Source: Pirellulales bacterium
GTDB lineage: Bacteria; Planctomycetota; Planctomycetia; Pirellulales; S012-138
Reading direction: 5' to 3'
DNA: 52,931 nt
Assembly (NCBI GenBank): GCA_028066245.1
Contig: JALCBR010000020.1
Coordinates: 1-52,931, forward strand
Shown in pieces: positions 1 to 52,931 of the stretch (position 1 is the stretch's first letter; the number at the start of each line of letters is the position of its first letter). Below the pieces are notes generated by a model. The model searched no databases. It was not told where the DNA came from and worked only from the letters and a program-made list of their open reading frames with translations. Both the position numbers and the translations under genes were made by a program.

Positions 1-3000
1 CAAACCCATGCCAGCGCGACCACTCCCGCTCCCGGTTTGGGAGAAGGCCCTGCAGATGTCAACTTGCTAACGTATCTGAGAGCGTTTGAAAACGTTGCCG
101 GGCAAGCAGACGCTTCCTACAACCGGCTGCTGTATGGCAGCTTTGCCAATCCGCTGCCGAGCGAACTTCAAGGTGCTGAAGGCCGCTACGGCGAACTGCA
201 CCGCGGCGTCCTTTCAGCTTTCGACCTCCCCGCTCCCGGCGTCAACAACGTCCATGATCCGTACAGCGCGGTGGTCAATCATGACTACCGCAACTGGCGC
301 CGCCGGTTCGGCTCGCCGCCGGACATGAGGGCGATCAATCGCCTGGGCGTCGGCGTTGACGGCAACATGCTGCACTCTTCGTTTTCGCGCCTCTCACCGG
401 CATCTTTCTTGGGCATCCCGCTTGATCGTGATGTGCAGAAGGATAACCCGTATGAGTTCAACGGCAGCGTGACTCGCAAGCTCTTCGACGGAGCGGGAGG
501 ACTGTACTACGAGGATCGCCCCTTCACGGCAGCCGAGTTGGAAATGCTGTTGCGTTTTCGCGATGCGGATGTCAGCCAGGTGGTCAACACTCCCACCGTC
601 TCCAACCCCACCGGGCTGGAAAACCGCCTGTTGGAGTTGATGCAATTAAGCCTGGACCCCAACACGCTCAACGGTCGCCGTGTGCAAGGCCAGTTGACCA
701 CGCATAGCGCGGACTCATCCGCGCCCAACATCCGCTGGACGCAGGACATGCTAGAGGCGGCCAGGACAGCGCAGTACCTCCAAGATCTGATAGACGCTGC
801 TCCCTCACCATCGATTGTGGATCTCCTGCGTTTTCGCATCGCCCAGGCAAACGGACCAGGCGTTGATGCGGACCAACTGACGAACGCCAGTCTCGTGGCC
901 GGCTACGGTTATCTGCTCGCTCCCGATCTGTTGAGTGGAACTCGGATGGACTTGAACCGGCCCTTTGGCAACAACCGGGATGAAGTCATTGGCAATTCGG
1001 CAAATGGCGTGATTGATGAGGGACACAACCTGAATATGGGCGCTGGGCCCCCTCCCTCCCCAATTCCATCGGCGGAACCGGAGATCACCGGCGAGGCGAA
1101 CACGGACGGGCTAGTGCAGACGGTCTATGATCTGGCTTCCGAAGGCGCGGATTTGATTGCGGCCGGCTTACCCGGCGAAGCTGCCAAGTACAGCCAGTTC
1201 CTCAATCTTCAACTGACAGATGCAAACTACGACGGCGTTCTAGGCAACCGATCACACTTAGCACGGCATGACTACGCGCGGCAATTGTTCTGCCTGATGA
1301 TGGTGCTGAAAGACCCGCATTTCCGGTTTACGGATGGTTCGGGACTTGAACCGAGTGATGGCGCGGCGCTGCCGATGATCCCGAATCCGACAACGCGTCC
1401 CCCCAATTATCCTACGTACTTGCCGGAATATACGGTCCAGCGACTTGCACAGTTTTGTGCCAACTCCGTGGACTATCTTGACCGGGATTCAATCATGACC
1501 GCGTTCGAATACGACGCGGATCCTTTCACTGACAATGATGGTGACGGCATTACCTGGGACGTTGATGGTGACATTGCAACTCAAGAACCTGTGGAGACAC
1601 GCCGCGTCGTCTGGGGTCTGGAAAAACCTGCCATGGTCCTCTCAGAAACATGGGCGTTTCATGATAATCGAACAAGAGATACTGAGGACGAAGGTGGTCC
1701 TGGCAACGGAGAATTCGTCCAACCTCTAGGCGCAGATGTAGATTTTGATCAAACACGTATGCCACAAGGATCTTTGTTTATTGAATTGTATTGCACAGTG
1801 AGTGGCATCGTCCCAGCGGAATTGCGTCCGCAACTTGGAGTTCCCTGGCGAAACACTCAGAGAACTCCAGAGAATGTCGTGGACTTGTCGAGATTGGCGC
1901 CGGCACCGGCAGTTCCAGACGATCCTACAACGACAACCATTGACGAGCGTGCCCCGCATCCTGTGTGGCGGCTCATTATTGGAGATCGAAATCAGCTCAT
2001 ATCGGATTCCATTGACACAAATCCTGTTGGCTCACAGCGGCCAACGTTCGATGCCGACCTTAACGCATTGATCCAGCGAGGGAGCTCTGTCCAACCACTT
2101 CCGTCGCCAGCCGCCAGCGATATTTCACGTGTTGTGTGGTTAACCAGCCGAGATGCGTATGAAGCCGTTACGGCAACACTTCCAACAGGGCCATTGCGCC
2201 CCGAAGATGCGCAGGACCATGTTTATTACTCAGACCTTCAATGGGCGAATCGCCCCCCGGCGAATCAGGTTGACCTGGGTAACCAGCTGAATTGGGATTT
2301 CACCGATGCTGATACATTGGAAGCGGAAATGCGCATGTTCCATGTCGCACCGCAACAATACGCGGTCATTGGGCCGCGTGTTCGGACAAAGATCGGCCAC
2401 AGCTGGCCCGATCCAGCAACTCCTGACAAAACATTTGAAACTGTCATTCAGCTGCTGGATCCACGTAATCCACTAACAACGCCTGCTTTACAAGACGCTC
2501 TTGGATTTGGGCGCGCAAAGGCGCCAGATATCATCTTCAATGACGCTGACAGCACAACGTATGTTTCTCCACCGTGGGCAGCGAACCGCGTTGTACGACG
2601 ACCTGTCGGAATCGTCATCAATGGACCGCGGATTGATGATGGCGATGGCCGCGCAAGAGGAAGGGGACTTAGTATCTCCGAACCACCGCCTCCGGCGCTC
2701 GATGTCGGTAATCCCTCAACGGTCGCGACGTACTATAATCAACCCAACTCAAACCCTGGACCTCGAACGCTTGACAATTTTGATGAGTACACGGACCCGT
2801 TCGATGTTCCCTTGGATATGCCGTCTGAGGGTGGTGTCAGTGCATTGCTGTTGCAAACAGATATTTACCAGGACTGGCAAGACGAGTCGTTGTTCTTGCA
2901 ACGACTTGCCAATCCATTGGTACCGTATCACCCTATATACAATCCGTACATCACGCTTGACATGATGCAACTCGACCTTTCCGTTTACAACGGTGAGGAG

Positions 3001-4566
3001 GATTTAGCTCATCCTAGGCAAGACCCCCCACGCATAGCCGTTAGTCGGCAAAAGACTGGCGAGCTACTCATCGACGGAAGTCTCGTGCCACAACAAAGCC
3101 ATTGGGGACCAGTCACTGCCGCGGATTATCTTGGAGTGTCGGACGCGCGGGACAATCGGGTTGTGTTGCACTCATTGGGGCACGTCAACGGTCTCTATGA
3201 TGGCGTTGGGTTAAACACGTCAGTCGTCAATGACCATTTCCTGACAACCGGTAACTCCGTCGTTAACGAAGCTTTGTCGACGGATGCGGTCTTTGGCCCG
3301 AGTTTAGCGGAACACATTGCGTTAGCACTTGCGGCCGAGACAAATCCGATTGCTGATGAACGGATTGGCGACTTACAACCCTTCTATCTCAATATCTTGG
3401 CGCTTGCCCAAGAGCAAACCTTGTCAACGTTTCCAACCGGCCCTGGCGGCATCTTCGTTGGTGCGGCGGTTGGTCCCAATCAGGAAAGATCCCCGGCATT
3501 CACTTGGAATAATCGACCGTTTATTTCCGCATTGGACCTACTCAACGTTCCGGGAAGTCCACCTGACCGACTGATGCGCGACTTCAGCGTGCGAGGCATG
3601 ACTGGCACGCGCTACGGAGACCAGTTGTTGAATATCGCCCCGTTCCGGCACCTATTCCCATTCTTCCAGGAATTCGATCCTAATCCGTCAGCGGGTTTGC
3701 CAACGCCCCCGCGGAGCAACTTCCATCACCTGTTTGAGTATGTGCACGTGCCCAGCCGGTTCCCGGAATCGCAAAAGGTGCTGACGCCGGCAGTGAGTGG
3801 AACGCCGGTGAACTTTGAGAGCCTGCCGCTCCATCCGCCGTTCAACAAGCTTTCGCAATTCCGTGAGCCAGGCAAGATCAACTTGAACAACATGCAGGAC
3901 ACCGGCGAAGGCTTTGCCGCGGCAACCAACGACGAAATCGACCCTGCGATATCCGATCTTGCCTACAACAGCGTGAACGCGTTTCGCGCGATGCGGCAAT
4001 CCCGCAAAGGTTTCGGTGCGATCCCTGGGCCAGCCGCACCACCGGAAATGGATCTGGAATTCAATCCGGCAGAACCGTCGTTCTTTGCCAGACCATTCAA
4101 GGGCTATTCAGAAAGTGACATTGATGAAACATATTTAAGGCGTGAGCCGGGCGGACAACAGCCATTGTTGGCGGCGCGCACTGTGACAGATCCGTCACCC
4201 ACCGGAGTCAAGCTTGGTTCTAATCCAGTTCCCCCTGAGCGCGATGGCGACCGCCATGCTTACCTGCGGCATGAGCCGTTCAACAAGCTCGGCAATATCA
4301 TGACCACCCGCTCCAACGTGTACGCGGTGTGGATCACGGTGGGCTTCTTTGAGGTCACGCCGGCGCCGGCTGCGGGCGGTCTCAGCCCCTCGCGGGAGCT
4401 GTATCCGGACGGACTGATGCTGGGGCATGAGTTGGGTTTGACCGACGGCAGCATCGTCCGTCACCGAATGTTCGGCATCATTGATCGCTCGCGACCGACG
4501 GCGTTTGTTCGCGGCTTTGATTACAACGCCAAGGAGACCGTGCTGCTGAAGCGGATCATCGAGTAG
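1..4566 (+). CDS. Large pseudopilin/secretion-like protein, 5' partial
   Basis: The reading frame is open from base 1, so the gene enters from the left and its true start and N-terminus lie outside the window; the TTG at 37 is only an internal codon. At least 1521 residues are encoded. The C-terminal third holds EPGKINLNNMQD, resembling the INLNT signature of GspK-type pseudopilins and of large planctomycete/verrucomicrobial pilus-associated proteins, and the phrase TRSNVYAVWITVGFFEV, which I associate with a planctomycete-specific family. A central segment reads ETWAFHDNRTRDTEDE and later RMPQGSLFIELY. An N-terminal transmembrane or prepilin helix would be expected but is not in view. An Flp pilin follows 299 bp downstream on the same strand, which fits a secretion or pilus role. 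Roughly 1650-3560 looks more A/T-rich than the two ends. The family assignment is tentative; a large secreted or envelope protein is the safe reading. Confidence 0.6.
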   Translation, partial: QTHASATTPAPGLGEGPADVNLLTYLRAFENVAGQADASYNRLLYGSFANPLPSELQGAEGRYGELHRGVLSAFDLPAPGVNNVHDPYSAVVNHDYRNWRRRFGSPPDMRAINRLGVGVDGNMLHSSFSRLSPASFLGIPLDRDVQKDNPYEFNGSVTRKLFDGAGGLYYEDRPFTAAELEMLLRFRDADVSQVVNTPTVSNPTGLENRLLELMQLSLDPNTLNGRRVQGQLTTHSADSSAPNIRWTQDMLEAARTAQYLQDLIDAAPSPSIVDLLRFRIAQANGPGVDADQLTNASLVAGYGYLLAPDLLSGTRMDLNRPFGNNRDEVIGNSANGVIDEGHNLNMGAGPPPSPIPSAEPEITGEANTDGLVQTVYDLASEGADLIAAGLPGEAAKYSQFLNLQLTDANYDGVLGNRSHLARHDYARQLFCLMMVLKDPHFRFTDGSGLEPSDGAALPMIPNPTTRPPNYPTYLPEYTVQRLAQFCANSVDYLDRDSIMTAFEYDADPFTDNDGDGITWDVDGDIATQEPVETRRVVWGLEKPAMVLSETWAFHDNRTRDTEDEGGPGNGEFVQPLGADVDFDQTRMPQGSLFIELYCTVSGIVPAELRPQLGVPWRNTQRTPENVVDLSRLAPAPAVPDDPTTTTIDERAPHPVWRLIIGDRNQLISDSIDTNPVGSQRPTFDADLNALIQRGSSVQPLPSPAASDISRVVWLTSRDAYEAVTATLPTGPLRPEDAQDHVYYSDLQWANRPPANQVDLGNQLNWDFTDADTLEAEMRMFHVAPQQYAVIGPRVRTKIGHSWPDPATPDKTFETVIQLLDPRNPLTTPALQDALGFGRAKAPDIIFNDADSTTYVSPPWAANRVVRRPVGIVINGPRIDDGDGRARGRGLSISEPPPPALDVGNPSTVATYYNQPNSNPGPRTLDNFDEYTDPFDVPLDMPSEGGVSALLLQTDIYQDWQDESLFLQRLANPLVPYHPIYNPYITLDMMQLDLSVYNGEEDLAHPRQDPPRIAVSRQKTGELLIDGSLVPQQSHWGPVTAADYLGVSDARDNRVVLHSLGHVNGLYDGVGLNTSVVNDHFLTTGNSVVNEALSTDAVFGPSLAEHIALALAAETNPIADERIGDLQPFYLNILALAQEQTLSTFPTGPGGIFVGAAVGPNQERSPAFTWNNRPFISALDLLNVPGSPPDRLMRDFSVRGMTGTRYGDQLLNIAPFRHLFPFFQEFDPNPSAGLPTPPRSNFHHLFEYVHVPSRFPESQKVLTPAVSGTPVNFESLPLHPPFNKLSQFREPGKINLNNMQDTGEGFAAATNDEIDPAISDLAYNSVNAFRAMRQSRKGFGAIPGPAAPPEMDLEFNPAEPSFFARPFKGYSESDIDETYLRREPGGQQPLLAARTVTDPSPTGVKLGSNPVPPERDGDRHAYLRHEPFNKLGNIMTTRSNVYAVWITVGFFEVTPAPAAGGLSPSRELYPDGLMLGHELGLTDGSIVRHRMFGIIDRSRPTAFVRGFDYNAKETVLLKRIIE

Positions 4567-4865
4567 ATGGTCCCGCCCAGGTGTTGCCGTTTTTCAACGT
4601 CTGGGGTAGGTCACCGGGATTGCGGCCACAATCGCTTTGTATTGAGGCGCTCCACATCAGGGGGCCAGACAGCGCCAAGTTGGCGCATTGGCAAGCATGC
4701 GCGCTTTTCTGGCATGGCGCTGGTGTGACGATGGGAGCGATTTGACGATGGGGGCATTGTGACCTAGCGTTGTATGGTCCCACCGTTGCGTCCCGCAGCC
4801 ATTTGGCTTGCCAACCGCGGCATCCCCCTGTCCGCCGCGTTTCTTTGTTCGAGAGAGAGACACCC
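4567..4865. other. Intergenic region with inverted repeats upstream of the pilin gene
   Basis: No gene is seen. The interval has an 8-bp inverted repeat, CAGCGCCA at 4670-4677 and TGGCGCTG at 4715-4722, with a second interrupted palindrome (GCGCCAA, one base, TTGGCGC) at 4672-4686 nested in its left arm. It could end transcription of the upstream gene or bind a regulator of the pilin gene; no T-run follows, so a classic intrinsic terminator is not supported. Confidence 0.4.
4742..4770 (+). promoter_or_regulatory. Possible sigma70-type promoter for the pilin gene
   Basis: TTGACG (4742-4747) is followed after 17 bases by TAGCGT (4765-4770), about 95 bp upstream of the pilin start. The -35 box is good and the -10 box weak. 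This is a pattern match only; planctomycete promoters are poorly defined. Confidence 0.25.
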
Positions 4866-5054
4866 ATGCGCCGCTTCCTGTATCGACTTTTTTGGGATGA
4901 CGACGGGCCAACAGCCGTCGAATACGCAGTGCTGTTGGCCTTGATCTTGATGGCAGTTATTGGAGCGATTGGTGCCTTCGGCTCACAAACAGGGGGGATG
5001 TGGGGCGATATCGATTCTGACTTGAGCGCGACCACTTTCGGCGGCGGAAGCTAA
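4866..5054 (+). CDS. Flp/Fap-type pilin (prepilin)
   Basis: The protein is 62 residues: a short basic N-terminus, then DDDGPTAVEYAVLLALILMA, which is the Flp prepilin signature (Gly, then Glu-Tyr five and six residues on, running into a hydrophobic helix). Family knowledge predicts cleavage after the Gly by a TadV/PilD-like peptidase and assembly into a Tad-type filament or pseudopilus. Here the residue after the scissile Gly is Pro, a form I recall as common among planctomycetes. ATG at 4866 is chosen because it gives the normal basic leader; the frame opens further upstream without pilin features. No tad assembly genes lie in the window, so export partners must be elsewhere. A strong terminator follows, so it is probably transcribed alone. 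Confidence 0.85.
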   Translation: MRRFLYRLFWDDDGPTAVEYAVLLALILMAVIGAIGAFGSQTGGMWGDIDSDLSATTFGGGS

Positions 5055-5087
5055 CGCAAGCGGTACTTTCCAACAGACTTCAAACAA

Positions 5088-5124
5088 CGGTCGCGGGCTT
5101 TCAAGCCTCGGCCGTTTTTTTTTT
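5088..5124 (+). terminator. Rho-independent terminator after the pilin gene
   Basis: A GC-rich hairpin starts ACGG at 5088 and closes CCGT at 5112-5115, with arms about 13 bases long containing one mismatch and one bulge. It runs directly into ten T residues (5115-5124). It lies 34 bp after the pilin stop codon. Confidence 0.85.
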
Positions 5125-5168
5125 GCGGGAAGAGGCAAGGTCACAGAATGACAAATATGGGAATGAAC

Positions 5169-5205
5169 AAAGCGAGGCCGAAACTCATGGCTTCGACCTC
5201 GCTTT
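5169..5205 (-). terminator. Hairpin terminator of the minus-strand secreted-protein gene
   Basis: A 14-bp stem with one G-T pair and a 9-base loop; the arms begin and end AAAGCGAGG / CCTCGCTTT. It sits 25 bp beyond the stop codon of the leftward gene ending at 5230. The arm ends supply short A and T runs on both sides, so it could work in either direction. Confidence 0.65.
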
Positions 5206-5229
5206 GCGTACAAGTCTTGGCGCGATCAA

Positions 5230-6306
5230 CTACTTGACCGGCCCCTGACCTTGCAGCACGCCCAAACCGGGGAGTTGGATTGGCAAGCCAGCTTGTGCTT
5301 GACCTTGTTGTGCCACGCCCTGCTGAGCTTGAACCTGTCCCTGTGTTTGGGGATTGAAGCCCTGTTGAGGCACGGCGGCCCCTTGCGGGGTTCCGGCGTT
5401 CAGCGGGACCTGCGTCGCCGTCTCTTGAACAGCGGCCACCGCGGGCGTGATCTGCAAGCCCATCGCCGCCACAGCGGTATCAGCGCGAATGAGCGTGATC
5501 TCAGCAGGCACGGCTTCCGCCAAGGCCAGTTGCGGCAAGCGAACCTGGACGCCTTGCGGACTCCAGTTCACCACTTCGCCGGCAAGCTTCAAGCCGCCGA
5601 TTGCGAACACGGCTTGCCCGGGCTGAGTTCCGAAGCCTTCGCCGGAGAGGGTAATCACAGCGCCGGCAGGAGCGACAGCTTGAGCCGCTGGGTCGATTCG
5701 CATATCAACCAATCGCAGGTTGAGCCGGGGAATGACGGCCAACTGTTCAAACTGGGGCTGGCCTTGCAGATTGCGAGCGCGGGCAACCATGACAATCAAG
5801 TTCTGGAAGGGTGCCGGACGGACCTCGCCCGGATACTGCATTTCCAGGGCGGCAGGTGGCAGCCGCAAATCAACAACAGCTGTTTCGCCTGGGGCGATCT
5901 CCGTCACGCGCTGGCCGGCCAGGGGGAGTTCCGCTTGGAACTGTTCATTAATGGCCGCAGCCAGAACAATGTCAAAGGGAGCGCTGGCGGCAAACGGATT
6001 GGCATTCTGAAAGACGACGCGAATCTTGGGACCCGCCTGGCCAGGAGCGCCAGGATCAACGAGTCGCAAATCAATCAACTGCATGCCGGCATTCACCGGC
6101 GGCTGCGGTTGAACGTGGACGTGCTGTTCAACGTGAGCGACCTGCCGAACAGGCACGTAGAGTTTGCGTGGCGGGTGGTAGGCCCGCCGGATGGGGTAGT
6201 AGCTCCCGCTCGACTGGCAGCTTTGGGCCATCGCTTGTGGCACATTAATGGACGCGACCGCCACGACGGCAGCCAGCAGCAGTGAATTACGGGCAAACTT
6301 CTTCAT
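5230..6306 (-). CDS. Secreted protein with CARDB-like and IPT/TIG-like domains, Gln-rich tail
   Basis: The product is 358 residues. The ATG at 6306 is chosen because AAGGAG (6314-6319) lies 7 bases upstream and the protein then starts with a clean signal peptide (MKKFARNSLLLAAVVAVAS, cleavage near AMAQS). Residues about 70-180 resemble a CARDB-like beta-sandwich (IRVVFQNANPF, then AVVDLRLPP). Residues about 195-285 resemble an IPT/TIG Ig-like fold with ITLSGEGFG. The last 60 residues are rich in Gln, Ala and Gly. The role is unknown; an extracytoplasmic binding or surface protein is plausible. A long open frame on the opposite strand covers the same DNA but lacks these signals. It is divergent from the small membrane-anchored gene at 6664. 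Confidence 0.75.
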   Translation of the reverse strand: MKKFARNSLLLAAVVAVASINVPQAMAQSCQSSGSYYPIRRAYHPPRKLYVPVRQVAHVEQHVHVQPQPPVNAGMQLIDLRLVDPGAPGQAGPKIRVVFQNANPFAASAPFDIVLAAAINEQFQAELPLAGQRVTEIAPGETAVVDLRLPPAALEMQYPGEVRPAPFQNLIVMVARARNLQGQPQFEQLAVIPRLNLRLVDMRIDPAAQAVAPAGAVITLSGEGFGTQPGQAVFAIGGLKLAGEVVNWSPQGVQVRLPQLALAEAVPAEITLIRADTAVAAMGLQITPAVAAVQETATQVPLNAGTPQGAAVPQQGFNPQTQGQVQAQQGVAQQGQAQAGLPIQLPGLGVLQGQGPVK

Positions 6307-6663
6307 CACGAAACTCCTTACTGGGCGAGCATTTAGCTCGCATGTATTCAAGTTGGTTGGGGCGCGGTCTGCACCGCCTCTGACAGTCCAAGCGCACTCG
6401 AAGGCCGGGCGTTACAGTCGTTGCCAGCGGATTCTTACTGAGAGATGCGGCCTCGCTGTCAGCACCCTTCACACCCGTTGAGTTTCTCTGGCGTGATTCT
6501 CTGGATGCCGATACGATGCCCGTTACACTGCAAGGAGTTAGGCTGGTTTTTTCAGACAAGCTTGGCATTCCATGTGCAGTGATTTCGCAGACCAAACCAC
6601 GTTCCACCCTCTGGAGTCGATGGGACTGTTCGTACGCGTCGATGACACGAAGGAGTTGATCTG
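6307..6663. other. Divergent intergenic region
   Basis: These 357 bp separate two genes read in opposite directions and must hold both 5' regions. Ribosome binding sites are visible at each end (AAGGAG at 6314-6319 on the minus strand, AAGGAG at 6650-6655 on the plus strand). I see no coding frame I trust and no clear promoter boxes. Confidence 0.5.
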
Positions 6664-7185
6664 ATGAAGGCCAAACCTCGGATAGAACACGCTTTGTGGC
6701 TGTGCTTTGGATTGTTGTTGGCGTTTGCCGCAGGAGATTTCCTGCTTTCCGACAAGTCCGGTGCCGCATCGACCGGCGACCGTTCCAAGGACGTCATCAT
6801 GTGCACCGGGCCGATCGACAGTGATGGCGAAGGCATCTTTATCCTGGACACCGTAACCGGCGACCTGAAGGGCTGGGTGCTCGATTCGCGCTCTGGCAAG
6901 TTCACCACTGGTTACGCCATCAATGTGCTCGAGCCGCTGGGCATCAATCTCAACTCCAACCCAGACTTCTCCATGGTGACCGGCCACCAAACCTTTCGCC
7001 CCTCCCGTGGACAATCGCAGTCCGCCAGCATGGTGATTTACATTGCAGAATCAACGACGGGTAATGTCGCGGCTTTTGGAGTGCCTTGGACGTCCAATCG
7101 CCGCAGCAACGCCACCGCGCCGTCGGCGGCCACGTTCCAAGTCTTGGACAGCGCCACATTCCGCGCGCAAGGCATCATTCGGTAG
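6664..7185 (+). CDS. Membrane-anchored hypothetical protein
   Basis: The protein is 173 residues. The start is fixed by AAGGAG 8 bases upstream of the ATG. Residues about 10-28 form one hydrophobic segment (LWLCFGLLLAFAAGDFLL), either a signal anchor or an uncleaved signal. The rest is polar with short repeated beta-like phrases such as IDSDGEGIFILDTVTGDLKG and later MVIYIAESTTGNVAAFGVPW. I recognise it as the type of small exported protein often seen in planctomycetes but can name no function. It reads away from the secreted-protein gene on its left, and the exporter gene downstream converges on it. Confidence 0.65.
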   Translation: MKAKPRIEHALWLCFGLLLAFAAGDFLLSDKSGAASTGDRSKDVIMCTGPIDSDGEGIFILDTVTGDLKGWVLDSRSGKFTTGYAINVLEPLGINLNSNPDFSMVTGHQTFRPSRGQSQSASMVIYIAESTTGNVAAFGVPWTSNRRSNATAPSAATFQVLDSATFRAQGIIR

Positions 7186-7226
7186 CAGCCTGATGATTTT
7201 TTAACCGGATGTGTGAATTCACGCTC

Positions 7227-9617
7227 TCAGGATGATTGCGCACCCGAGGTCGAAAGCGTGCCGCTAACCGGGCTGGGCTCGCGAAGCGGTTGATCGAACG
7301 CGCGCCGTGTCCGCGTGGCCTTCCGATCAAACACCAACAGCAAGTTGGGGAGCAAAATCAGATCGCCCACCAACGCGGCCACCATCGCCACCGCGGACAA
7401 TAGGCCAAACTGGTAGAGCGGCAAAAAGTCCGTCAGCAGGAAGATGGCAAACCCGGCGATGTGGACGATTGACGTCAGTACGATCGGTCGCCCCATACTC
7501 TGCATCGTTTCAACAACCGCCGTGGCCGTCGTATGACCTTCTGCACGCGTACGCTGCCGATAGTGCAGCATGAAGTGGATTGTGTCATTGAGCGCGATCC
7601 CAACGGCGATTGTTGCGACCATGGCCGACCCCGAACTAATGGGAATCTTGAACGCTCCCATCACACCCAGAACGACTAGCACGGGAAAGATATTCGGCAG
7701 CAAGGCGATCAGCGCCAGCTTCAACGAACGAAACAGCAATACGCACAATCCAAACGTGACAACAAACGTGGTTCCCAGGCCAAAGAGCATCCCTTCAGCC
7801 AGCCCATTGGTGAGATCCACGTTCTGTGCCACAGATCCGGCCAAATAACATTGGAAATCTTCCGTTGGCAGGTTCTGCTTGACATAGTTCACGAGTGGAG
7901 CGAATCCTTCAGATGTGTCGTGCGTGACAAAGGTCAATCGCATCGCGTTTTCGTCCGCCTTGTCAATCTTCCAAGCGCGAAAGGCATTGGCAAGCACATT
8001 GGCGCTGGTGGCAAACCGTCCGGATTGCAGCAGTCCGGAGAGCAAGTCCATCTCGTCTGACTTGTCGACCATTTCATTCAGGAACGCGTCGTAGCGGTCC
8101 TGGAAATTCATTGTCGAGACGGCCCTGAGAACGCCCAGGTCCGCTCGCCGCGCAATTAGTTCGCTAAATTCCTTCGCCACCTGCTGATTCTGACGAAAGC
8201 GTTCGTCGGCCGGATTCAACCCCACAGCCGGCGTGCCGGCATCCTTGGGAATCAAAACCACGTCAAGCTGATAGACCGCAAACTTGCGGCGCGAGAAGTG
8301 ATCCAAAGCCAACTTGACGGGTTGCTCTCGCGAGAAGAACGAAAACGGATCCGCGTCAATGTGTAAGCCCATGGCCGAGTCTTTGGGCCTGGGCCAAGCG
8401 GCAAAACACAAGAAGCCGATCAAGAGTCCAGCCGCGACAACCATCGAGACAGGCCAGCGGGCGGACTTGAGCGCAAAGCCCCGCAGCCGCCGGGCGGAAA
8501 GCGTCGAACCGCGATGAGCCGTGCGAAGACTGATCCACTGGTTCATCACGAACACCGCAAAAAACGCCAACAGAGAGCCGGCAAACATCAGCAGCCCCAA
8601 GTCGCGGATGGGAGCTAGCTCATTGAAGGACAGCATCAAGAAGCCAATCCCGGTTGTCGCCGCTGCGCCAAAACATGGCACCGCTACCCACCGCACGAGT
8701 TTCTCTCGTTCTGCTCTGGTCTTTGCAGGCCCGTGTTGCGACGCGTGAACGGCGAAATGAACCGTGGATGCAACGGCCACAACCGTCATCAAAGCAGGCG
8801 CAGCAACCGTTACGACACCCAACGTCCCTCCGGCGATTCCCAGCACGCCCAACACCAACACGATCGCCACTAGACCTCCACCAACAGCGATTTGCACTGC
8901 CTGCCAACTGCGTAGCACGACACCCAGCGTGACCAGCCCCACCAAGAGTGAAAGCGGAAAGAACGCGAAGGCCACTTGGCGGGTGCGTTTCTCCATTTCA
9001 CTCATCAAGATGATGCTGCCGGCAACGTGAAACTCCACGTCATCGCCCCAACGGTCGCTCGCTTTTTCCGTTGCGATGATTGATTCCACTTGTTCCGCCA
9101 CATGCCGGCGTCGAGCGTTCAGCGTATCAGGCGAACTCAGGTCTTCGCCTGGGTGAAAAACCAACTCCGCCACAATCAGCAGCGTCCGCGAGCCGTCCAC
9201 TGGCACCTGCCGCTCCCACAGCGCACCGGCATACAAGTCATAGGCGTCCGCATTGGCCGGATCAATGAGATCCGTCAACGGGATCCGCTCAATCTGCTCG
9301 GCCACCAGCGAGGGATCATAGACCTGGTGCACTCCGTCAATGGCTCGTAATCGGTTCCGTAGACCGCGTAGCGGAGCGACATCTTCATCTGTAATCGGAC
9401 GCGTGAAGTGAACACCAATTCCCACAGAATCGCCCGCGTCAAAATGCCGCGCGAACTCCGTCCAAGCCGCCTGCGTGGTTTGCGGCATCCACCGCTCGGG
9501 CGAATCGACGATTCGCAACGTCGAGGCGAAATAGAGGCTCACCCCAATCAGCAACACAACAATGACTGCCGTTGCCGTCCGCCTGCGATCAAGAATGGAA
9601 AGGACTGTCGCAAGCAT
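7227..9617 (-). CDS. RND/MMPL-family membrane exporter
   Basis: The protein is about 796 residues with the duplicated RND layout: an N-terminal transmembrane helix (about 10-30), a large extracytoplasmic loop, a block of about five helices (about 210-370), a second helix near 390-410, a second loop, then a final five-helix block (about 600-765). In the second block GIALNDTIHFMLHYRQR and then SMGRPIVLTSIV match the MMPL/sterol-sensing-like module of predicted RND exporters, in which an Asp in the membrane couples proton flow to lipid or hydrophobe export. The substrate is unknown. The start is uncertain: a TTG at 9638 opens the frame, but ATG at 9617 gives a normal N-terminus; neither has a clear ribosome binding site. 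No membrane fusion protein or outer-membrane channel lies beside it. Confidence 0.8.
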   Translation of the reverse strand: MLATVLSILDRRRTATAVIVVLLIGVSLYFASTLRIVDSPERWMPQTTQAAWTEFARHFDAGDSVGIGVHFTRPITDEDVAPLRGLRNRLRAIDGVHQVYDPSLVAEQIERIPLTDLIDPANADAYDLYAGALWERQVPVDGSRTLLIVAELVFHPGEDLSSPDTLNARRRHVAEQVESIIATEKASDRWGDDVEFHVAGSIILMSEMEKRTRQVAFAFFPLSLLVGLVTLGVVLRSWQAVQIAVGGGLVAIVLVLGVLGIAGGTLGVVTVAAPALMTVVAVASTVHFAVHASQHGPAKTRAEREKLVRWVAVPCFGAAATTGIGFLMLSFNELAPIRDLGLLMFAGSLLAFFAVFVMNQWISLRTAHRGSTLSARRLRGFALKSARWPVSMVVAAGLLIGFLCFAAWPRPKDSAMGLHIDADPFSFFSREQPVKLALDHFSRRKFAVYQLDVVLIPKDAGTPAVGLNPADERFRQNQQVAKEFSELIARRADLGVLRAVSTMNFQDRYDAFLNEMVDKSDEMDLLSGLLQSGRFATSANVLANAFRAWKIDKADENAMRLTFVTHDTSEGFAPLVNYVKQNLPTEDFQCYLAGSVAQNVDLTNGLAEGMLFGLGTTFVVTFGLCVLLFRSLKLALIALLPNIFPVLVVLGVMGAFKIPISSGSAMVATIAVGIALNDTIHFMLHYRQRTRAEGHTTATAVVETMQSMGRPIVLTSIVHIAGFAIFLLTDFLPLYQFGLLSAVAMVAALVGDLILLPNLLLVFDRKATRTRRAFDQPLREPSPVSGTLSTSGAQSS

Positions 9618-9858
9618 CAACGGAGAACCAACATCCAAGGAGAGCGGAAGAAACGACCGTCAACCAATCTCGGCCGACTGCCATGTCGATTATGGGCAAA
9701 GACTCTACCAGCGACCAGCCGGTAGCGTTTCGCAGGGCTTACGAAAACGTGTCATGTCGGATGGATAGTCATCCAAACACGCCAACTCCGGCACGGCCGT
9801 TCTTCGCTTTGAAGCGTCCATTCTTGGAACCGAGCCCGAGATCTCGCGGAGAAAAGCA

Positions 9859-10359
9859 TTGGACTCCGGCGACCTGGAGCCGCAAAATTACCCCATGGAT
9901 CCGCCGGTCGAAAACGCCTGCCCAAGCTCAAGCAATGCCACGAGCGCGCCGCCAAGCCCAATGTGTTGCGGTTTCTGGAGCCCAACGCAGCGAACGACTT
10001 TGGCCATCTGCACAACGGTTTCTATGGCGTTGCTGATGATCCTCTGGCTCGCCGGAAGCGGATGGCGTCAGACTGAGTTCGACCAGCTTGCCAAGCCCAA
10101 TCATCTTACCAAGCCTCGTGGGGCAAGAGTCCCGGTAAACGCTCGGTCAGGATTCTTGTGCGACATCAACTTCGCGACGTGGCCAGAACTTGCCCAATTG
10201 CCAGGCATCGGTCAGACGTTGGCAGAGCGGATTGTGGAACGGCGCGCTAAGTTTGGCCCTTACACTTCTCTGAACGAACTGCTGGAGATCCGCGGGATCG
10301 GGCAAAAGAAACTCGCCGCAATCCTTCCCTACTTAGATCTTAAGCAACGCAGACAATGA
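9859..10359 (+). CDS. ComEA-like membrane-anchored helix-hairpin-helix protein
   Basis: The protein is 166 residues: a polar N-terminus, one transmembrane helix (about 46-66), a linker, then a C-terminal double helix-hairpin-helix (about 105-160) with LPGIGQTLAERIVERR and IRGIGQKKLAAILPYL. This is the non-specific DNA-binding module of ComEA, which takes up DNA at the outer face of the membrane in competent bacteria. The TTG at 9859 is preferred because GGAGA lies about 6 bases upstream; the in-frame ATG at 9895 has its nearest GGAG too far away (15 bases). No other competence genes are nearby, so a DNA-uptake role is inferred only from the domain. Confidence 0.75.
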   Translation: MDSGDLEPQNYPMDPPVENACPSSSNATSAPPSPMCCGFWSPTQRTTLAICTTVSMALLMILWLAGSGWRQTEFDQLAKPNHLTKPRGARVPVNARSGFLCDINFATWPELAQLPGIGQTLAERIVERRAKFGPYTSLNELLEIRGIGQKKLAAILPYLDLKQRRQ

Positions 10360-10554
10360 AGAATACGTCTTGCGGCGGTATGGCAATGACCTCTTACTCC
10401 TTCGCTAGGTAAGTATCCCGCTCATCAACGACAACAGCCCCGCTCAGACGTGAATCCGAACGGGACCAGAAGCCGTTTGCTGCAACATATCTGCTGCAAG
10501 TTGTTGATTCTTGTCGATCACCGCCCGCTATTGCAGTCCGTGATCTCGCCAAGC
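10360..10554. other. Convergent intergenic region
   Basis: This separates the ComEA-like gene from the leftward protease gene. It holds a short direct repeat (GCTGCAA twice, around 10480-10500). I see no convincing terminator hairpin with a T-run. Confidence 0.3.
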
Positions 10555-12267
10555 TCACCGCGATCCGTTTCGAATGGACCGCTGCGCCATTCGCTCACGG
10601 GCAACCTGTAACCCCGCGGAAACAAACGGGTCGTCAGAGTTGGACGTGATGGGCAGGCGGCCATTGATCGGCTTGGCGGCCGTGCGAACTTCAACATCAG
10701 GGCTGACGCCGACCTTGGAGAACGGATGTCCCACCGGAGAATAGAATTTGGCGGTGGTGAGACGGATGCCGGTCCCACCCGTGTCGAGCGAGAAGATGCC
10801 TTGCACAGAGCCTTTTCCGTAGCTGCGGGTGCCGACAATCGTTCCCCGCTTGTGGTCTCGGATGGCCCCAGCAAAGATCTCGCTGGCACTGGCGCTATCT
10901 TGATCAATGAGCACCGTCAGCGGCACATGCCAGGTAGACCCGGGCCTGGCCCGATGTGTGTAGTCCTCGCCCGGATGTCGTCCGCGGGTGGAGACAATCA
11001 CGCCAGCGGTTACGAACTTGTCAGCCGCTTCCACGGAGGCAGTGAGCAATCCGCCTGGATTTCCGCGGAGATCAATGATCAAGCTCATCATGCCGGCGCG
11101 GTGGAGATTCCACAGCGCATCGTCCATCTCACGACTGGTCGTCTTTTGGAAACTGGTCATGCGGAAATAAGCGATTCCCCGCTCGGCATCAATGATCTTG
11201 GCGTCCTCCACGCTGGGGACTGCCACGTGATCCCGGCGGACTTGCAGTGTGCGGGGCTGTTGATCGACTGACTTGACTACAACGTTGACATACGAGCCGA
11301 CTGGTCCTTGCAACATATCCGCTGCCTTGTCGCTGGCACCGTCCGTTGCGGAGAATCCATCGACTTCCAAAATCACATCGCCACTGCGAATGCCCGCGGT
11401 GGCGGCAGGACTGCCGGAGATGGCGCGAATGATCTCCAGACCGTTTTCCGTGGGACGCAACTCGATCCCCAAGCCCACAAAATTGCCTTCAATCTGCGCG
11501 TGCACTTCGCCCAGTTCACCGCGTGTCAGGAAGGACGAGTAATCGTCCAGCATATTCACCGTGCCGCACAGGTATTCAAGCACCACGGTGCTCTCTCGTA
11601 GCCCGAGCCGCTGCGATCCAAGCCAAGCTGCGACATTGACGGCTTCCAAGGCTTCCTCACGGTTCTCAACCCGCACAGCATCTAAACGCTCGCGAAGCTC
11701 TCTCCGGAAAGCGTTGATCTGTGCCGTTTCCGTTTGAAGCAGGTTTTTCTCCAGGAATGCCGGATCAATTAAGGCCACCTCAAAGTTCAACGTTCCATGA
11801 TTCAAGATACCGCGCCACGAAGGTTGATCGACATGGTGGGTCTCTATCTTGGTCAACACTTCACGGCATAGCCGCAGAGCGTCATCGCGAGACAGCGACG
11901 AAGCAGCATCTAGGAATGTCGGGTCCGCATATCGCCGGCCCAGATCATAATGCAGTCGGGCGATTGCCCTACTCTGATGCAATTCATCGTTCTTCGGAAA
12001 TTGGCGGAGCGAATCGTCATAGTGCAGAATCGCTTCGCCCCAACGTCCTTCAGATTCGAGCTGTTTGCCATGCTCGAGCGCTGCGTCCAACGGCGCCGGA
12101 CCGTCAGCGCCTGGCAACGTCAAAACCGTGTCATCAGTGGGCGCGGAAAGCTCACGCGGCGGGAGGGGCGCCGTGGGTTGAGCAAGGGCTGGCATTGCGC
12201 CCGAAAGCGCGACGCCAAAGAAGGCCGTCAGGATAACGGCCACCAGGGAGGGAGCCCGAAAGCGCAT
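10555..12267 (-). CDS. S41 family carboxy-terminal processing protease (CtpA/Prc-like)
   Basis: The protein is 570 residues. ATG at 12267 is chosen because AAGGA lies 6 bases upstream and a signal peptide follows (VAVILTAFFGVALSGAMPALA); the frame opens further upstream without such signals. After a Pro-rich linker, residues about 60-125 look TPR-like. A helical region follows, then a PDZ domain (about 255-345, GLGIELRPTENGLEII, AGIRSGDVILEVDG), then the protease core. The Ser-Lys dyad is visible: DSASASEIF (Ser about 458) and SYGKGSVQG (Lys about 485). Family role: cleavage of C-terminal tails of periplasmic or envelope proteins, with the PDZ domain recognising the tail. The N-terminal TPR-like part is extra relative to the shortest family members. 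Confidence 0.9.
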   Translation of the reverse strand: MRFRAPSLVAVILTAFFGVALSGAMPALAQPTAPLPPRELSAPTDDTVLTLPGADGPAPLDAALEHGKQLESEGRWGEAILHYDDSLRQFPKNDELHQSRAIARLHYDLGRRYADPTFLDAASSLSRDDALRLCREVLTKIETHHVDQPSWRGILNHGTLNFEVALIDPAFLEKNLLQTETAQINAFRRELRERLDAVRVENREEALEAVNVAAWLGSQRLGLRESTVVLEYLCGTVNMLDDYSSFLTRGELGEVHAQIEGNFVGLGIELRPTENGLEIIRAISGSPAATAGIRSGDVILEVDGFSATDGASDKAADMLQGPVGSYVNVVVKSVDQQPRTLQVRRDHVAVPSVEDAKIIDAERGIAYFRMTSFQKTTSREMDDALWNLHRAGMMSLIIDLRGNPGGLLTASVEAADKFVTAGVIVSTRGRHPGEDYTHRARPGSTWHVPLTVLIDQDSASASEIFAGAIRDHKRGTIVGTRSYGKGSVQGIFSLDTGGTGIRLTTAKFYSPVGHPFSKVGVSPDVEVRTAAKPINGRLPITSNSDDPFVSAGLQVARERMAQRSIRNGSR

Positions 12268-12785
12268 ACTTCGTCCTTTGCCGAAGGGGGAGGGCGCGCT
12301 GAGGGGATCAATGAATGGGGCTGCACCACCACTGACGGGAGGAGTCAGCGATAGCCCGATTCTTGACACCGCAAAACGCGATTGCAAGTCACGGATGTCC
12401 GTCTTGTGACGTGACCGGCAGGACGGGTCCAATCCCTGGCCAAGGGAAACATAGGTCAGAATCGCGGAGAGTCAAATTCTGAGCGGAATTCTCTCCGCCC
12501 AAAATGCCGCAAAACCCGTATGAAAGTAACGTGGTCGATCGGTTGTAGCGATCGGGACGCATGGGCTGACAACGGCAACCTGCGCGAAGCATCGCTGGCG
12601 TGATACGACGCCCCAACAATAACACTTGCCGCTTGGTGGTATGCAAGTACGAGGACCAATGTGCGCGGCCGCAGAGCAAGCAAGACCTTCACTGCGCGCG
12701 AACAGCATTTTTGACTGTTTTTCGCTCGCCTGACATTTCTTTTTTGCCTACCTAGTACATCCAAAAGGAATCTCATCCCCTCCCT

Positions 12786-12974
12786 CTAGCGGGTGGTTTT
12801 GGCAAGAGTTCTAACAGGCGCGCCAACAGGGGTTCCAATGGGCGCGCCAGGAGGGGATTCAACAGTGTTTCCTAGAGGGGCGCCAACCGGTCGATAGACC
12901 GTGGGCAAGCGGCTAGCAAATTCCTCCGCTTTCTGTTGACGAGGAGCAATTGCACCCGCGATTCCGGGGCATGC
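12786..12974 (-). other. Possible coding remnant with GAP-type repeats
   Basis: One minus-strand frame is free of stops for 62 codons from 12974 to the TAG at 12786-12788. It reads in part RQQKAEEFASRLPTVYRPVG, then GAPLGNTVESPP, GAPIGTPV, GAPVRTLAKTTR. The three GAP units differ at the DNA level yet keep the same residues, which hints at past selection on protein. No ATG is in frame; a TTG at 12908 is the only common start, and GGAGG lies about 13 bases before it. It could be the end of a decayed or frameshifted gene, a very small gene, or chance. Confidence 0.25.
12813..12860. repeat. Two 24-bp degenerate tandem units
   Basis: Units at 12813-12836 and 12837-12860 share about 17 of 24 positions. 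Each carries the octamer GGCGCGCC at the same offset (12817-12824 and 12841-12848). A third, poorer unit with GGGGCGCC follows at about 12877-12884. The 24-base period equals eight codons, matching the GAP repeats in the minus-strand frame. Confidence 0.6.
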
Positions 12975-13072
12975 TCATCACGCGGCGGAGTCCCTTTCTT
13001 CCCGGCGCGCTTCAAACGCTGGCCTTGCTGCTGACAGTCAAGGCTTACAACTCAGGTCATCCGAGCACGGCC

Positions 13073-13621
13073 TCAGAGTCTCTCAGCAGTACGGCGAGAG
13101 CGGTGGGAGGGTGTCCCAGGCATCGCGTGGGCTCGGTCAAAGCGTGTGGCCACAAACGGCCGGCTGCCATGAGATGTCATTCCGTTTGTTCGGTGATCAG
13201 CGGAGTGATGGGCGTTTGAGTTCAACGGCAAACGGAGCCAAAAGCCTATTAGCAGCAACACCTGCCCAATCAAACCGATCGGCCAGATGAAGCGATCAAG
13301 AACCGGGTTCGCATCAAAGATATTGAGCGTGAAGAGGGTGGTGGCAAAGGCTGTGGTGATGACTCCCAACCCTAGCGCAAAGATTCCCGCTGTCGGCCCA
13401 ATGTCAGTGTGAATCCATGACTGTTGGACCGCTGGCGATGACGGCTCGAGATCTTCGCTCTTGCCCAGGAGCTCAGCCTGGCTGATCTCCGCTTGGTTTT
13501 GCCCGTACTTTCGCTCCAAACTTTCAGCCAAAGACAACACACGAGCGGCGTTCCGCTCGAATGTATCGTCGAACAGATCATCCAGAGATGGCAAGTCGAT
13601 CGTATGCGGAGGCTTGGACAT
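13073..13621 (-). CDS. Small membrane protein of unknown function
   Basis: The protein is 182 residues from ATG at 13621 (MSKPPHTIDLPSLDDLFDDT), an acidic helical N-terminus with ERNAARVLSLAESLERKYG that may form a short coiled coil. Two hydrophobic segments follow at about 95-120 and 125-147 (FALGLGVITTAFATTLFTLN, FIWPIGLIGQVLLLIGFWLR). The last 35 residues are rich in His, Arg and Ser and look like read-through rather than a folded tail, so the gene may have lost its original end. No clear ribosome binding site is seen. Similar two-helix proteins with acidic heads occur in planctomycetes, but I can name no function. Confidence 0.55.
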   Translation of the reverse strand: MSKPPHTIDLPSLDDLFDDTFERNAARVLSLAESLERKYGQNQAEISQAELLGKSEDLEPSSPAVQQSWIHTDIGPTAGIFALGLGVITTAFATTLFTLNIFDANPVLDRFIWPIGLIGQVLLLIGFWLRLPLNSNAHHSADHRTNGMTSHGSRPFVATRFDRAHAMPGTPSHRSRRTAERL

Positions 13622-14029
13622 AGCAACTGCCGAGATGACGGATAGGCCCGCCGGAGGCGCGCGGAAACGGCACGACAACGCAAACGGAGGCGACTGTTCC
13701 TTGTCGCTACAGATCGGAAGCTTTGAGATTTGACTTGAGGGAATATCCCGATTCGGCAGACGTTGTCGGTCTGGCCATGGCTGCGGACGCTAGCCTAGCA
13801 AGCTGTTGAAAACACCACCGCGACGTTTTCAGACAGAACCAAGGCGAGCGTGAATCTCGCACGGCTTACAAATCACGGTCCCACCGTGCGATCGATTGAA
13901 ATCCTCATTTAGGATTTACACAACTTGTTGAGCAATGAACCTGGACTGCCTGCGATGGTTTCGCCACAGTCTCTGCTGCCATAAACTATCGGCCAACTGG
14001 CTGTATCCTTCGCCCCGTTGAGATCTTCC
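13622..14029. other. Intergenic region rich in hairpins upstream of kbl
   Basis: No gene is seen. The interval holds the hairpin repeat at 13803-13866 plus two more inverted repeats: TCGCACGG (13857-13864) with CCGTGCGA (13884-13891), and AAATCCT (13899-13905) with AGGATTT (13911-13917). They could end transcription, or act on the mRNA leader if the kbl transcript starts upstream of them. Confidence 0.5.
13803..13866 (+). repeat. REP-like hairpin repeat, copy 1
   Basis: Two hairpins in a row. CTGTTGAAAAC (13803-13813) pairs with GTTTTCAGACAG (13825-13836) with one bulge; then GCGAG (13844-13848) pairs with CTCGC (13856-13860) over a 7-base loop and runs into ACGGC. The same order and spacing occur in copy 2 on the other side of kbl (15224-15283), in the same orientation. 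Confidence 0.6.
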
Positions 14030-15217
14030 ATGGATTCCAAGTTCATCGAGCACCTGCAATCAGAAATGGCCGCCGTCCGCGATGCCGGGCTTTACAAGGC
14101 CGAACGCGTGATGGCCGGCCCCCAACAGCCTTGGGTGAGCACGTCTGGGCAGGAAGTACTCAACCTGTGTGCGAACAATTATCTGGGCCTATCGAACGAT
14201 TTCTCTCTGCGTGAATCGGCGAAACAAGCCATTGATGAATATGGCTTCGGCATGTCCAGCGTCCGCTTTATCTGTGGAACCCAAACGATTCACAAGGAAC
14301 TGGAAGCGAAGCTCTCGCAGTTCTTGGGGATGGATGACACCATCCTCTATTCATCGTGCTTTGACGCCAACGGAGGTCTGTTCGAGACGTTGCTCGGCCC
14401 CGACGATGCGATCATCAGCGATGAACTCAACCACGCCAGCATCATTGACGGCGTCCGACTCTGTAAAGCCAACCGCTTCCGCTACCTCAACAACAACATG
14501 GATGACCTGGAGGCGAAGCTGAAGGAAGCCGACAATGCGCGTTTCAAACTCATCGCCACTGACGGTGTCTTCTCGATGGATGGAATCGTGGCCAACTTAC
14601 CAGGGATCTGTGATCTGGCCGATCAATACAACGCCATGGTGATGGTTGATGACTCGCACGCCGTGGGGTTCATGGGCGAAGGCGGTCGCGGTACCCACGA
14701 ATATACCGGAACCCTGGAGCGGGTGGATATCATCACCGGAACACTCGGCAAAGCTCTCGGCGGCGCGTCCGGCGGGTATACTTCAGGGCCCAAAGAGGTC
14801 ATCGAATGGTTACGACAACGCTCGCGGCCGTATTTGTTCAGCAACTCACTGGCGCCAGTCATTACTGCCACCAGCATCAAAGTGCTTGAGTTGTTACAAG
14901 GCTCCAGCGAATTGCGCGAGAACTTGCGAGCGAACTCGGCGTTCTTCCGGCGAGAGATGGCCGCGCAAGGCTTTGACCTGGTGCCCGGCGATCATCCGAT
15001 CATTCCGGTCATGCTGTATGACGCTGTACTGGCGCAGAAGATGGCCGCGCGTTTGCTGGATGAAGGGATCTACGTGATTGCTTTTTCCTTTCCTGTCGTC
15101 CCTAAGGGCAAAGCCCGCATTCGCACGCAGATGTCCGCGGCGCACACGCGAGACGACTTGTCACGAGCCATCGCCGCGTTTGAGAAGGTGGGAAAAGAGC
15201 TGGATGTGATCACCTAG
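14030..15217 (+). CDS. kbl: Glycine C-acetyltransferase (2-amino-3-ketobutyrate CoA ligase)
   Basis: The protein is 395 residues, the usual length. It belongs to the alpha-oxoamine synthase group of PLP enzymes: [20 protein letters not shown] is the cofactor-binding Asp/His region, and [14 protein letters not shown] carries the PLP lysine (Lys241). Family role: it cleaves 2-amino-3-oxobutyrate with CoA to glycine and acetyl-CoA, the second step of threonine breakdown, in the cytoplasm. The near-identical length and sequence style favour Kbl over BioF or 5-aminolevulinate synthase. ATG at 14030 gives the normal N-terminus ([10 protein letters not shown]); a TTG at 14018 is the alternative. No threonine dehydrogenase (tdh) is adjacent. 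Hairpin repeats lie on both sides. Confidence 0.93.
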
Positions 15218-15679
15218 CAGGATGAAAGACGCCATTGTGGCGTTTCACGCGAGCCAAGAGGCGAGACTGAACCTCGCACGGCGCGTAAGCTACGTCACAT
15301 TCGTGTCACGATTGAGAAGCCCGCCTGTGTGCGGTTTCCTGTGCGGCATCGAACTCGAAAAAACAGGCCTCCTTTGCGAGATTAGGCTCGTCAGCGAGGA
15401 ATGAGCGCAGTGCTGTCATTTGTTCGCAAGAGTCATATTAACTCTCAAGCCTCCACGGACTTCTCCCGCTTCTTGTCACGAGGGCCTGGAACTGGCCACA
15501 TTGCCGTGGAGTGCGGTGCTCACTGGCGTTGACCGTAAACTGCATTGCCATAAAATGTTGCGGTCTGTGCGCTTGCGCGGATTGTCATGCCGAGGTTCGC
15601 GCTCGCATTACCCACAGTCGTTCAAATCGCAACGCACTTCCAAGCTCCGACCGTGAATACGAAGGCAGTAGACCCCCCG
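15218..15679. other. Gap between kbl and lysS
   Basis: Apart from the hairpin repeat at 15224-15283 I see no gene or clear regulatory site in these 462 bp. Short open frames here lack ribosome binding sites. Confidence 0.4.
15224..15283 (+). repeat. REP-like hairpin repeat, copy 2
   Basis: GAAAGACGCC (15224-15233) pairs with GGCGTTTC (15239-15246) with a small bulge, then GCGAG (15261-15265) pairs with CTCGC (15273-15277) over a 7-base loop, followed by ACGGC. The layout matches copy 1 at 13803-13866. It begins 7 bp after the kbl stop codon, so it may also serve as a transcript end or mRNA stabiliser. Confidence 0.6.
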
Positions 15680-17197
15680 ATGTCCAACTCCGCGAAAGCA
15701 ACGCGTGAAATGGGAATCCATGAAGAGTCACGTCGGGAAAAGTTGCGGAAACTCACGGAGTTGGGAGTTGACCCGTGGGGACAGCGGTTTGACGATCATC
15801 AGGCCATCGGCGAGATCCGGGCTCGCGAGAGTGAGATCATTGTTGAGCCGATTCCCGAGGGCGCCCGTGATGCACCGCAGTCCGGACCCAAGGTGCGCGC
15901 GGCCGGGCGGATCATGCTGATGCGTTCCAAGGGCAAGCTTATGTTTCTGGACTTGCAGGATTGGTCCGGCAGGGTCCAGTTGATGATGGGACGCAAACAA
16001 GTCGGAGAAGACGCTTGGGCGATTGCCGAATGCCTTGACCTGGCCGACTTGGTTGGAGTTGACGGGGAACTCAAGCGGACGCGGACAGGCGAACTGACCA
16101 TCTTTGTCGAGAAGCTGACGTTTTTGACCAAGTGCCTGGAGCCACCACCGGAAAAATACCACGGCATGACCGATGCCGAACTTCGGCAGCGGATGCGCTA
16201 TCTGGATTTGACCTACAGTGATGGAGTGCTGGAACGATTTCTTCGCCGCACAAAGATTGTGCAATCGATTCGGCAAACGCTTGGCGGAGAAGGCTTTGTC
16301 GAGATCGAAGGGCCCACGTTGCACGCGATTGCCGGTGGGGCGGCAGCGCGGCCGTTCGTGACGCATCACAATGCGCTCGATATGCAGCTCTACTTACGAA
16401 TTGCGCTGGAGCTGCATCTTAAGCGGTTGATGGTCGGAGGAATGGAGCGTGTTTACGAACTAGGTCGCGTGTATCGGAATGAAGGCATCAGCCCACGCCA
16501 CAATCCCGAGTTCACGATGCTTGAAGTCTATCAAGCGTACGGCGACTACGGCTCGATGATGGACCTCACGGAGAAGTTAATTGTTGACGCGATTGACGCG
16601 GCGGGCCTGCCGCGCGAACTTCCCTGGGGCGAGAACGCGACGATCAACTTTGAGCCACCCTTTGCCCGTAAGACCTATGACGAGTTGTTTGCTGAACACG
16701 CTGGCGTTGATCCGAATGATGCGGATGCGGTGAGCGAGCGGGCCACCAAACTGGAGATTGAAACGGCTGGTCGCCATGCGGACGTCATCAAGAATGACGT
16801 CTTTGAAGAACTCGTTGAAGACAAATTGATGGGGCCCATCTTTGTGACGGATTATCCCGCCAGCATCTGCCCGTTGACCAAGCGCAAGGCGGATAACCCG
16901 CAGGTTGCGGAGCGTTTCGAGCTTTTCATCCAGGGGATGGAAGTTGCCAACGCGTACACGGAACTGAATGATCCGGACCTGCAGGAAGAGCTCTTCCGCA
17001 CGCAGTTGAAGGGCCTAGCGGAAGACGATTCGATGGCCAAAATGGACCACGACTTCATTCGGGCGTTGAGGTCCGGCATGCCACCCGCTGGCGGCCTGGG
17101 CGTAGGGATTGATAGATTGATCATGCTGCTGACCGACAGCCGATCGATTCGTGATGTGATTCTTTTTCCGCTGTTGCGTCCGGAGCAGGAAACCTAG
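15680..17197 (+). CDS. lysS: Lysyl-tRNA synthetase, class II
   Basis: The protein is 505 residues, typical for bacterial class II LysRS. An OB-fold anticodon-binding domain lies at about 60-170 (AGRIMLMRSKGKLMFLDLQD). The catalytic core holds ARPFVTHHNALDMQLYLRIA, motif 2 (ERVYELGRVYRNEGISPRHN, then PEFTMLEVYQAYGDY) and motif 3 (GLGVGIDRLIMLLTDS). It charges tRNA-Lys with lysine using ATP. ATG at 15680 is chosen since it leaves a normal 20-residue leader before EESRREKLRKL; the longer open frame upstream is not protein-like. It is an independent gene, 281 bp ahead of the permease. Confidence 0.96.
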   Translation: MSNSAKATREMGIHEESRREKLRKLTELGVDPWGQRFDDHQAIGEIRARESEIIVEPIPEGARDAPQSGPKVRAAGRIMLMRSKGKLMFLDLQDWSGRVQLMMGRKQVGEDAWAIAECLDLADLVGVDGELKRTRTGELTIFVEKLTFLTKCLEPPPEKYHGMTDAELRQRMRYLDLTYSDGVLERFLRRTKIVQSIRQTLGGEGFVEIEGPTLHAIAGGAAARPFVTHHNALDMQLYLRIALELHLKRLMVGGMERVYELGRVYRNEGISPRHNPEFTMLEVYQAYGDYGSMMDLTEKLIVDAIDAAGLPRELPWGENATINFEPPFARKTYDELFAEHAGVDPNDADAVSERATKLEIETAGRHADVIKNDVFEELVEDKLMGPIFVTDYPASICPLTKRKADNPQVAERFELFIQGMEVANAYTELNDPDLQEELFRTQLKGLAEDDSMAKMDHDFIRALRSGMPPAGGLGVGIDRLIMLLTDSRSIRDVILFPLLRPEQET

Positions 17198-17478
17198 TAA
17201 AGGTTCAGACAACTCGATCGCAAAAGCACGTCATGGAGGACGTCATGCGAAGTCTCACAATCATATTCATGTGGCCGACACTCGCCGCGGCTTGTTTCCA
17301 GGCGCAAGTTTGCGCTTGCCCGCGCAGTCCACAAGCTCCACCCGTCGACACCGCGCCAGTTCTTGGTCGCCCGCATCGCCCCGCAAAGGCACGCGCACGG
17401 ATTCAGGTTTGCTGAACTCGCCTGACGCCTGACACGGTTCACCAACCCACCGCTCATCTCCTCTGATCATTTCCGCTC

Positions 17479-19530
17479 ATGTACAAGTTCCTCCTCTGCT
17501 GGCGGTATCTTCGCACGCGGTACATCGCTCTGGCGTCTATTGTGAGTGTGACGTTGGGCGTGGCCACGCTGATTGTCGTCAACGCCGTGATGGCTGGGTT
17601 CACCGGTGAGATGCACGACCGCATCAAGGGCGTGAACTCCGACTTGACGCTTGATGCGCGCGGCTTGAACGGATTCAAAAACCCCGAATGGCATATGGCT
17701 CGCGTCAACGAGTTGGTCGGTGATCGCATTGAATCGATGTCACCGGTCGTCTATGTGCCCGCGATCCTCAACTATCGCGTCAGTGGCCAGTGGATTACGC
17801 AGCAGGTCACCGTTGTGGGTATTGACGCAGCTACGCAGGCTTCCTCCAGCAAGTTCTCCGAGTATCTCCAGCACCCGGCCAATCGCGACAAGTTCAGCTT
17901 CAACTTGCACGACGGCGGTTATGACCGCCGCGACCGCACAGGTGGAGATGAAGCGCCTGTCCGCGTCGGTATGGAGATGGCGGGTTGGGAGTTGCGGCGA
18001 GAACGAGCACGAATCGAAAAACAATGGCAACAATTTGAACAAGAGGCCCAAAACCAGGCCGCGGAGGAGGCTCGCAATCGACCTCTCACCCAAGCGGAGT
18101 TGGCGAAAATTCAACAACAAGTCGACCAGGCACCCACTGAACTTGAACCGTTGCTGGAGCTCGCGCGCGAGAACGAGTTCAACCGGGAGTTTGCTCTCGC
18201 CGTGGGCTTGTATCAGAAAGCCTTGGCAGTCAGCGACGGCGCCGCTGCGATTTACAACGAACTGGGAATGTGCCTGGCTCGGCAGGAAAAGCATGAGGAA
18301 GCCATCGCGGCACTGCGGACAGCTGCCAACATGGAAACAGGCAACATTGCCTTTGTGAACGATCTGGCGGGCGTGCTTGTCTTGGCTGGCGAACACGTGG
18401 AAGCCTGGGAATGGTTGTCCTCGTCGCAATCCACCGGTATCGCCCACTCCAACATGGCATTCTTCCTGCGCAGCGCCGGCGAAGGCCTCCTGGCTCAAGA
18501 ACATCTGGAAAAGGCCAAAGCCGCGGGACTATTGATTCAGGATGACGAGTTCGATTTCGGACCGGAGAACCCGGGGGATTCAGCCGTGCCCTTTCAGGAC
18601 CCGTTTGCCCGAGACAGACAACGAGGTGGCGGAAGGGTTTTTGATGCCGAGGTCGATCAGCACACAGGCTGCGTGCTAGGCATGGCCTTGGTCTCGTTTC
18701 GACCACCCAAGAAGTCTGACGACAGCGCCGGCGAAGAACATTTTATGGTTTTGCCCGGCGATGACGTGCGATTGACCTTCCCCAACGCGGCGACGCCGCC
18801 AGACATTATCAATGACACGTTCACAGTTGTGGACTTCTACGAAAGCAAGATGCACGAATTTGACAAGGAGTTCATTTTCGTGCCGATCAAGAAGCTGCAA
18901 GACCTGCGGGGAATGATTGAACCCGAAACGGGGGAGCGTTTTGTCAACAGCATTCAGATCCGGCTTAAGAACCCGGATGAAGCGGACTTGGTTCGCGACA
19001 AACTGCGCGAAGCCTTTGAGCCCCAGCTCTACCAAGTGGGCACTTGGCGAGATAAACAGGGAGCACTCCTCGCCGCCGTCAATATGGAGACGGTGATCTT
19101 GAATATCTTGTTGTTCTTAATCATCGCCGTGGCGGGATTTGGCATCCTGGCGATCTTCTTCATGATCGTTGTCGAGAAGACCAAAGATATTGGAATTCTC
19201 AAGTCATTGGGAGCTCACGCGAACGGCGTGATGGGCATCTTCCTGGCTTATGGTCTCTCCTTGGGAATCGTTGGTGCTGGCGTCGGCTTGATTGCTGGCC
19301 TGCTGTTTGTCACCTACATCAACGAGATCGCTGATTGGCTGGGACGAATAACGGGCAAGCCTGTCTTCGATCCCCAGGTTTACTACTTCTACGAAATTCC
19401 GGCTCACGTCGATCCGTTTACCGTCGCCTGGATCGTGCTGGGCGCGATGTTCATCGCCGTTGCGGCAAGCGTGTTTCCCGCTCTCCGCGCCGCACGACTC
19501 AAGCCTGTTGAGGCCTTGCGTTATGAGTAG
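17479..19530 (+). CDS. LolC/E-type ABC transporter permease with TPR insertion
   Basis: The protein is 683 residues, versus roughly 400-420 in LolC/LolE. A transmembrane helix at about 15-40 (IALASIVSVTLGVATLIVVN) is followed by an extracytoplasmic MacB-like domain, then three C-terminal helices (about 535-565, 590-615, 645-670) around EKTKDIGILKSLGA and ending in [18 protein letters not shown], the FtsX/LolE coupling signature. Within the extracytoplasmic domain, residues about 170-350 are an insertion: a charged Gln/Glu-rich coiled coil (171-215), then TPR-like helices (AVGLYQKALAV, YNELGMCLARQEKHEEAIAA, HSNMAFFLRSAGEG). The domain resumes at about 390 (HTGCVLGMALVSF). Family role: lipoprotein release from the inner membrane with the ATPase next door, whose start codon overlaps this stop. 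The substrate is not shown by sequence; it could equally be a MacB-like exporter. Confidence 0.85.
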   Translation: MYKFLLCWRYLRTRYIALASIVSVTLGVATLIVVNAVMAGFTGEMHDRIKGVNSDLTLDARGLNGFKNPEWHMARVNELVGDRIESMSPVVYVPAILNYRVSGQWITQQVTVVGIDAATQASSSKFSEYLQHPANRDKFSFNLHDGGYDRRDRTGGDEAPVRVGMEMAGWELRRERARIEKQWQQFEQEAQNQAAEEARNRPLTQAELAKIQQQVDQAPTELEPLLELARENEFNREFALAVGLYQKALAVSDGAAAIYNELGMCLARQEKHEEAIAALRTAANMETGNIAFVNDLAGVLVLAGEHVEAWEWLSSSQSTGIAHSNMAFFLRSAGEGLLAQEHLEKAKAAGLLIQDDEFDFGPENPGDSAVPFQDPFARDRQRGGGRVFDAEVDQHTGCVLGMALVSFRPPKKSDDSAGEEHFMVLPGDDVRLTFPNAATPPDIINDTFTVVDFYESKMHEFDKEFIFVPIKKLQDLRGMIEPETGERFVNSIQIRLKNPDEADLVRDKLREAFEPQLYQVGTWRDKQGALLAAVNMETVILNILLFLIIAVAGFGILAIFFMIVVEKTKDIGILKSLGAHANGVMGIFLAYGLSLGIVGAGVGLIAGLLFVTYINEIADWLGRITGKPVFDPQVYYFYEIPAHVDPFTVAWIVLGAMFIAVAASVFPALRAARLKPVEALRYE

Positions 19531-20389
19531 CTCCGGCACATCGGCTGCAAAAGCCGCTTTGATTGGTCAACTTTCCGCCAATAAAATCCCCGCGCGCGGT
19601 CCCCACTGGCGAGGCGAGCAAGTCGTTGACATGGAGGGCGTCGCGAGTCCATCCGCACCCACCTCAGTGGAGGAGGAGCGGAGAGCGCAGCCCAAAGCTT
19701 CCGCGCTGCAAGGAATGGGAATTAAGAAGGCGTACCGCAAAGGGAAGACACCTGTCCCCGTGTTGCACGATGTCTCCATTGACATCAGAGAAGGTGAGTT
19801 CGTTTCCATCATCGGGCAAAGCGGGTCCGGCAAGAGCACGCTGCTGCACGTACTGGGCACACTGGATTCGCCCGATGCCGGCGAAGTACGGCTCGGCGGA
19901 AAGCGCATCGACAATTTGTCTGCCCGGCGACGCGACGCGCTGCGCAACCGCCACTTCGGCATGATCTTTCAGTTCTACCACTTGCTTCCGGAACTGACGA
20001 CGCTGGAAAACGTGTTGGCTCCGGTCATGATTTCTGAGGGAATGTTTGCCTACCGAATCAAGCGCCGCAAGTATGTCGAACAGGCTAAGGCAATCCTTGA
20101 TCGGGTCGGACTCTCGCACCGGCTGAAGCACAAGCCGCGAGAACTCTCCGGCGGTGAAATGCAGCGCGCAGCCATTGCGCGGGCTTTGGTGACCAATCCC
20201 CGCGTTCTGCTCGCGGATGAACCGACCGGCAACCTGGACCGAAAGACGGGCGACGAAATCATGAGCCTACTGGTCTCCTTGAATGAGACTCAAGCGCTCA
20301 GTATAGTCATGGTGACCCATGATGGAGTTATTGCGGAGCGCGCCCATCGGGCGATGCGGCTGACCGATGGTAGGATGAAAGCCGCGTGA
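19523..20389 (+). CDS. LolD-type ABC transporter ATPase with N-terminal extension
   Basis: The protein is 288 residues. All ABC motifs are present: Walker [10 protein letters not shown] (about 98-106), signature [15 protein letters not shown], Walker [13 protein letters not shown] and H-loop MVTHDG. The order and the DEPTGNLD phrase place it in the MacB/LolD group. It energises the permease encoded just upstream; the two genes overlap by 8 bp (ATG at 19523, upstream stop at 19528-19530), which fixes this start and implies translational coupling. LolD is normally about 230 residues; here about 60 extra residues, Ser/Ala/Pro-rich and without clear structure, precede the ATPase core at [13 protein letters not shown]. 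Confidence 0.9.
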
Positions 20390-20526
20390 TGTGACCGTTC
20401 GTGCGATCTCGTTGCACTTGCGCTCTGTGGACGATCAGTGGTATCTCTGGTTGAGATACTACGCGATCGAATCGCTCCAGACGTTACCTTTGATTGCCGC
20501 GTTCCCTCCTCTCAAGCCTGCCTGCT

Positions 20527-21387
20527 ATGTCCCGCCAAATCTGGATTAACGGAAAGCTGCTTCCCAAAGAACAAGCCACAATTAGTGTTTTTGATCGTGG
20601 TCTGCTCTACGGCGATGGAATCTTTGAAGGAATCCGATCCTACAACGGAAAAGTGTTTCGCATGCGGGAACACTTGGACCGGCTATGGGATTCCGCGCGT
20701 GCGGTTGCACTTGAGATTCCCATTTCCAAAGAGGAAATGGACAAGGCGATCTACGAGACGCTACAGGTCAACGATCTGCCCGATGGGTACATTCGCTTGA
20801 TCGTCACGCGAGGCGCCGGAACGTTGGGACTCGATCCCTTCAGTGCCTCAAACCCACAAGTCATTATTATTGCCGATACGATTTCGCTCTATCCGGCTGA
20901 GTTCTACGAGAACGGCTTGGAGATTGTGACCGCCAGCACAATTCGCAACCACCCCGCGGCACTCAACGCGCGGATCAAGTCACTGAACTATCTCAACAAC
21001 ATCATGGCCAAGGTTGAAGCCATCACTGCCGGAGCCAAAGAGGCATTGATGCTCAATCACACCGGAGAAGTTGCCGAGTGCACCGGGGATAACATTTTCC
21101 TTGTCAAGAACAACACACTGTACACCCCGCCGATGAGTGCCGGCATCCTCGGGGGCGTCACTCGAGACGCCGTGATGGAACTCGCTGCTGCCACAGGTCG
21201 TGAAACTCGTGAAACGGCGCTAACACGGCATGACGTTTATGTGGCCGATGAGTGCTTTCTCACAGGTACGGCCGCGGAAGTCATTCCCGTTGTCAAGATT
21301 GACAGCAGGGCGATTGGCGTCGGCAAGCCTGGCCCCGTCACGCTGGATATCAAAGAGCGATTTCACAAGTTGGTCCGCGAACAATAG
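20527..21387 (+). CDS. ilvE: Branched-chain amino acid aminotransferase (class IV PLP)
   Basis: The protein is 286 residues, the length of the shorter IlvE type. The N-terminus WINGKLLPKEQATISVFDRG and LLYGDGIFEGIRSY is typical of fold-type IV transaminases, and the PLP lysine is Lys151 in ARIKSLNYLNNIMAKVEA. GEVAECTGDNIFLVKN and later FLTGTAAEVIPV are cofactor and substrate loops. Expected role: the last step of valine, leucine and isoleucine synthesis, using glutamate. D-amino acid transaminase and aminodeoxychorismate lyase share the fold; EGIRSY and GTAAEVIPV favour IlvE. ATG at 20527 is chosen to match the family N-terminus. It stands alone, 137 bp after the ABC ATPase gene. Confidence 0.88.
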   Translation: MSRQIWINGKLLPKEQATISVFDRGLLYGDGIFEGIRSYNGKVFRMREHLDRLWDSARAVALEIPISKEEMDKAIYETLQVNDLPDGYIRLIVTRGAGTLGLDPFSASNPQVIIIADTISLYPAEFYENGLEIVTASTIRNHPAALNARIKSLNYLNNIMAKVEAITAGAKEALMLNHTGEVAECTGDNIFLVKNNTLYTPPMSAGILGGVTRDAVMELAAATGRETRETALTRHDVYVADECFLTGTAAEVIPVVKIDSRAIGVGKPGPVTLDIKERFHKLVREQ

Positions 21388-21683
21388 GCGGCGCTCGGCA
21401 AACTGATCTGGCTGCCTGTGAGGGACTGAGGTTGATTCCACTTGCATCACTTGGCCGATGCGCTAGAATCAGCAGGATATCTCAAGGCATGAGCGCTAGC
21501 CACTGAGTGGATTTTGGCTGCGGATCTATACTTTGATACGCGATCCTTTTCTGCTCGCCGATGTCCCTTGCTTGTAAACCCGTGTACTTGCGTGCTGTCA
21601 TTGGACAATTGCTATCAAGGACTGAACACGGTCGTGCCGAGTTCTTGGGTAGCAAAATCATCGCTCTCAAAAAAATCCGATCC
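21388..21683. other. Gap between ilvE and tRNA-Ser
   Basis: I see no gene. The tRNA promoter must lie here, but no clear boxes stand out. Open frames that run through this region into the tRNA are spurious. Confidence 0.35.
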
Positions 21684-21772
21684 GGAGAGGTGGCTGAGTG
21701 GTCGAAAGCGCCGGTTTGCTAAACCGGTGATCCGGGAAACTGGATCCGCAGGTTCGAATCCTGTCCTCTCCG
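21684..21772 (+). tRNA. tRNA-Ser (anticodon GCU)
   Basis: The 89-base gene folds as a class II tRNA. The acceptor GGAGAGG (21684-21690) pairs with CCTCTCC (21765-21771). The anticodon stem CCGGT/ACCGG encloses TTGCTAA, giving anticodon GCT at 21718-21720 (reads AGC/AGU serine codons). A long variable arm (GATCCGGGAAACTGGATC) and the T-loop GGTTCGAATCC follow. The discriminator base is G at 21772, as for serine tRNAs. CCA is not encoded. Confidence 0.97.
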
Positions 21773-21775
21773 CTT

Positions 21776-21800
21776 GAGCCCGCATTTTGCGGGCTCTTTT
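21776..21800 (+). terminator. Rho-independent terminator after tRNA-Ser
   Basis: GAGCCCGCA (21776-21784) pairs perfectly with TGCGGGCTC (21788-21796) over a 3-base loop, followed by TTTT (21797-21800). It starts 4 bp after the tRNA. Confidence 0.9.
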
Positions 21801-22150
21801 CGTTTCCGAAGTCATCTTGCGCAGTCTCTATCACTGCGTCAGATTGCATAGAGCTGCAAGATTCTGTGCCTGGAAAGGGCACACTACGCGCCACACTGTT
21901 GCCATCGTCATCGTTCGCGGGTCTGTTGACTGGCGTTGATTTGCTTCGCCCCTGCCCGCATGGGTTCATGGCGGCTTGGCCACCCTCCGAGTTGCAGGAG
22001 GGCATCATCGTATTGCAGCAATGGAAATTGCCGGTGAAGCGAAGATTCCAGCCCAATACTGGATTGGTCGAAGGCAAATCAAGCGGGCCAGGCATGGTTT
22101 CGGGAAATGTTTCCACACCTTAGCTGGCCCTGATTCCGTCGGAGTGGGAA
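21801..22150. other. Gene-poor stretch after tRNA-Ser
   Basis: These 350 bp hold no gene I can support. A plus-strand frame around 21976-22140 has somewhat protein-like composition (GGHHRIAAMEIAGEAKIPAQ) but no start signal, and might be decayed coding sequence. No repeat of the tRNA 3' end is seen that would mark an integration site. Confidence 0.35.
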
Positions 22151-22537
22151 ATGATAATTGCGATTCCAAATGACTTTATATGGCGCGAACCATGGATTCC
22201 TATCAGCGATCCAAGTGCGAAGTCAGTTTATCGATTCCTGATCACGGAATATGCGAGTGATGATGTGTCCCAGGTATTGGTTGACGAACTGCGAAACGAA
22301 CTGTGTTCGGCACATCCGCTATGCACTGCTAACTTCTACGCTGCTGCCTACTGCAAGACAGACACTGACGATGTACTTTATTTGACTGACCAAGTTTCTA
22401 TGCCAATCGTATGTGTACATCTGACGTGGAAGACGGAAAGTAAACCCCAATGGCCGCATTTTGACTCGTACGAATCAGTGGATGCATGGAGACAACAAAT
22501 GGAGATCGAATGGAGGGCAGAAAAAGAAACTCGCTAA
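22151..22537 (+). CDS. Hypothetical protein, lone accessory gene
   Basis: The protein is 128 residues with a clear GGAG 6 bases before the ATG. No signal peptide or membrane helix is seen. It has the C-terminal phrase VCVHLTWKTESKPQWPHFDS followed by YESVDAWRQQM, a pattern I associate with small uncharacterised cytoplasmic proteins where HLTW and a W-P pair recur. Its A/T content is higher than that of the flanking housekeeping genes, and it lies between a tRNA and an IS remnant, which suggests acquisition by transfer. An immunity-protein role is conceivable for such lone small genes but nothing in the sequence proves it. Confidence 0.6.
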   Translation: MIIAIPNDFIWREPWIPISDPSAKSVYRFLITEYASDDVSQVLVDELRNELCSAHPLCTANFYAAAYCKTDTDDVLYLTDQVSMPIVCVHLTWKTESKPQWPHFDSYESVDAWRQQMEIEWRAEKETR

Positions 22538-22770
22538 ATAATCACGATCGCAAGTTCGTCCACCGGCATGTGAGGAAGTTCCCAACTAACGTACCAACGG
22601 CCACTGCATCCGTGTCATCGTTACCATCAACGCGGTCATACCAGAACAACCACCGCCGATACAGACAACACCCCTACGCGAATCGCATCCACCCCTAGCC
22701 GGTCATCAACGGCACATCTGACCTAGCGGGGGTGCGGCTGCCAAGTCGATCAAGTGTACAGCCGGTGACC
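22538..22770. other. Non-coding stretch before the IS remnant
   Basis: I see no gene, hairpin or repeat of note in this stretch. Confidence 0.3.
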
Positions 22771-23245
22771 TGACCTGCCCTCTCTAACCGCGTCCATTCC
22801 GTGAGTGATAAACTCACGGTTTTGGACCTTGTAGGGAGGAAGGTCATGGCACGAAAGCGATTCACGGTCGAGCAGATCATCTCCAAGCTCCGCGAAGCGG
22901 AGGTTGAGTTGTCCCAAGGCCTGACGGTAGGCCGAGTCTGCAAGAAGCTGGGAGTCGCAGAGCAGACGTATTATCGCTGGCGCAAGGAATACGGTGGCAT
23001 CCGCACCGATCAGGCTAAGCGTCTCAAAGAGCTTGAGAAAGAGAACGTCCGGCTGAAGCGGTTGCTGGCCGACGCCGAACTCGACAAGGCCATTCTGCGC
23101 GAGGCCGCCTCGGGAAACTTCTGAGCCCGGCGAAGCGTCGTCAGACGATCGAACATGTGCGTGCCACGTTGGGTCGCGATCGCGTTTCGGAACGGCGTGC
23201 TTGCCGTTTACTGAGCCAAGCATGCTCGACTCAACTGCGGATACT
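22771..23245 (+). mobile_element. Truncated IS3-family element (IS407-like group)
   Basis: The left end probably begins at TGACCTGCCC (22771-22780), similar to the termini of this group. A perfect hairpin (CCGTGAG at 22799-22805, CTCACGG at 22813-22819) precedes orfA. orfA is intact, while orfB stops after about 40 recognisable codons. No right terminal repeat or target duplication is found, so the element is a right-end deletion and not mobile by itself. The exact right limit is estimated. Confidence 0.8.
22846..23124 (+). CDS. IS3-family transposase OrfA
   Basis: The protein is 92 residues with GGAGG 6 bases before the ATG. It opens MARKRFTVEQIISKLREAEV, has a helix-turn-helix with SQGLTVGRVCKKLGVAEQTY followed by YRWRKEYGG, and ends in a leucine-zipper-like helix (KRLKELEKENVRLKRLLADA). 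This is the DNA-binding half of IS407-group transposases. In active elements it is joined to OrfB by a programmed frameshift. Here OrfB is lost, so the protein can bind ends at most and could act as a repressor of related elements elsewhere. Confidence 0.93.
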   Translation: MARKRFTVEQIISKLREAEVELSQGLTVGRVCKKLGVAEQTYYRWRKEYGGIRTDQAKRLKELEKENVRLKRLLADAELDKAILREAASGNF

Positions 23246-23273
23246 CCGCACGGTAAGTGGTAGAACGCGCTAG
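23121..23273 (+). pseudogene. IS3-family transposase OrfB remnant
   Basis: The frame starting CTG at 23121 overlaps the orfA stop by 4 bp and reads LSPAKRRQTIEHVRATLG, then SERRACRLLSQACSTQ, the N-terminal helix-turn-helix of IS407-type OrfB. Similarity fades after that and a stop occurs at 23271-23273. The DDE catalytic core is entirely missing. Confidence 0.85.
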
Positions 23274-23390
23274 CTGTGCATTCGGCGACTAAGTCATTTA
23301 CGACATGTTTTCCGATTGCGCTGAATTTTCCGCCGCTCTCATCCGATCTTGAAGGGGACAAATTGCGCCCATTGAGAGTTGGCACGTGGC

Positions 23391-23738
23391 ATGAATTCTC
23401 CCTTCGGACGTTTGAGCCTCTGGATCATCATCGCCACGGTGGTGTTGCTCTTAGGGGGTTGCGCGCCGCCAGGGCAATTGCTTCGAGGTCATAGCTCGCC
23501 GTCTACTGGTGCTTCGTCGTTTGCCTTGTTGAACGTACCGCGCAAGGAGTTCTTCACCGGGCCGAAGTCGTTTGAGCTGCCAGTTGAGGAGATTCCCCTA
23601 CCCGTGATTGCCCCAGATCCGCAGCCATCGCCACAGCCCCTGCCGGCCGGAAATGAGGCACGCCCAGGCGACCGGGTGGCCACGACCATCGGCGGGTTGC
23701 GTTGGCGTCCGCCACAAGAGCGGAAATTGCGTCGATAG
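23391..23738 (+). CDS. Small proline-rich lipoprotein
   Basis: The protein is 115 residues from ATG at 23391. The signal is lipoprotein type: LWIIIATVVLLLGGCAPP with lipobox LGGC, Cys at about residue 24. The mature part is about 90 residues with no recognisable domain and a Pro-rich centre (APDPQPSPQPLPAG), ending in basic residues. Expected to be lipid-anchored in the envelope. No strong ribosome binding site is seen, and no neighbour suggests its partner; it lies between the IS remnant and htrA. Confidence 0.65.
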   Translation: MNSPFGRLSLWIIIATVVLLLGGCAPPGQLLRGHSSPSTGASSFALLNVPRKEFFTGPKSFELPVEEIPLPVIAPDPQPSPQPLPAGNEARPGDRVATTIGGLRWRPPQERKLRR

Positions 23739-24116
23739 GTCGAGCGTAGGAGACCGCGCCCAGCTCGTTTGATTGCTTACATTGCCAGCATGCGTTTAGC
23801 TAGCGTAAACGCAAGAATGCCGTGATCTCAGCGCAATCTGCAAGTTTGGTGACCACGATAATCTGGGTAATGTGTTCCGCTTGGCGTGTGGCCGTTCATG
23901 CTTCATCTGCGCGCACGTCGATGGTAGGGCATGACACTGGAGTCGCAGGGTGTGTCCCACTGCGCACACAGTTCTGGCGCCGCCCGTTATCAACGGCACT
24001 TGAACGAGCGATCCGCCGCCGCGCGGCGAACGATCAATGATTGCTCTCGGCCAGCCTGTGCGTGCGTCCCGCGGCTAACGACCGACATCGACCTACCCGC
24101 AACGATAGACCTGCCC
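23739..24116. other. Upstream region of the HtrA gene
   Basis: This 378-bp gap has no gene I trust. It contains the inverted repeat GCGTTTA (23792-23798) / TAAACGC (23806-23812) with a 7-base loop, either a weak terminator for the lipoprotein gene or an operator-like site. The protease frame runs open through the right half but without protein-like sequence. Confidence 0.45.
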
Positions 24117-25496
24117 ATGGTTCGGTTCGTGACACGCGCTGGTATTGTCGCATTGCTGACGGCCGGCTTGATGGTTGGCCTGTGTGAGTCAGCATCGGCG
24201 GATCCTTCAGATAACCGCATGACGCCGCTGGTGAAAGCCATCCAGAAGGCGCGACCTTCGGTTGTGAATATCCGCGGAGAAAAAAGTATCCCTGCTGACG
24301 AGGAAGCAGGCGAGAGCTTTCGCCGCGTCAATGGCATGGGGACGGGTGTTGTGATTGACAGCCACGGCTACATCATCACCAATTTCCATGTGGTTGAGGC
24401 GGTTGAAGACCTGCGAGTTACGCTCGCGGACCGGCGCACGTTTGAGGCGCATGTTGTTGCGGCGGACAGACAGGAAGACCTAGCCTTGATCAAGATTGAC
24501 GGCGCTGGCGAACTTCCCGTGATTCAATTGGGAACGTCCAGCGATCTGATGTACGGCGAGACCGTGATTGCGGTTGGCAATCCGTTTGGTTATCAGCATA
24601 CGGTGACCAAGGGTATCGTGAGCGCCTTGCACCGGACCGTCAACGTCAATGAGACGCTCGTCTATGAGGACCTGATCCAGACGGATGCCAGTATCAATCC
24701 AGGCAACTCTGGCGGACCATTGATCAACATCGACGGAGAGATGATTGGTATCGCGGTAGCCGTTCGCGCAGGCGCAGTCGGGATTGGCTTTGCCATTCCT
24801 GTTGATCGCGCCATGGCGGTCGGAGGTCGGTTGCTGGCTCAGCGTAGCGACAGCGTGGCCTGGCATGGCTTGGACCCAGACCCGGCCGTTGATACTCCTA
24901 ACAGTGGATATGTGGTGGGGCTTGTGGAGTCCAACAGTCCCGCGGCGCAAGCCGGTTTGCGGCCAGGCGATGTGATCACGGCCGTCGATAGCATGCCGCT
25001 TTCCCGTTCGATCGATTTCGAGCGGGCACTGATGAACCGCTCGGTGGGTGATACGTTGATGGTGACGTTGCGTCGCGGGGGCGAGACCCAAACGATCGAT
25101 CTGGCTCTGGCCCAACGCCCCTGGCGAGAGATTGATCCTGCCGAGGGAGCCTGGGAATTGTTAGGGTTAAGGTTACGCCCCGTCTCCAATGACTACATGC
25201 TCCGCCGCCGCGCCCGCTACAATGGCGGGTTGCTGGTGACTGATGTGCGAGCTGGAAGTCCGGCCGCGAGAGAAGGCGTTGTTCGGGGAGACATCCTGCT
25301 GGGCATCCACGACTGGGAGACCATCTCGCTGGAGAACTTGGCATATGTGTTCAATCGCCCGGATTTCGCGGACTTTGATCCGCTGAAGTTCTACGTACTC
25401 CGCGGCAATCAGACATCCTACGGATTCCTTAGGTTGAGCGCCTCGGCACAGCCAGTGCATACCAACCCAGCTCGAACCGCGCGGCTACAGCGCTAG
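24117..25496 (+). CDS. HtrA/DegP-family serine protease with two PDZ domains
   Basis: The protein is 459 residues. ATG at 24117 is chosen because a signal peptide follows ([20 protein letters not shown], cleavage near SASAD). The chymotrypsin-like domain (about 40-245) has the full triad: His91 in NFHVVEA, Asp121 in EDLALIKI and Ser198 in [12 protein letters not shown]1 lies at about 260-340 ([20 protein letters not shown]) and PDZ2 at about 360-445 ([16 protein letters not shown]). Family role: ATP-independent quality control of misfolded envelope proteins, with the PDZ domains binding substrate C-termini. The gap before it gives room for stress regulation, but no specific site is recognised. 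Confidence 0.93.
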
Positions 25497-25629
25497 TACG
25501 CATGATACGCTCTGTCCGATGCTCCCGCTGCGCGCAAAGCGATCGCCCCTTCACGAAGACGGGGCGATCATAGGCGATAATTACGTTTGGTTACTTTCGA
25601 TCGAACGAAACAGTCCTTGGAAGCGATTA

Positions 25630-27393
25630 TTAATACGCCGCGGCGTTTCGTCCGCGATCGCCACCAGCGTGCTTCTCGTTCGTTTCTGGATCAATCGCCA
25701 AGACAACAGGCGAACTCGATGGACGCCGGGCTCTGATCTTGTGTCCCCGTGCTGTCAGGTCATCGAAGATCGATTGATCGACTCTGCGGGAAAGCGTCAA
25801 ACTGCCCGGCTTCACCGGCAAATGCCCAAACCAGTTGATGTGATGATCCGTGCCGAAGCGCGGCGCTTTGACTGCTGCAAACGGGTCCATGCCAAACACC
25901 AAACGATTGAGCAAGATCTGTAGCGAAGTTTGATCTTGTTGATCTCCCCCGGCCACGCTGATGGCAAACACCGGCCGATCATTCTTGAACACCAGCGTAG
26001 GCGTGAGCGTGATCCGCGGTCGCTTTGTGGGAGCCAGCTCGCTGGGATGATTATCCCAGGCGGTGAGTCCGATCATCCGGCTGCCGAGCTGAATCCCCGT
26101 CTCTCCGGCTTCGACTCCTCCCCAGCCACTGGGTGTGGCGGAGATCACATTGCCGAACTTGTCGGCCACCAGGCAACTGGTTGTATCGTTGCTGACTCCG
26201 CTGACGACGTCATGATCTCGCGGGGGGATGCCCAGCTCAGCTTTCATCTTGTACGGATCGCCTGGACGTTGCTCCAGTGAGGCGGTTTGCATGTCCAACA
26301 ACGGCCGGCGGAGTTCAAGGTATTCCGCTGAAAGTAAAGTCTCAATCGGCGTGACGACGAAGTCTGGATCGCCAAAGAACGCATCGCGGTCCGCGAAGCA
26401 CAGCTTCATCGCTTCGGTCACGGTGTGGACATAGTCTGCGGAATTGTGCCCCATCGAATCGAGGTTGAAGCCATCGAGCATGTTCAGCGTCTGCAGCATG
26501 AACGGTCCCTGGGTCCAGACATTACACTTGTAAACTGTGTGATCGCGGAAGTTGACGGCCAACGGTTCATCGATTCGCGTGTAGTGCTTGGCCATGTCCT
26601 GATATCTGAGCAAGCCGCCATTCTCACGAGACCAGGCGTCTAGTTCGCGCGCAATGGGACCACGATAGAAGTAATCGCGCACCAGGCGTAGTCCGCGCAA
26701 GCGGTCACCGCCCGAGCGCGATTCGGCCTCGCAGAGTCTTTGCATTGTGCGGAGGAATCGCTGTGCGCTTTCACGGCGTCGCTGGCGATTTCTGCCGCCA
26801 CGTTGGCCTGTTTGATTGTTGCGGCCAGCTTGCTGAGGATCTTGCTCAGGCGGCGCGGCACGGCGTTCAAGGATCGCCATCATCGGTGCCGCGCATTCCG
26901 TGAAAGACTTCGTTCCATAGCGTTCCAACGCGACGATGTACGCATCCAACGCGCCGGGGACAACGGCGTTGGCCGGGTCGCCACGGCCTTGGATGACGCC
27001 GTTGCGGTTTTCCTTAAACCATTCGGGCGTGGCCAGAAGCGGCGCGGAGCCCAACCCCGCAATAACCTCCACGACGTTGCGATTCTTGTCGTAGACGATG
27101 ATTGGAACTTCACCGCCAAAACAATAGGAACCAGCTTCAAGGACATTCTGCACCAACATCGTGGTGACTGCCGCATCAGCGGCGTTTCCACCGGATTGCA
27201 GCATGGCCAATCCGGCATCGGCCGCCTGACGGGCACCAGCTGCGACAGCGCCGTTCATGCCGGATGCTGTCGTCGGATCGTCTTGCCCTTGCGGGGGCTG
27301 CGCAAAGGTCGCATCCGCCAGCACGATCGTTGCGAACAAAATCGCAAGGCAGGCGCTGAGAATGGCAAGTCTTGACTTCAAGAATCTACGCAT
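25630..27393 (-). CDS. Secreted gamma-glutamyltransferase family protein
   Basis: The protein is 587 residues. ATG at 27393 is fixed by GGAG 9 bases upstream and a signal peptide (RLAILSACLAILFATIVLADA). The Ntn-hydrolase precursor layout is present: the large subunit starts with GMNGAVAAGARQAADAGLAM and GGNAADAAVTTMLV; the processing site is SNDTTSCLVAD, with the new N-terminal Thr about 404; later TPSGWGGVEAGETGIQLGSR and VSVAGGDQQDQTS form the small-subunit active site. The family hydrolyses or transfers gamma-glutamyl groups, for example from glutathione, outside the cytoplasm. An Arg/Gln-rich stretch around residues 180-210 (QTGQRGGRNRQRRRES) is an insertion relative to typical members. 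His after the catalytic Thr pair is replaced by Ser, so the substrate may differ. Confidence 0.88.
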   Translation of the reverse strand: MRRFLKSRLAILSACLAILFATIVLADATFAQPPQGQDDPTTASGMNGAVAAGARQAADAGLAMLQSGGNAADAAVTTMLVQNVLEAGSYCFGGEVPIIVYDKNRNVVEVIAGLGSAPLLATPEWFKENRNGVIQGRGDPANAVVPGALDAYIVALERYGTKSFTECAAPMMAILERRAAPPEQDPQQAGRNNQTGQRGGRNRQRRRESAQRFLRTMQRLCEAESRSGGDRLRGLRLVRDYFYRGPIARELDAWSRENGGLLRYQDMAKHYTRIDEPLAVNFRDHTVYKCNVWTQGPFMLQTLNMLDGFNLDSMGHNSADYVHTVTEAMKLCFADRDAFFGDPDFVVTPIETLLSAEYLELRRPLLDMQTASLEQRPGDPYKMKAELGIPPRDHDVVSGVSNDTTSCLVADKFGNVISATPSGWGGVEAGETGIQLGSRMIGLTAWDNHPSELAPTKRPRITLTPTLVFKNDRPVFAISVAGGDQQDQTSLQILLNRLVFGMDPFAAVKAPRFGTDHHINWFGHLPVKPGSLTLSRRVDQSIFDDLTARGHKIRARRPSSSPVVLAIDPETNEKHAGGDRGRNAAAY

Positions 27394-27660
27394 CGAATGG
27401 TTCTCCAACAACGAGAGGTCCGCAAGTCGAACAGGGAATTACGCTGCGCATGGCGGGTGCGAAGCCTCGCTTATCCTAAGCGGGCACACGGAGATAGCAA
27501 CCAAAGAAGAAGAATCTCAGCGATTCACTCGGTTGTATGCGAGGTTCCTCGCGATCACCTAGCGTGGGTGAGAATCTCTTGGCAACGCCTTGACGCAAGC
27601 GCGCTTGCGCAACATGTTGTCAAGAATTGGACGAACCGCATGGCAACGAGTTTTCTCTAA

Positions 27661-28575
27661 TCAGGCTGCCCGAGATTCCAACCGTCTCGGTGTCGCCGTG
27701 CGAGTTGGTCGTCTGCCAAAACGCAGTAAGCGCGGGGTCGGAGATCGCTGCGGCTGTGCGAGCATGACGCCAAAGCCGCCCCGCAGGCTGGACAGGAATC
27801 TCCCTTCTTCCAAGTGAAACAATCCGTCACGGCGGCGATGTCCCCACCAGCTCTTTGTGCGGCGGAACCCGGCTAGGCGAGTCAGCCTGACCAACGCGCG
27901 AGCCGTGAACGAATGCAGTGCAACTCTTCCGCGGACAAGACGCGCCGCATGCCGCATGCCGCTTGCCAGCTGATGTAACAAGCTTAACGTGGGCGACGGT
28001 TCGATTGGGCAGGTCAGGAGTAGAAGTCCCGTGTCTTTCAAGCAGCGAGATGCCGCACGCAAGACCGCCTGCGGTGATTCTGCATGAGCAAGGGTTTCAT
28101 CCAACAGAATCAAGTCGACGCTGCGATCCACAAACGGGAGTTCTTCACCGCGAGCGGCTACCCAACGCACGCGTCCAATTCTTAACGTCTCAGCGGCCGC
28201 CATCTCACCAGCCAATGGATCAACGGCGTAGCATATGCCGCCGCGAAGGTGGTGAATGATTCCTTCCTCACGAACGCCCACCTGGACGATTCTTGAGTCC
28301 GGCATGATCTTCAGATGACTTGCCAGCCGCCGTTCCAGTTGCCGCGCGAGCTTCCGCAACATTGACGAGCGATCGAAGTCACAATCGCGGGATGCGCGAA
28401 TCTCCAACGCACGGAGCTTTTGCTGTTCTCGCCAGTGCGGATCATCGTCGACCGGGAGGAACTGCGGAATGCCTTCGATAATCGGCACGCCCCGGCCACA
28501 CTTCTTGCAGGAGAGCCAGGATCCGTAAGATGCAAAGTTCCCGTGATCAACTGGGCAAACCAACTCGTCCCACAT
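27661..28575 (-). CDS. Trm112-like zinc domain fused to a SAM methyltransferase-like domain
   Basis: The protein is 304 residues from ATG at 28575, preferred because AAGGA lies 8 bases upstream; ATG at 28584 is possible. The N-terminus has a Trm112-like zinc site, CPVDHG then CKKCGRGVPIIEGIPQF. A class I methyltransferase-like fold follows: RIVQVGVREEG (a weak SAM loop, GxGxG not intact), GGICYAVDPLAGEM, RGEELPFVDRSVDLILLDET, and CLKDTGLLLLTCP. The last 60 residues are Arg-rich. The substrate is unknown; the pattern resembles Methyltransf_11 proteins acting on small molecules or lipids. It lies 227 bp from the DUF2330 gene on the same strand. Confidence 0.7.
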   Translation of the reverse strand: MWDELVCPVDHGNFASYGSWLSCKKCGRGVPIIEGIPQFLPVDDDPHWREQQKLRALEIRASRDCDFDRSSMLRKLARQLERRLASHLKIMPDSRIVQVGVREEGIIHHLRGGICYAVDPLAGEMAAAETLRIGRVRWVAARGEELPFVDRSVDLILLDETLAHAESPQAVLRAASRCLKDTGLLLLTCPIEPSPTLSLLHQLASGMRHAARLVRGRVALHSFTARALVRLTRLAGFRRTKSWWGHRRRDGLFHLEEGRFLSSLRGGFGVMLAQPQRSPTPRLLRFGRRPTRTATPRRLESRAA

Positions 28576-28802
28576 CGCACGCATCCTTGCGGAGTGATGC
28601 CTTCGAGAAGCGAGATTCGGAGGCAAAAAATCAGTTTTCGCACGCGCGGTCCTTGCGCGAGCCGACGTCATCTTGCCAGCTTAACCCAGTGGCACAGCGC
28701 GAGTAAAGACGAACGCCTCCTTGCCAGCGCAATGCGTGCTAGCAGCCGTGTCGGCGTTCCGCCACCTCTGCGTGCGGAATCGATTCAGGCGGCATCACGA
28801 GC

Positions 28803-30260
28803 TCAACGGCCGCGATAGATCATGGCCCCAATTAACACAAACACGAGACCGGCTGCGCCGAGCAACCACGCGTTGTGCACGTTAGGACTTTGCGGAACAT
28901 ACGAGCCCAATGCACCTTCCACTCGCGTACCGTCCCGCTGGGGTGTGCCGGGACCGTGCCGCGGCACATCGTACGACTGCTGATTGTTTCGTCGAGAGGG
29001 CATTTGATACGCGGCAAACGTCAGGTTGCTGTTCGCCAAAACCTCACGAGGGAAATCGCCATCGACAACAGTCAGCGTCATGTTCTTGAGGTCGTCTAGC
29101 GCGCCGATGAGAGTTGCTTCCCTCGCCGCGGTGAGACTGTCTTGATTCATGCGGTCCACACTTGGGCCCCGCAAGTTCAAACTCTCACCAATCCGCAGCA
29201 ACAGCTTCTCGTCTTCTTCAAACCCATGTGAGAGTTCTCCGCGAGAAACGGCCAGCAGATCGGCAGCGAACAATTCACGCGCCTTGCCGTTGTGCGGGGT
29301 GGGATTTCGTCGGTTCACCAGGCTTTGTCGGCGTCGTGGGGAGATATCTTTGGCCGTCCCGCCAAGAATCCGCAGTGGAAGCGGCTCCGTAACGTTGGCA
29401 AAGAGTTTTTCGCCTGCGAGTTGCCGGACGACGTATTCCTCGGGAATGGCGCGGATTTTCTTAGGACCATCACTCAGGATGTAGACGACGTTTCGCAATT
29501 CGCCAGCATTGAATGACGCCAGCCGCATCGGCACGATGAGTTCTTCAGAGCGAAAGCGAAACCCCATGGCTTGCACAAATCCATCAAAGCTCGCCCCCAC
29601 GGGCAGTCCCGGCTGCGCTTCACGCATCCCCGGTTTGGGATCAACGGCTGACTTAGGGCCGACGCGCGTCTTCACAGCCACGAAGCACCAGCCGTCCTGC
29701 ACGTAGTCCTCACACGCGCCATCCATCCCGGTTGGAAAACGGTACTGATGATCGTCCATCCAACCTTTGAGAGCAGCGGCGCTTCCTGCTTCCAACACGG
29801 CCACTTCATACATCCCCACGGCTTCTTGATTAAGCACGCGGACCTGATCGACACGGAGCCCACCACCGCCAAAGTTAGCTTCTGGGACTGCAGCGGCGTC
29901 GTCAGTGGCTCCTGTTGCCATGGGAGGTGGCGGATAAAGGTTGACAATGACCTCTGGTGGATCAACGGCCTTCTCAATCTGCGGGAAGATGTCATCCGAA
30001 ACCTTGCGGATGGCCGGAGGATTAGGAAAGGGGATCAACATGCCAAAGTCTTCCACACGCCCTTGAAAACCTGGGCGGATCACAAACGTCTCCATGCCGT
30101 CTTTGTGAAAGACATAGGTGTTTTGCAAGCCAATCCGCTCGATCGCCAAGTCCTGATTGATTGATATTGGCGGCACCATACCGCAGGGGTCTGCCCAAGC
30201 CGTCCCTAGTGTGGCAATCGCTACGGTCGTTACGGCCAAGGCAGAGTATTTGGCGAACAT
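28803..30260 (-). CDS. DUF2330 family membrane-anchored protein
   Basis: The protein is 485 residues. ATG at 30260 has AAGGG 7 bases upstream and is followed by a signal peptide (SALAVTTVAIATLGTAWADP). The region after cleavage, DPCGMVPPI then ERIGLQNTYVFHKDGMETFV and GFQGRVEDFGMLIPFP, is characteristic of DUF2330. The bulk is extracytoplasmic. A single C-terminal helix (NAWLLGAAGLVFVLIGAMIY) ending in a short basic tail anchors it. The function of DUF2330 is not known. The beta-helix gene at 30593 is read away from it, so the 332-bp gap holds both 5' regions. Confidence 0.8.
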   Translation of the reverse strand: MFAKYSALAVTTVAIATLGTAWADPCGMVPPISINQDLAIERIGLQNTYVFHKDGMETFVIRPGFQGRVEDFGMLIPFPNPPAIRKVSDDIFPQIEKAVDPPEVIVNLYPPPPMATGATDDAAAVPEANFGGGGLRVDQVRVLNQEAVGMYEVAVLEAGSAAALKGWMDDHQYRFPTGMDGACEDYVQDGWCFVAVKTRVGPKSAVDPKPGMREAQPGLPVGASFDGFVQAMGFRFRSEELIVPMRLASFNAGELRNVVYILSDGPKKIRAIPEEYVVRQLAGEKLFANVTEPLPLRILGGTAKDISPRRRQSLVNRRNPTPHNGKARELFAADLLAVSRGELSHGFEEDEKLLLRIGESLNLRGPSVDRMNQDSLTAAREATLIGALDDLKNMTLTVVDGDFPREVLANSNLTFAAYQMPSRRNNQQSYDVPRHGPGTPQRDGTRVEGALGSYVPQSPNVHNAWLLGAAGLVFVLIGAMIYRGR

Positions 30261-30592
30261 GTGAAATCCCTTCAAGTCTTGCGCGGCGCGCAGTTCTGCA
30301 ACGTAGTGTTCCCCATCAGCGACCACTTTCTCGCGCCCGATACGCTATGGCGCGGAGTGGCGTTTGATCACTTCCCACGACACTCGTTTTCTCAATTCCT
30401 TCGACGTTCCGCGGACGAAATCCGTTACGCGAAAACGGCCTAGCATGATTCTTGCTGAATTCTTGGCAGGATTCCAGAGTTTGGGCTCATCGCTCCGGAT
30501 GCGTGCCAGCTTTCGCCGGCTCTCGGTGCGCCATCGTTCGGCCAGATTGCGTTCGCGGACGACACGTCGCAGACCCAGCGTCGAGTCACAAC
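30261..30592. other. Divergent intergenic region
   Basis: The gap lies between the DUF2330 gene (leftward) and the beta-helix gene (rightward). The ribosome binding site of the former is at 30268-30272. I see no further site or gene. Confidence 0.35.
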
Positions 30593-32824
30593 ATGCCGAA
30601 ATCGTCGTTTGTCGCAGTTTCATGCGCTGCTGGAGCGCGCAGATGTGCTCTCAATGGCCTGTTTTTGATTGCAGGCACTGTGTGGTTGTTCTTGCCATCC
30701 TCTGCATGCGCGAATAACCAGCACGTTGCTGGAGTTGTAGCGTCCAACCGTGTGTCCGAACCTGAACTCGCGGCCGCCAGATTGCGCGAGCTGGATTTGA
30801 TTGCCCTCCGGCGTGAGGTCAGCCGTTGGCAAAACGCCTTTGCAGGATCAATGGGGGCTCATGCGCGCAGCCATGCGGCACATATTCATCAAATCATCGA
30901 CGAACTTACAGTTCTGAAGCGAGACCTCAGGAAACATGGAGAGGGCTCTGCCAAGGCGCAAGTGCCGCGAGAGCTTGCCCGGCTGAATGCCGCATGGCCT
31001 GCTTGGCTGATGACAGAGCTTCCCCCGCCGCCGGCGTTGCGAACGGTGCTGGTTGCGACATCAAAAGAACTTCGTGATGCTTTACATGACGCGCGGCCGG
31101 GAGATGAGTTGATTCTCGCTGACGGAGTGTGGTCGTTGGCAGACTTCACCCACGGCATCGAACTAGCGGGAACGCCTGTGCGGCCCATCGTGATCCGAAG
31201 TCAATCAGTCGGCCAAGCAATCATGATTGGAGACGCTACGGACACACTTACCGCTCGCCATGTCGTCTTCAGAGACCTGACCTTCCTCGACGTAGGGAGT
31301 GAGTTCACTGGACGTCCTGTTGTGTTTGCCGGCGAAAATGTACGCTTGGCACAATGTGTTTTTTATTCGCGAATGCCGACGTCAGGATTTGTTTTCCGCG
31401 CGGACAGGCTACGATTTGACCGCAACTATGTGGCCGGACGGTACATCAAATCCGCCATCGCCATCGAAGGAGATGGCAGCAAACTCGATGGCAACTATTT
31501 TGGCTGGCGGATCGCCGGTGGCGCGGGTTCAAACACATCCACCGTTAACATTGCACACTCGGCAAAGCACACGCGGATTAAGTCCAACCTGTTTTGTGGG
31601 ATTGGGGCAAGCTTCATCGATTCGGGATATGCAACGACCGTTGAAGATAACACATTTCAAAATATTCCCGGACCGGCTCTGACGATAGAACAAGCCAGCC
31701 GTCAGTCCGTCGTGCGTGAGAACATGGCCTTTGATGTTGGGAAGATTGAACTGCTTTCAGTGGAGATCAGGTTTCTCAACAACTATTTAGAGCATGCTGG
31801 TATCTCTGCTGCAGGGGCTGGCATCTATACCAACAATACGTTGATCGTTAGCGAAGACTCCAGCGAAGAACCACATGCCGTCCCGACGGCATGGAAGCCT
31901 GGACAACTGAACCTCGTTTGCACGGAATCGCAAATGATCTGGCCAGCCAGACCAGGGATAGCGGAAGTGGCATTCCAAGGCGAGAGCGAGGAATTCCAGG
32001 CCCCGACGCTCATGCGCGATGTGCTCGGTTTTCTTCGGCCTCATCAGCGGTATGGCCGCCTCGGCTTTCAAGCTGAGAAGCTTCCGCTAGGCCGCGCCAG
32101 CGAGGTGGGCCCAACTTGGCTGCCGACTGAACTCTCAGTCAATCGGCCATTGACACAGTGGCACCAATCCAACGATCAAAGCGTTTGGCCCTCGATCAGA
32201 ACTCTCGAACCGAATTCTGGAGACAAAGACCTGGCAGTTGAAGTTGATGGTGAGGTGATTCAACTGAGTAATGCTGTGCGAAACGTTGGGGTTGAGTCGG
32301 CAGAGCTAACAAGTGTGCAGAGCTGGACGTTACAAGGTTGGATCTCGGTTGCCGATGTTCCGCCTGCAGGGTGTGTGTTAGCCAAAGCGAATCGGGGTGC
32401 CGACCATTGGGAATTAAGCCTGACGGATGATCAACGATTAGTCCTTTCCGGCGAAGTTATGGGTTCCGATTGGAGTTTCTCGACGGAATCAGATTTTGGA
32501 GAGCTCGATTTTAAAAACTCCGGTAACGTGTCTTTTTTCGCCCTGGTTGCCGAGCGTACCAACGCAGGCTGGGAAATCTGCTTCTATCGCGGCAACAAGG
32601 TAGAGTCGGTTGATCTCGTGGCTGCCGAGACCGTTCCACTCAACGCTTTTCTGGACGTTACGGTGGTCGAGTTTGTTCGCTCAAATGCCGGAGGTCCGGG
32701 GCTGATTTCCGCGAAGCTGTTTGTCGCCCCTGACGTTTCTTCCGAGCAGAGCATCTCACAATTGGGTATCCTCAATGTCTCGGACCTGGAATCTTTACGG
32801 ATTGGAGACGTCATTGGGAAATAG
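30593..32824 (+). CDS. Secreted right-handed beta-helix protein with C-terminal LamG-like domain
   Basis: The protein is 743 residues from ATG at 30593, chosen since a signal peptide follows (LNGLFLIAGTVWLFLPSSACA). Residues about 45-150 are helical. Residues about 155-420 look like the polysaccharide lyase 6/chondroitinase B-type beta-helix: KELRDALHDARPGDELILAD, then repeated strands such as IVIRSQSVGQAIMIGDATD, HVVFRDLTFLDVG and RIKSNLFCGIGASFIDSGYA. Residues about 570-740 resemble a LamG/concanavalin-like fold (SVQSWTLQGWISVADV, ADHWELSLTDDQRLVLSG). An alginate or chondroitin lyase role is possible; however, the Lys and Arg catalytic pair of PL6 cannot be assigned by eye, so it may be only a binding protein. 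Confidence 0.75.
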   Translation: MPKSSFVAVSCAAGARRCALNGLFLIAGTVWLFLPSSACANNQHVAGVVASNRVSEPELAAARLRELDLIALRREVSRWQNAFAGSMGAHARSHAAHIHQIIDELTVLKRDLRKHGEGSAKAQVPRELARLNAAWPAWLMTELPPPPALRTVLVATSKELRDALHDARPGDELILADGVWSLADFTHGIELAGTPVRPIVIRSQSVGQAIMIGDATDTLTARHVVFRDLTFLDVGSEFTGRPVVFAGENVRLAQCVFYSRMPTSGFVFRADRLRFDRNYVAGRYIKSAIAIEGDGSKLDGNYFGWRIAGGAGSNTSTVNIAHSAKHTRIKSNLFCGIGASFIDSGYATTVEDNTFQNIPGPALTIEQASRQSVVRENMAFDVGKIELLSVEIRFLNNYLEHAGISAAGAGIYTNNTLIVSEDSSEEPHAVPTAWKPGQLNLVCTESQMIWPARPGIAEVAFQGESEEFQAPTLMRDVLGFLRPHQRYGRLGFQAEKLPLGRASEVGPTWLPTELSVNRPLTQWHQSNDQSVWPSIRTLEPNSGDKDLAVEVDGEVIQLSNAVRNVGVESAELTSVQSWTLQGWISVADVPPAGCVLAKANRGADHWELSLTDDQRLVLSGEVMGSDWSFSTESDFGELDFKNSGNVSFFALVAERTNAGWEICFYRGNKVESVDLVAAETVPLNAFLDVTVVEFVRSNAGGPGLISAKLFVAPDVSSEQSISQLGILNVSDLESLRIGDVIGK

Positions 32825-33048
32825 CGGAAGCAGGCGTTGTCCGCGCCCTGGGAACTGACCCTCCGGACCGTTATCATCAACTCTGTGTGCCTGCGAAGTC
32901 CTCTCGGTGGCGTTTCACGCTTTTACTGCTCGATTGTGGCGGCGCTCCCCTTTTCGCAGCGCCTATTTCCGGTGTCTCCGACGGCGGCCGTGATCCACTG
33001 ACGGTTGTGCCGCCATCGTGTGTTGCCCAGATGCGTTCATTGATTGCC

Positions 33049-34263
33049 ATGGCAGTTCGCCACCAAGCCAAGAAATCGACGACCCGCAGGAAATCAAAAG
33101 TGGGAAGGCCGACGTCTGGCCAGAAGAAGAAGTCGCGCGTGCCTGGAAAACGCGGCAAGCAACCAGCAAGACCGAGCGCTGTAAAAAAGTCTTCCGCAAT
33201 GAAATCTCCGCGCGCCACGGACGTGGAAGGAGAGCGTTTGCAGAAGATCCTCGCCGCAGCCGGCTTTGGCAGCCGTCGGGCGTGTGAAGAGCTCATCCTG
33301 GCAGGGCGCGTCGAAGTCGATCGCAAGACGGTCACCGAGCTAGGCGCGAGAGCCGATCAACGGTCGCAAGAGATCCATGTCGATGGGGAAATCCTTCGCC
33401 GGCAGAAGCTTGTCTACTATGCTGCCTATAAGCCCAAAGGCGTTATCAGCACTAGCGCTGATCCTTCTGGCCGGCCGCGCGTGACGGACCTGGTTCCAGA
33501 TCAGGTGCGCGTGTTTACCGTGGGAAGACTGGACCGAGAGAGCGAGGGGTTGGTGCTCTTAACCAATGATGGCGATCTGGCAAATCGCTTGACGCACCCT
33601 CGGCATGGCGTCGAGAAAATCTATCAGGTGCAAGTCGCTGGTCACGCGGAGTGGGAAAACCTCAAGCAACTTCGCCGAGGCGTCTACCTGGCCGAAGGAG
33701 CTGCCAAGGTTAAATACATCAAGATCATCAAACGGCAAAAACAATCAACCTGGCTGGAAATGATCCTGGATGAGGGCCGCAATCGCGAGATTCGTCGCGT
33801 GCTGGCCAAGCTTGGGCACAAAGTTCAACATCTCAAACGGGTGGCAATCGGCACGTTGCGTTTGGGAAGCATGCAGCCGACGGAGTATCGTCCGCTTTCT
33901 CGCCAAGAGATACGTCAACTCAAGGAACTGGCCGCTGGACGTCACAAGGGAAAACAGCCAGTTGATCAAAGGAAGAAACGCAGAGACTCAGTACAAGGAC
34001 GTTCCGGAACGATCCAAGGCCCACGGCGCACCATCAAGGAAAGCCAACCTGAAGCCACCGGGAACTCGCGGAAGACTTCAAGTTCCGCAAGACCACTCAA
34101 GAAGAAAACAAAGAGAAAGCAGACTTCAAACACGAAATCTAACGGCCGAGCGGCCAAGTCGGCCAAGCCATCTCGCAAGCCGCAGGGTGACAAAGCCAAA
34201 GCGAAGGTACGAACACCCGCTGGGGCTGGCAATAGGGGCACACGCAGGAAACGGAATTCATGA
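33049..34263 (+). CDS. RluB/RsuA-type pseudouridine synthase with basic extensions
   Basis: The protein is 404 residues from ATG at 33049 (an in-frame ATG at 33031 is the alternative). The first 60 residues are a Lys/Arg-rich, probably disordered tail. An S4 RNA-binding domain follows (RLQKILAAAGFGSRRACEEL), then the synthase core with the catalytic Asp162 in VGRLDRESEGLVLLTNDGDL and the C-terminal motif LDEGRNREIRRVLAKLGHKV. After about residue 290 comes another tail of about 110 residues, almost all Lys, Arg, Ser, Thr, Gln and Pro. Role: conversion of uridine to pseudouridine in large-subunit rRNA, RluB being the closest type. The stop overlaps the start of the next gene by 4 bp. Confidence 0.88.
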   Translation: MAVRHQAKKSTTRRKSKVGRPTSGQKKKSRVPGKRGKQPARPSAVKKSSAMKSPRATDVEGERLQKILAAAGFGSRRACEELILAGRVEVDRKTVTELGARADQRSQEIHVDGEILRRQKLVYYAAYKPKGVISTSADPSGRPRVTDLVPDQVRVFTVGRLDRESEGLVLLTNDGDLANRLTHPRHGVEKIYQVQVAGHAEWENLKQLRRGVYLAEGAAKVKYIKIIKRQKQSTWLEMILDEGRNREIRRVLAKLGHKVQHLKRVAIGTLRLGSMQPTEYRPLSRQEIRQLKELAAGRHKGKQPVDQRKKRRDSVQGRSGTIQGPRRTIKESQPEATGNSRKTSSSARPLKKKTKRKQTSNTKSNGRAAKSAKPSRKPQGDKAKAKVRTPAGAGNRGTRRKRNS

Positions 34264-35177
34264 GCGACGTTTCTCTTGTTGGGAAGCAATTGCCATCCGC
34301 TCCGCTGGAAGCGGCCGGGCCCCCATACTTTGCTGACGGTCTGTGGCAAGGCACCGTCGAGATCATGGAAAACGTCCAACTTGCGCAAGATACGTTTCGT
34401 GTTCGTTTTCGTTGTCCGGAGATTGCACGAAAGATTCTTCCGGGACAGTTCTTGATGTTGCGGATGTCTGGCTGCAACGACCCATTGCTTGGGCGACCTT
34501 TCGCCCTCTATGACACCACTCAATCAAGTTCCGGGGCGGCTGACGGTTTGGATGTGGTTTACCTCGTCATCGGTAAATTCACTTCGCGGTTATCGCAAGC
34601 GTTGCCAGGTGAGCGGTTGGATGTTTGGGGTCCGTTAGGAAATGGGTTTTCCGCCATGCCTGCGGAACATTTGATCATGGTTGCCGGCGGAATTGGTCAA
34701 ACGCCCTTTCTCGCCGTCGCTCGTGAAGCATTGGAATTGCGTCGGTACGGTGAGCCGTTGCGTAGGAGGCCTCGTGTCAACCAAGTCACGCTTTGCTACG
34801 GAGCCCGCACGCAGGAATTCCTGGCAAGCGTGGAGGACTTTCAAGAGTTGGGCGTGGATGTTCGCGTAAGTACGGACGATGGCAGTTTCGGTCACGCTGG
34901 CTTGGTGACTGAAGTCTTGGAATCCGTGTTAGATCAATCCAGACTCCGGCCAACAATTCTCTGCTGCGGGCCGGAGCCGATGATGGCCGCTGTTGCGAGA
35001 ATTTCGTCGGACCGAAACATCCCATGTGAAGTTTCGTTGGAGACGCCCATGGCTTGCGGTGTCGGAATCTGCTTCAGTTGTGTGGCCAAGGTGCGCCAAC
35101 CGGATGGTCGCTGGGATTATCGCCGCACATGTGTGGAAGGGCCTGTGTTTGGTGGCCAACAAATTGATTTCAGTTAA
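34260..35177 (+). CDS. Dihydroorotate dehydrogenase electron transfer subunit-like flavoprotein (PyrK-type)
   Basis: The protein is 305 residues. The ATG overlaps the upstream stop as ATGA, implying coupled translation. It has the FAD-binding barrel (GQFLMLRMSGCNDPLLGRPF), the NAD-binding fold (MVAGGIGQTPFLAVAREAL, CYGARTQEFL, ILCCGPEPMMAAV) and a C-terminal [2Fe-2S] site with Cys266, Cys271, Cys274 and Cys291 (ACGVGICFSCVAKV). This is the PyrK layout: passing electrons from the PyrD flavin to NAD+ in pyrimidine synthesis. No pyrD is next to it; its partner gene here is a pseudouridine synthase. Sulfide dehydrogenase or other FNR-family subunits share the fold, so pyrK is likely but not certain. 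An extra N-terminus of about 30 residues precedes the usual start. Confidence 0.85.
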   Translation: MSDVSLVGKQLPSAPLEAAGPPYFADGLWQGTVEIMENVQLAQDTFRVRFRCPEIARKILPGQFLMLRMSGCNDPLLGRPFALYDTTQSSSGAADGLDVVYLVIGKFTSRLSQALPGERLDVWGPLGNGFSAMPAEHLIMVAGGIGQTPFLAVAREALELRRYGEPLRRRPRVNQVTLCYGARTQEFLASVEDFQELGVDVRVSTDDGSFGHAGLVTEVLESVLDQSRLRPTILCCGPEPMMAAVARISSDRNIPCEVSLETPMACGVGICFSCVAKVRQPDGRWDYRRTCVEGPVFGGQQIDFS

Positions 35178-35483
35178 GTTTCATCGTGACCGTGGAGCCT
35201 GGGATGACGTTTGCTACTGGAAAGTGCACGGCTTGCTGTACGCAACTTGTTATCGCCAGCGGCTTTGAGTTCACGTACTGCTTGACATCGCCGTGTTGGC
35301 GCGCGTAGCATGCCCGATGCGGCGTGTCGACCGGTTTTCGTCGCATTGATTCTTTCTCAGCGGTTTGTTGATGGTGGAGAGAAAACCCAGTCTCGGCTGC
35401 GGCAATTGAATTCCTCCAGTCCATGTGAATTCATCGCTTGGGCAACAAATCGTTGGCGTCTCCTCTTTTGGCTAGATCATCTC
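35178..35483. other. Upstream region of tex
   Basis: This 306-bp gap holds the promoter candidate at 35282-35311. The tex frame is open from about 35310, but the peptide there is not family-like, so I treat it as untranslated leader. Confidence 0.4.
35282..35311 (+). promoter_or_regulatory. Possible sigma70-type promoter for tex
   Basis: A consensus TTGACA (35282-35287) lies 18 bases before TAGCAT (35306-35311), about 170 bp upstream of the tex start. Boxes and spacing are good for a pattern match; no experimental support. Confidence 0.4.
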
Positions 35484-38400
35484 ATGGCTGTCGCAACGGC
35501 GCCCGAAGTTTCATCGATTGCTATCCAATTGAAACTTCGCGAAGAGCAGGTGCACAATCTTGTCGCCTTGCTTGACGAAGGCTGCACAATCCCGTTTATC
35601 ACTCGCTACCGCAAGGACCAAACGGGCGGTCTCGATGAAGAGCAGATTCGTTCGGTCGCCAAACAGTTGGAACAGCATCGCCTGTTGGCGCAGCGGAAAG
35701 AAACGATCCTGCGTTCCATCGATAGCCAAGGAAAGCTGACGCCAGAACTTCGCGCTCAGATTGAAGATGCGGAATCCATCAAGCGGCTGGAAGATTTATA
35801 TCTCCCCTTTAAGCCGAAGAAGCAGACGTTGGCATCGGCTGCACGTGACAGGGGGCTTGGCCCGTTAGCGGAAGAGATCCGCAGCGGCGAATGCCAGGAC
35901 GCGGATGCCCGGGCTGCTGATTTCGTCAACCCCGACAAAAGCGTCAAGACCGCTGCCGAGGCACTCCTGGGCGCCGGTCATATTTTGGCTGAGAGCTTTA
36001 GCGAGATTGCCGAGTTGCGGCACAAGCTGCGATTGATCATTCAGAAGACAGGCAAGCTTGTTAGCGCGCGGACCGCGGAAGAGGCCGCACCGCAACAGGC
36101 TGTGAGCAAGCCCGAGCAGCAACCCGCGGCTGCGGCGGAAGAAACAAAAGAACCAATACCGGAAACAGCCGAGCAAACGGCACTTGCCGCAACAGCACCG
36201 CCGGAGTCTGGCGCCGAATGCGCAGCGAGCGGCGACAAGCAAGCCAAATCAACGGCAACAGCGGAATCTTCGCAGCAAACGGATGGGACGGAAGTCGCAA
36301 CGGTTTCGCCGGAATCTGGTGCTGACGCTGACGCTAAGAATAGCGATGATCAACAGGCTGCCGACGCGCCGCAATCTGATCAGGCCGCCGGCAAACCGGC
36401 AGATGCTTCTCAGTCAGAGAGCAAGCCGCCACAGCCTGCGACATTGCCAGCTGAGTCTCCTCAAGCGGCCAAGCGAAAGGTCAAGAAGCAAAAGAAACAG
36501 GAGGCTAAGAAAAAGCAGGATGAAAAACTCGTCCGCACATTTCAGGATTTCTTCGAGTTCTCTGAGGAGCTCGCCACGATACCGCCACATCGCATCCTGG
36601 CCATTAATCGCGGGGAACGTGCGAAGATCCTCAAGGCGCGGGTTGACGCTGACGTCGAGGCGATGCAGCAAGCCGTCGATGATGCGGTCTCCATGGAAGA
36701 CCACCCGCACAAGGAGTTTCTGCGTGGATGTGGTCGAGATGCGCTTAACCGCCTGATCTTCCCCAGTCTGGAGCGAGAGTTTCGCCGCGAGTTGACCGAT
36801 GAGTCAGAGAATCACGCGGTTGGCGTTTTCGCGCGAAACCTGCGGAGCTTGTTGCTGCGCCAGCCGGTTGCCGGTCGACGTGTTTTGGCGATCGACCCGG
36901 GATTTCGTAGCGGTTGCAAGATCGTCGCGATTGATGAGTTCGGGAAGTACCTGGAAAACACTCTGATTTACGTGACGGGCAAGGGTAATCGTCGCATCAA
37001 CGCGCGGCTGAAGCTGGCCGAGTTCATCAAGAAGCACAATCTCAATGTTGTTGTCATCGGCAATGGCACAGCATGTCGGGAAACGGAATCACTGATCGCG
37101 GAGCTTATTGCCGGCCCTAAGACGGATGAACTACGCGGTCCGGAGGACGAACCACGCCAAAACCTTGTGACGTCTGAGGGAGCGGCATCCGCCGAATCGA
37201 ACGAGCCTGCGGCCGAAGGATTGACAACTGGAAAGGAAGCCACTGAACCTTCTGGTGAGGCGGAATCATCCGCATCGTCGCCCGAAACGGCCAAAGGAGC
37301 GGCTTCTGAGCCTTTGCCAAACTCTGATTCTGCAATTGAAGGTTCGGCGCAAGAAGACTCAACTCAGGCCGTAAGTCCTCAGCCCGCGGCGGAACCACAA
37401 GAATCGTCAGAACTGTCAGTTGCCAATGACGAACCTGCGAGCACTCCAGAAGCAGCCGCGACGGAGCCCGAGAAACCGGCCACAGAGCTGGCGTCGGCAG
37501 ATGGATCGGCTGTGAGCGCACTTCCACAAGAATCGAAAAAGCAAGAGTCCGAAGAAAAACTCTCTCAAGAGAAAACCTCGGCGAAATCGACCGGCGCTCC
37601 CAATCAGCCCGCTGGTCCTCGCAAACTCTCGCAGTCGGAATTCGATCTGCTGAATGACGAGGCGGTCCGTGGGGTTTCTTATTCAATCGTCAATGAAGCC
37701 GGGGCCAGTGTGTATTCCACCAGCACGGTTGGGCGGGAAGAGTTTCCCAAGTTGGATGCCACTGTGCGCGGGGCTGTTTCTATCGGACGTCGATTGCAGG
37801 ATCCACTAAGCGAACTGGTCAAGATTGATCCGGGGAACATCGGCGTCGGCATGTATCAGCACGATGTCAAAGCGAAACATCTGCGCAGTTCACTGGATGA
37901 CGTCGTGGAGTCGTGCGTGAACTTTGTCGGCGTGGACGTGAATACGGCCAGCGTACCGCTGCTGCGGTACGTCTCCGGGCTCAATCAGCTCACGGCGCGG
38001 CGGATTTACGAGTTCCGTAGCGAGCACGGTCCCATCAAAGCGCGTGACCAACTCAAAGAGATCCCGGGCATCGGTGAAGCCGCATTTGTGCAATCGGCTG
38101 GATTCCTGCGCATCTCAGACAGTGAGAATCCGCTGGATGGATCGTGGATTCACCCAGAGAACTACGAAACCGCCACACAGGTGTTGGAAAAGGTCGGTGC
38201 AGGCGTAGAGGCGCTTAAGGACAAAGACAACCGCACAGCGCTTGCGGAAAAGTTGAAGACAGTCGACGCGGCGGCCCTGGCGGACGAGTTGGGTGTTGGT
38301 GTGCTGACGCTGCAAGATATCATGCAGCAGATGGTCAAGCCGGGGCGAGACCCGCGTGACGATTTGCCGCCTCCGGTTTTCCGACGAGAAATCCTCAAAC

Positions 38401-39017
38401 TGGAACATCTGCAACCCGGCATGGAGCTTTCCGGCAGCGTTTTGAACGTTGTTGACTTTGGCGTCTTCATTGATATCGGGCTCAAGGACAGCGGCCTGGT
38501 TCACATCAGTCGCATTTCCAATGGGTATGTCTCCAGCCCCCATGATGTGGTTTCCGTTGGCGATATCGTCAAAGTCTGGGTTGTCGAGGTTGATCCACAA
38601 CGGCGGCGCGTCTCGTTGACGATGATTCAGCCGGGTACCGAACGTCCCCGTCCGGAGCGCGGTCGCAAGGACCAACAGGAACGGCAAAGCCGGACCGAAG
38701 GCGGCGGTCGTAGCGGGAACACCAAACGCGGTGGTGAAAGGAGTAGCGGATCTGGGCGGGGTGGGGATCGTTCTCGCGGTGGAGGACGACCGCAAGGCCG
38801 CGGCCGCAAAGGCGGCCGTCCGCAACCTCGGCATGATGATCGGCCCCGAGTGTTTGAAAAGAAGTCAGCAAAGCCACCTGCCAAGCTGTCGGAAAAGATG
38901 AAAAAGGGCAAAGAACCTCTTCGCACCTTTGGGCAGCTTGAGCAACTGCTCAAGATGGATGATGGAGGAAAGGAAGATACGGAAGACAAAGACAAGAAGC
39001 AGCAAGACAACAGTTAA
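35484..39017 (+). CDS. tex: Tex-family RNA-binding protein with large low-complexity insertions
   Basis: The protein is 1177 residues; Tex is usually 720-790. ATG at 35484 gives the family N-terminus. Domains in order: helical N-terminal region (about 1-190, with VALLDEGCTIPFITRYRKDQ), insertion 1 (about 195-348), helical region resuming at LVRTFQDFFEFSEELATI and PPHRILAINRGERAKIL, YqgF/RNase H-like domain (464-543, VLAIDPGFRSGCKIVAID, VVIGNGTACRE), insertion 2 (about 547-725) before YSIVNEAGASVYSTS, helix-hairpin-helix (about 835-880), S1 domain (about 975-1049, GMELSGSVLNVVDFGVFIDI), and an Arg/Gly-rich tail to the end. Both insertions are rich in Ala, Glu, Pro, Ser and Gln and probably disordered. 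Family role: nucleic-acid-binding factor in transcription and RNA handling. The core motifs look intact. Confidence 0.93.
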   Translation: MAVATAPEVSSIAIQLKLREEQVHNLVALLDEGCTIPFITRYRKDQTGGLDEEQIRSVAKQLEQHRLLAQRKETILRSIDSQGKLTPELRAQIEDAESIKRLEDLYLPFKPKKQTLASAARDRGLGPLAEEIRSGECQDADARAADFVNPDKSVKTAAEALLGAGHILAESFSEIAELRHKLRLIIQKTGKLVSARTAEEAAPQQAVSKPEQQPAAAAEETKEPIPETAEQTALAATAPPESGAECAASGDKQAKSTATAESSQQTDGTEVATVSPESGADADAKNSDDQQAADAPQSDQAAGKPADASQSESKPPQPATLPAESPQAAKRKVKKQKKQEAKKKQDEKLVRTFQDFFEFSEELATIPPHRILAINRGERAKILKARVDADVEAMQQAVDDAVSMEDHPHKEFLRGCGRDALNRLIFPSLEREFRRELTDESENHAVGVFARNLRSLLLRQPVAGRRVLAIDPGFRSGCKIVAIDEFGKYLENTLIYVTGKGNRRINARLKLAEFIKKHNLNVVVIGNGTACRETESLIAELIAGPKTDELRGPEDEPRQNLVTSEGAASAESNEPAAEGLTTGKEATEPSGEAESSASSPETAKGAASEPLPNSDSAIEGSAQEDSTQAVSPQPAAEPQESSELSVANDEPASTPEAAATEPEKPATELASADGSAVSALPQESKKQESEEKLSQEKTSAKSTGAPNQPAGPRKLSQSEFDLLNDEAVRGVSYSIVNEAGASVYSTSTVGREEFPKLDATVRGAVSIGRRLQDPLSELVKIDPGNIGVGMYQHDVKAKHLRSSLDDVVESCVNFVGVDVNTASVPLLRYVSGLNQLTARRIYEFRSEHGPIKARDQLKEIPGIGEAAFVQSAGFLRISDSENPLDGSWIHPENYETATQVLEKVGAGVEALKDKDNRTALAEKLKTVDAAALADELGVGVLTLQDIMQQMVKPGRDPRDDLPPPVFRREILKLEHLQPGMELSGSVLNVVDFGVFIDIGLKDSGLVHISRISNGYVSSPHDVVSVGDIVKVWVVEVDPQRRRVSLTMIQPGTERPRPERGRKDQQERQSRTEGGGRSGNTKRGGERSSGSGRGGDRSRGGGRPQGRGRKGGRPQPRHDDRPRVFEKKSAKPPAKLSEKMKKGKEPLRTFGQLEQLLKMDDGGKEDTEDKDKKQQDNS

Positions 39018-39085
39018 CCGCATCTAAGTTTCTTCTTCAGCGTGGCAACTGCCTTTTTGGCTTGATTTGAGTTTGCGAACGTCGT

Positions 39086-39574
39086 ATGGAATTTCAGGAA
39101 CGTCTGCAGAAAGCGATCGAACGCGGTTCGCGAACGCGTGATGAACGCACGCGTGAAAAGCAAGCCAAAGCTCTCTCCGTTGAGGAACTCCGTCGGTTGC
39201 ATTCCGAGTTTCGGTTGCCGCTGTCCGAACGGATCGAGTTTTGTCTTAAGCAGCTGGCTGCTCAATTTCCAGGTTTTGAATACGCCGGCGTCCTGGATGA
39301 TGAGCGCGGGTGGGGCGGTTCCATCAGCCGGGACGATGTCGAGATCACGCGTGCTCACGGTCGTCGCAAGCTGTTCAGTCGGCTGGAAATGACTGTGAGA
39401 CCGTTTGGTTCCCACCACGTGTTGGACCTTGCCGCCAAGGGCACGGTCCGCAACAAAGAAATCTTCAACCGCAATCATTTTCAGCGATTGACGGAAGTCG
39501 ACCTCGACAGCTTCATGGAGATGATCGACATCTGGTCGCTGGAATACGCGGAACTCTACGCTGCCAAGGGCTGA
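39086..39574 (+). CDS. Conserved-looking hypothetical protein
   Basis: The protein is 162 residues from ATG at 39086, 68 bp after tex and in the same direction, so possibly in one transcript. No signal peptide or membrane helix. The N-terminal 45 residues are highly charged and helical (RLQKAIERGSRTRDERTREK). The rest looks like a compact alpha/beta protein (GFEYAGVLDDERGWGGSISR, RLEMTVRPFGSHHVLDLAAK, ending FMEMIDIWSLEYAELYA). I do not recognise a named family. Composition and codon use match neighbouring real genes, which is why I accept it. Confidence 0.65.
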   Translation: MEFQERLQKAIERGSRTRDERTREKQAKALSVEELRRLHSEFRLPLSERIEFCLKQLAAQFPGFEYAGVLDDERGWGGSISRDDVEITRAHGRRKLFSRLEMTVRPFGSHHVLDLAAKGTVRNKEIFNRNHFQRLTEVDLDSFMEMIDIWSLEYAELYAAKG

Positions 39575-39784
39575 TTAGCCACCTGATCGCAGCATGGCCG
39601 TTCAGAAGGAAGCTCGACAAATGTCACGCCTCGTTCCATGGAGCCGCTCATCTGGAGATATTTGGTCATCGAGTGGGCCTACCTTTGTCCCCTAGGCTTC
39701 CTATTCTCGCTTGCCCTGTTTGTCGGAGCTGGCCTAGACTGCCGCGCGAATCCTCAAATCACCAAACTCCGGTGAGAGTTGCGC

Positions 39785-40339
39785 GTGGCGAACGAACGGA
39801 TCTGGGCCCCTTGGCGGTTGAGTTACGTCAAAGGCGAAGCGACGGGCGATCCGCCTGTTGAACTGGAGGCCGGCCAGTTGCTGCCGGGCGGCGTGGCTGA
39901 TTGCTTCCTCTGTTGCGCGGCAGCGGACGACAGTAAAGCCGGAGCCCGTGCACGGCACATCGTCCAAAAGACGGAACTTGCCGTCTGTGTGTTGAATCGA
40001 TATCCGTACAACAACGGGCACCTGCTCGTCTCGCCACGACGGCACGTGGCGCTGCTCCAAGACCTCACCGCGGATGAAACTGTCGAGCTGCAAAGATTGC
40101 TTTGCGGCTGGGTGCGCATCTATGAGCAACATCTCAATGCCGAAGGGTTCAACATCGGCTTGAACTTGGGCTCCGCCGCCGGAGCGGGCGTGCCCGGCCA
40201 TCTGCATTGGCATATTGTCCCGCGCTGGAGCGGAGATACGAACTTCATGCCCACGGTGGCCAACATCAAAGTCATTCCGCAGTCATTGGATGCGCTGTGG
40301 GAATTCCTGCGCGGGATTGAATGGCCGGAAGACAATTAA
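39785..40339 (+). CDS. HIT-family nucleotide hydrolase/phosphorylase
   Basis: The protein is 184 residues, starting at GTG 39785 so that it opens with ANERIWAPWRLSYV, the usual N-terminus of bacterial AP4A-phosphorylase-like HIT proteins. A zinc-ligand-like CFLCC follows, then CVLNRYPYNNGHLLVSPRRH and the histidine triad GHLHWHIVPRW (His139, His141, His143; the last or middle acts as nucleophile in the family). Likely substrates are dinucleoside polyphosphates or nucleoside phosphoramidates. It begins a run with dgt (60 bp on) and rfbB, all on the same strand. Confidence 0.88.
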   Translation: MANERIWAPWRLSYVKGEATGDPPVELEAGQLLPGGVADCFLCCAAADDSKAGARARHIVQKTELAVCVLNRYPYNNGHLLVSPRRHVALLQDLTADETVELQRLLCGWVRIYEQHLNAEGFNIGLNLGSAAGAGVPGHLHWHIVPRWSGDTNFMPTVANIKVIPQSLDALWEFLRGIEWPEDN

Positions 40340-40399
40340 CACTGGCCAGTTGAATTTTGGCCAACTGACATTACACAAGAGAGAAACTTACCAAAACGC

Positions 40400-41605
40400 A
40401 TGCCGCTGAGTTCCGCAAGCGAGCCCTTCATCCCAGGCGAAATCTACGTGCCATCATCGGCAGGAAACCCTCGCCAACGCCTAGCCGCCACCCCAGACGT
40501 GTTGGCGCCGTATGCAATGCGCGACGAGCACAGCCGAGGGCGAGAATACGCAGAGCCATCTCACGCGTACCGGGGAGCCTTTCAACGGGACCGAGACCGG
40601 ATCGTGCATTGTGAGGCATTTCGCCGTCTGAGCGATAAAACGCAGGTCTTCACCGGCGAGATGGGCGACTATCACCGTACGCGGCTGACGCACACGATGG
40701 AAGTTGCGCTGATCGCGCGCACGTTGGGCCGGGCATTGCGGCTGAATGAGGATCTGATCGAAGCTCTGGCCTATATGCATGACATCGGTCATCCACCATT
40801 TGGACATTCCGGTGAAGCGGCACTGAATGAATGCCTGGCCGATGTTGGCGGCTTCGACCACAACAGCCACGCACTGGCGATCGTGGAAGACATTGAACGG
40901 CGATATCCTGATTTTCCCGGACTTAATCTCAGCCGCGAATTGCTGGATGGACAGCGAAACCGAATCAAGGGAAAGCAGAGTGTGGGACGCCATCCAGCGA
41001 ACAAGCAGACGCGGAAGTCACCGCTGCTGGAAGTTCAGGTTGTCGATGCTGCCGACAGCACCGCGTACGACGCTCATGATGCTGATGATGCCCTGGAACT
41101 TGGGCTTATCCGTTGGGAAGAGTTGTTAGAGATCCCGTTGTGGGCAGAGACGACCCGAGATATCGGCAAGCGATACGCGAATCTCTCCCAGAGAGAATTG
41201 GGCAAAGCGGTCGTCCGGGGATTGATCGATCGCTTGGTCGGCGACGTATTGCAGAATTCTTCGCAAGCGCTCCGCAAAGCGCGGCCAACGTCCGTGAGTG
41301 ATGTCGGAGACATGCCGGAGATGGTCGGACCGAGCGCAGAGCTACGTGGGATGAAAGCGGAACTGGAGCGGTTCTTGTATGATCGCGTCTACCGCCATCC
41401 AAAGGTTTTGGCCGTGCGAGAAACGGCGCAAGCTCAGTTGCAGGCACTGTTTGAGCACTTTTCTACCCACGTAGATTTGCTGCCGATGGATCACCGGCAA
41501 CGGATTGAGCGCATTGGCCAAGCCCGAGCTGCGGGAGAATACCTGGCGTGCTTGACCGATCGGCACACGATGCGGGCGTTTGAGTCGCGGAACAGGATCG
41601 ATTAG
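40400..41605 (+). CDS. dgt: Deoxyguanosinetriphosphate triphosphohydrolase-like HD protein
   Basis: The protein is 401 residues. The HD metal-binding set is clear: [20 protein letters not shown], then [19 protein letters not shown] and the more distant Asp in [38 protein letters not shown] is the family N-terminal motif. Family role: hydrolysis of dGTP (or other dNTPs) to the nucleoside and triphosphate, affecting nucleotide pools. The length of about 400 fits the shorter dGTPase-like group rather than the 500-residue E. coli type, and substrate range in that group varies. Its stop is 11 bp before the dehydratase ATG. Confidence 0.88.
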
Positions 41606-41616
41606 AGGTGCTGAGC

Positions 41617-42696
41617 ATGCGAATTCTTGTCACAGGCGGAGCCGGGTTCATCGGTGGGTGTTTCCTCCGGCAAATGCTGGCGGAACACGCTGATTGCCGG
41701 ATCATCAATCTCGATAAGCTCACCTACGCCGGCAATTTTGATTCTCTGGCCGCGGTCCAAGACGATCGCCGCCATGCCTTCGTCCGGGGCGATATCTGCG
41801 ATAAAGGACTCATCGTCCGGCTCCTCTCCGACCACTCTCCGAACGCCATCCTGCACTTTGCCGCCGAGTCGCACGTTGACCGTTCCATCGACGGGCCTGC
41901 CGCTTTCTTGAAGACCAACGTTCACGGCACATTCACACTGCTGGAAGCAGCACTTGCGCATTGGCGTAACCTCCCGACCCGTGAAGCTGATGCATTCCGC
42001 TTTCTGCACGTCAGCACGGACGAGGTCTACGGTTCTTTGGGAAAAACGGGCGCATTTACGGAGAAGACTGCGTACGCGCCTAACTCACCGTACGCTGCTA
42101 GCAAAGCATCTGCGGACCACTTCGTACGCGCCTATCATCGCACATACGGGCTGCCGGCGGTGATCACCAACTGCTCAAACAACTATGGGCCTTACCAGTT
42201 TCCGGAGAAGTTGATTCCATTGATGATTCAGAATGCGGTCGAAGGTAAACCACTGCCTGTTTATGGTGATGGCCAACAAGTCCGCGACTGGCTGTTTGTA
42301 GAAGACCATTGCCGAGCGTTGCAGGCAGTGGTTGCTCACGGTACGCCAGGAGAGGTCTACAACATCGGCGGAAAGGCGGAGCGGGCGAATCTGGATGTTG
42401 TGCACACCATCTGCAAACTCGTTGACGAACTTCGGCCTAACCTACCACACGGGCCATGTAAGAACTTAATCACAAACGTCGCCGATCGACCAGGGCATGA
42501 CCGTCGATATGCGATTGATGCCAGCAAGATCCGCAACGATCTCGACTGGCAACCTCAAGTCGATTTTGACGCCGGAATGCGGGCAACCGTGAATTGGTAT
42601 TTGGACAATCAAGATTGGGTTGCTCGGGTCTCATCGGGCGAGTATCGCCAGCGGCTGGGGCTGGCTCGCGAGGGCGTTAACCAACTTCCGTGTTAG
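41617..42696 (+). CDS. rfbB: dTDP-glucose 4,6-dehydratase
   Basis: The protein is 359 residues. ATG at 41617 is chosen because GAGGTG lies 7 bases upstream; a GTG at 41608 inside that site is rejected. Motifs of the RmlB/RfbB short-chain dehydrogenase: [10 protein letters not shown] (NAD loop), [47 protein letters not shown] (Tyr-xxx-Lys catalytic pair), and [19 protein letters not shown]. It converts dTDP-glucose to dTDP-4-keto-6-deoxyglucose, the entry to rhamnose and other deoxysugars for surface glycans. No rmlA, rmlC or rmlD is in the window. Glycosyltransferase genes occur 4.5 kb downstream. Confidence 0.94.
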
Positions 42697-42870
42697 TCGC
42701 GCAACAAATCGTGATGGCCAGAGGATTTATTGGCACGCATCCCAGGAGCGAAAACTCGAAGAACCTTATGCAGATGGTGGCATGAGCGTACAATGAACGG
42801 TCGATTTCCCTGGGCGTAGCGTGCGTTCCAGGCCCATCCGCTCTCGTTGAGTCTTTCTCTCAGAATTGCC

Positions 42871-44052
42871 ATGTCGTCCTCTTCGTATGTTCTCGCGGGG
42901 GCGAGAACCCCCATCGGTCGCTTTCTGGGTGGGTTGTCATCCTTCCCGGCCACAGAGTTGGGTTCCCTAGCGATCGGTGAAGCTCTCAACCGCAGCGAGT
43001 TGACAGCGTCAGACGTCAACGAAGTGATTATGGGCAACATCCTCAGCGCTGGGTTGGGGCAGGCCCCCGCTCGGCAAGCTGCCATGGGAGCTGGCATCCC
43101 CGCGTCAGTGGGTGCTTTAACCATCAATAAGATGTGCGGTTCCGGACTCAAGGCCGTGATGTTGGCGGACCAGGTGATTCGTGCGGGGGATGCCAATGTG
43201 ATTGTCGCAGGTGGCATGGAGTGCATGAGCCGAGCTCCCCACCTGATGACCGGTCAGCGAGAAGGTTGGAAGTTTGGCCACCAGCAGGTGCTGGATCATA
43301 TGATTCACGATGGGCTGTGGTGTCCTTTTGAAGACTCGGCGATGGGTGACGAGGCGGACTACATTGCCGAGAGCCGTAGCGTATCCCGCGAAGACCAGGA
43401 TCAGTTTGCGTTGGAAAGCCAACGCCGGGCCGTGGATGCCGCAGAGAGCGGCGTGTTTGACTGCGAGATCACTCCCGTCACCGTCAAAAGTCGCAAAGGC
43501 GAGACCGTCATTCACCGGGATGAGGGACCTCGCGCTAACACCACGCTGGAGCAATTGGCCGGACTCCGTCCCGCTTTCTCCAAAGATGGCACGGTGACCG
43601 CAGGCAATGCCTCGCAACTTTCTGATGGTGCGGCTGCGGTGGTGGTCGCGGACCAATCCACAGCGGCCAAGAGTAGCTCGCCATTCAAGGTCCGCATCGT
43701 CGCGTCAGCCACGAGCGGCGTGGAACCCAAAGAGATTTTCATCGCACCTGTTTCTGCGATTGAAATGGTCTTGGAAAAGGCCCAAATGTCGCTGACGGAT
43801 ATCGATCTGATCGAACTCAATGAAGCCTTCGCAGCTCAATGCATTGCCTGCATGCGACCACTGGAGATGGACCCAGCCAAGGTCAATGTGCACGGCGGTG
43901 GAATCGCATTGGGACATCCAATCGGAGCCAGCGGAGCCCGCGTATTGGTGACGCTGATGTATGCTTTGGAAGCCCGGGACCTCAAACGCGGCCTTGTGTC
44001 ACTCTGCCTCGGTGGCGGCAACGCTGTGGCGATGATTGTGGAAAGAGATTAG
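42871..44052 (+). CDS. Acetyl-CoA C-acetyltransferase (thiolase)
   Basis: The protein is 393 residues, standard for thiolase II. ATG at 42871 gives the usual start ([16 protein letters not shown]). The nucleophile is Cys89 in [24 protein letters not shown] follows; [26 protein letters not shown] and [10 protein letters not shown] supply the remaining active-site residues. In the last motif Asn-Ala replaces the usual Gln/Gly-x. Role: condensation of two acetyl-CoA or cleavage of acetoacetyl-CoA in the cytoplasm. The acyl-CoA mutase large subunit follows 94 bp later, so the two may work together in acyl-CoA turnover. Confidence 0.93.
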
Positions 44053-44146
44053 TGTCGAGAAAAACATCTTCGATCAAGGGCAATCCACGAGCCGCACTGA
44101 CAAGCCGGTGACACACGCCAAGTCAACACAGACATAGCAAGACAAT

Positions 44147-45796
44147 ATGGCCACAGACGCACGCACATCACAACAAGCCGCCTGGGAAGACGCGGTCGCC
44201 AAAGCCAAAGCTCGCGACGCCGATTTCACCACTGTTAGCGGCCACGCGATGGAACCGCTCTATTTTCCCGAACACGTTGACAGTGAGTTCGAGAACAATC
44301 TCGGCTTCCCCGGTCAATACCCGTACACCCGCGGTGTGCACGCCAACTTGTATCGTGGCAAGCTCTGGACTATGCGGCAGTTCGCTGGTTTCGGCACAGC
44401 GGCGGAAACCAACGGTCGATTCAAGTTCCTGTTGGAGAAGGGTCAGACCGGACTTTCAACAGCGTTCGATCTCCCGACGCTGATGGGCGTGGACAGCGAT
44501 CACCCTTCCGCTGCTGGCGAGGTGGGTCGCCTGGGCGTGGCGGTTGATTCCATCCATGACATGGAGCGGCTTTTTCAAGGCATCAAACTGGCGGATGTTT
44601 CCGTCTCGATGACCATCAACGCGCCCGCAGCCATCGTGCTGGCCTATTACCTGGTCACGGCGGAACGGCAGGGAGTCCCCTGGGATCAGCTCCGCGGTAC
44701 CTTACAGAATGACATCCTCAAGGAGTATCATGCTCAGAATGAGTTTGTCTTTCCCCCACGGGAAAGCGTCAAACTGGTGGTGGATACTATCGAGTTCTGC
44801 GCGAAAGAGGCTCCACAGTTCAATCCCGTTTCTGTCAGCGGCTACCACATCCGCGAAGCCGGCAGCACCGCCGCTGAAGAACTCGCTTTCACACTGGCGG
44901 ACGGATTCCACTATGTCGAGCAAACCATCGAACGCGGGCTAAACGTCGATCAGTTTGCTCCGCGGCTCTCGTTCTTCTTCAACAGCCACAATGATTTCTT
45001 TGAAGAGATCGCCAAGTTCCGCGCTGCGCGGCGGATTTGGGCCCGGCACCTTCGCGAACGGTACGGCGCGGAGAACCCTCGCAGCATGATGCTCCGCTTC
45101 CATGCGCAAACGTCCGGAGTCAGCCTGCAGGCACAGCAGCCGGAAGTGAACGTGATTCGCGTGGCGTATCAAGCCATGGCCGCGGTGCTGGGCGGATGTC
45201 AAAGCCTGCACACCAACAGTCGGGATGAGACGCTTTCGCTCCCCACGGAGGAAGCCGTGACGATTGCGCTTCGCACCCAACAGGTTCTGGCCCACGAGAC
45301 TGGTGTCCCCAACTCCGTCGATCCGCTGGGCGGCAGCTACCAGGTGGAAGAGATGACCGACACCATCGAGAAAGAGGCCGAAGAGATTTTCGCCGAGATC
45401 GAAGGCCGCGGTGGGATGATCGCCGCCACAGAGAATGGCTATTTTCGTCGCCGGATCGCCGAAAGCTCGTTTGACTTTCAGCGGCAGGTGGACGCCAACC
45501 GCAAGTTGGTCATTGGCGTCAATGCCTTCCAAGATGAGGCGGAACTGACGATTCCCACGTTGGAGATTGATGACAGCCTTGAGGCGGACCAAAAAGCCCG
45601 GGTCGGGCAGATTCGTGAGAATCGCTCCGCTGGCGAGGTGGAGACTACGTTGGAGAACATTCGCGCGGCCAGTCGCAAGGGTGAGAACGTGATGCCTGCG
45701 CTCTTAGACGCTGCCCGAGCGGATGTGACACTGGGCGAGATGATCTCTGCGTTGGCCGACGTTTTGGGGAGATACTCCGGCGTGCAATCAGCATAG
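44147..45796 (+). CDS. Methylmalonyl-CoA mutase-family large subunit, no cobalamin domain
   Basis: The protein is 549 residues and comprises only the substrate-binding TIM barrel. Motifs include QYPYTRGVHANLYRGKLWTM, RQFAGFGTAAETN, GLSTAFDLPTLMGVDSDHPS, SVSGYHIREAGSTAAEELAF and LHTNSRDETLSLPTEEA. The C-terminal B12-binding domain with its DxHxxG motif is absent, so a separate small subunit must supply coenzyme B12; none is in the window. Two-subunit mutases of this design include methylmalonyl-CoA mutase and isobutyryl-CoA mutase, which I cannot separate with confidence by eye. Role: carbon-skeleton rearrangement linking branched or odd-chain acyl-CoA to central metabolism. Confidence 0.9.
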   Translation: MATDARTSQQAAWEDAVAKAKARDADFTTVSGHAMEPLYFPEHVDSEFENNLGFPGQYPYTRGVHANLYRGKLWTMRQFAGFGTAAETNGRFKFLLEKGQTGLSTAFDLPTLMGVDSDHPSAAGEVGRLGVAVDSIHDMERLFQGIKLADVSVSMTINAPAAIVLAYYLVTAERQGVPWDQLRGTLQNDILKEYHAQNEFVFPPRESVKLVVDTIEFCAKEAPQFNPVSVSGYHIREAGSTAAEELAFTLADGFHYVEQTIERGLNVDQFAPRLSFFFNSHNDFFEEIAKFRAARRIWARHLRERYGAENPRSMMLRFHAQTSGVSLQAQQPEVNVIRVAYQAMAAVLGGCQSLHTNSRDETLSLPTEEAVTIALRTQQVLAHETGVPNSVDPLGGSYQVEEMTDTIEKEAEEIFAEIEGRGGMIAATENGYFRRRIAESSFDFQRQVDANRKLVIGVNAFQDEAELTIPTLEIDDSLEADQKARVGQIRENRSAGEVETTLENIRAASRKGENVMPALLDAARADVTLGEMISALADVLGRYSGVQSA

Positions 45797-45821
45797 CTGC
45801 CAGGCCTTTGAGGGTTTCGCA

Positions 45822-46229
45822 ATGAGCAAAGCTGAGCGCGCGATTGTGATCATCCTGCGAGTGATTGGCATCGCCGGCCTGTTTGCCACTCCCGCCATCT
45901 TTCTGCCGTTCTCCTGGATGGACGCTATCCACGGCTGGCTGGGTTTGGGTGAATTGCCTGACGTACCGATCGTTCGCTATCTGGCGCGGTCGCTTTCGGC
46001 ATTCTACGCAGTGATGTCCGTGCTGATCTTGTATCTTTCGCATGATGTGCGAAGACACCGTGGACTGTTGAAGCTGTGGTGTATGTTGGCGATCCTGTTT
46101 GGCTTCACGCTCTGGGGCATTGGATGGGAAGCGGGGCTGCCCAATAGCTGGACCCTTGCGGAAGGTCCGCCGGCGGTGCTGATTGGATTCGTTGTGCTGT
46201 GGCTGCAACGCAAGTTGGACGTGCATTAG
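45822..46229 (+). CDS. Small four-helix membrane protein of unknown function
   Basis: The protein is 135 residues starting 25 bp after the mutase stop, so probably cotranscribed. It is almost all hydrophobic, with four helices near 8-28, 58-78, 82-102 and 112-130 (IVIILRVIGIAGLFATPAIF, FYAVMSVLILYLSHDV, LKLWCMLAILFGFTLWGIGW, AVLIGFVVLWLQRKL). No family is recognised. An integral inner-membrane location is the only firm statement. Confidence 0.7.
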   Translation: MSKAERAIVIILRVIGIAGLFATPAIFLPFSWMDAIHGWLGLGELPDVPIVRYLARSLSAFYAVMSVLILYLSHDVRRHRGLLKLWCMLAILFGFTLWGIGWEAGLPNSWTLAEGPPAVLIGFVVLWLQRKLDVH

Positions 46230-46321
46230 CCGCGGCGCGCTTGATGCAATGCCGCTGCCCCCTTCCCCCCTTTGGGAGCAGGTGCTGAAGGCGGATGAGG
46301 TGGGTGTTCTTGCGAATCGAT

Positions 46322-46340
46322 GTCGAATGTCGCATTCGAC
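46322..46340 (+). repeat. Perfect short hairpin
   Basis: GTCGAATG (46322-46329) and CATTCGAC (46333-46340) pair fully over a 3-base loop. A moderately T-rich tract (GAGTTTCTTT) follows, so it may end transcription of the membrane-protein transcript. Confidence 0.6.
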
Positions 46341-46388
46341 GAGTTTCTTTCGCCGCCACGCTCGTGCCGTGTCACTTGATGATATTTC

Positions 46389-46465
46389 GGGTGGCCGGGG
46401 ATGGAAGGCGCAGCCTGAAGCCCCGGGGCTTCCCTCGCGATGCTCAGTCCAGCCGCCGGCCACCC
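46389..46465. repeat. Palindromic element: 10-bp outer stem around a 16-bp palindrome
   Basis: GGGTGGCCGG (46389-46398) pairs perfectly with CCGGCCACCC (46456-46465). Between them lies the perfect palindrome GAAGCCCCGGGGCTTC (46417-46432). The element could fold as a long hairpin with a side stem in DNA or RNA. It may be a REP-type repeat or a structured RNA leader. Only one copy is visible in the window. Confidence 0.6.
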
Positions 46466-46597
46466 ACCCGCACGCTATCAGTTTGAAAAAGTGCCTAAGG
46501 TGGAGGAGGGCGCCAAGCTTTGCGCACTCTTGGCTCCCCGTTAGAGTAGACATGGCATATCCGCGTCCCCAAACTTTGCACTCGAAGCTCGCCACCT

Positions 46598-47152
46598 GTG
46601 AAGATCCTGCTCACTGAACGACAGATCTACAGCCGGGTGCGAGAACTGGCGGACGAAATTCAAAGTTCGTTGCCCAGGCAGGATGTCTTCGTGGTTGGCA
46701 TCTTGACCGGCTGCCTGATGTTCCTGGCTGATCTGGTCCGGCATTTAGACACGCCAATGCGGATTGGATTTGTGGTCGCCCAGAGTTATCACGGAACGGC
46801 CACAACCGCGGGCAACCTGGAGTACAACGTAAAAAGCCTGCCCGATGTGGCAGGTAAGCACGTGCTACTGGTGGATGATATTTTTGATTCCGGCCAAACG
46901 CTGGCACGGATTGCCGACGAGATCGCCGCTTGCCAACCTGCCAGCGTGCGCTCAGCCGTACTGTTGGAGAAAGACGTGCAACGAGCGACGGATTTCTTTC
47001 CGGATCTGGTTGGGTTTCGGATCCCCGCCGAGTTTGTGGTTGGATATGGGTTGGACTTCGATGGCCGGTACCGCAACTTGCCTTACATCGCGGCATTGGA
47101 TGCAGGAGACGAATACTCTCTACCAACAGCGAAGGGAGATGTGACCCCGTGA
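46598..47152 (+). CDS. hpt: Hypoxanthine phosphoribosyltransferase
   Basis: The protein is 184 residues, starting at GTG 46598 (KILLTERQIYSRVRELAD). The PRPP loop is HVLLVDDIFDSGQTLARIAD; VGILTGCLMFLADLVRHL and VGYGLDFDGRYRNLPYIAAL are the other family motifs. It salvages hypoxanthine or guanine to IMP or GMP with PRPP in the cytoplasm. Its stop overlaps the start of the glycosyltransferase gene as GTGA, an unusual pairing that implies translational coupling of a purine salvage gene to a glycan gene. Confidence 0.92.
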   Translation: MKILLTERQIYSRVRELADEIQSSLPRQDVFVVGILTGCLMFLADLVRHLDTPMRIGFVVAQSYHGTATTAGNLEYNVKSLPDVAGKHVLLVDDIFDSGQTLARIADEIAACQPASVRSAVLLEKDVQRATDFFPDLVGFRIPAEFVVGYGLDFDGRYRNLPYIAALDAGDEYSLPTAKGDVTP

Positions 47153-48342
47153 GCGGTCTGCGACTGGCGCTGATTGCCCCGCGATACTGGCCGTCTGTCG
47201 ATCCGGTGTCACGAATGCTCGGACAATTGGCACCGGGGCTGGCGGACGCCGGAGCCAAGGTGACGGTTGTCACTCCGCAGCATGATCCGCGGTGGCCCAT
47301 CGCGGCGCTGCATCGCGGTGTGCAGATCGTGCGATTGCGATGCAGGGCACGAGCAAACGAAGTTGAAGAGTTTCGTCCCCGCTGGTTGCGCGGCTGGCTG
47401 CGAGACCACGCTGCGAAACTGGACGCGGTGCTGGTTTCCGGTTTGCGGCAGGCAGCCGGTGTTTGTATTCAAGCAACACGAACGCTCGGCCTGCCCGTGG
47501 CGTTGAGGGCGGAGTCTGCCGGACTCTCGGGCGATTGCCATTGGCAGATCGAAACCAGGACCGCCCAACGAATCAAGAAACTGTGTCGACAAGCTGATGC
47601 GATGATTGCGCCTTTCGATTTAGTGCAGGACGAGTTGATCGCCGCTGGATACCCGCGAGAGCGGATTCACCTCTGTCAGGCAGGCGTGGAATTGCCAGCG
47701 AACGAAGCTCCAGCTGATCGATCGGATGCTCGCGCGGCGATCGCCGCAGCTCACCCTGTTCTCCCAGTTCCTGCTGAGGCGCCGTTGGTAGTTTCAATTG
47801 CTCCCTTAGTGGAAGAGGCGAACGTCGAAATTTTGCTCGATGGCTGGACGCGGGTTCTGGAGCAGTTGCCGGAAGCTCGGTTGTGGCTGGTTGGCGACGG
47901 ACCATTACGACAGAATTTGTGGGAACGCTCCGGCGACATGGGCCTGGCCGACTCCGTTCTCTTTCCTGGTTGTTTCGCGGAGATGGATGAGTTGCTCCAA
48001 GCGGCAGACCTGCTGGTCTGGCCCGGCAGAGACGAAAACCTGCGGCAAGTCCACCTGCAGGCGATGGCCTCTGCGCGACCACTGGTGATGGCCGATACAC
48101 GCATAGCACGGCAGATGATCGTCTCTGACGAATCTGGTCTGATCGTGGAGGATGATTCACCTCAGGCGTGGTCGGCAGCAGTTATCCGAACGCTGCGAGA
48201 CTCCGCCCGTGCACAACAACTGGGAGCGCAAGCCCGGGCTAGAGCGGCACAGCGATTTCCTTTCCGGCAAATGATCGAAAGTCACATGAAAGTGTTGCGA
48301 GCGATTGCTCGCCTGGACTCAAGTACCGACAAGCCGCGGTGA
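47149..48342 (+). CDS. GT4-like glycosyltransferase
   Basis: The protein is 397 residues, starting at GTG 47149, which overlaps the hpt stop by 4 bp; GGGAG lies about 10 bases upstream. The N-terminal Rossmann domain opens LRLALIAPRYWPSVDPVSRM and has GQLAPGLADAGAKVTVVTPQ. The C-terminal domain has PLVVSIAPLVEEANVEILLD, ARLWLVGDGPLRQNL and LQAADLLVWPGRDENLRQVH then LQAMASARPLVMADT, matching the GT-B nucleotide-sugar-binding half of family 4; the usual E-x-F-G-x-x-x-x-E is degenerate. The donor and acceptor sugars are unknown; likely cell-surface or exopolysaccharide assembly together with the next genes. Confidence 0.8.
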   Translation: MSGLRLALIAPRYWPSVDPVSRMLGQLAPGLADAGAKVTVVTPQHDPRWPIAALHRGVQIVRLRCRARANEVEEFRPRWLRGWLRDHAAKLDAVLVSGLRQAAGVCIQATRTLGLPVALRAESAGLSGDCHWQIETRTAQRIKKLCRQADAMIAPFDLVQDELIAAGYPRERIHLCQAGVELPANEAPADRSDARAAIAAAHPVLPVPAEAPLVVSIAPLVEEANVEILLDGWTRVLEQLPEARLWLVGDGPLRQNLWERSGDMGLADSVLFPGCFAEMDELLQAADLLVWPGRDENLRQVHLQAMASARPLVMADTRIARQMIVSDESGLIVEDDSPQAWSAAVIRTLRDSARAQQLGAQARARAAQRFPFRQMIESHMKVLRAIARLDSSTDKPR

Positions 48343-48461
48343 ATCGTCGAAGAGGGCTTATGGCCAGACGCTTTGATGGACTCTCGCTGGCACTCAGCCG
48401 CTTCATCGTCACAATGTCAGTTCCCTAAACACTCGGGCTTAGCATTCAAGGAATTAAGAAC

Positions 48462-49547
48462 TTGACCCTGCGGCTGTTGCACGTGATGAGAGCTGACTCT
48501 CCAGGCGCTATCGCTCAGGTGGATTGGATTGCGCAATTTTCCGGGGCAAACACAAGCTCGATCATCCACGTTACGGACCGCACACGTGTCGGAGGTATGC
48601 CCCCCAGAGATTCTTCACGGACTTGTCTACGTTTGCGAGGGCTGTTTGATGTGTCCGGCATCCGCCAGTTGCGAGCACGCGTTACTCAGGCTAAGCCTGA
48701 TCTTGTTCACATCTGGGATCCGCAGTTTCTTCCGCCGTCAGCGCTGCTGGCACTTGCTCTTGGACGTCGTTGGCCCCTTGTCGCCAGTTTTCGCCATCCA
48801 GTAAACAAGCGGTCTGGTTCTCACTTTCTGTTAAGATGGCTCAGCCGCCGCATTTGTCGTTTCGCTGCGGACAGCGAATTTGTCAAAGCGTCATGCGTGG
48901 CATCTGGCTGGGGAACGACAGACATGCAAGTCATTCCCGGCGGATGCGAGTCGAAAACGTCTGTGAATGGCGTTGTGAGGCAAAAATCTCTGCAACCCAT
49001 CAAGCTTGACGACGAAGCGCGGTTGATCGTTGCCATCGGCTCGCTCTCTTCCCACAAGCGGTTGAGTGATCTGATTTGGGCGGCGGACATGTTGGCGCCG
49101 GTCGAGCCCCGGTTGCACCTGGCGATTGTTGGGGAAGGTCCAGCGCAGGCTCAGCTGGAAGAGACGCGGCATTCCGTTCGACGAGGGCATCGCATTTCCA
49201 TACTTTCTCCAGCTGCCATGCCATGGCTCTTGGATCGGGCGGAGTTCGCGGTTTTGCCAGGCGCTGTGGACGGTTGCTGCCATGCCGCGCTCCAAGCGAT
49301 GGCCGCGGGTTTGCCTCTCGTGGCGGCACGCGGTGGCGGAAATGGTGCTCTCCTCGGTGAAGGCGAAGCCGGGCTCTCGTTCCCTGTGGGAGATCGGGGA
49401 GAATTGGCGCGCACGCTGTGGGGCATGTTGGCGAAACCGGACCGGCAGCGCGCATTCGGCCACGCTGCCCGACGCCGTGCCACGGAACTGTTTCCTGCTG
49501 AAGAGATGGCGTCCGCCTATGCGGACTTGTATCGTGAGCTGTCTTAA
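48462..49547 (+). CDS. GT4-like glycosyltransferase
   Basis: The protein is 361 residues. A TTG at 48462 is the start, supported by AAGGA 9 bases upstream and the family-like opening TLRLLHVMRADSPGAIAQVD. The N-terminal half has QAKPDLVHIWDPQFLPPSAL; the C-terminal half has LIVAIGSLSSHKRLSDLIWA, LHLAIVGEGPAQAQL and LLDRAEFAVLPGAVDGCCHA then ALQAMAAGLPLVAARGGG, the GT-B signature of family 4. Like its neighbour it lacks a clean E-x(7)-E pair. It lies 119 bp after the first glycosyltransferase and 41 bp before the AsnB-like gene, on the same strand. Confidence 0.8.
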   Translation: MTLRLLHVMRADSPGAIAQVDWIAQFSGANTSSIIHVTDRTRVGGMPPRDSSRTCLRLRGLFDVSGIRQLRARVTQAKPDLVHIWDPQFLPPSALLALALGRRWPLVASFRHPVNKRSGSHFLLRWLSRRICRFAADSEFVKASCVASGWGTTDMQVIPGGCESKTSVNGVVRQKSLQPIKLDDEARLIVAIGSLSSHKRLSDLIWAADMLAPVEPRLHLAIVGEGPAQAQLEETRHSVRRGHRISILSPAAMPWLLDRAEFAVLPGAVDGCCHAALQAMAAGLPLVAARGGGNGALLGEGEAGLSFPVGDRGELARTLWGMLAKPDRQRAFGHAARRRATELFPAEEMASAYADLYRELS

Positions 49548-49588
49548 TCGCGTTTAGATGTTGCTGTTTCCCAACTTTATGGGCCCGC

Positions 49589-51406
49589 ATGACAGCCCTG
49601 GCTGGCGCAATTTGGTCGCCTGACGATGCACCGCTCTCCGAAGCGGTTGGTCGAGCCATGCATACGGCGATGAAGTTCCGCGGCGGCACGGACGTGACCA
49701 TCCATCGCACGGATGTGGCGTTTGGCCATGCTTACCAGCCTACGCCTGGCGCTCTGCTGAGTGTGTCCGACGGCTCGCAACGACAAGCGCGGCAAATTCC
49801 CAAGGTCGGTGAGAACGGTCCGTCCAGTACCTGGTGCATTGTTGATGGCCGCATCGACAATGCCGAGGCGGTGCGGCTGCGATTGGAGGCTGCCGGGTTT
49901 TCTCCACGGTCCCGGGACCTGGCCGAGCTGGTTGCCCACCTCTACGAGGAAGAAGGGACGGATGCATTTGCCCGGCTGCGAGGGGCGTTTGCCATCGCCG
50001 TGTGGGATAGTGACCGCCGCGAACTCACACTCGCCCGAGATCCGTGCGGTCAACGCCCGATGTATTACGAACGTCGCGGAGGACGGATGGTCTTCTGCAG
50101 CGAACTCCGTGGGCTCAAGCCTGCGCTTGCTCAATCGCCGCAGTTGAATGCTTCGGCACTGGATGAGTACCTAACATATGGCTACGTTCCTCCACCGCAC
50201 ACTTTGCTGCAAGGAGTTTCCAAAGTACCGCCCGGCACATGGGTTCGTCTCAAGGATGGGCGGCTGGATTCCGGCCGGTTTGATTCGCTTGATCTCCAAC
50301 ATGAGCTATCGGGGAGCCGGATCGATACTCAGGTGCCGGCCGAGTTCTTTGGCGACCACACGGACAAACAAGGTGGCAAACTCATTGACCTGGTGCGAGA
50401 CGCGCTGGAGGAAAGTGTTCCGCTCGCGGAGCGATACGCCCTGTTCCCCTATTTCACGGAGGGTGATCGTCCATGGGAAATCTTGATGATGGTGCGTTCC
50501 ATTCGCCAGACCGGTGGGGGTGACGACGAAGACGAACTCGGGCCAGACACCAAAGTTCGCGGTGTTGACTTTGACTGGCTTGACTACTTCGCGCAATGCG
50601 ATGAACCCATCGGCGACGTTGCGTCCGCGTCGTTGTTCTTCGCTGCAAGAAAGGCCGCCGCCGCAAGTCTCCCGCTGTTGACGTCGACAGGCGGTCACGA
50701 GCTGCTCGCCTGTCATCGGCGGCATAAGCGGTTGATTTCTATGCAGGATAAGATTCCCGGATGGCTCAACAAGTTCATGGGGAGTGATTCGCGTTCGCTT
50801 GAAGAGCAGGCGGCAGAGGTCCGTGGCCGGCAGCGAAAATATCTGCAAGAGATTTGTCTTTTCGGTGAAAGCGATCGCGCGAATCTCTATGCGGCCGAGC
50901 ATCTACAGTCGCTGGCCGATGTCGATCCGGAAGATTTCCTACATCTGGCCTTTGACCGGGTCAGCAAACGTGATCCGGTCTCCAGGGCGGCGCTTGTGGA
51001 TTGGCAGACACACGTTCCCAATGCGCAACTTGCTGTCGCCGATTGGGCCGCCTGCCGGTTTGATTCCGAAATCTTGCATCCCTTTTTGGACGAGGACGTA
51101 GCCCGACTGTTGGCCGCAACTCCTGGTCGGGCAAAATCCGGCTTGCGGGATTCGATCTGGCCTATGCGGCGAATCAAGTCGGTCGATTCAGAATCTGGGC
51201 CAGCATTCGATGTTGGCGACGTGCCGCTTGCCAGTCTCGACGCCGTGCTAAACGATGAACGGTTCCACAGCCGTAGCTACCTCGATGAAGGTTGCGCCAA
51301 GATGTTGAATTCCTATACCTCGACGGGACCAATCAACATTCGCCTGCATCGCCAGGCATTCGCCCTGGCCGCGCTTGAAGTGTGGATGCGGAAGATGTTG
51401 GATTGA
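49589..51406 (+). CDS. Asparagine-synthetase-like protein lacking catalytic signatures
   Basis: The protein is 605 residues, close to AsnB length, and clearly of that fold: FARLRGAFAIAVWDSDRREL, LARDPCGQRPMYYERRGGRM, FCSELRGLKPAL and LDEYLTYGYVPPPHTLLQGV are all recognisable. Yet the expected N-terminal MCGIAG is MTALAG, so Thr2 replaces the glutaminase Cys; the NGE motif is DGR (about 86-88). In the synthetase half the SGGxDS ATP-pyrophosphatase loop is missing: the matching region near residues 285-300 reads LFPYFTEGDRPWEILM. The later SGDGGDE is STGGHE. The frame is long, clean and well composed, so it is not a decaying pseudogene. It probably acts as a pseudoenzyme, or with changed chemistry, in the glycan cluster. 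Confidence 0.75.
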   Translation: MTALAGAIWSPDDAPLSEAVGRAMHTAMKFRGGTDVTIHRTDVAFGHAYQPTPGALLSVSDGSQRQARQIPKVGENGPSSTWCIVDGRIDNAEAVRLRLEAAGFSPRSRDLAELVAHLYEEEGTDAFARLRGAFAIAVWDSDRRELTLARDPCGQRPMYYERRGGRMVFCSELRGLKPALAQSPQLNASALDEYLTYGYVPPPHTLLQGVSKVPPGTWVRLKDGRLDSGRFDSLDLQHELSGSRIDTQVPAEFFGDHTDKQGGKLIDLVRDALEESVPLAERYALFPYFTEGDRPWEILMMVRSIRQTGGGDDEDELGPDTKVRGVDFDWLDYFAQCDEPIGDVASASLFFAARKAAAASLPLLTSTGGHELLACHRRHKRLISMQDKIPGWLNKFMGSDSRSLEEQAAEVRGRQRKYLQEICLFGESDRANLYAAEHLQSLADVDPEDFLHLAFDRVSKRDPVSRAALVDWQTHVPNAQLAVADWAACRFDSEILHPFLDEDVARLLAATPGRAKSGLRDSIWPMRRIKSVDSESGPAFDVGDVPLASLDAVLNDERFHSRSYLDEGCAKMLNSYTSTGPINIRLHRQAFALAALEVWMRKMLD

Positions 51407-51664
51407 GCGCTTCTTCTGGCTCTTTGACTATGAGTGCCGTAGGCGAAGAACACACGACATGGCGGCGGTCAGTACACTTCTTGCACGTTGGTGGGCCCTC
51501 ACAGCTTGCAAGCAGCCGCGATTCGAGGCATATCTTGCTGCATAGGTGTGCCGGATTGATGGGCTTTTTCGGCAAGCCGCCTGTCGGCAAGGTACACTGA
51601 GGTGACCGCAACTTTCTTGTTGCGAGCGGTCTTGGCACTTATCGAGATGGAACAGGTGGCCGAA
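51407..51664. other. Gap upstream of the transglutaminase-like gene
   Basis: No gene supported; the transglutaminase frame is open from 51602, but that part is not signal-like. Confidence 0.3.
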
Positions 51665-52678
51665 ATGGTGGCTTGGCGGAAGATCGTCATTGTCGTTCTT
51701 GGTGGATGGGTAGTGCTTAGTGGATTTGCGTTCACTTTCACCCATGCAGACCAGGTCAACTCTGCCCAATCAACAACAATTGGGAGACAGGACAACGAGG
51801 ATCGTCAATCTTTTGATCCCGGCGCCGGTCCCAAACGGGGAGAGAAACGGACCGTCCGCTACCGGATTGGCGTGGTGCTGAAGGGTACCAACGGCGCATG
51901 TCGCGGGGTTGTGACCAGTATGCCTGTTCCGCAAGCTTGGCCGGAACAAGAAGTCAAAATCATTGACGAAGAAAAGTCTCCGCTTGTCCGCAAGACTTCA
52001 TTCCGCACTCTCAACGGCACTGTGCGGCAGTATGTTGTGGAAGTGCCAAACTTGCCTGCGGGCGCGGAAGCCAAAGCGATCGTAACGTTTGAAGTCACCA
52101 AGTACGCCTTGGATTCGCCTGAGGATGAGAGTGTGTTTCGCCTGCCGCGCAAAGTTACGCGAGAACTCCGCGGCTACCTGAGGGCAAGTCCGCATATCGA
52201 AATCACGGATCGGCAGATCAAAGCCAAAGCGATCGAGGTCGGCGGAACGGCGGAAACTGCCTGGGGAAAAGCAGAGGCAATCTACGATTGGGTACAGGAG
52301 AACATCGAGTATGTGAACGGACCGATCAAAGGCGCCAAACAGGCAATGATCGACGGCACCGGCGATTGCGAAGAGTTGAGTTCATTGTTTATCGCCATGT
52401 GCCGGATCAACAAGATTCCTGCTCGCATGGTTTGGATCCCCACACATTGTTATCCCGAGTTCTATCTCGAAGATGAATCCGGCCAAGGTTATTGGATTCC
52501 CTGCCAGTCCGCGGGCGACCATTCCTTTGGCCGTATGTACGAGTTCAAGCCGATCCTGCAAAAGGGAGACAACTTCCGCGTTCCCGGCTTTCGCGGTGCG
52601 CAGCGATACGTCTCAGAGAATCTCAAGTCACAAAACGGCGCGCCTGGCTATGAGTTTGTCCGTGAACAGGTGGAGTAA
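51665..52678 (+). CDS. Exported transglutaminase-like (cysteine protease fold) protein
   Basis: The protein is 337 residues from ATG at 51665, followed by a signal peptide or anchor (WRKIVIVVLGGWVVLSGFAF). Residues about 55-170 form a beta-rich domain. The transglutaminase core then shows KAEAIYDWVQENIEYVNGP, the nucleophile Cys235 in GTGDCEELSSLF, His261 in THCYPEFYLED, and a following acidic residue for the triad. Members of this bacterial family act as proteases or amidases on proteins or peptides outside the cytoplasm; substrates are mostly unknown. It is read in the same direction as the glycan genes, 258 bp after them, and may be independent. Confidence 0.82.
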   Translation: MVAWRKIVIVVLGGWVVLSGFAFTFTHADQVNSAQSTTIGRQDNEDRQSFDPGAGPKRGEKRTVRYRIGVVLKGTNGACRGVVTSMPVPQAWPEQEVKIIDEEKSPLVRKTSFRTLNGTVRQYVVEVPNLPAGAEAKAIVTFEVTKYALDSPEDESVFRLPRKVTRELRGYLRASPHIEITDRQIKAKAIEVGGTAETAWGKAEAIYDWVQENIEYVNGPIKGAKQAMIDGTGDCEELSSLFIAMCRINKIPARMVWIPTHCYPEFYLEDESGQGYWIPCQSAGDHSFGRMYEFKPILQKGDNFRVPGFRGAQRYVSENLKSQNGAPGYEFVREQVE

Positions 52679-52931
52679 GCGGACGTGCCGTGATTCGCTC
52701 GCGATGCGAGATTTCCTCTCAAACTTAGCTGGGGTTGAAACGCCACGATGCATTCCCACAGCCTGCTAGGAACGTCTCCTAGATTGGTGTTCTCTTCCTC
52801 AGCAATTCCATCGCATCGCAGGCGCGTGATGGAATCGCCGCGGCATTCCGCGCGCGCTGCCCTCACGCGTACGGGTGAAATTGACATCGGTCAAGTTTTT
52901 CTCGCATTCAGGGGGTGGGCGCAAACGCTTC
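52679..52931. other. Terminal non-coding stretch
   Basis: No gene is seen up to the window edge. Two inverted repeats occur: CTAGGA (52766-52771) / TCCTAG (52777-52782), and ATTCCATC (52805-52812) / GATGGAAT (52828-52835). Neither is followed by a clear T-run. Confidence 0.4.

Follow-up and report, generated by a model that had tools for sequence, protein, structure and literature searches.

Background

Beta-lactam and carbapenam synthetases and lasso-peptide cyclases are built on the AsnB fold and have a non-functional glutaminase half, and pseudoenzymes have usually been described singly and mostly in eukaryotes. Regulatory pseudoenzymes of active relatives, such as FAM20A and prozyme, keep the fold, have lost the catalytic residues and are under selection (PMC10211241). 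The TIGR03108 family (eps_aminotran_1) includes WbpS and WbqG, which convert uronic acids to uronamides (PMC7468200). The importance of individual residues in the synthetase domain is known from ASNS, in which the mutants E364A, E364Q and D367A are inactive (PMC6748925).

The AsnB-fold protein described here, P0001, is encoded near one end of a 52,931-nucleotide stretch of planctomycete DNA (the window). It resembles WbpS, WbqG and PGN_1234 of TIGR03108 (PMC7468200) in its best-scoring family, its location in a glycan gene cluster and its two-domain fold, but carries none of the catalytic signatures and falls far below the family cut-off. Its predicted fold is also that of E. coli AsnB (1ct9) and human ASNS, but neither active site is present. 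Unlike the beta-lactam and carbapenam synthetases and the lasso-peptide cyclases, which retain a working ATP-dependent synthetase half, P0001 has lost both halves, and, in contrast to FAM20A and prozyme, it has no partner that could be identified among active close paralogues; the neighbouring enzymes are degenerate instead. A search of the open-licence literature found no description of an AsnB with both halves dead or of a co-degenerate glycan trio.

Results

Replacement of the active-site motifs of P0001

The losses that the earlier note had listed, namely Thr2, DGR for NGE, RYALFPYFTEGDRPW for the SGGxDS region and STGGHE in a 605-codon frame, are all present in the sequence, and it was right that no upstream start restores an N-terminal Cys, the ATG being the first start downstream of the preceding stop (Table 1). 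Its statement that the surrounding motifs are kept holds in part. Of 187 columns with at least 95% conservation among 26 intact orthologues, P0001 retains 84, compared with at least 182 equivalent columns in each of 12 intact orthologues assessed by leave-one-out. Its losses also include the HRGPDD motif, the GHRRLSIID loop with its glutamine-binding Arg, and the lysines of KMGF and of the core. In the glutamine pocket, loss of the GHRR loop is accompanied by Asn to Asp, Glu to Arg and Asp to Leu changes, and this pocket is partly kept in P0002, the orthologue from a second genus (genome G001). At the position of ASNS Glu-364, P0001 and P0002 have Thr or Ala, and the catalytic lysines are absent.

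Table 1 Positions in the window of the block genes and of the replaced motifs
Feature	Position	Strand	Remarks
hpt	46598..47152	+	hypoxanthine-type phosphoribosyltransferase; first gene of block
GT4a	47149..48342	+	glycosyltransferase; GTG start overlaps hpt stop codon (GTGA)
GT4a IAPLVEEANV	47797..47826	+	for xGRLxxxKGL; donor-phosphate Arg to Pro, Lys to Ala
GT4a ENLRQVHLQ	48034..48060	+	second EX7E Glu is Gln
GT4b	48462..49547	+	degenerate glycosyltransferase; 43/86 invariant columns kept
GT4b GSLSSHKR	49038..49061	+	for GRLWPQKR; donor-phosphate Arg lost, Lys kept
GT4b DGCCHAALQ	49269..49295	+	EX7E replaced (E to D, E to Q)
P0001	49589..51406	+	605 aa; putative pseudo-amidotransferase with AsnB fold, neither active site kept
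Thr2	49592..49594	+	for glutaminase nucleophile Cys (Ser in P0002)
aa 45-77	49721..49819	+	glutamine-binding loop region; GHRRLSIID of intact relatives lost; mostly pLDDT <50
DGRIDN (aa 86-91)	49844..49861	+	for NGEIYN; oxyanion Asn to Asp, Glu to Arg
RYALFPYFTEGDRPW (aa 282-296)	50432..50476	+	for SGGxDS pyrophosphate-loop region; aa 279-324 predicted disordered
STGGHE (aa 366-371)	50684..50701	+	for SGDGGDE
CHRRH	50711..50725	+	two Tyr to His; shared only by degenerate G001 orthologue (AHPRH); intact relatives GYxRY

Both domains are still recognized by Pfam (GATase_7, E=1.7e-23; Asn_synthase, E=1.4e-9). The best NCBIfam family for P0001 is TIGR03108, the XrtA/PEP-CTERM amidotransferases (E=1.2e-38), with 133 bits against a cut-off of 816.9; P0002 scores 297, and the intact block orthologues, at 638-678 bits, are likewise under this cut-off. 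The curated cut-off of the asparagine synthetase equivalog TIGR01536 (267.1) is passed by the intact block orthologues (484-511) and by neither P0001 (116.8) nor P0002 (196.2). The intact relatives are WbpS/TIGR03108-like enzymes and therefore probably make uronamide sugars. Because of its residue losses, taken together with the inactive mutants of related enzymes, P0001 itself is very probably catalytically dead, capable neither of glutamine hydrolysis nor of carboxylate activation. An intact second AsnB-like protein (MCGICG, SGGVDS) is encoded in a separate cluster of the same genome (G000:C59:26643-27086; L002, L173).

The two-domain Ntn and synthetase fold is present in the AlphaFold models of both proteins, with Z scores of 22-28 to solved members. 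The P0001 model (pTM 0.86) is AsnB-like, with low confidence in the two active-site regions (residues 45-77 and 279-324), in a linker and at 526-540; the P0002 model (pTM 0.91) is good throughout, with a well-ordered PP-loop strand. The closest solved structure to the P0001 model is the hydroxyamidotransferase TsnB9 (7ylz; Z 27.6, 518 residues aligned, 19% identity), which is catalytically competent going by its name and title, and AsnB (1ct9) gives Z 23.8 over 430 aligned residues. Enzymes such as the beta-lactam and carbapenam synthetases share this fold and turn up in the structure search, and this, with the ordered PP-loop strand of P0002, speaks for a synthetase-type enzyme with a dead glutaminase acting on a different acceptor. 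We regard that as very improbable, given that the ATP loop reads RGGVPS in P0002 and is unrelated in P0001, and that the changes at the Glu-364 position and the loss of the catalytic lysines are of the kind that kills ASNS.

A second degenerate orthologue within the family

The window genome (G000), that of a groundwater-type planctomycete, belongs to a small family, here called f1 and represented by five genomes (G000-G004). Calibration with thiolase gave 71% identity for the window genome against G001 and 65-71% against other families, and f1 is therefore old. P0002 was found in G001, a metagenome-assembled genome of another f1 genus (NC_groundwater_66_Pr7_S-0.65um_66_19), and is doubly degenerate as well, with Ser2, DGELDN, an ATP loop that reads RGGVPS, and PAGADE in place of SGDGGDE. 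The N-termini read MTALAG in P0001 and MSALAG in P0002, and Cys is found in the intact relatives with a readable N-terminus. P0001 as the sole query over the relatives' contigs gave no match, and an alignment query was required. In every planctomycete orthologue where they could be read (~50 distinct loci) the motifs are intact, and there was no third degenerate orthologue among the best-scoring loci with motifs read across the order and class, so that the degenerate sample consists of two genomes, one per genus. In the sister genus g3 (G002-G004), AsnB is absent and GT4a has no full-length match. A distant AsnB-like protein from an acidobacterium (L134, JAKQTR010000040.1, ~6001-6417), with MSGIFG (Ser2), CGEFYH for NGEIYN and SGGLDG for SGGxDS, may represent a separate, partly degenerate lineage.

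P0001 and P0002 form one clade (support 100/98) that joins the planctomycete orthologues. Their branches are long (4.17 and 2.35; the median is 0.39), and the apparent monophyly could be inflated through long-branch attraction. Each was therefore also placed singly: P0002 falls inside the planctomycete orthologues, and P0001 falls beside or nearest them, its position unsure. A test of shared replacements, which is less sensitive to branch length, agrees with the tree. The same new residue occurs at 15 of the 58 invariant sites lost in both proteins, where shuffling expects 5.3 (p=0.0002), and these common derived replacements include NGE to DG and the two Tyr to His changes (CHRRH, AHPRH).

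A sequencing or assembly error, with compensating frameshifts in a metagenome-derived genome, is hardly credible as the source of these changes: both assemblies are fragmented (186 and 390 contigs), but no other frame gives similarity below E=2.4 in the window or 0.26 in G001, and an independent genome carries the same losses.

The two shared histidines and the residues at position 2 also bear on whether the proteins have acquired new chemistry, for example as a Thr- or Ser-type Ntn hydrolase, the former being an alternative raised in the earlier note, or through a site formed around the new HxRH motif. Thr2 and Ser2 would both be possible Ntn nucleophiles if, as we infer, the Met is removed. 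Such an enzyme seems improbable, since the nucleophile differs between the two proteins, both have Asp for the oxyanion Asn, and the pocket of P0001 lacks its Arg loop, Glu and Asp, with the loop predicted to be disordered; the hydrolase alternative is thus weakened.

Degeneration of the neighbouring glycosyltransferases

P0001 lies in a glycosyltransferase cluster, as had been noted before, with two GT4 genes directly upstream and hpt at the head of the block. In other families (L037, L041, L043, L052) the same block, hpt-GT4a-GT4b-AsnB, contains an intact AsnB, and, as read from coordinates, GT4a and AsnB lie a few kilobases apart on one strand in ~20 genomes. The expectation in the earlier note that homologues would always sit beside GT4 genes fails in G001, where contig C264 holds hpt-GT4a-GT4b together and the AsnB orthologue has tetratricopeptide-type genes as its neighbours on C273. 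Directly downstream of the P0001 gene, and outside the conserved block of the relatives, is a gene for a transglutaminase-core protein (PF01841; 51602-52678). The catalytic subunit of a methylmalonyl-CoA mutase is encoded at 44147-45796; the protein has 549 aa, matches PF01642 alone and lacks a cobalamin-binding domain.

Within f1, exosortase is present in G000 and G001, which carry the degenerate AsnB, and absent in G002-G004. A strict tie to exosortase was rejected, as exosortase-negative genomes with GT4a and AsnB exist across the order (e.g., G018, G034, G062). The sole exosortase match of the window genome is at G000:C45:55412-56176 (in L171) and the P0001 gene is on C18, so that it lies outside the exosortase locus.

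The earlier note missed that the neighbouring GT4 proteins are themselves degenerate. The EX7E pair and GRLWPQKR are kept in 26 of 26 intact-block GT4b orthologues; the two EX7E positions are D and Q in the window and T and Q in G001, the donor-phosphate Arg is Ser or Ala in these two genomes, and each protein keeps 43 of 86 invariant columns. Replacements shared between the two GT4b proteins are no more frequent than chance (2/23, p=0.49). GT4a is better preserved, with 49 (window) and 51 (G001) of 63 invariant columns; in both genera Pro and Ala replace its donor Arg and Lys, and each has lost one Glu of EX7E, a different one in the two cases. Because EX7E is somewhat variable even among intact-block GT4a proteins, GT4a may still be active. 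In the GT4 enzyme GnaT, the change of the first Glu (E283A) is dead and that of the second (E291A) partly active (PMC12856342). The GT4 pair of G001, at L074:3404-5706, is degenerate likewise, and block orthologues elsewhere mostly keep the GT4 signature residues.

Open reading frames and the pattern of constraint

An intact orthologue was evolved neutrally in silico to equal divergence in 200 runs. At the composition of the window, this gave a mean of 16.2 stops (minimum 7) for AsnB, and at that of G001 a mean of 9.5 (minimum 2), against zero observed in the genes for P0001 and P0002. The neutral means for GT4b were 8.2 and 5.7, and those for GT4a 7.9 and 5.4, with zero stops observed in both genera in each case. 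GC content by codon position is of the coding type in the P0001 and P0002 genes and in the GT4 genes. P0001 and P0002 are 40-46% identical across most of the Ntn domain, and identity drops to 3% for the glutamine loop, to 5% for the PP-loop stretch and to 11% near KMGF, a comparison of sequences that shows constraint to fail mainly at the catalytic loops.

The main rival to selective retention is slow decay of a lost pathway, in which f1 lost a uronamide or glycan branch and the three genes persist as remnants, selected weakly or not at all and still uninterrupted by chance. The joint degeneration of the trio, its absence in g3, the very fast evolution and the dispersal in G001 are all consistent with such a history. 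Weighing against it are the complete lack of stops in three genes in both genera, the coding-type GC and the confident fold predictions outside the active-site regions, and we consider decay unlikely. Retention for a non-catalytic role is favoured because the frames stay open.

Discussion

With moderate confidence, we favour a pseudo-amidotransferase under selection for a non-catalytic role, whose chemistry was lost in f1 and whose gene degenerated together with its two GT4 neighbours. The pseudoenzyme reading of the earlier note is thereby strengthened: the same double loss occurs in a second genus, the two proteins form one clade, their frames are open, the fold is predicted to persist and constraint fails mainly at the active sites. 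The ancestor would have been a planctomycete surface-glycan amidotransferase, glutamine- and ATP-dependent and similar to WbpS/eps_aminotran_1, encoded in a block with two GT4s. The glutaminase and synthetase chemistry would have been lost in f1 before or during divergence of the genera, with the folded protein retained, and by residue evidence the chemistry of GT4b was presumably lost in f1 too.

P0001 may then be a non-catalytic partner, a scaffold or regulator, in a glycan-assembly unit, most simply in an assembly with the GT4s. This role, a plausible one and less certain than the loss of catalysis, is suggested because catalytic residues disappeared from GT4b, and in part from GT4a, in this same lineage, and because the f1 members without AsnB are also without GT4a. 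Two points count against it: the G001 gene has been relocated away from its GT4 pair, which weakens the argument from the operon, and in a published test a dead GT4 partner, GnaT E283A with KdoT, gave no non-catalytic help. That the whole unit of two GT4s and a WbpS-like amidotransferase turned within f1 into a selected non-catalytic complex, structural or regulatory, is a tentative and rather doubtful proposal.

Annotating the P0001 gene as an asparagine synthase would be incorrect. One gene neighbourhood exists here in three states, active across most of the order, present but dead in two f1 genera, and missing from a third f1 genus, and comparing these states lets one ask whether glycan enzymes have a structural role that is separable from catalysis.
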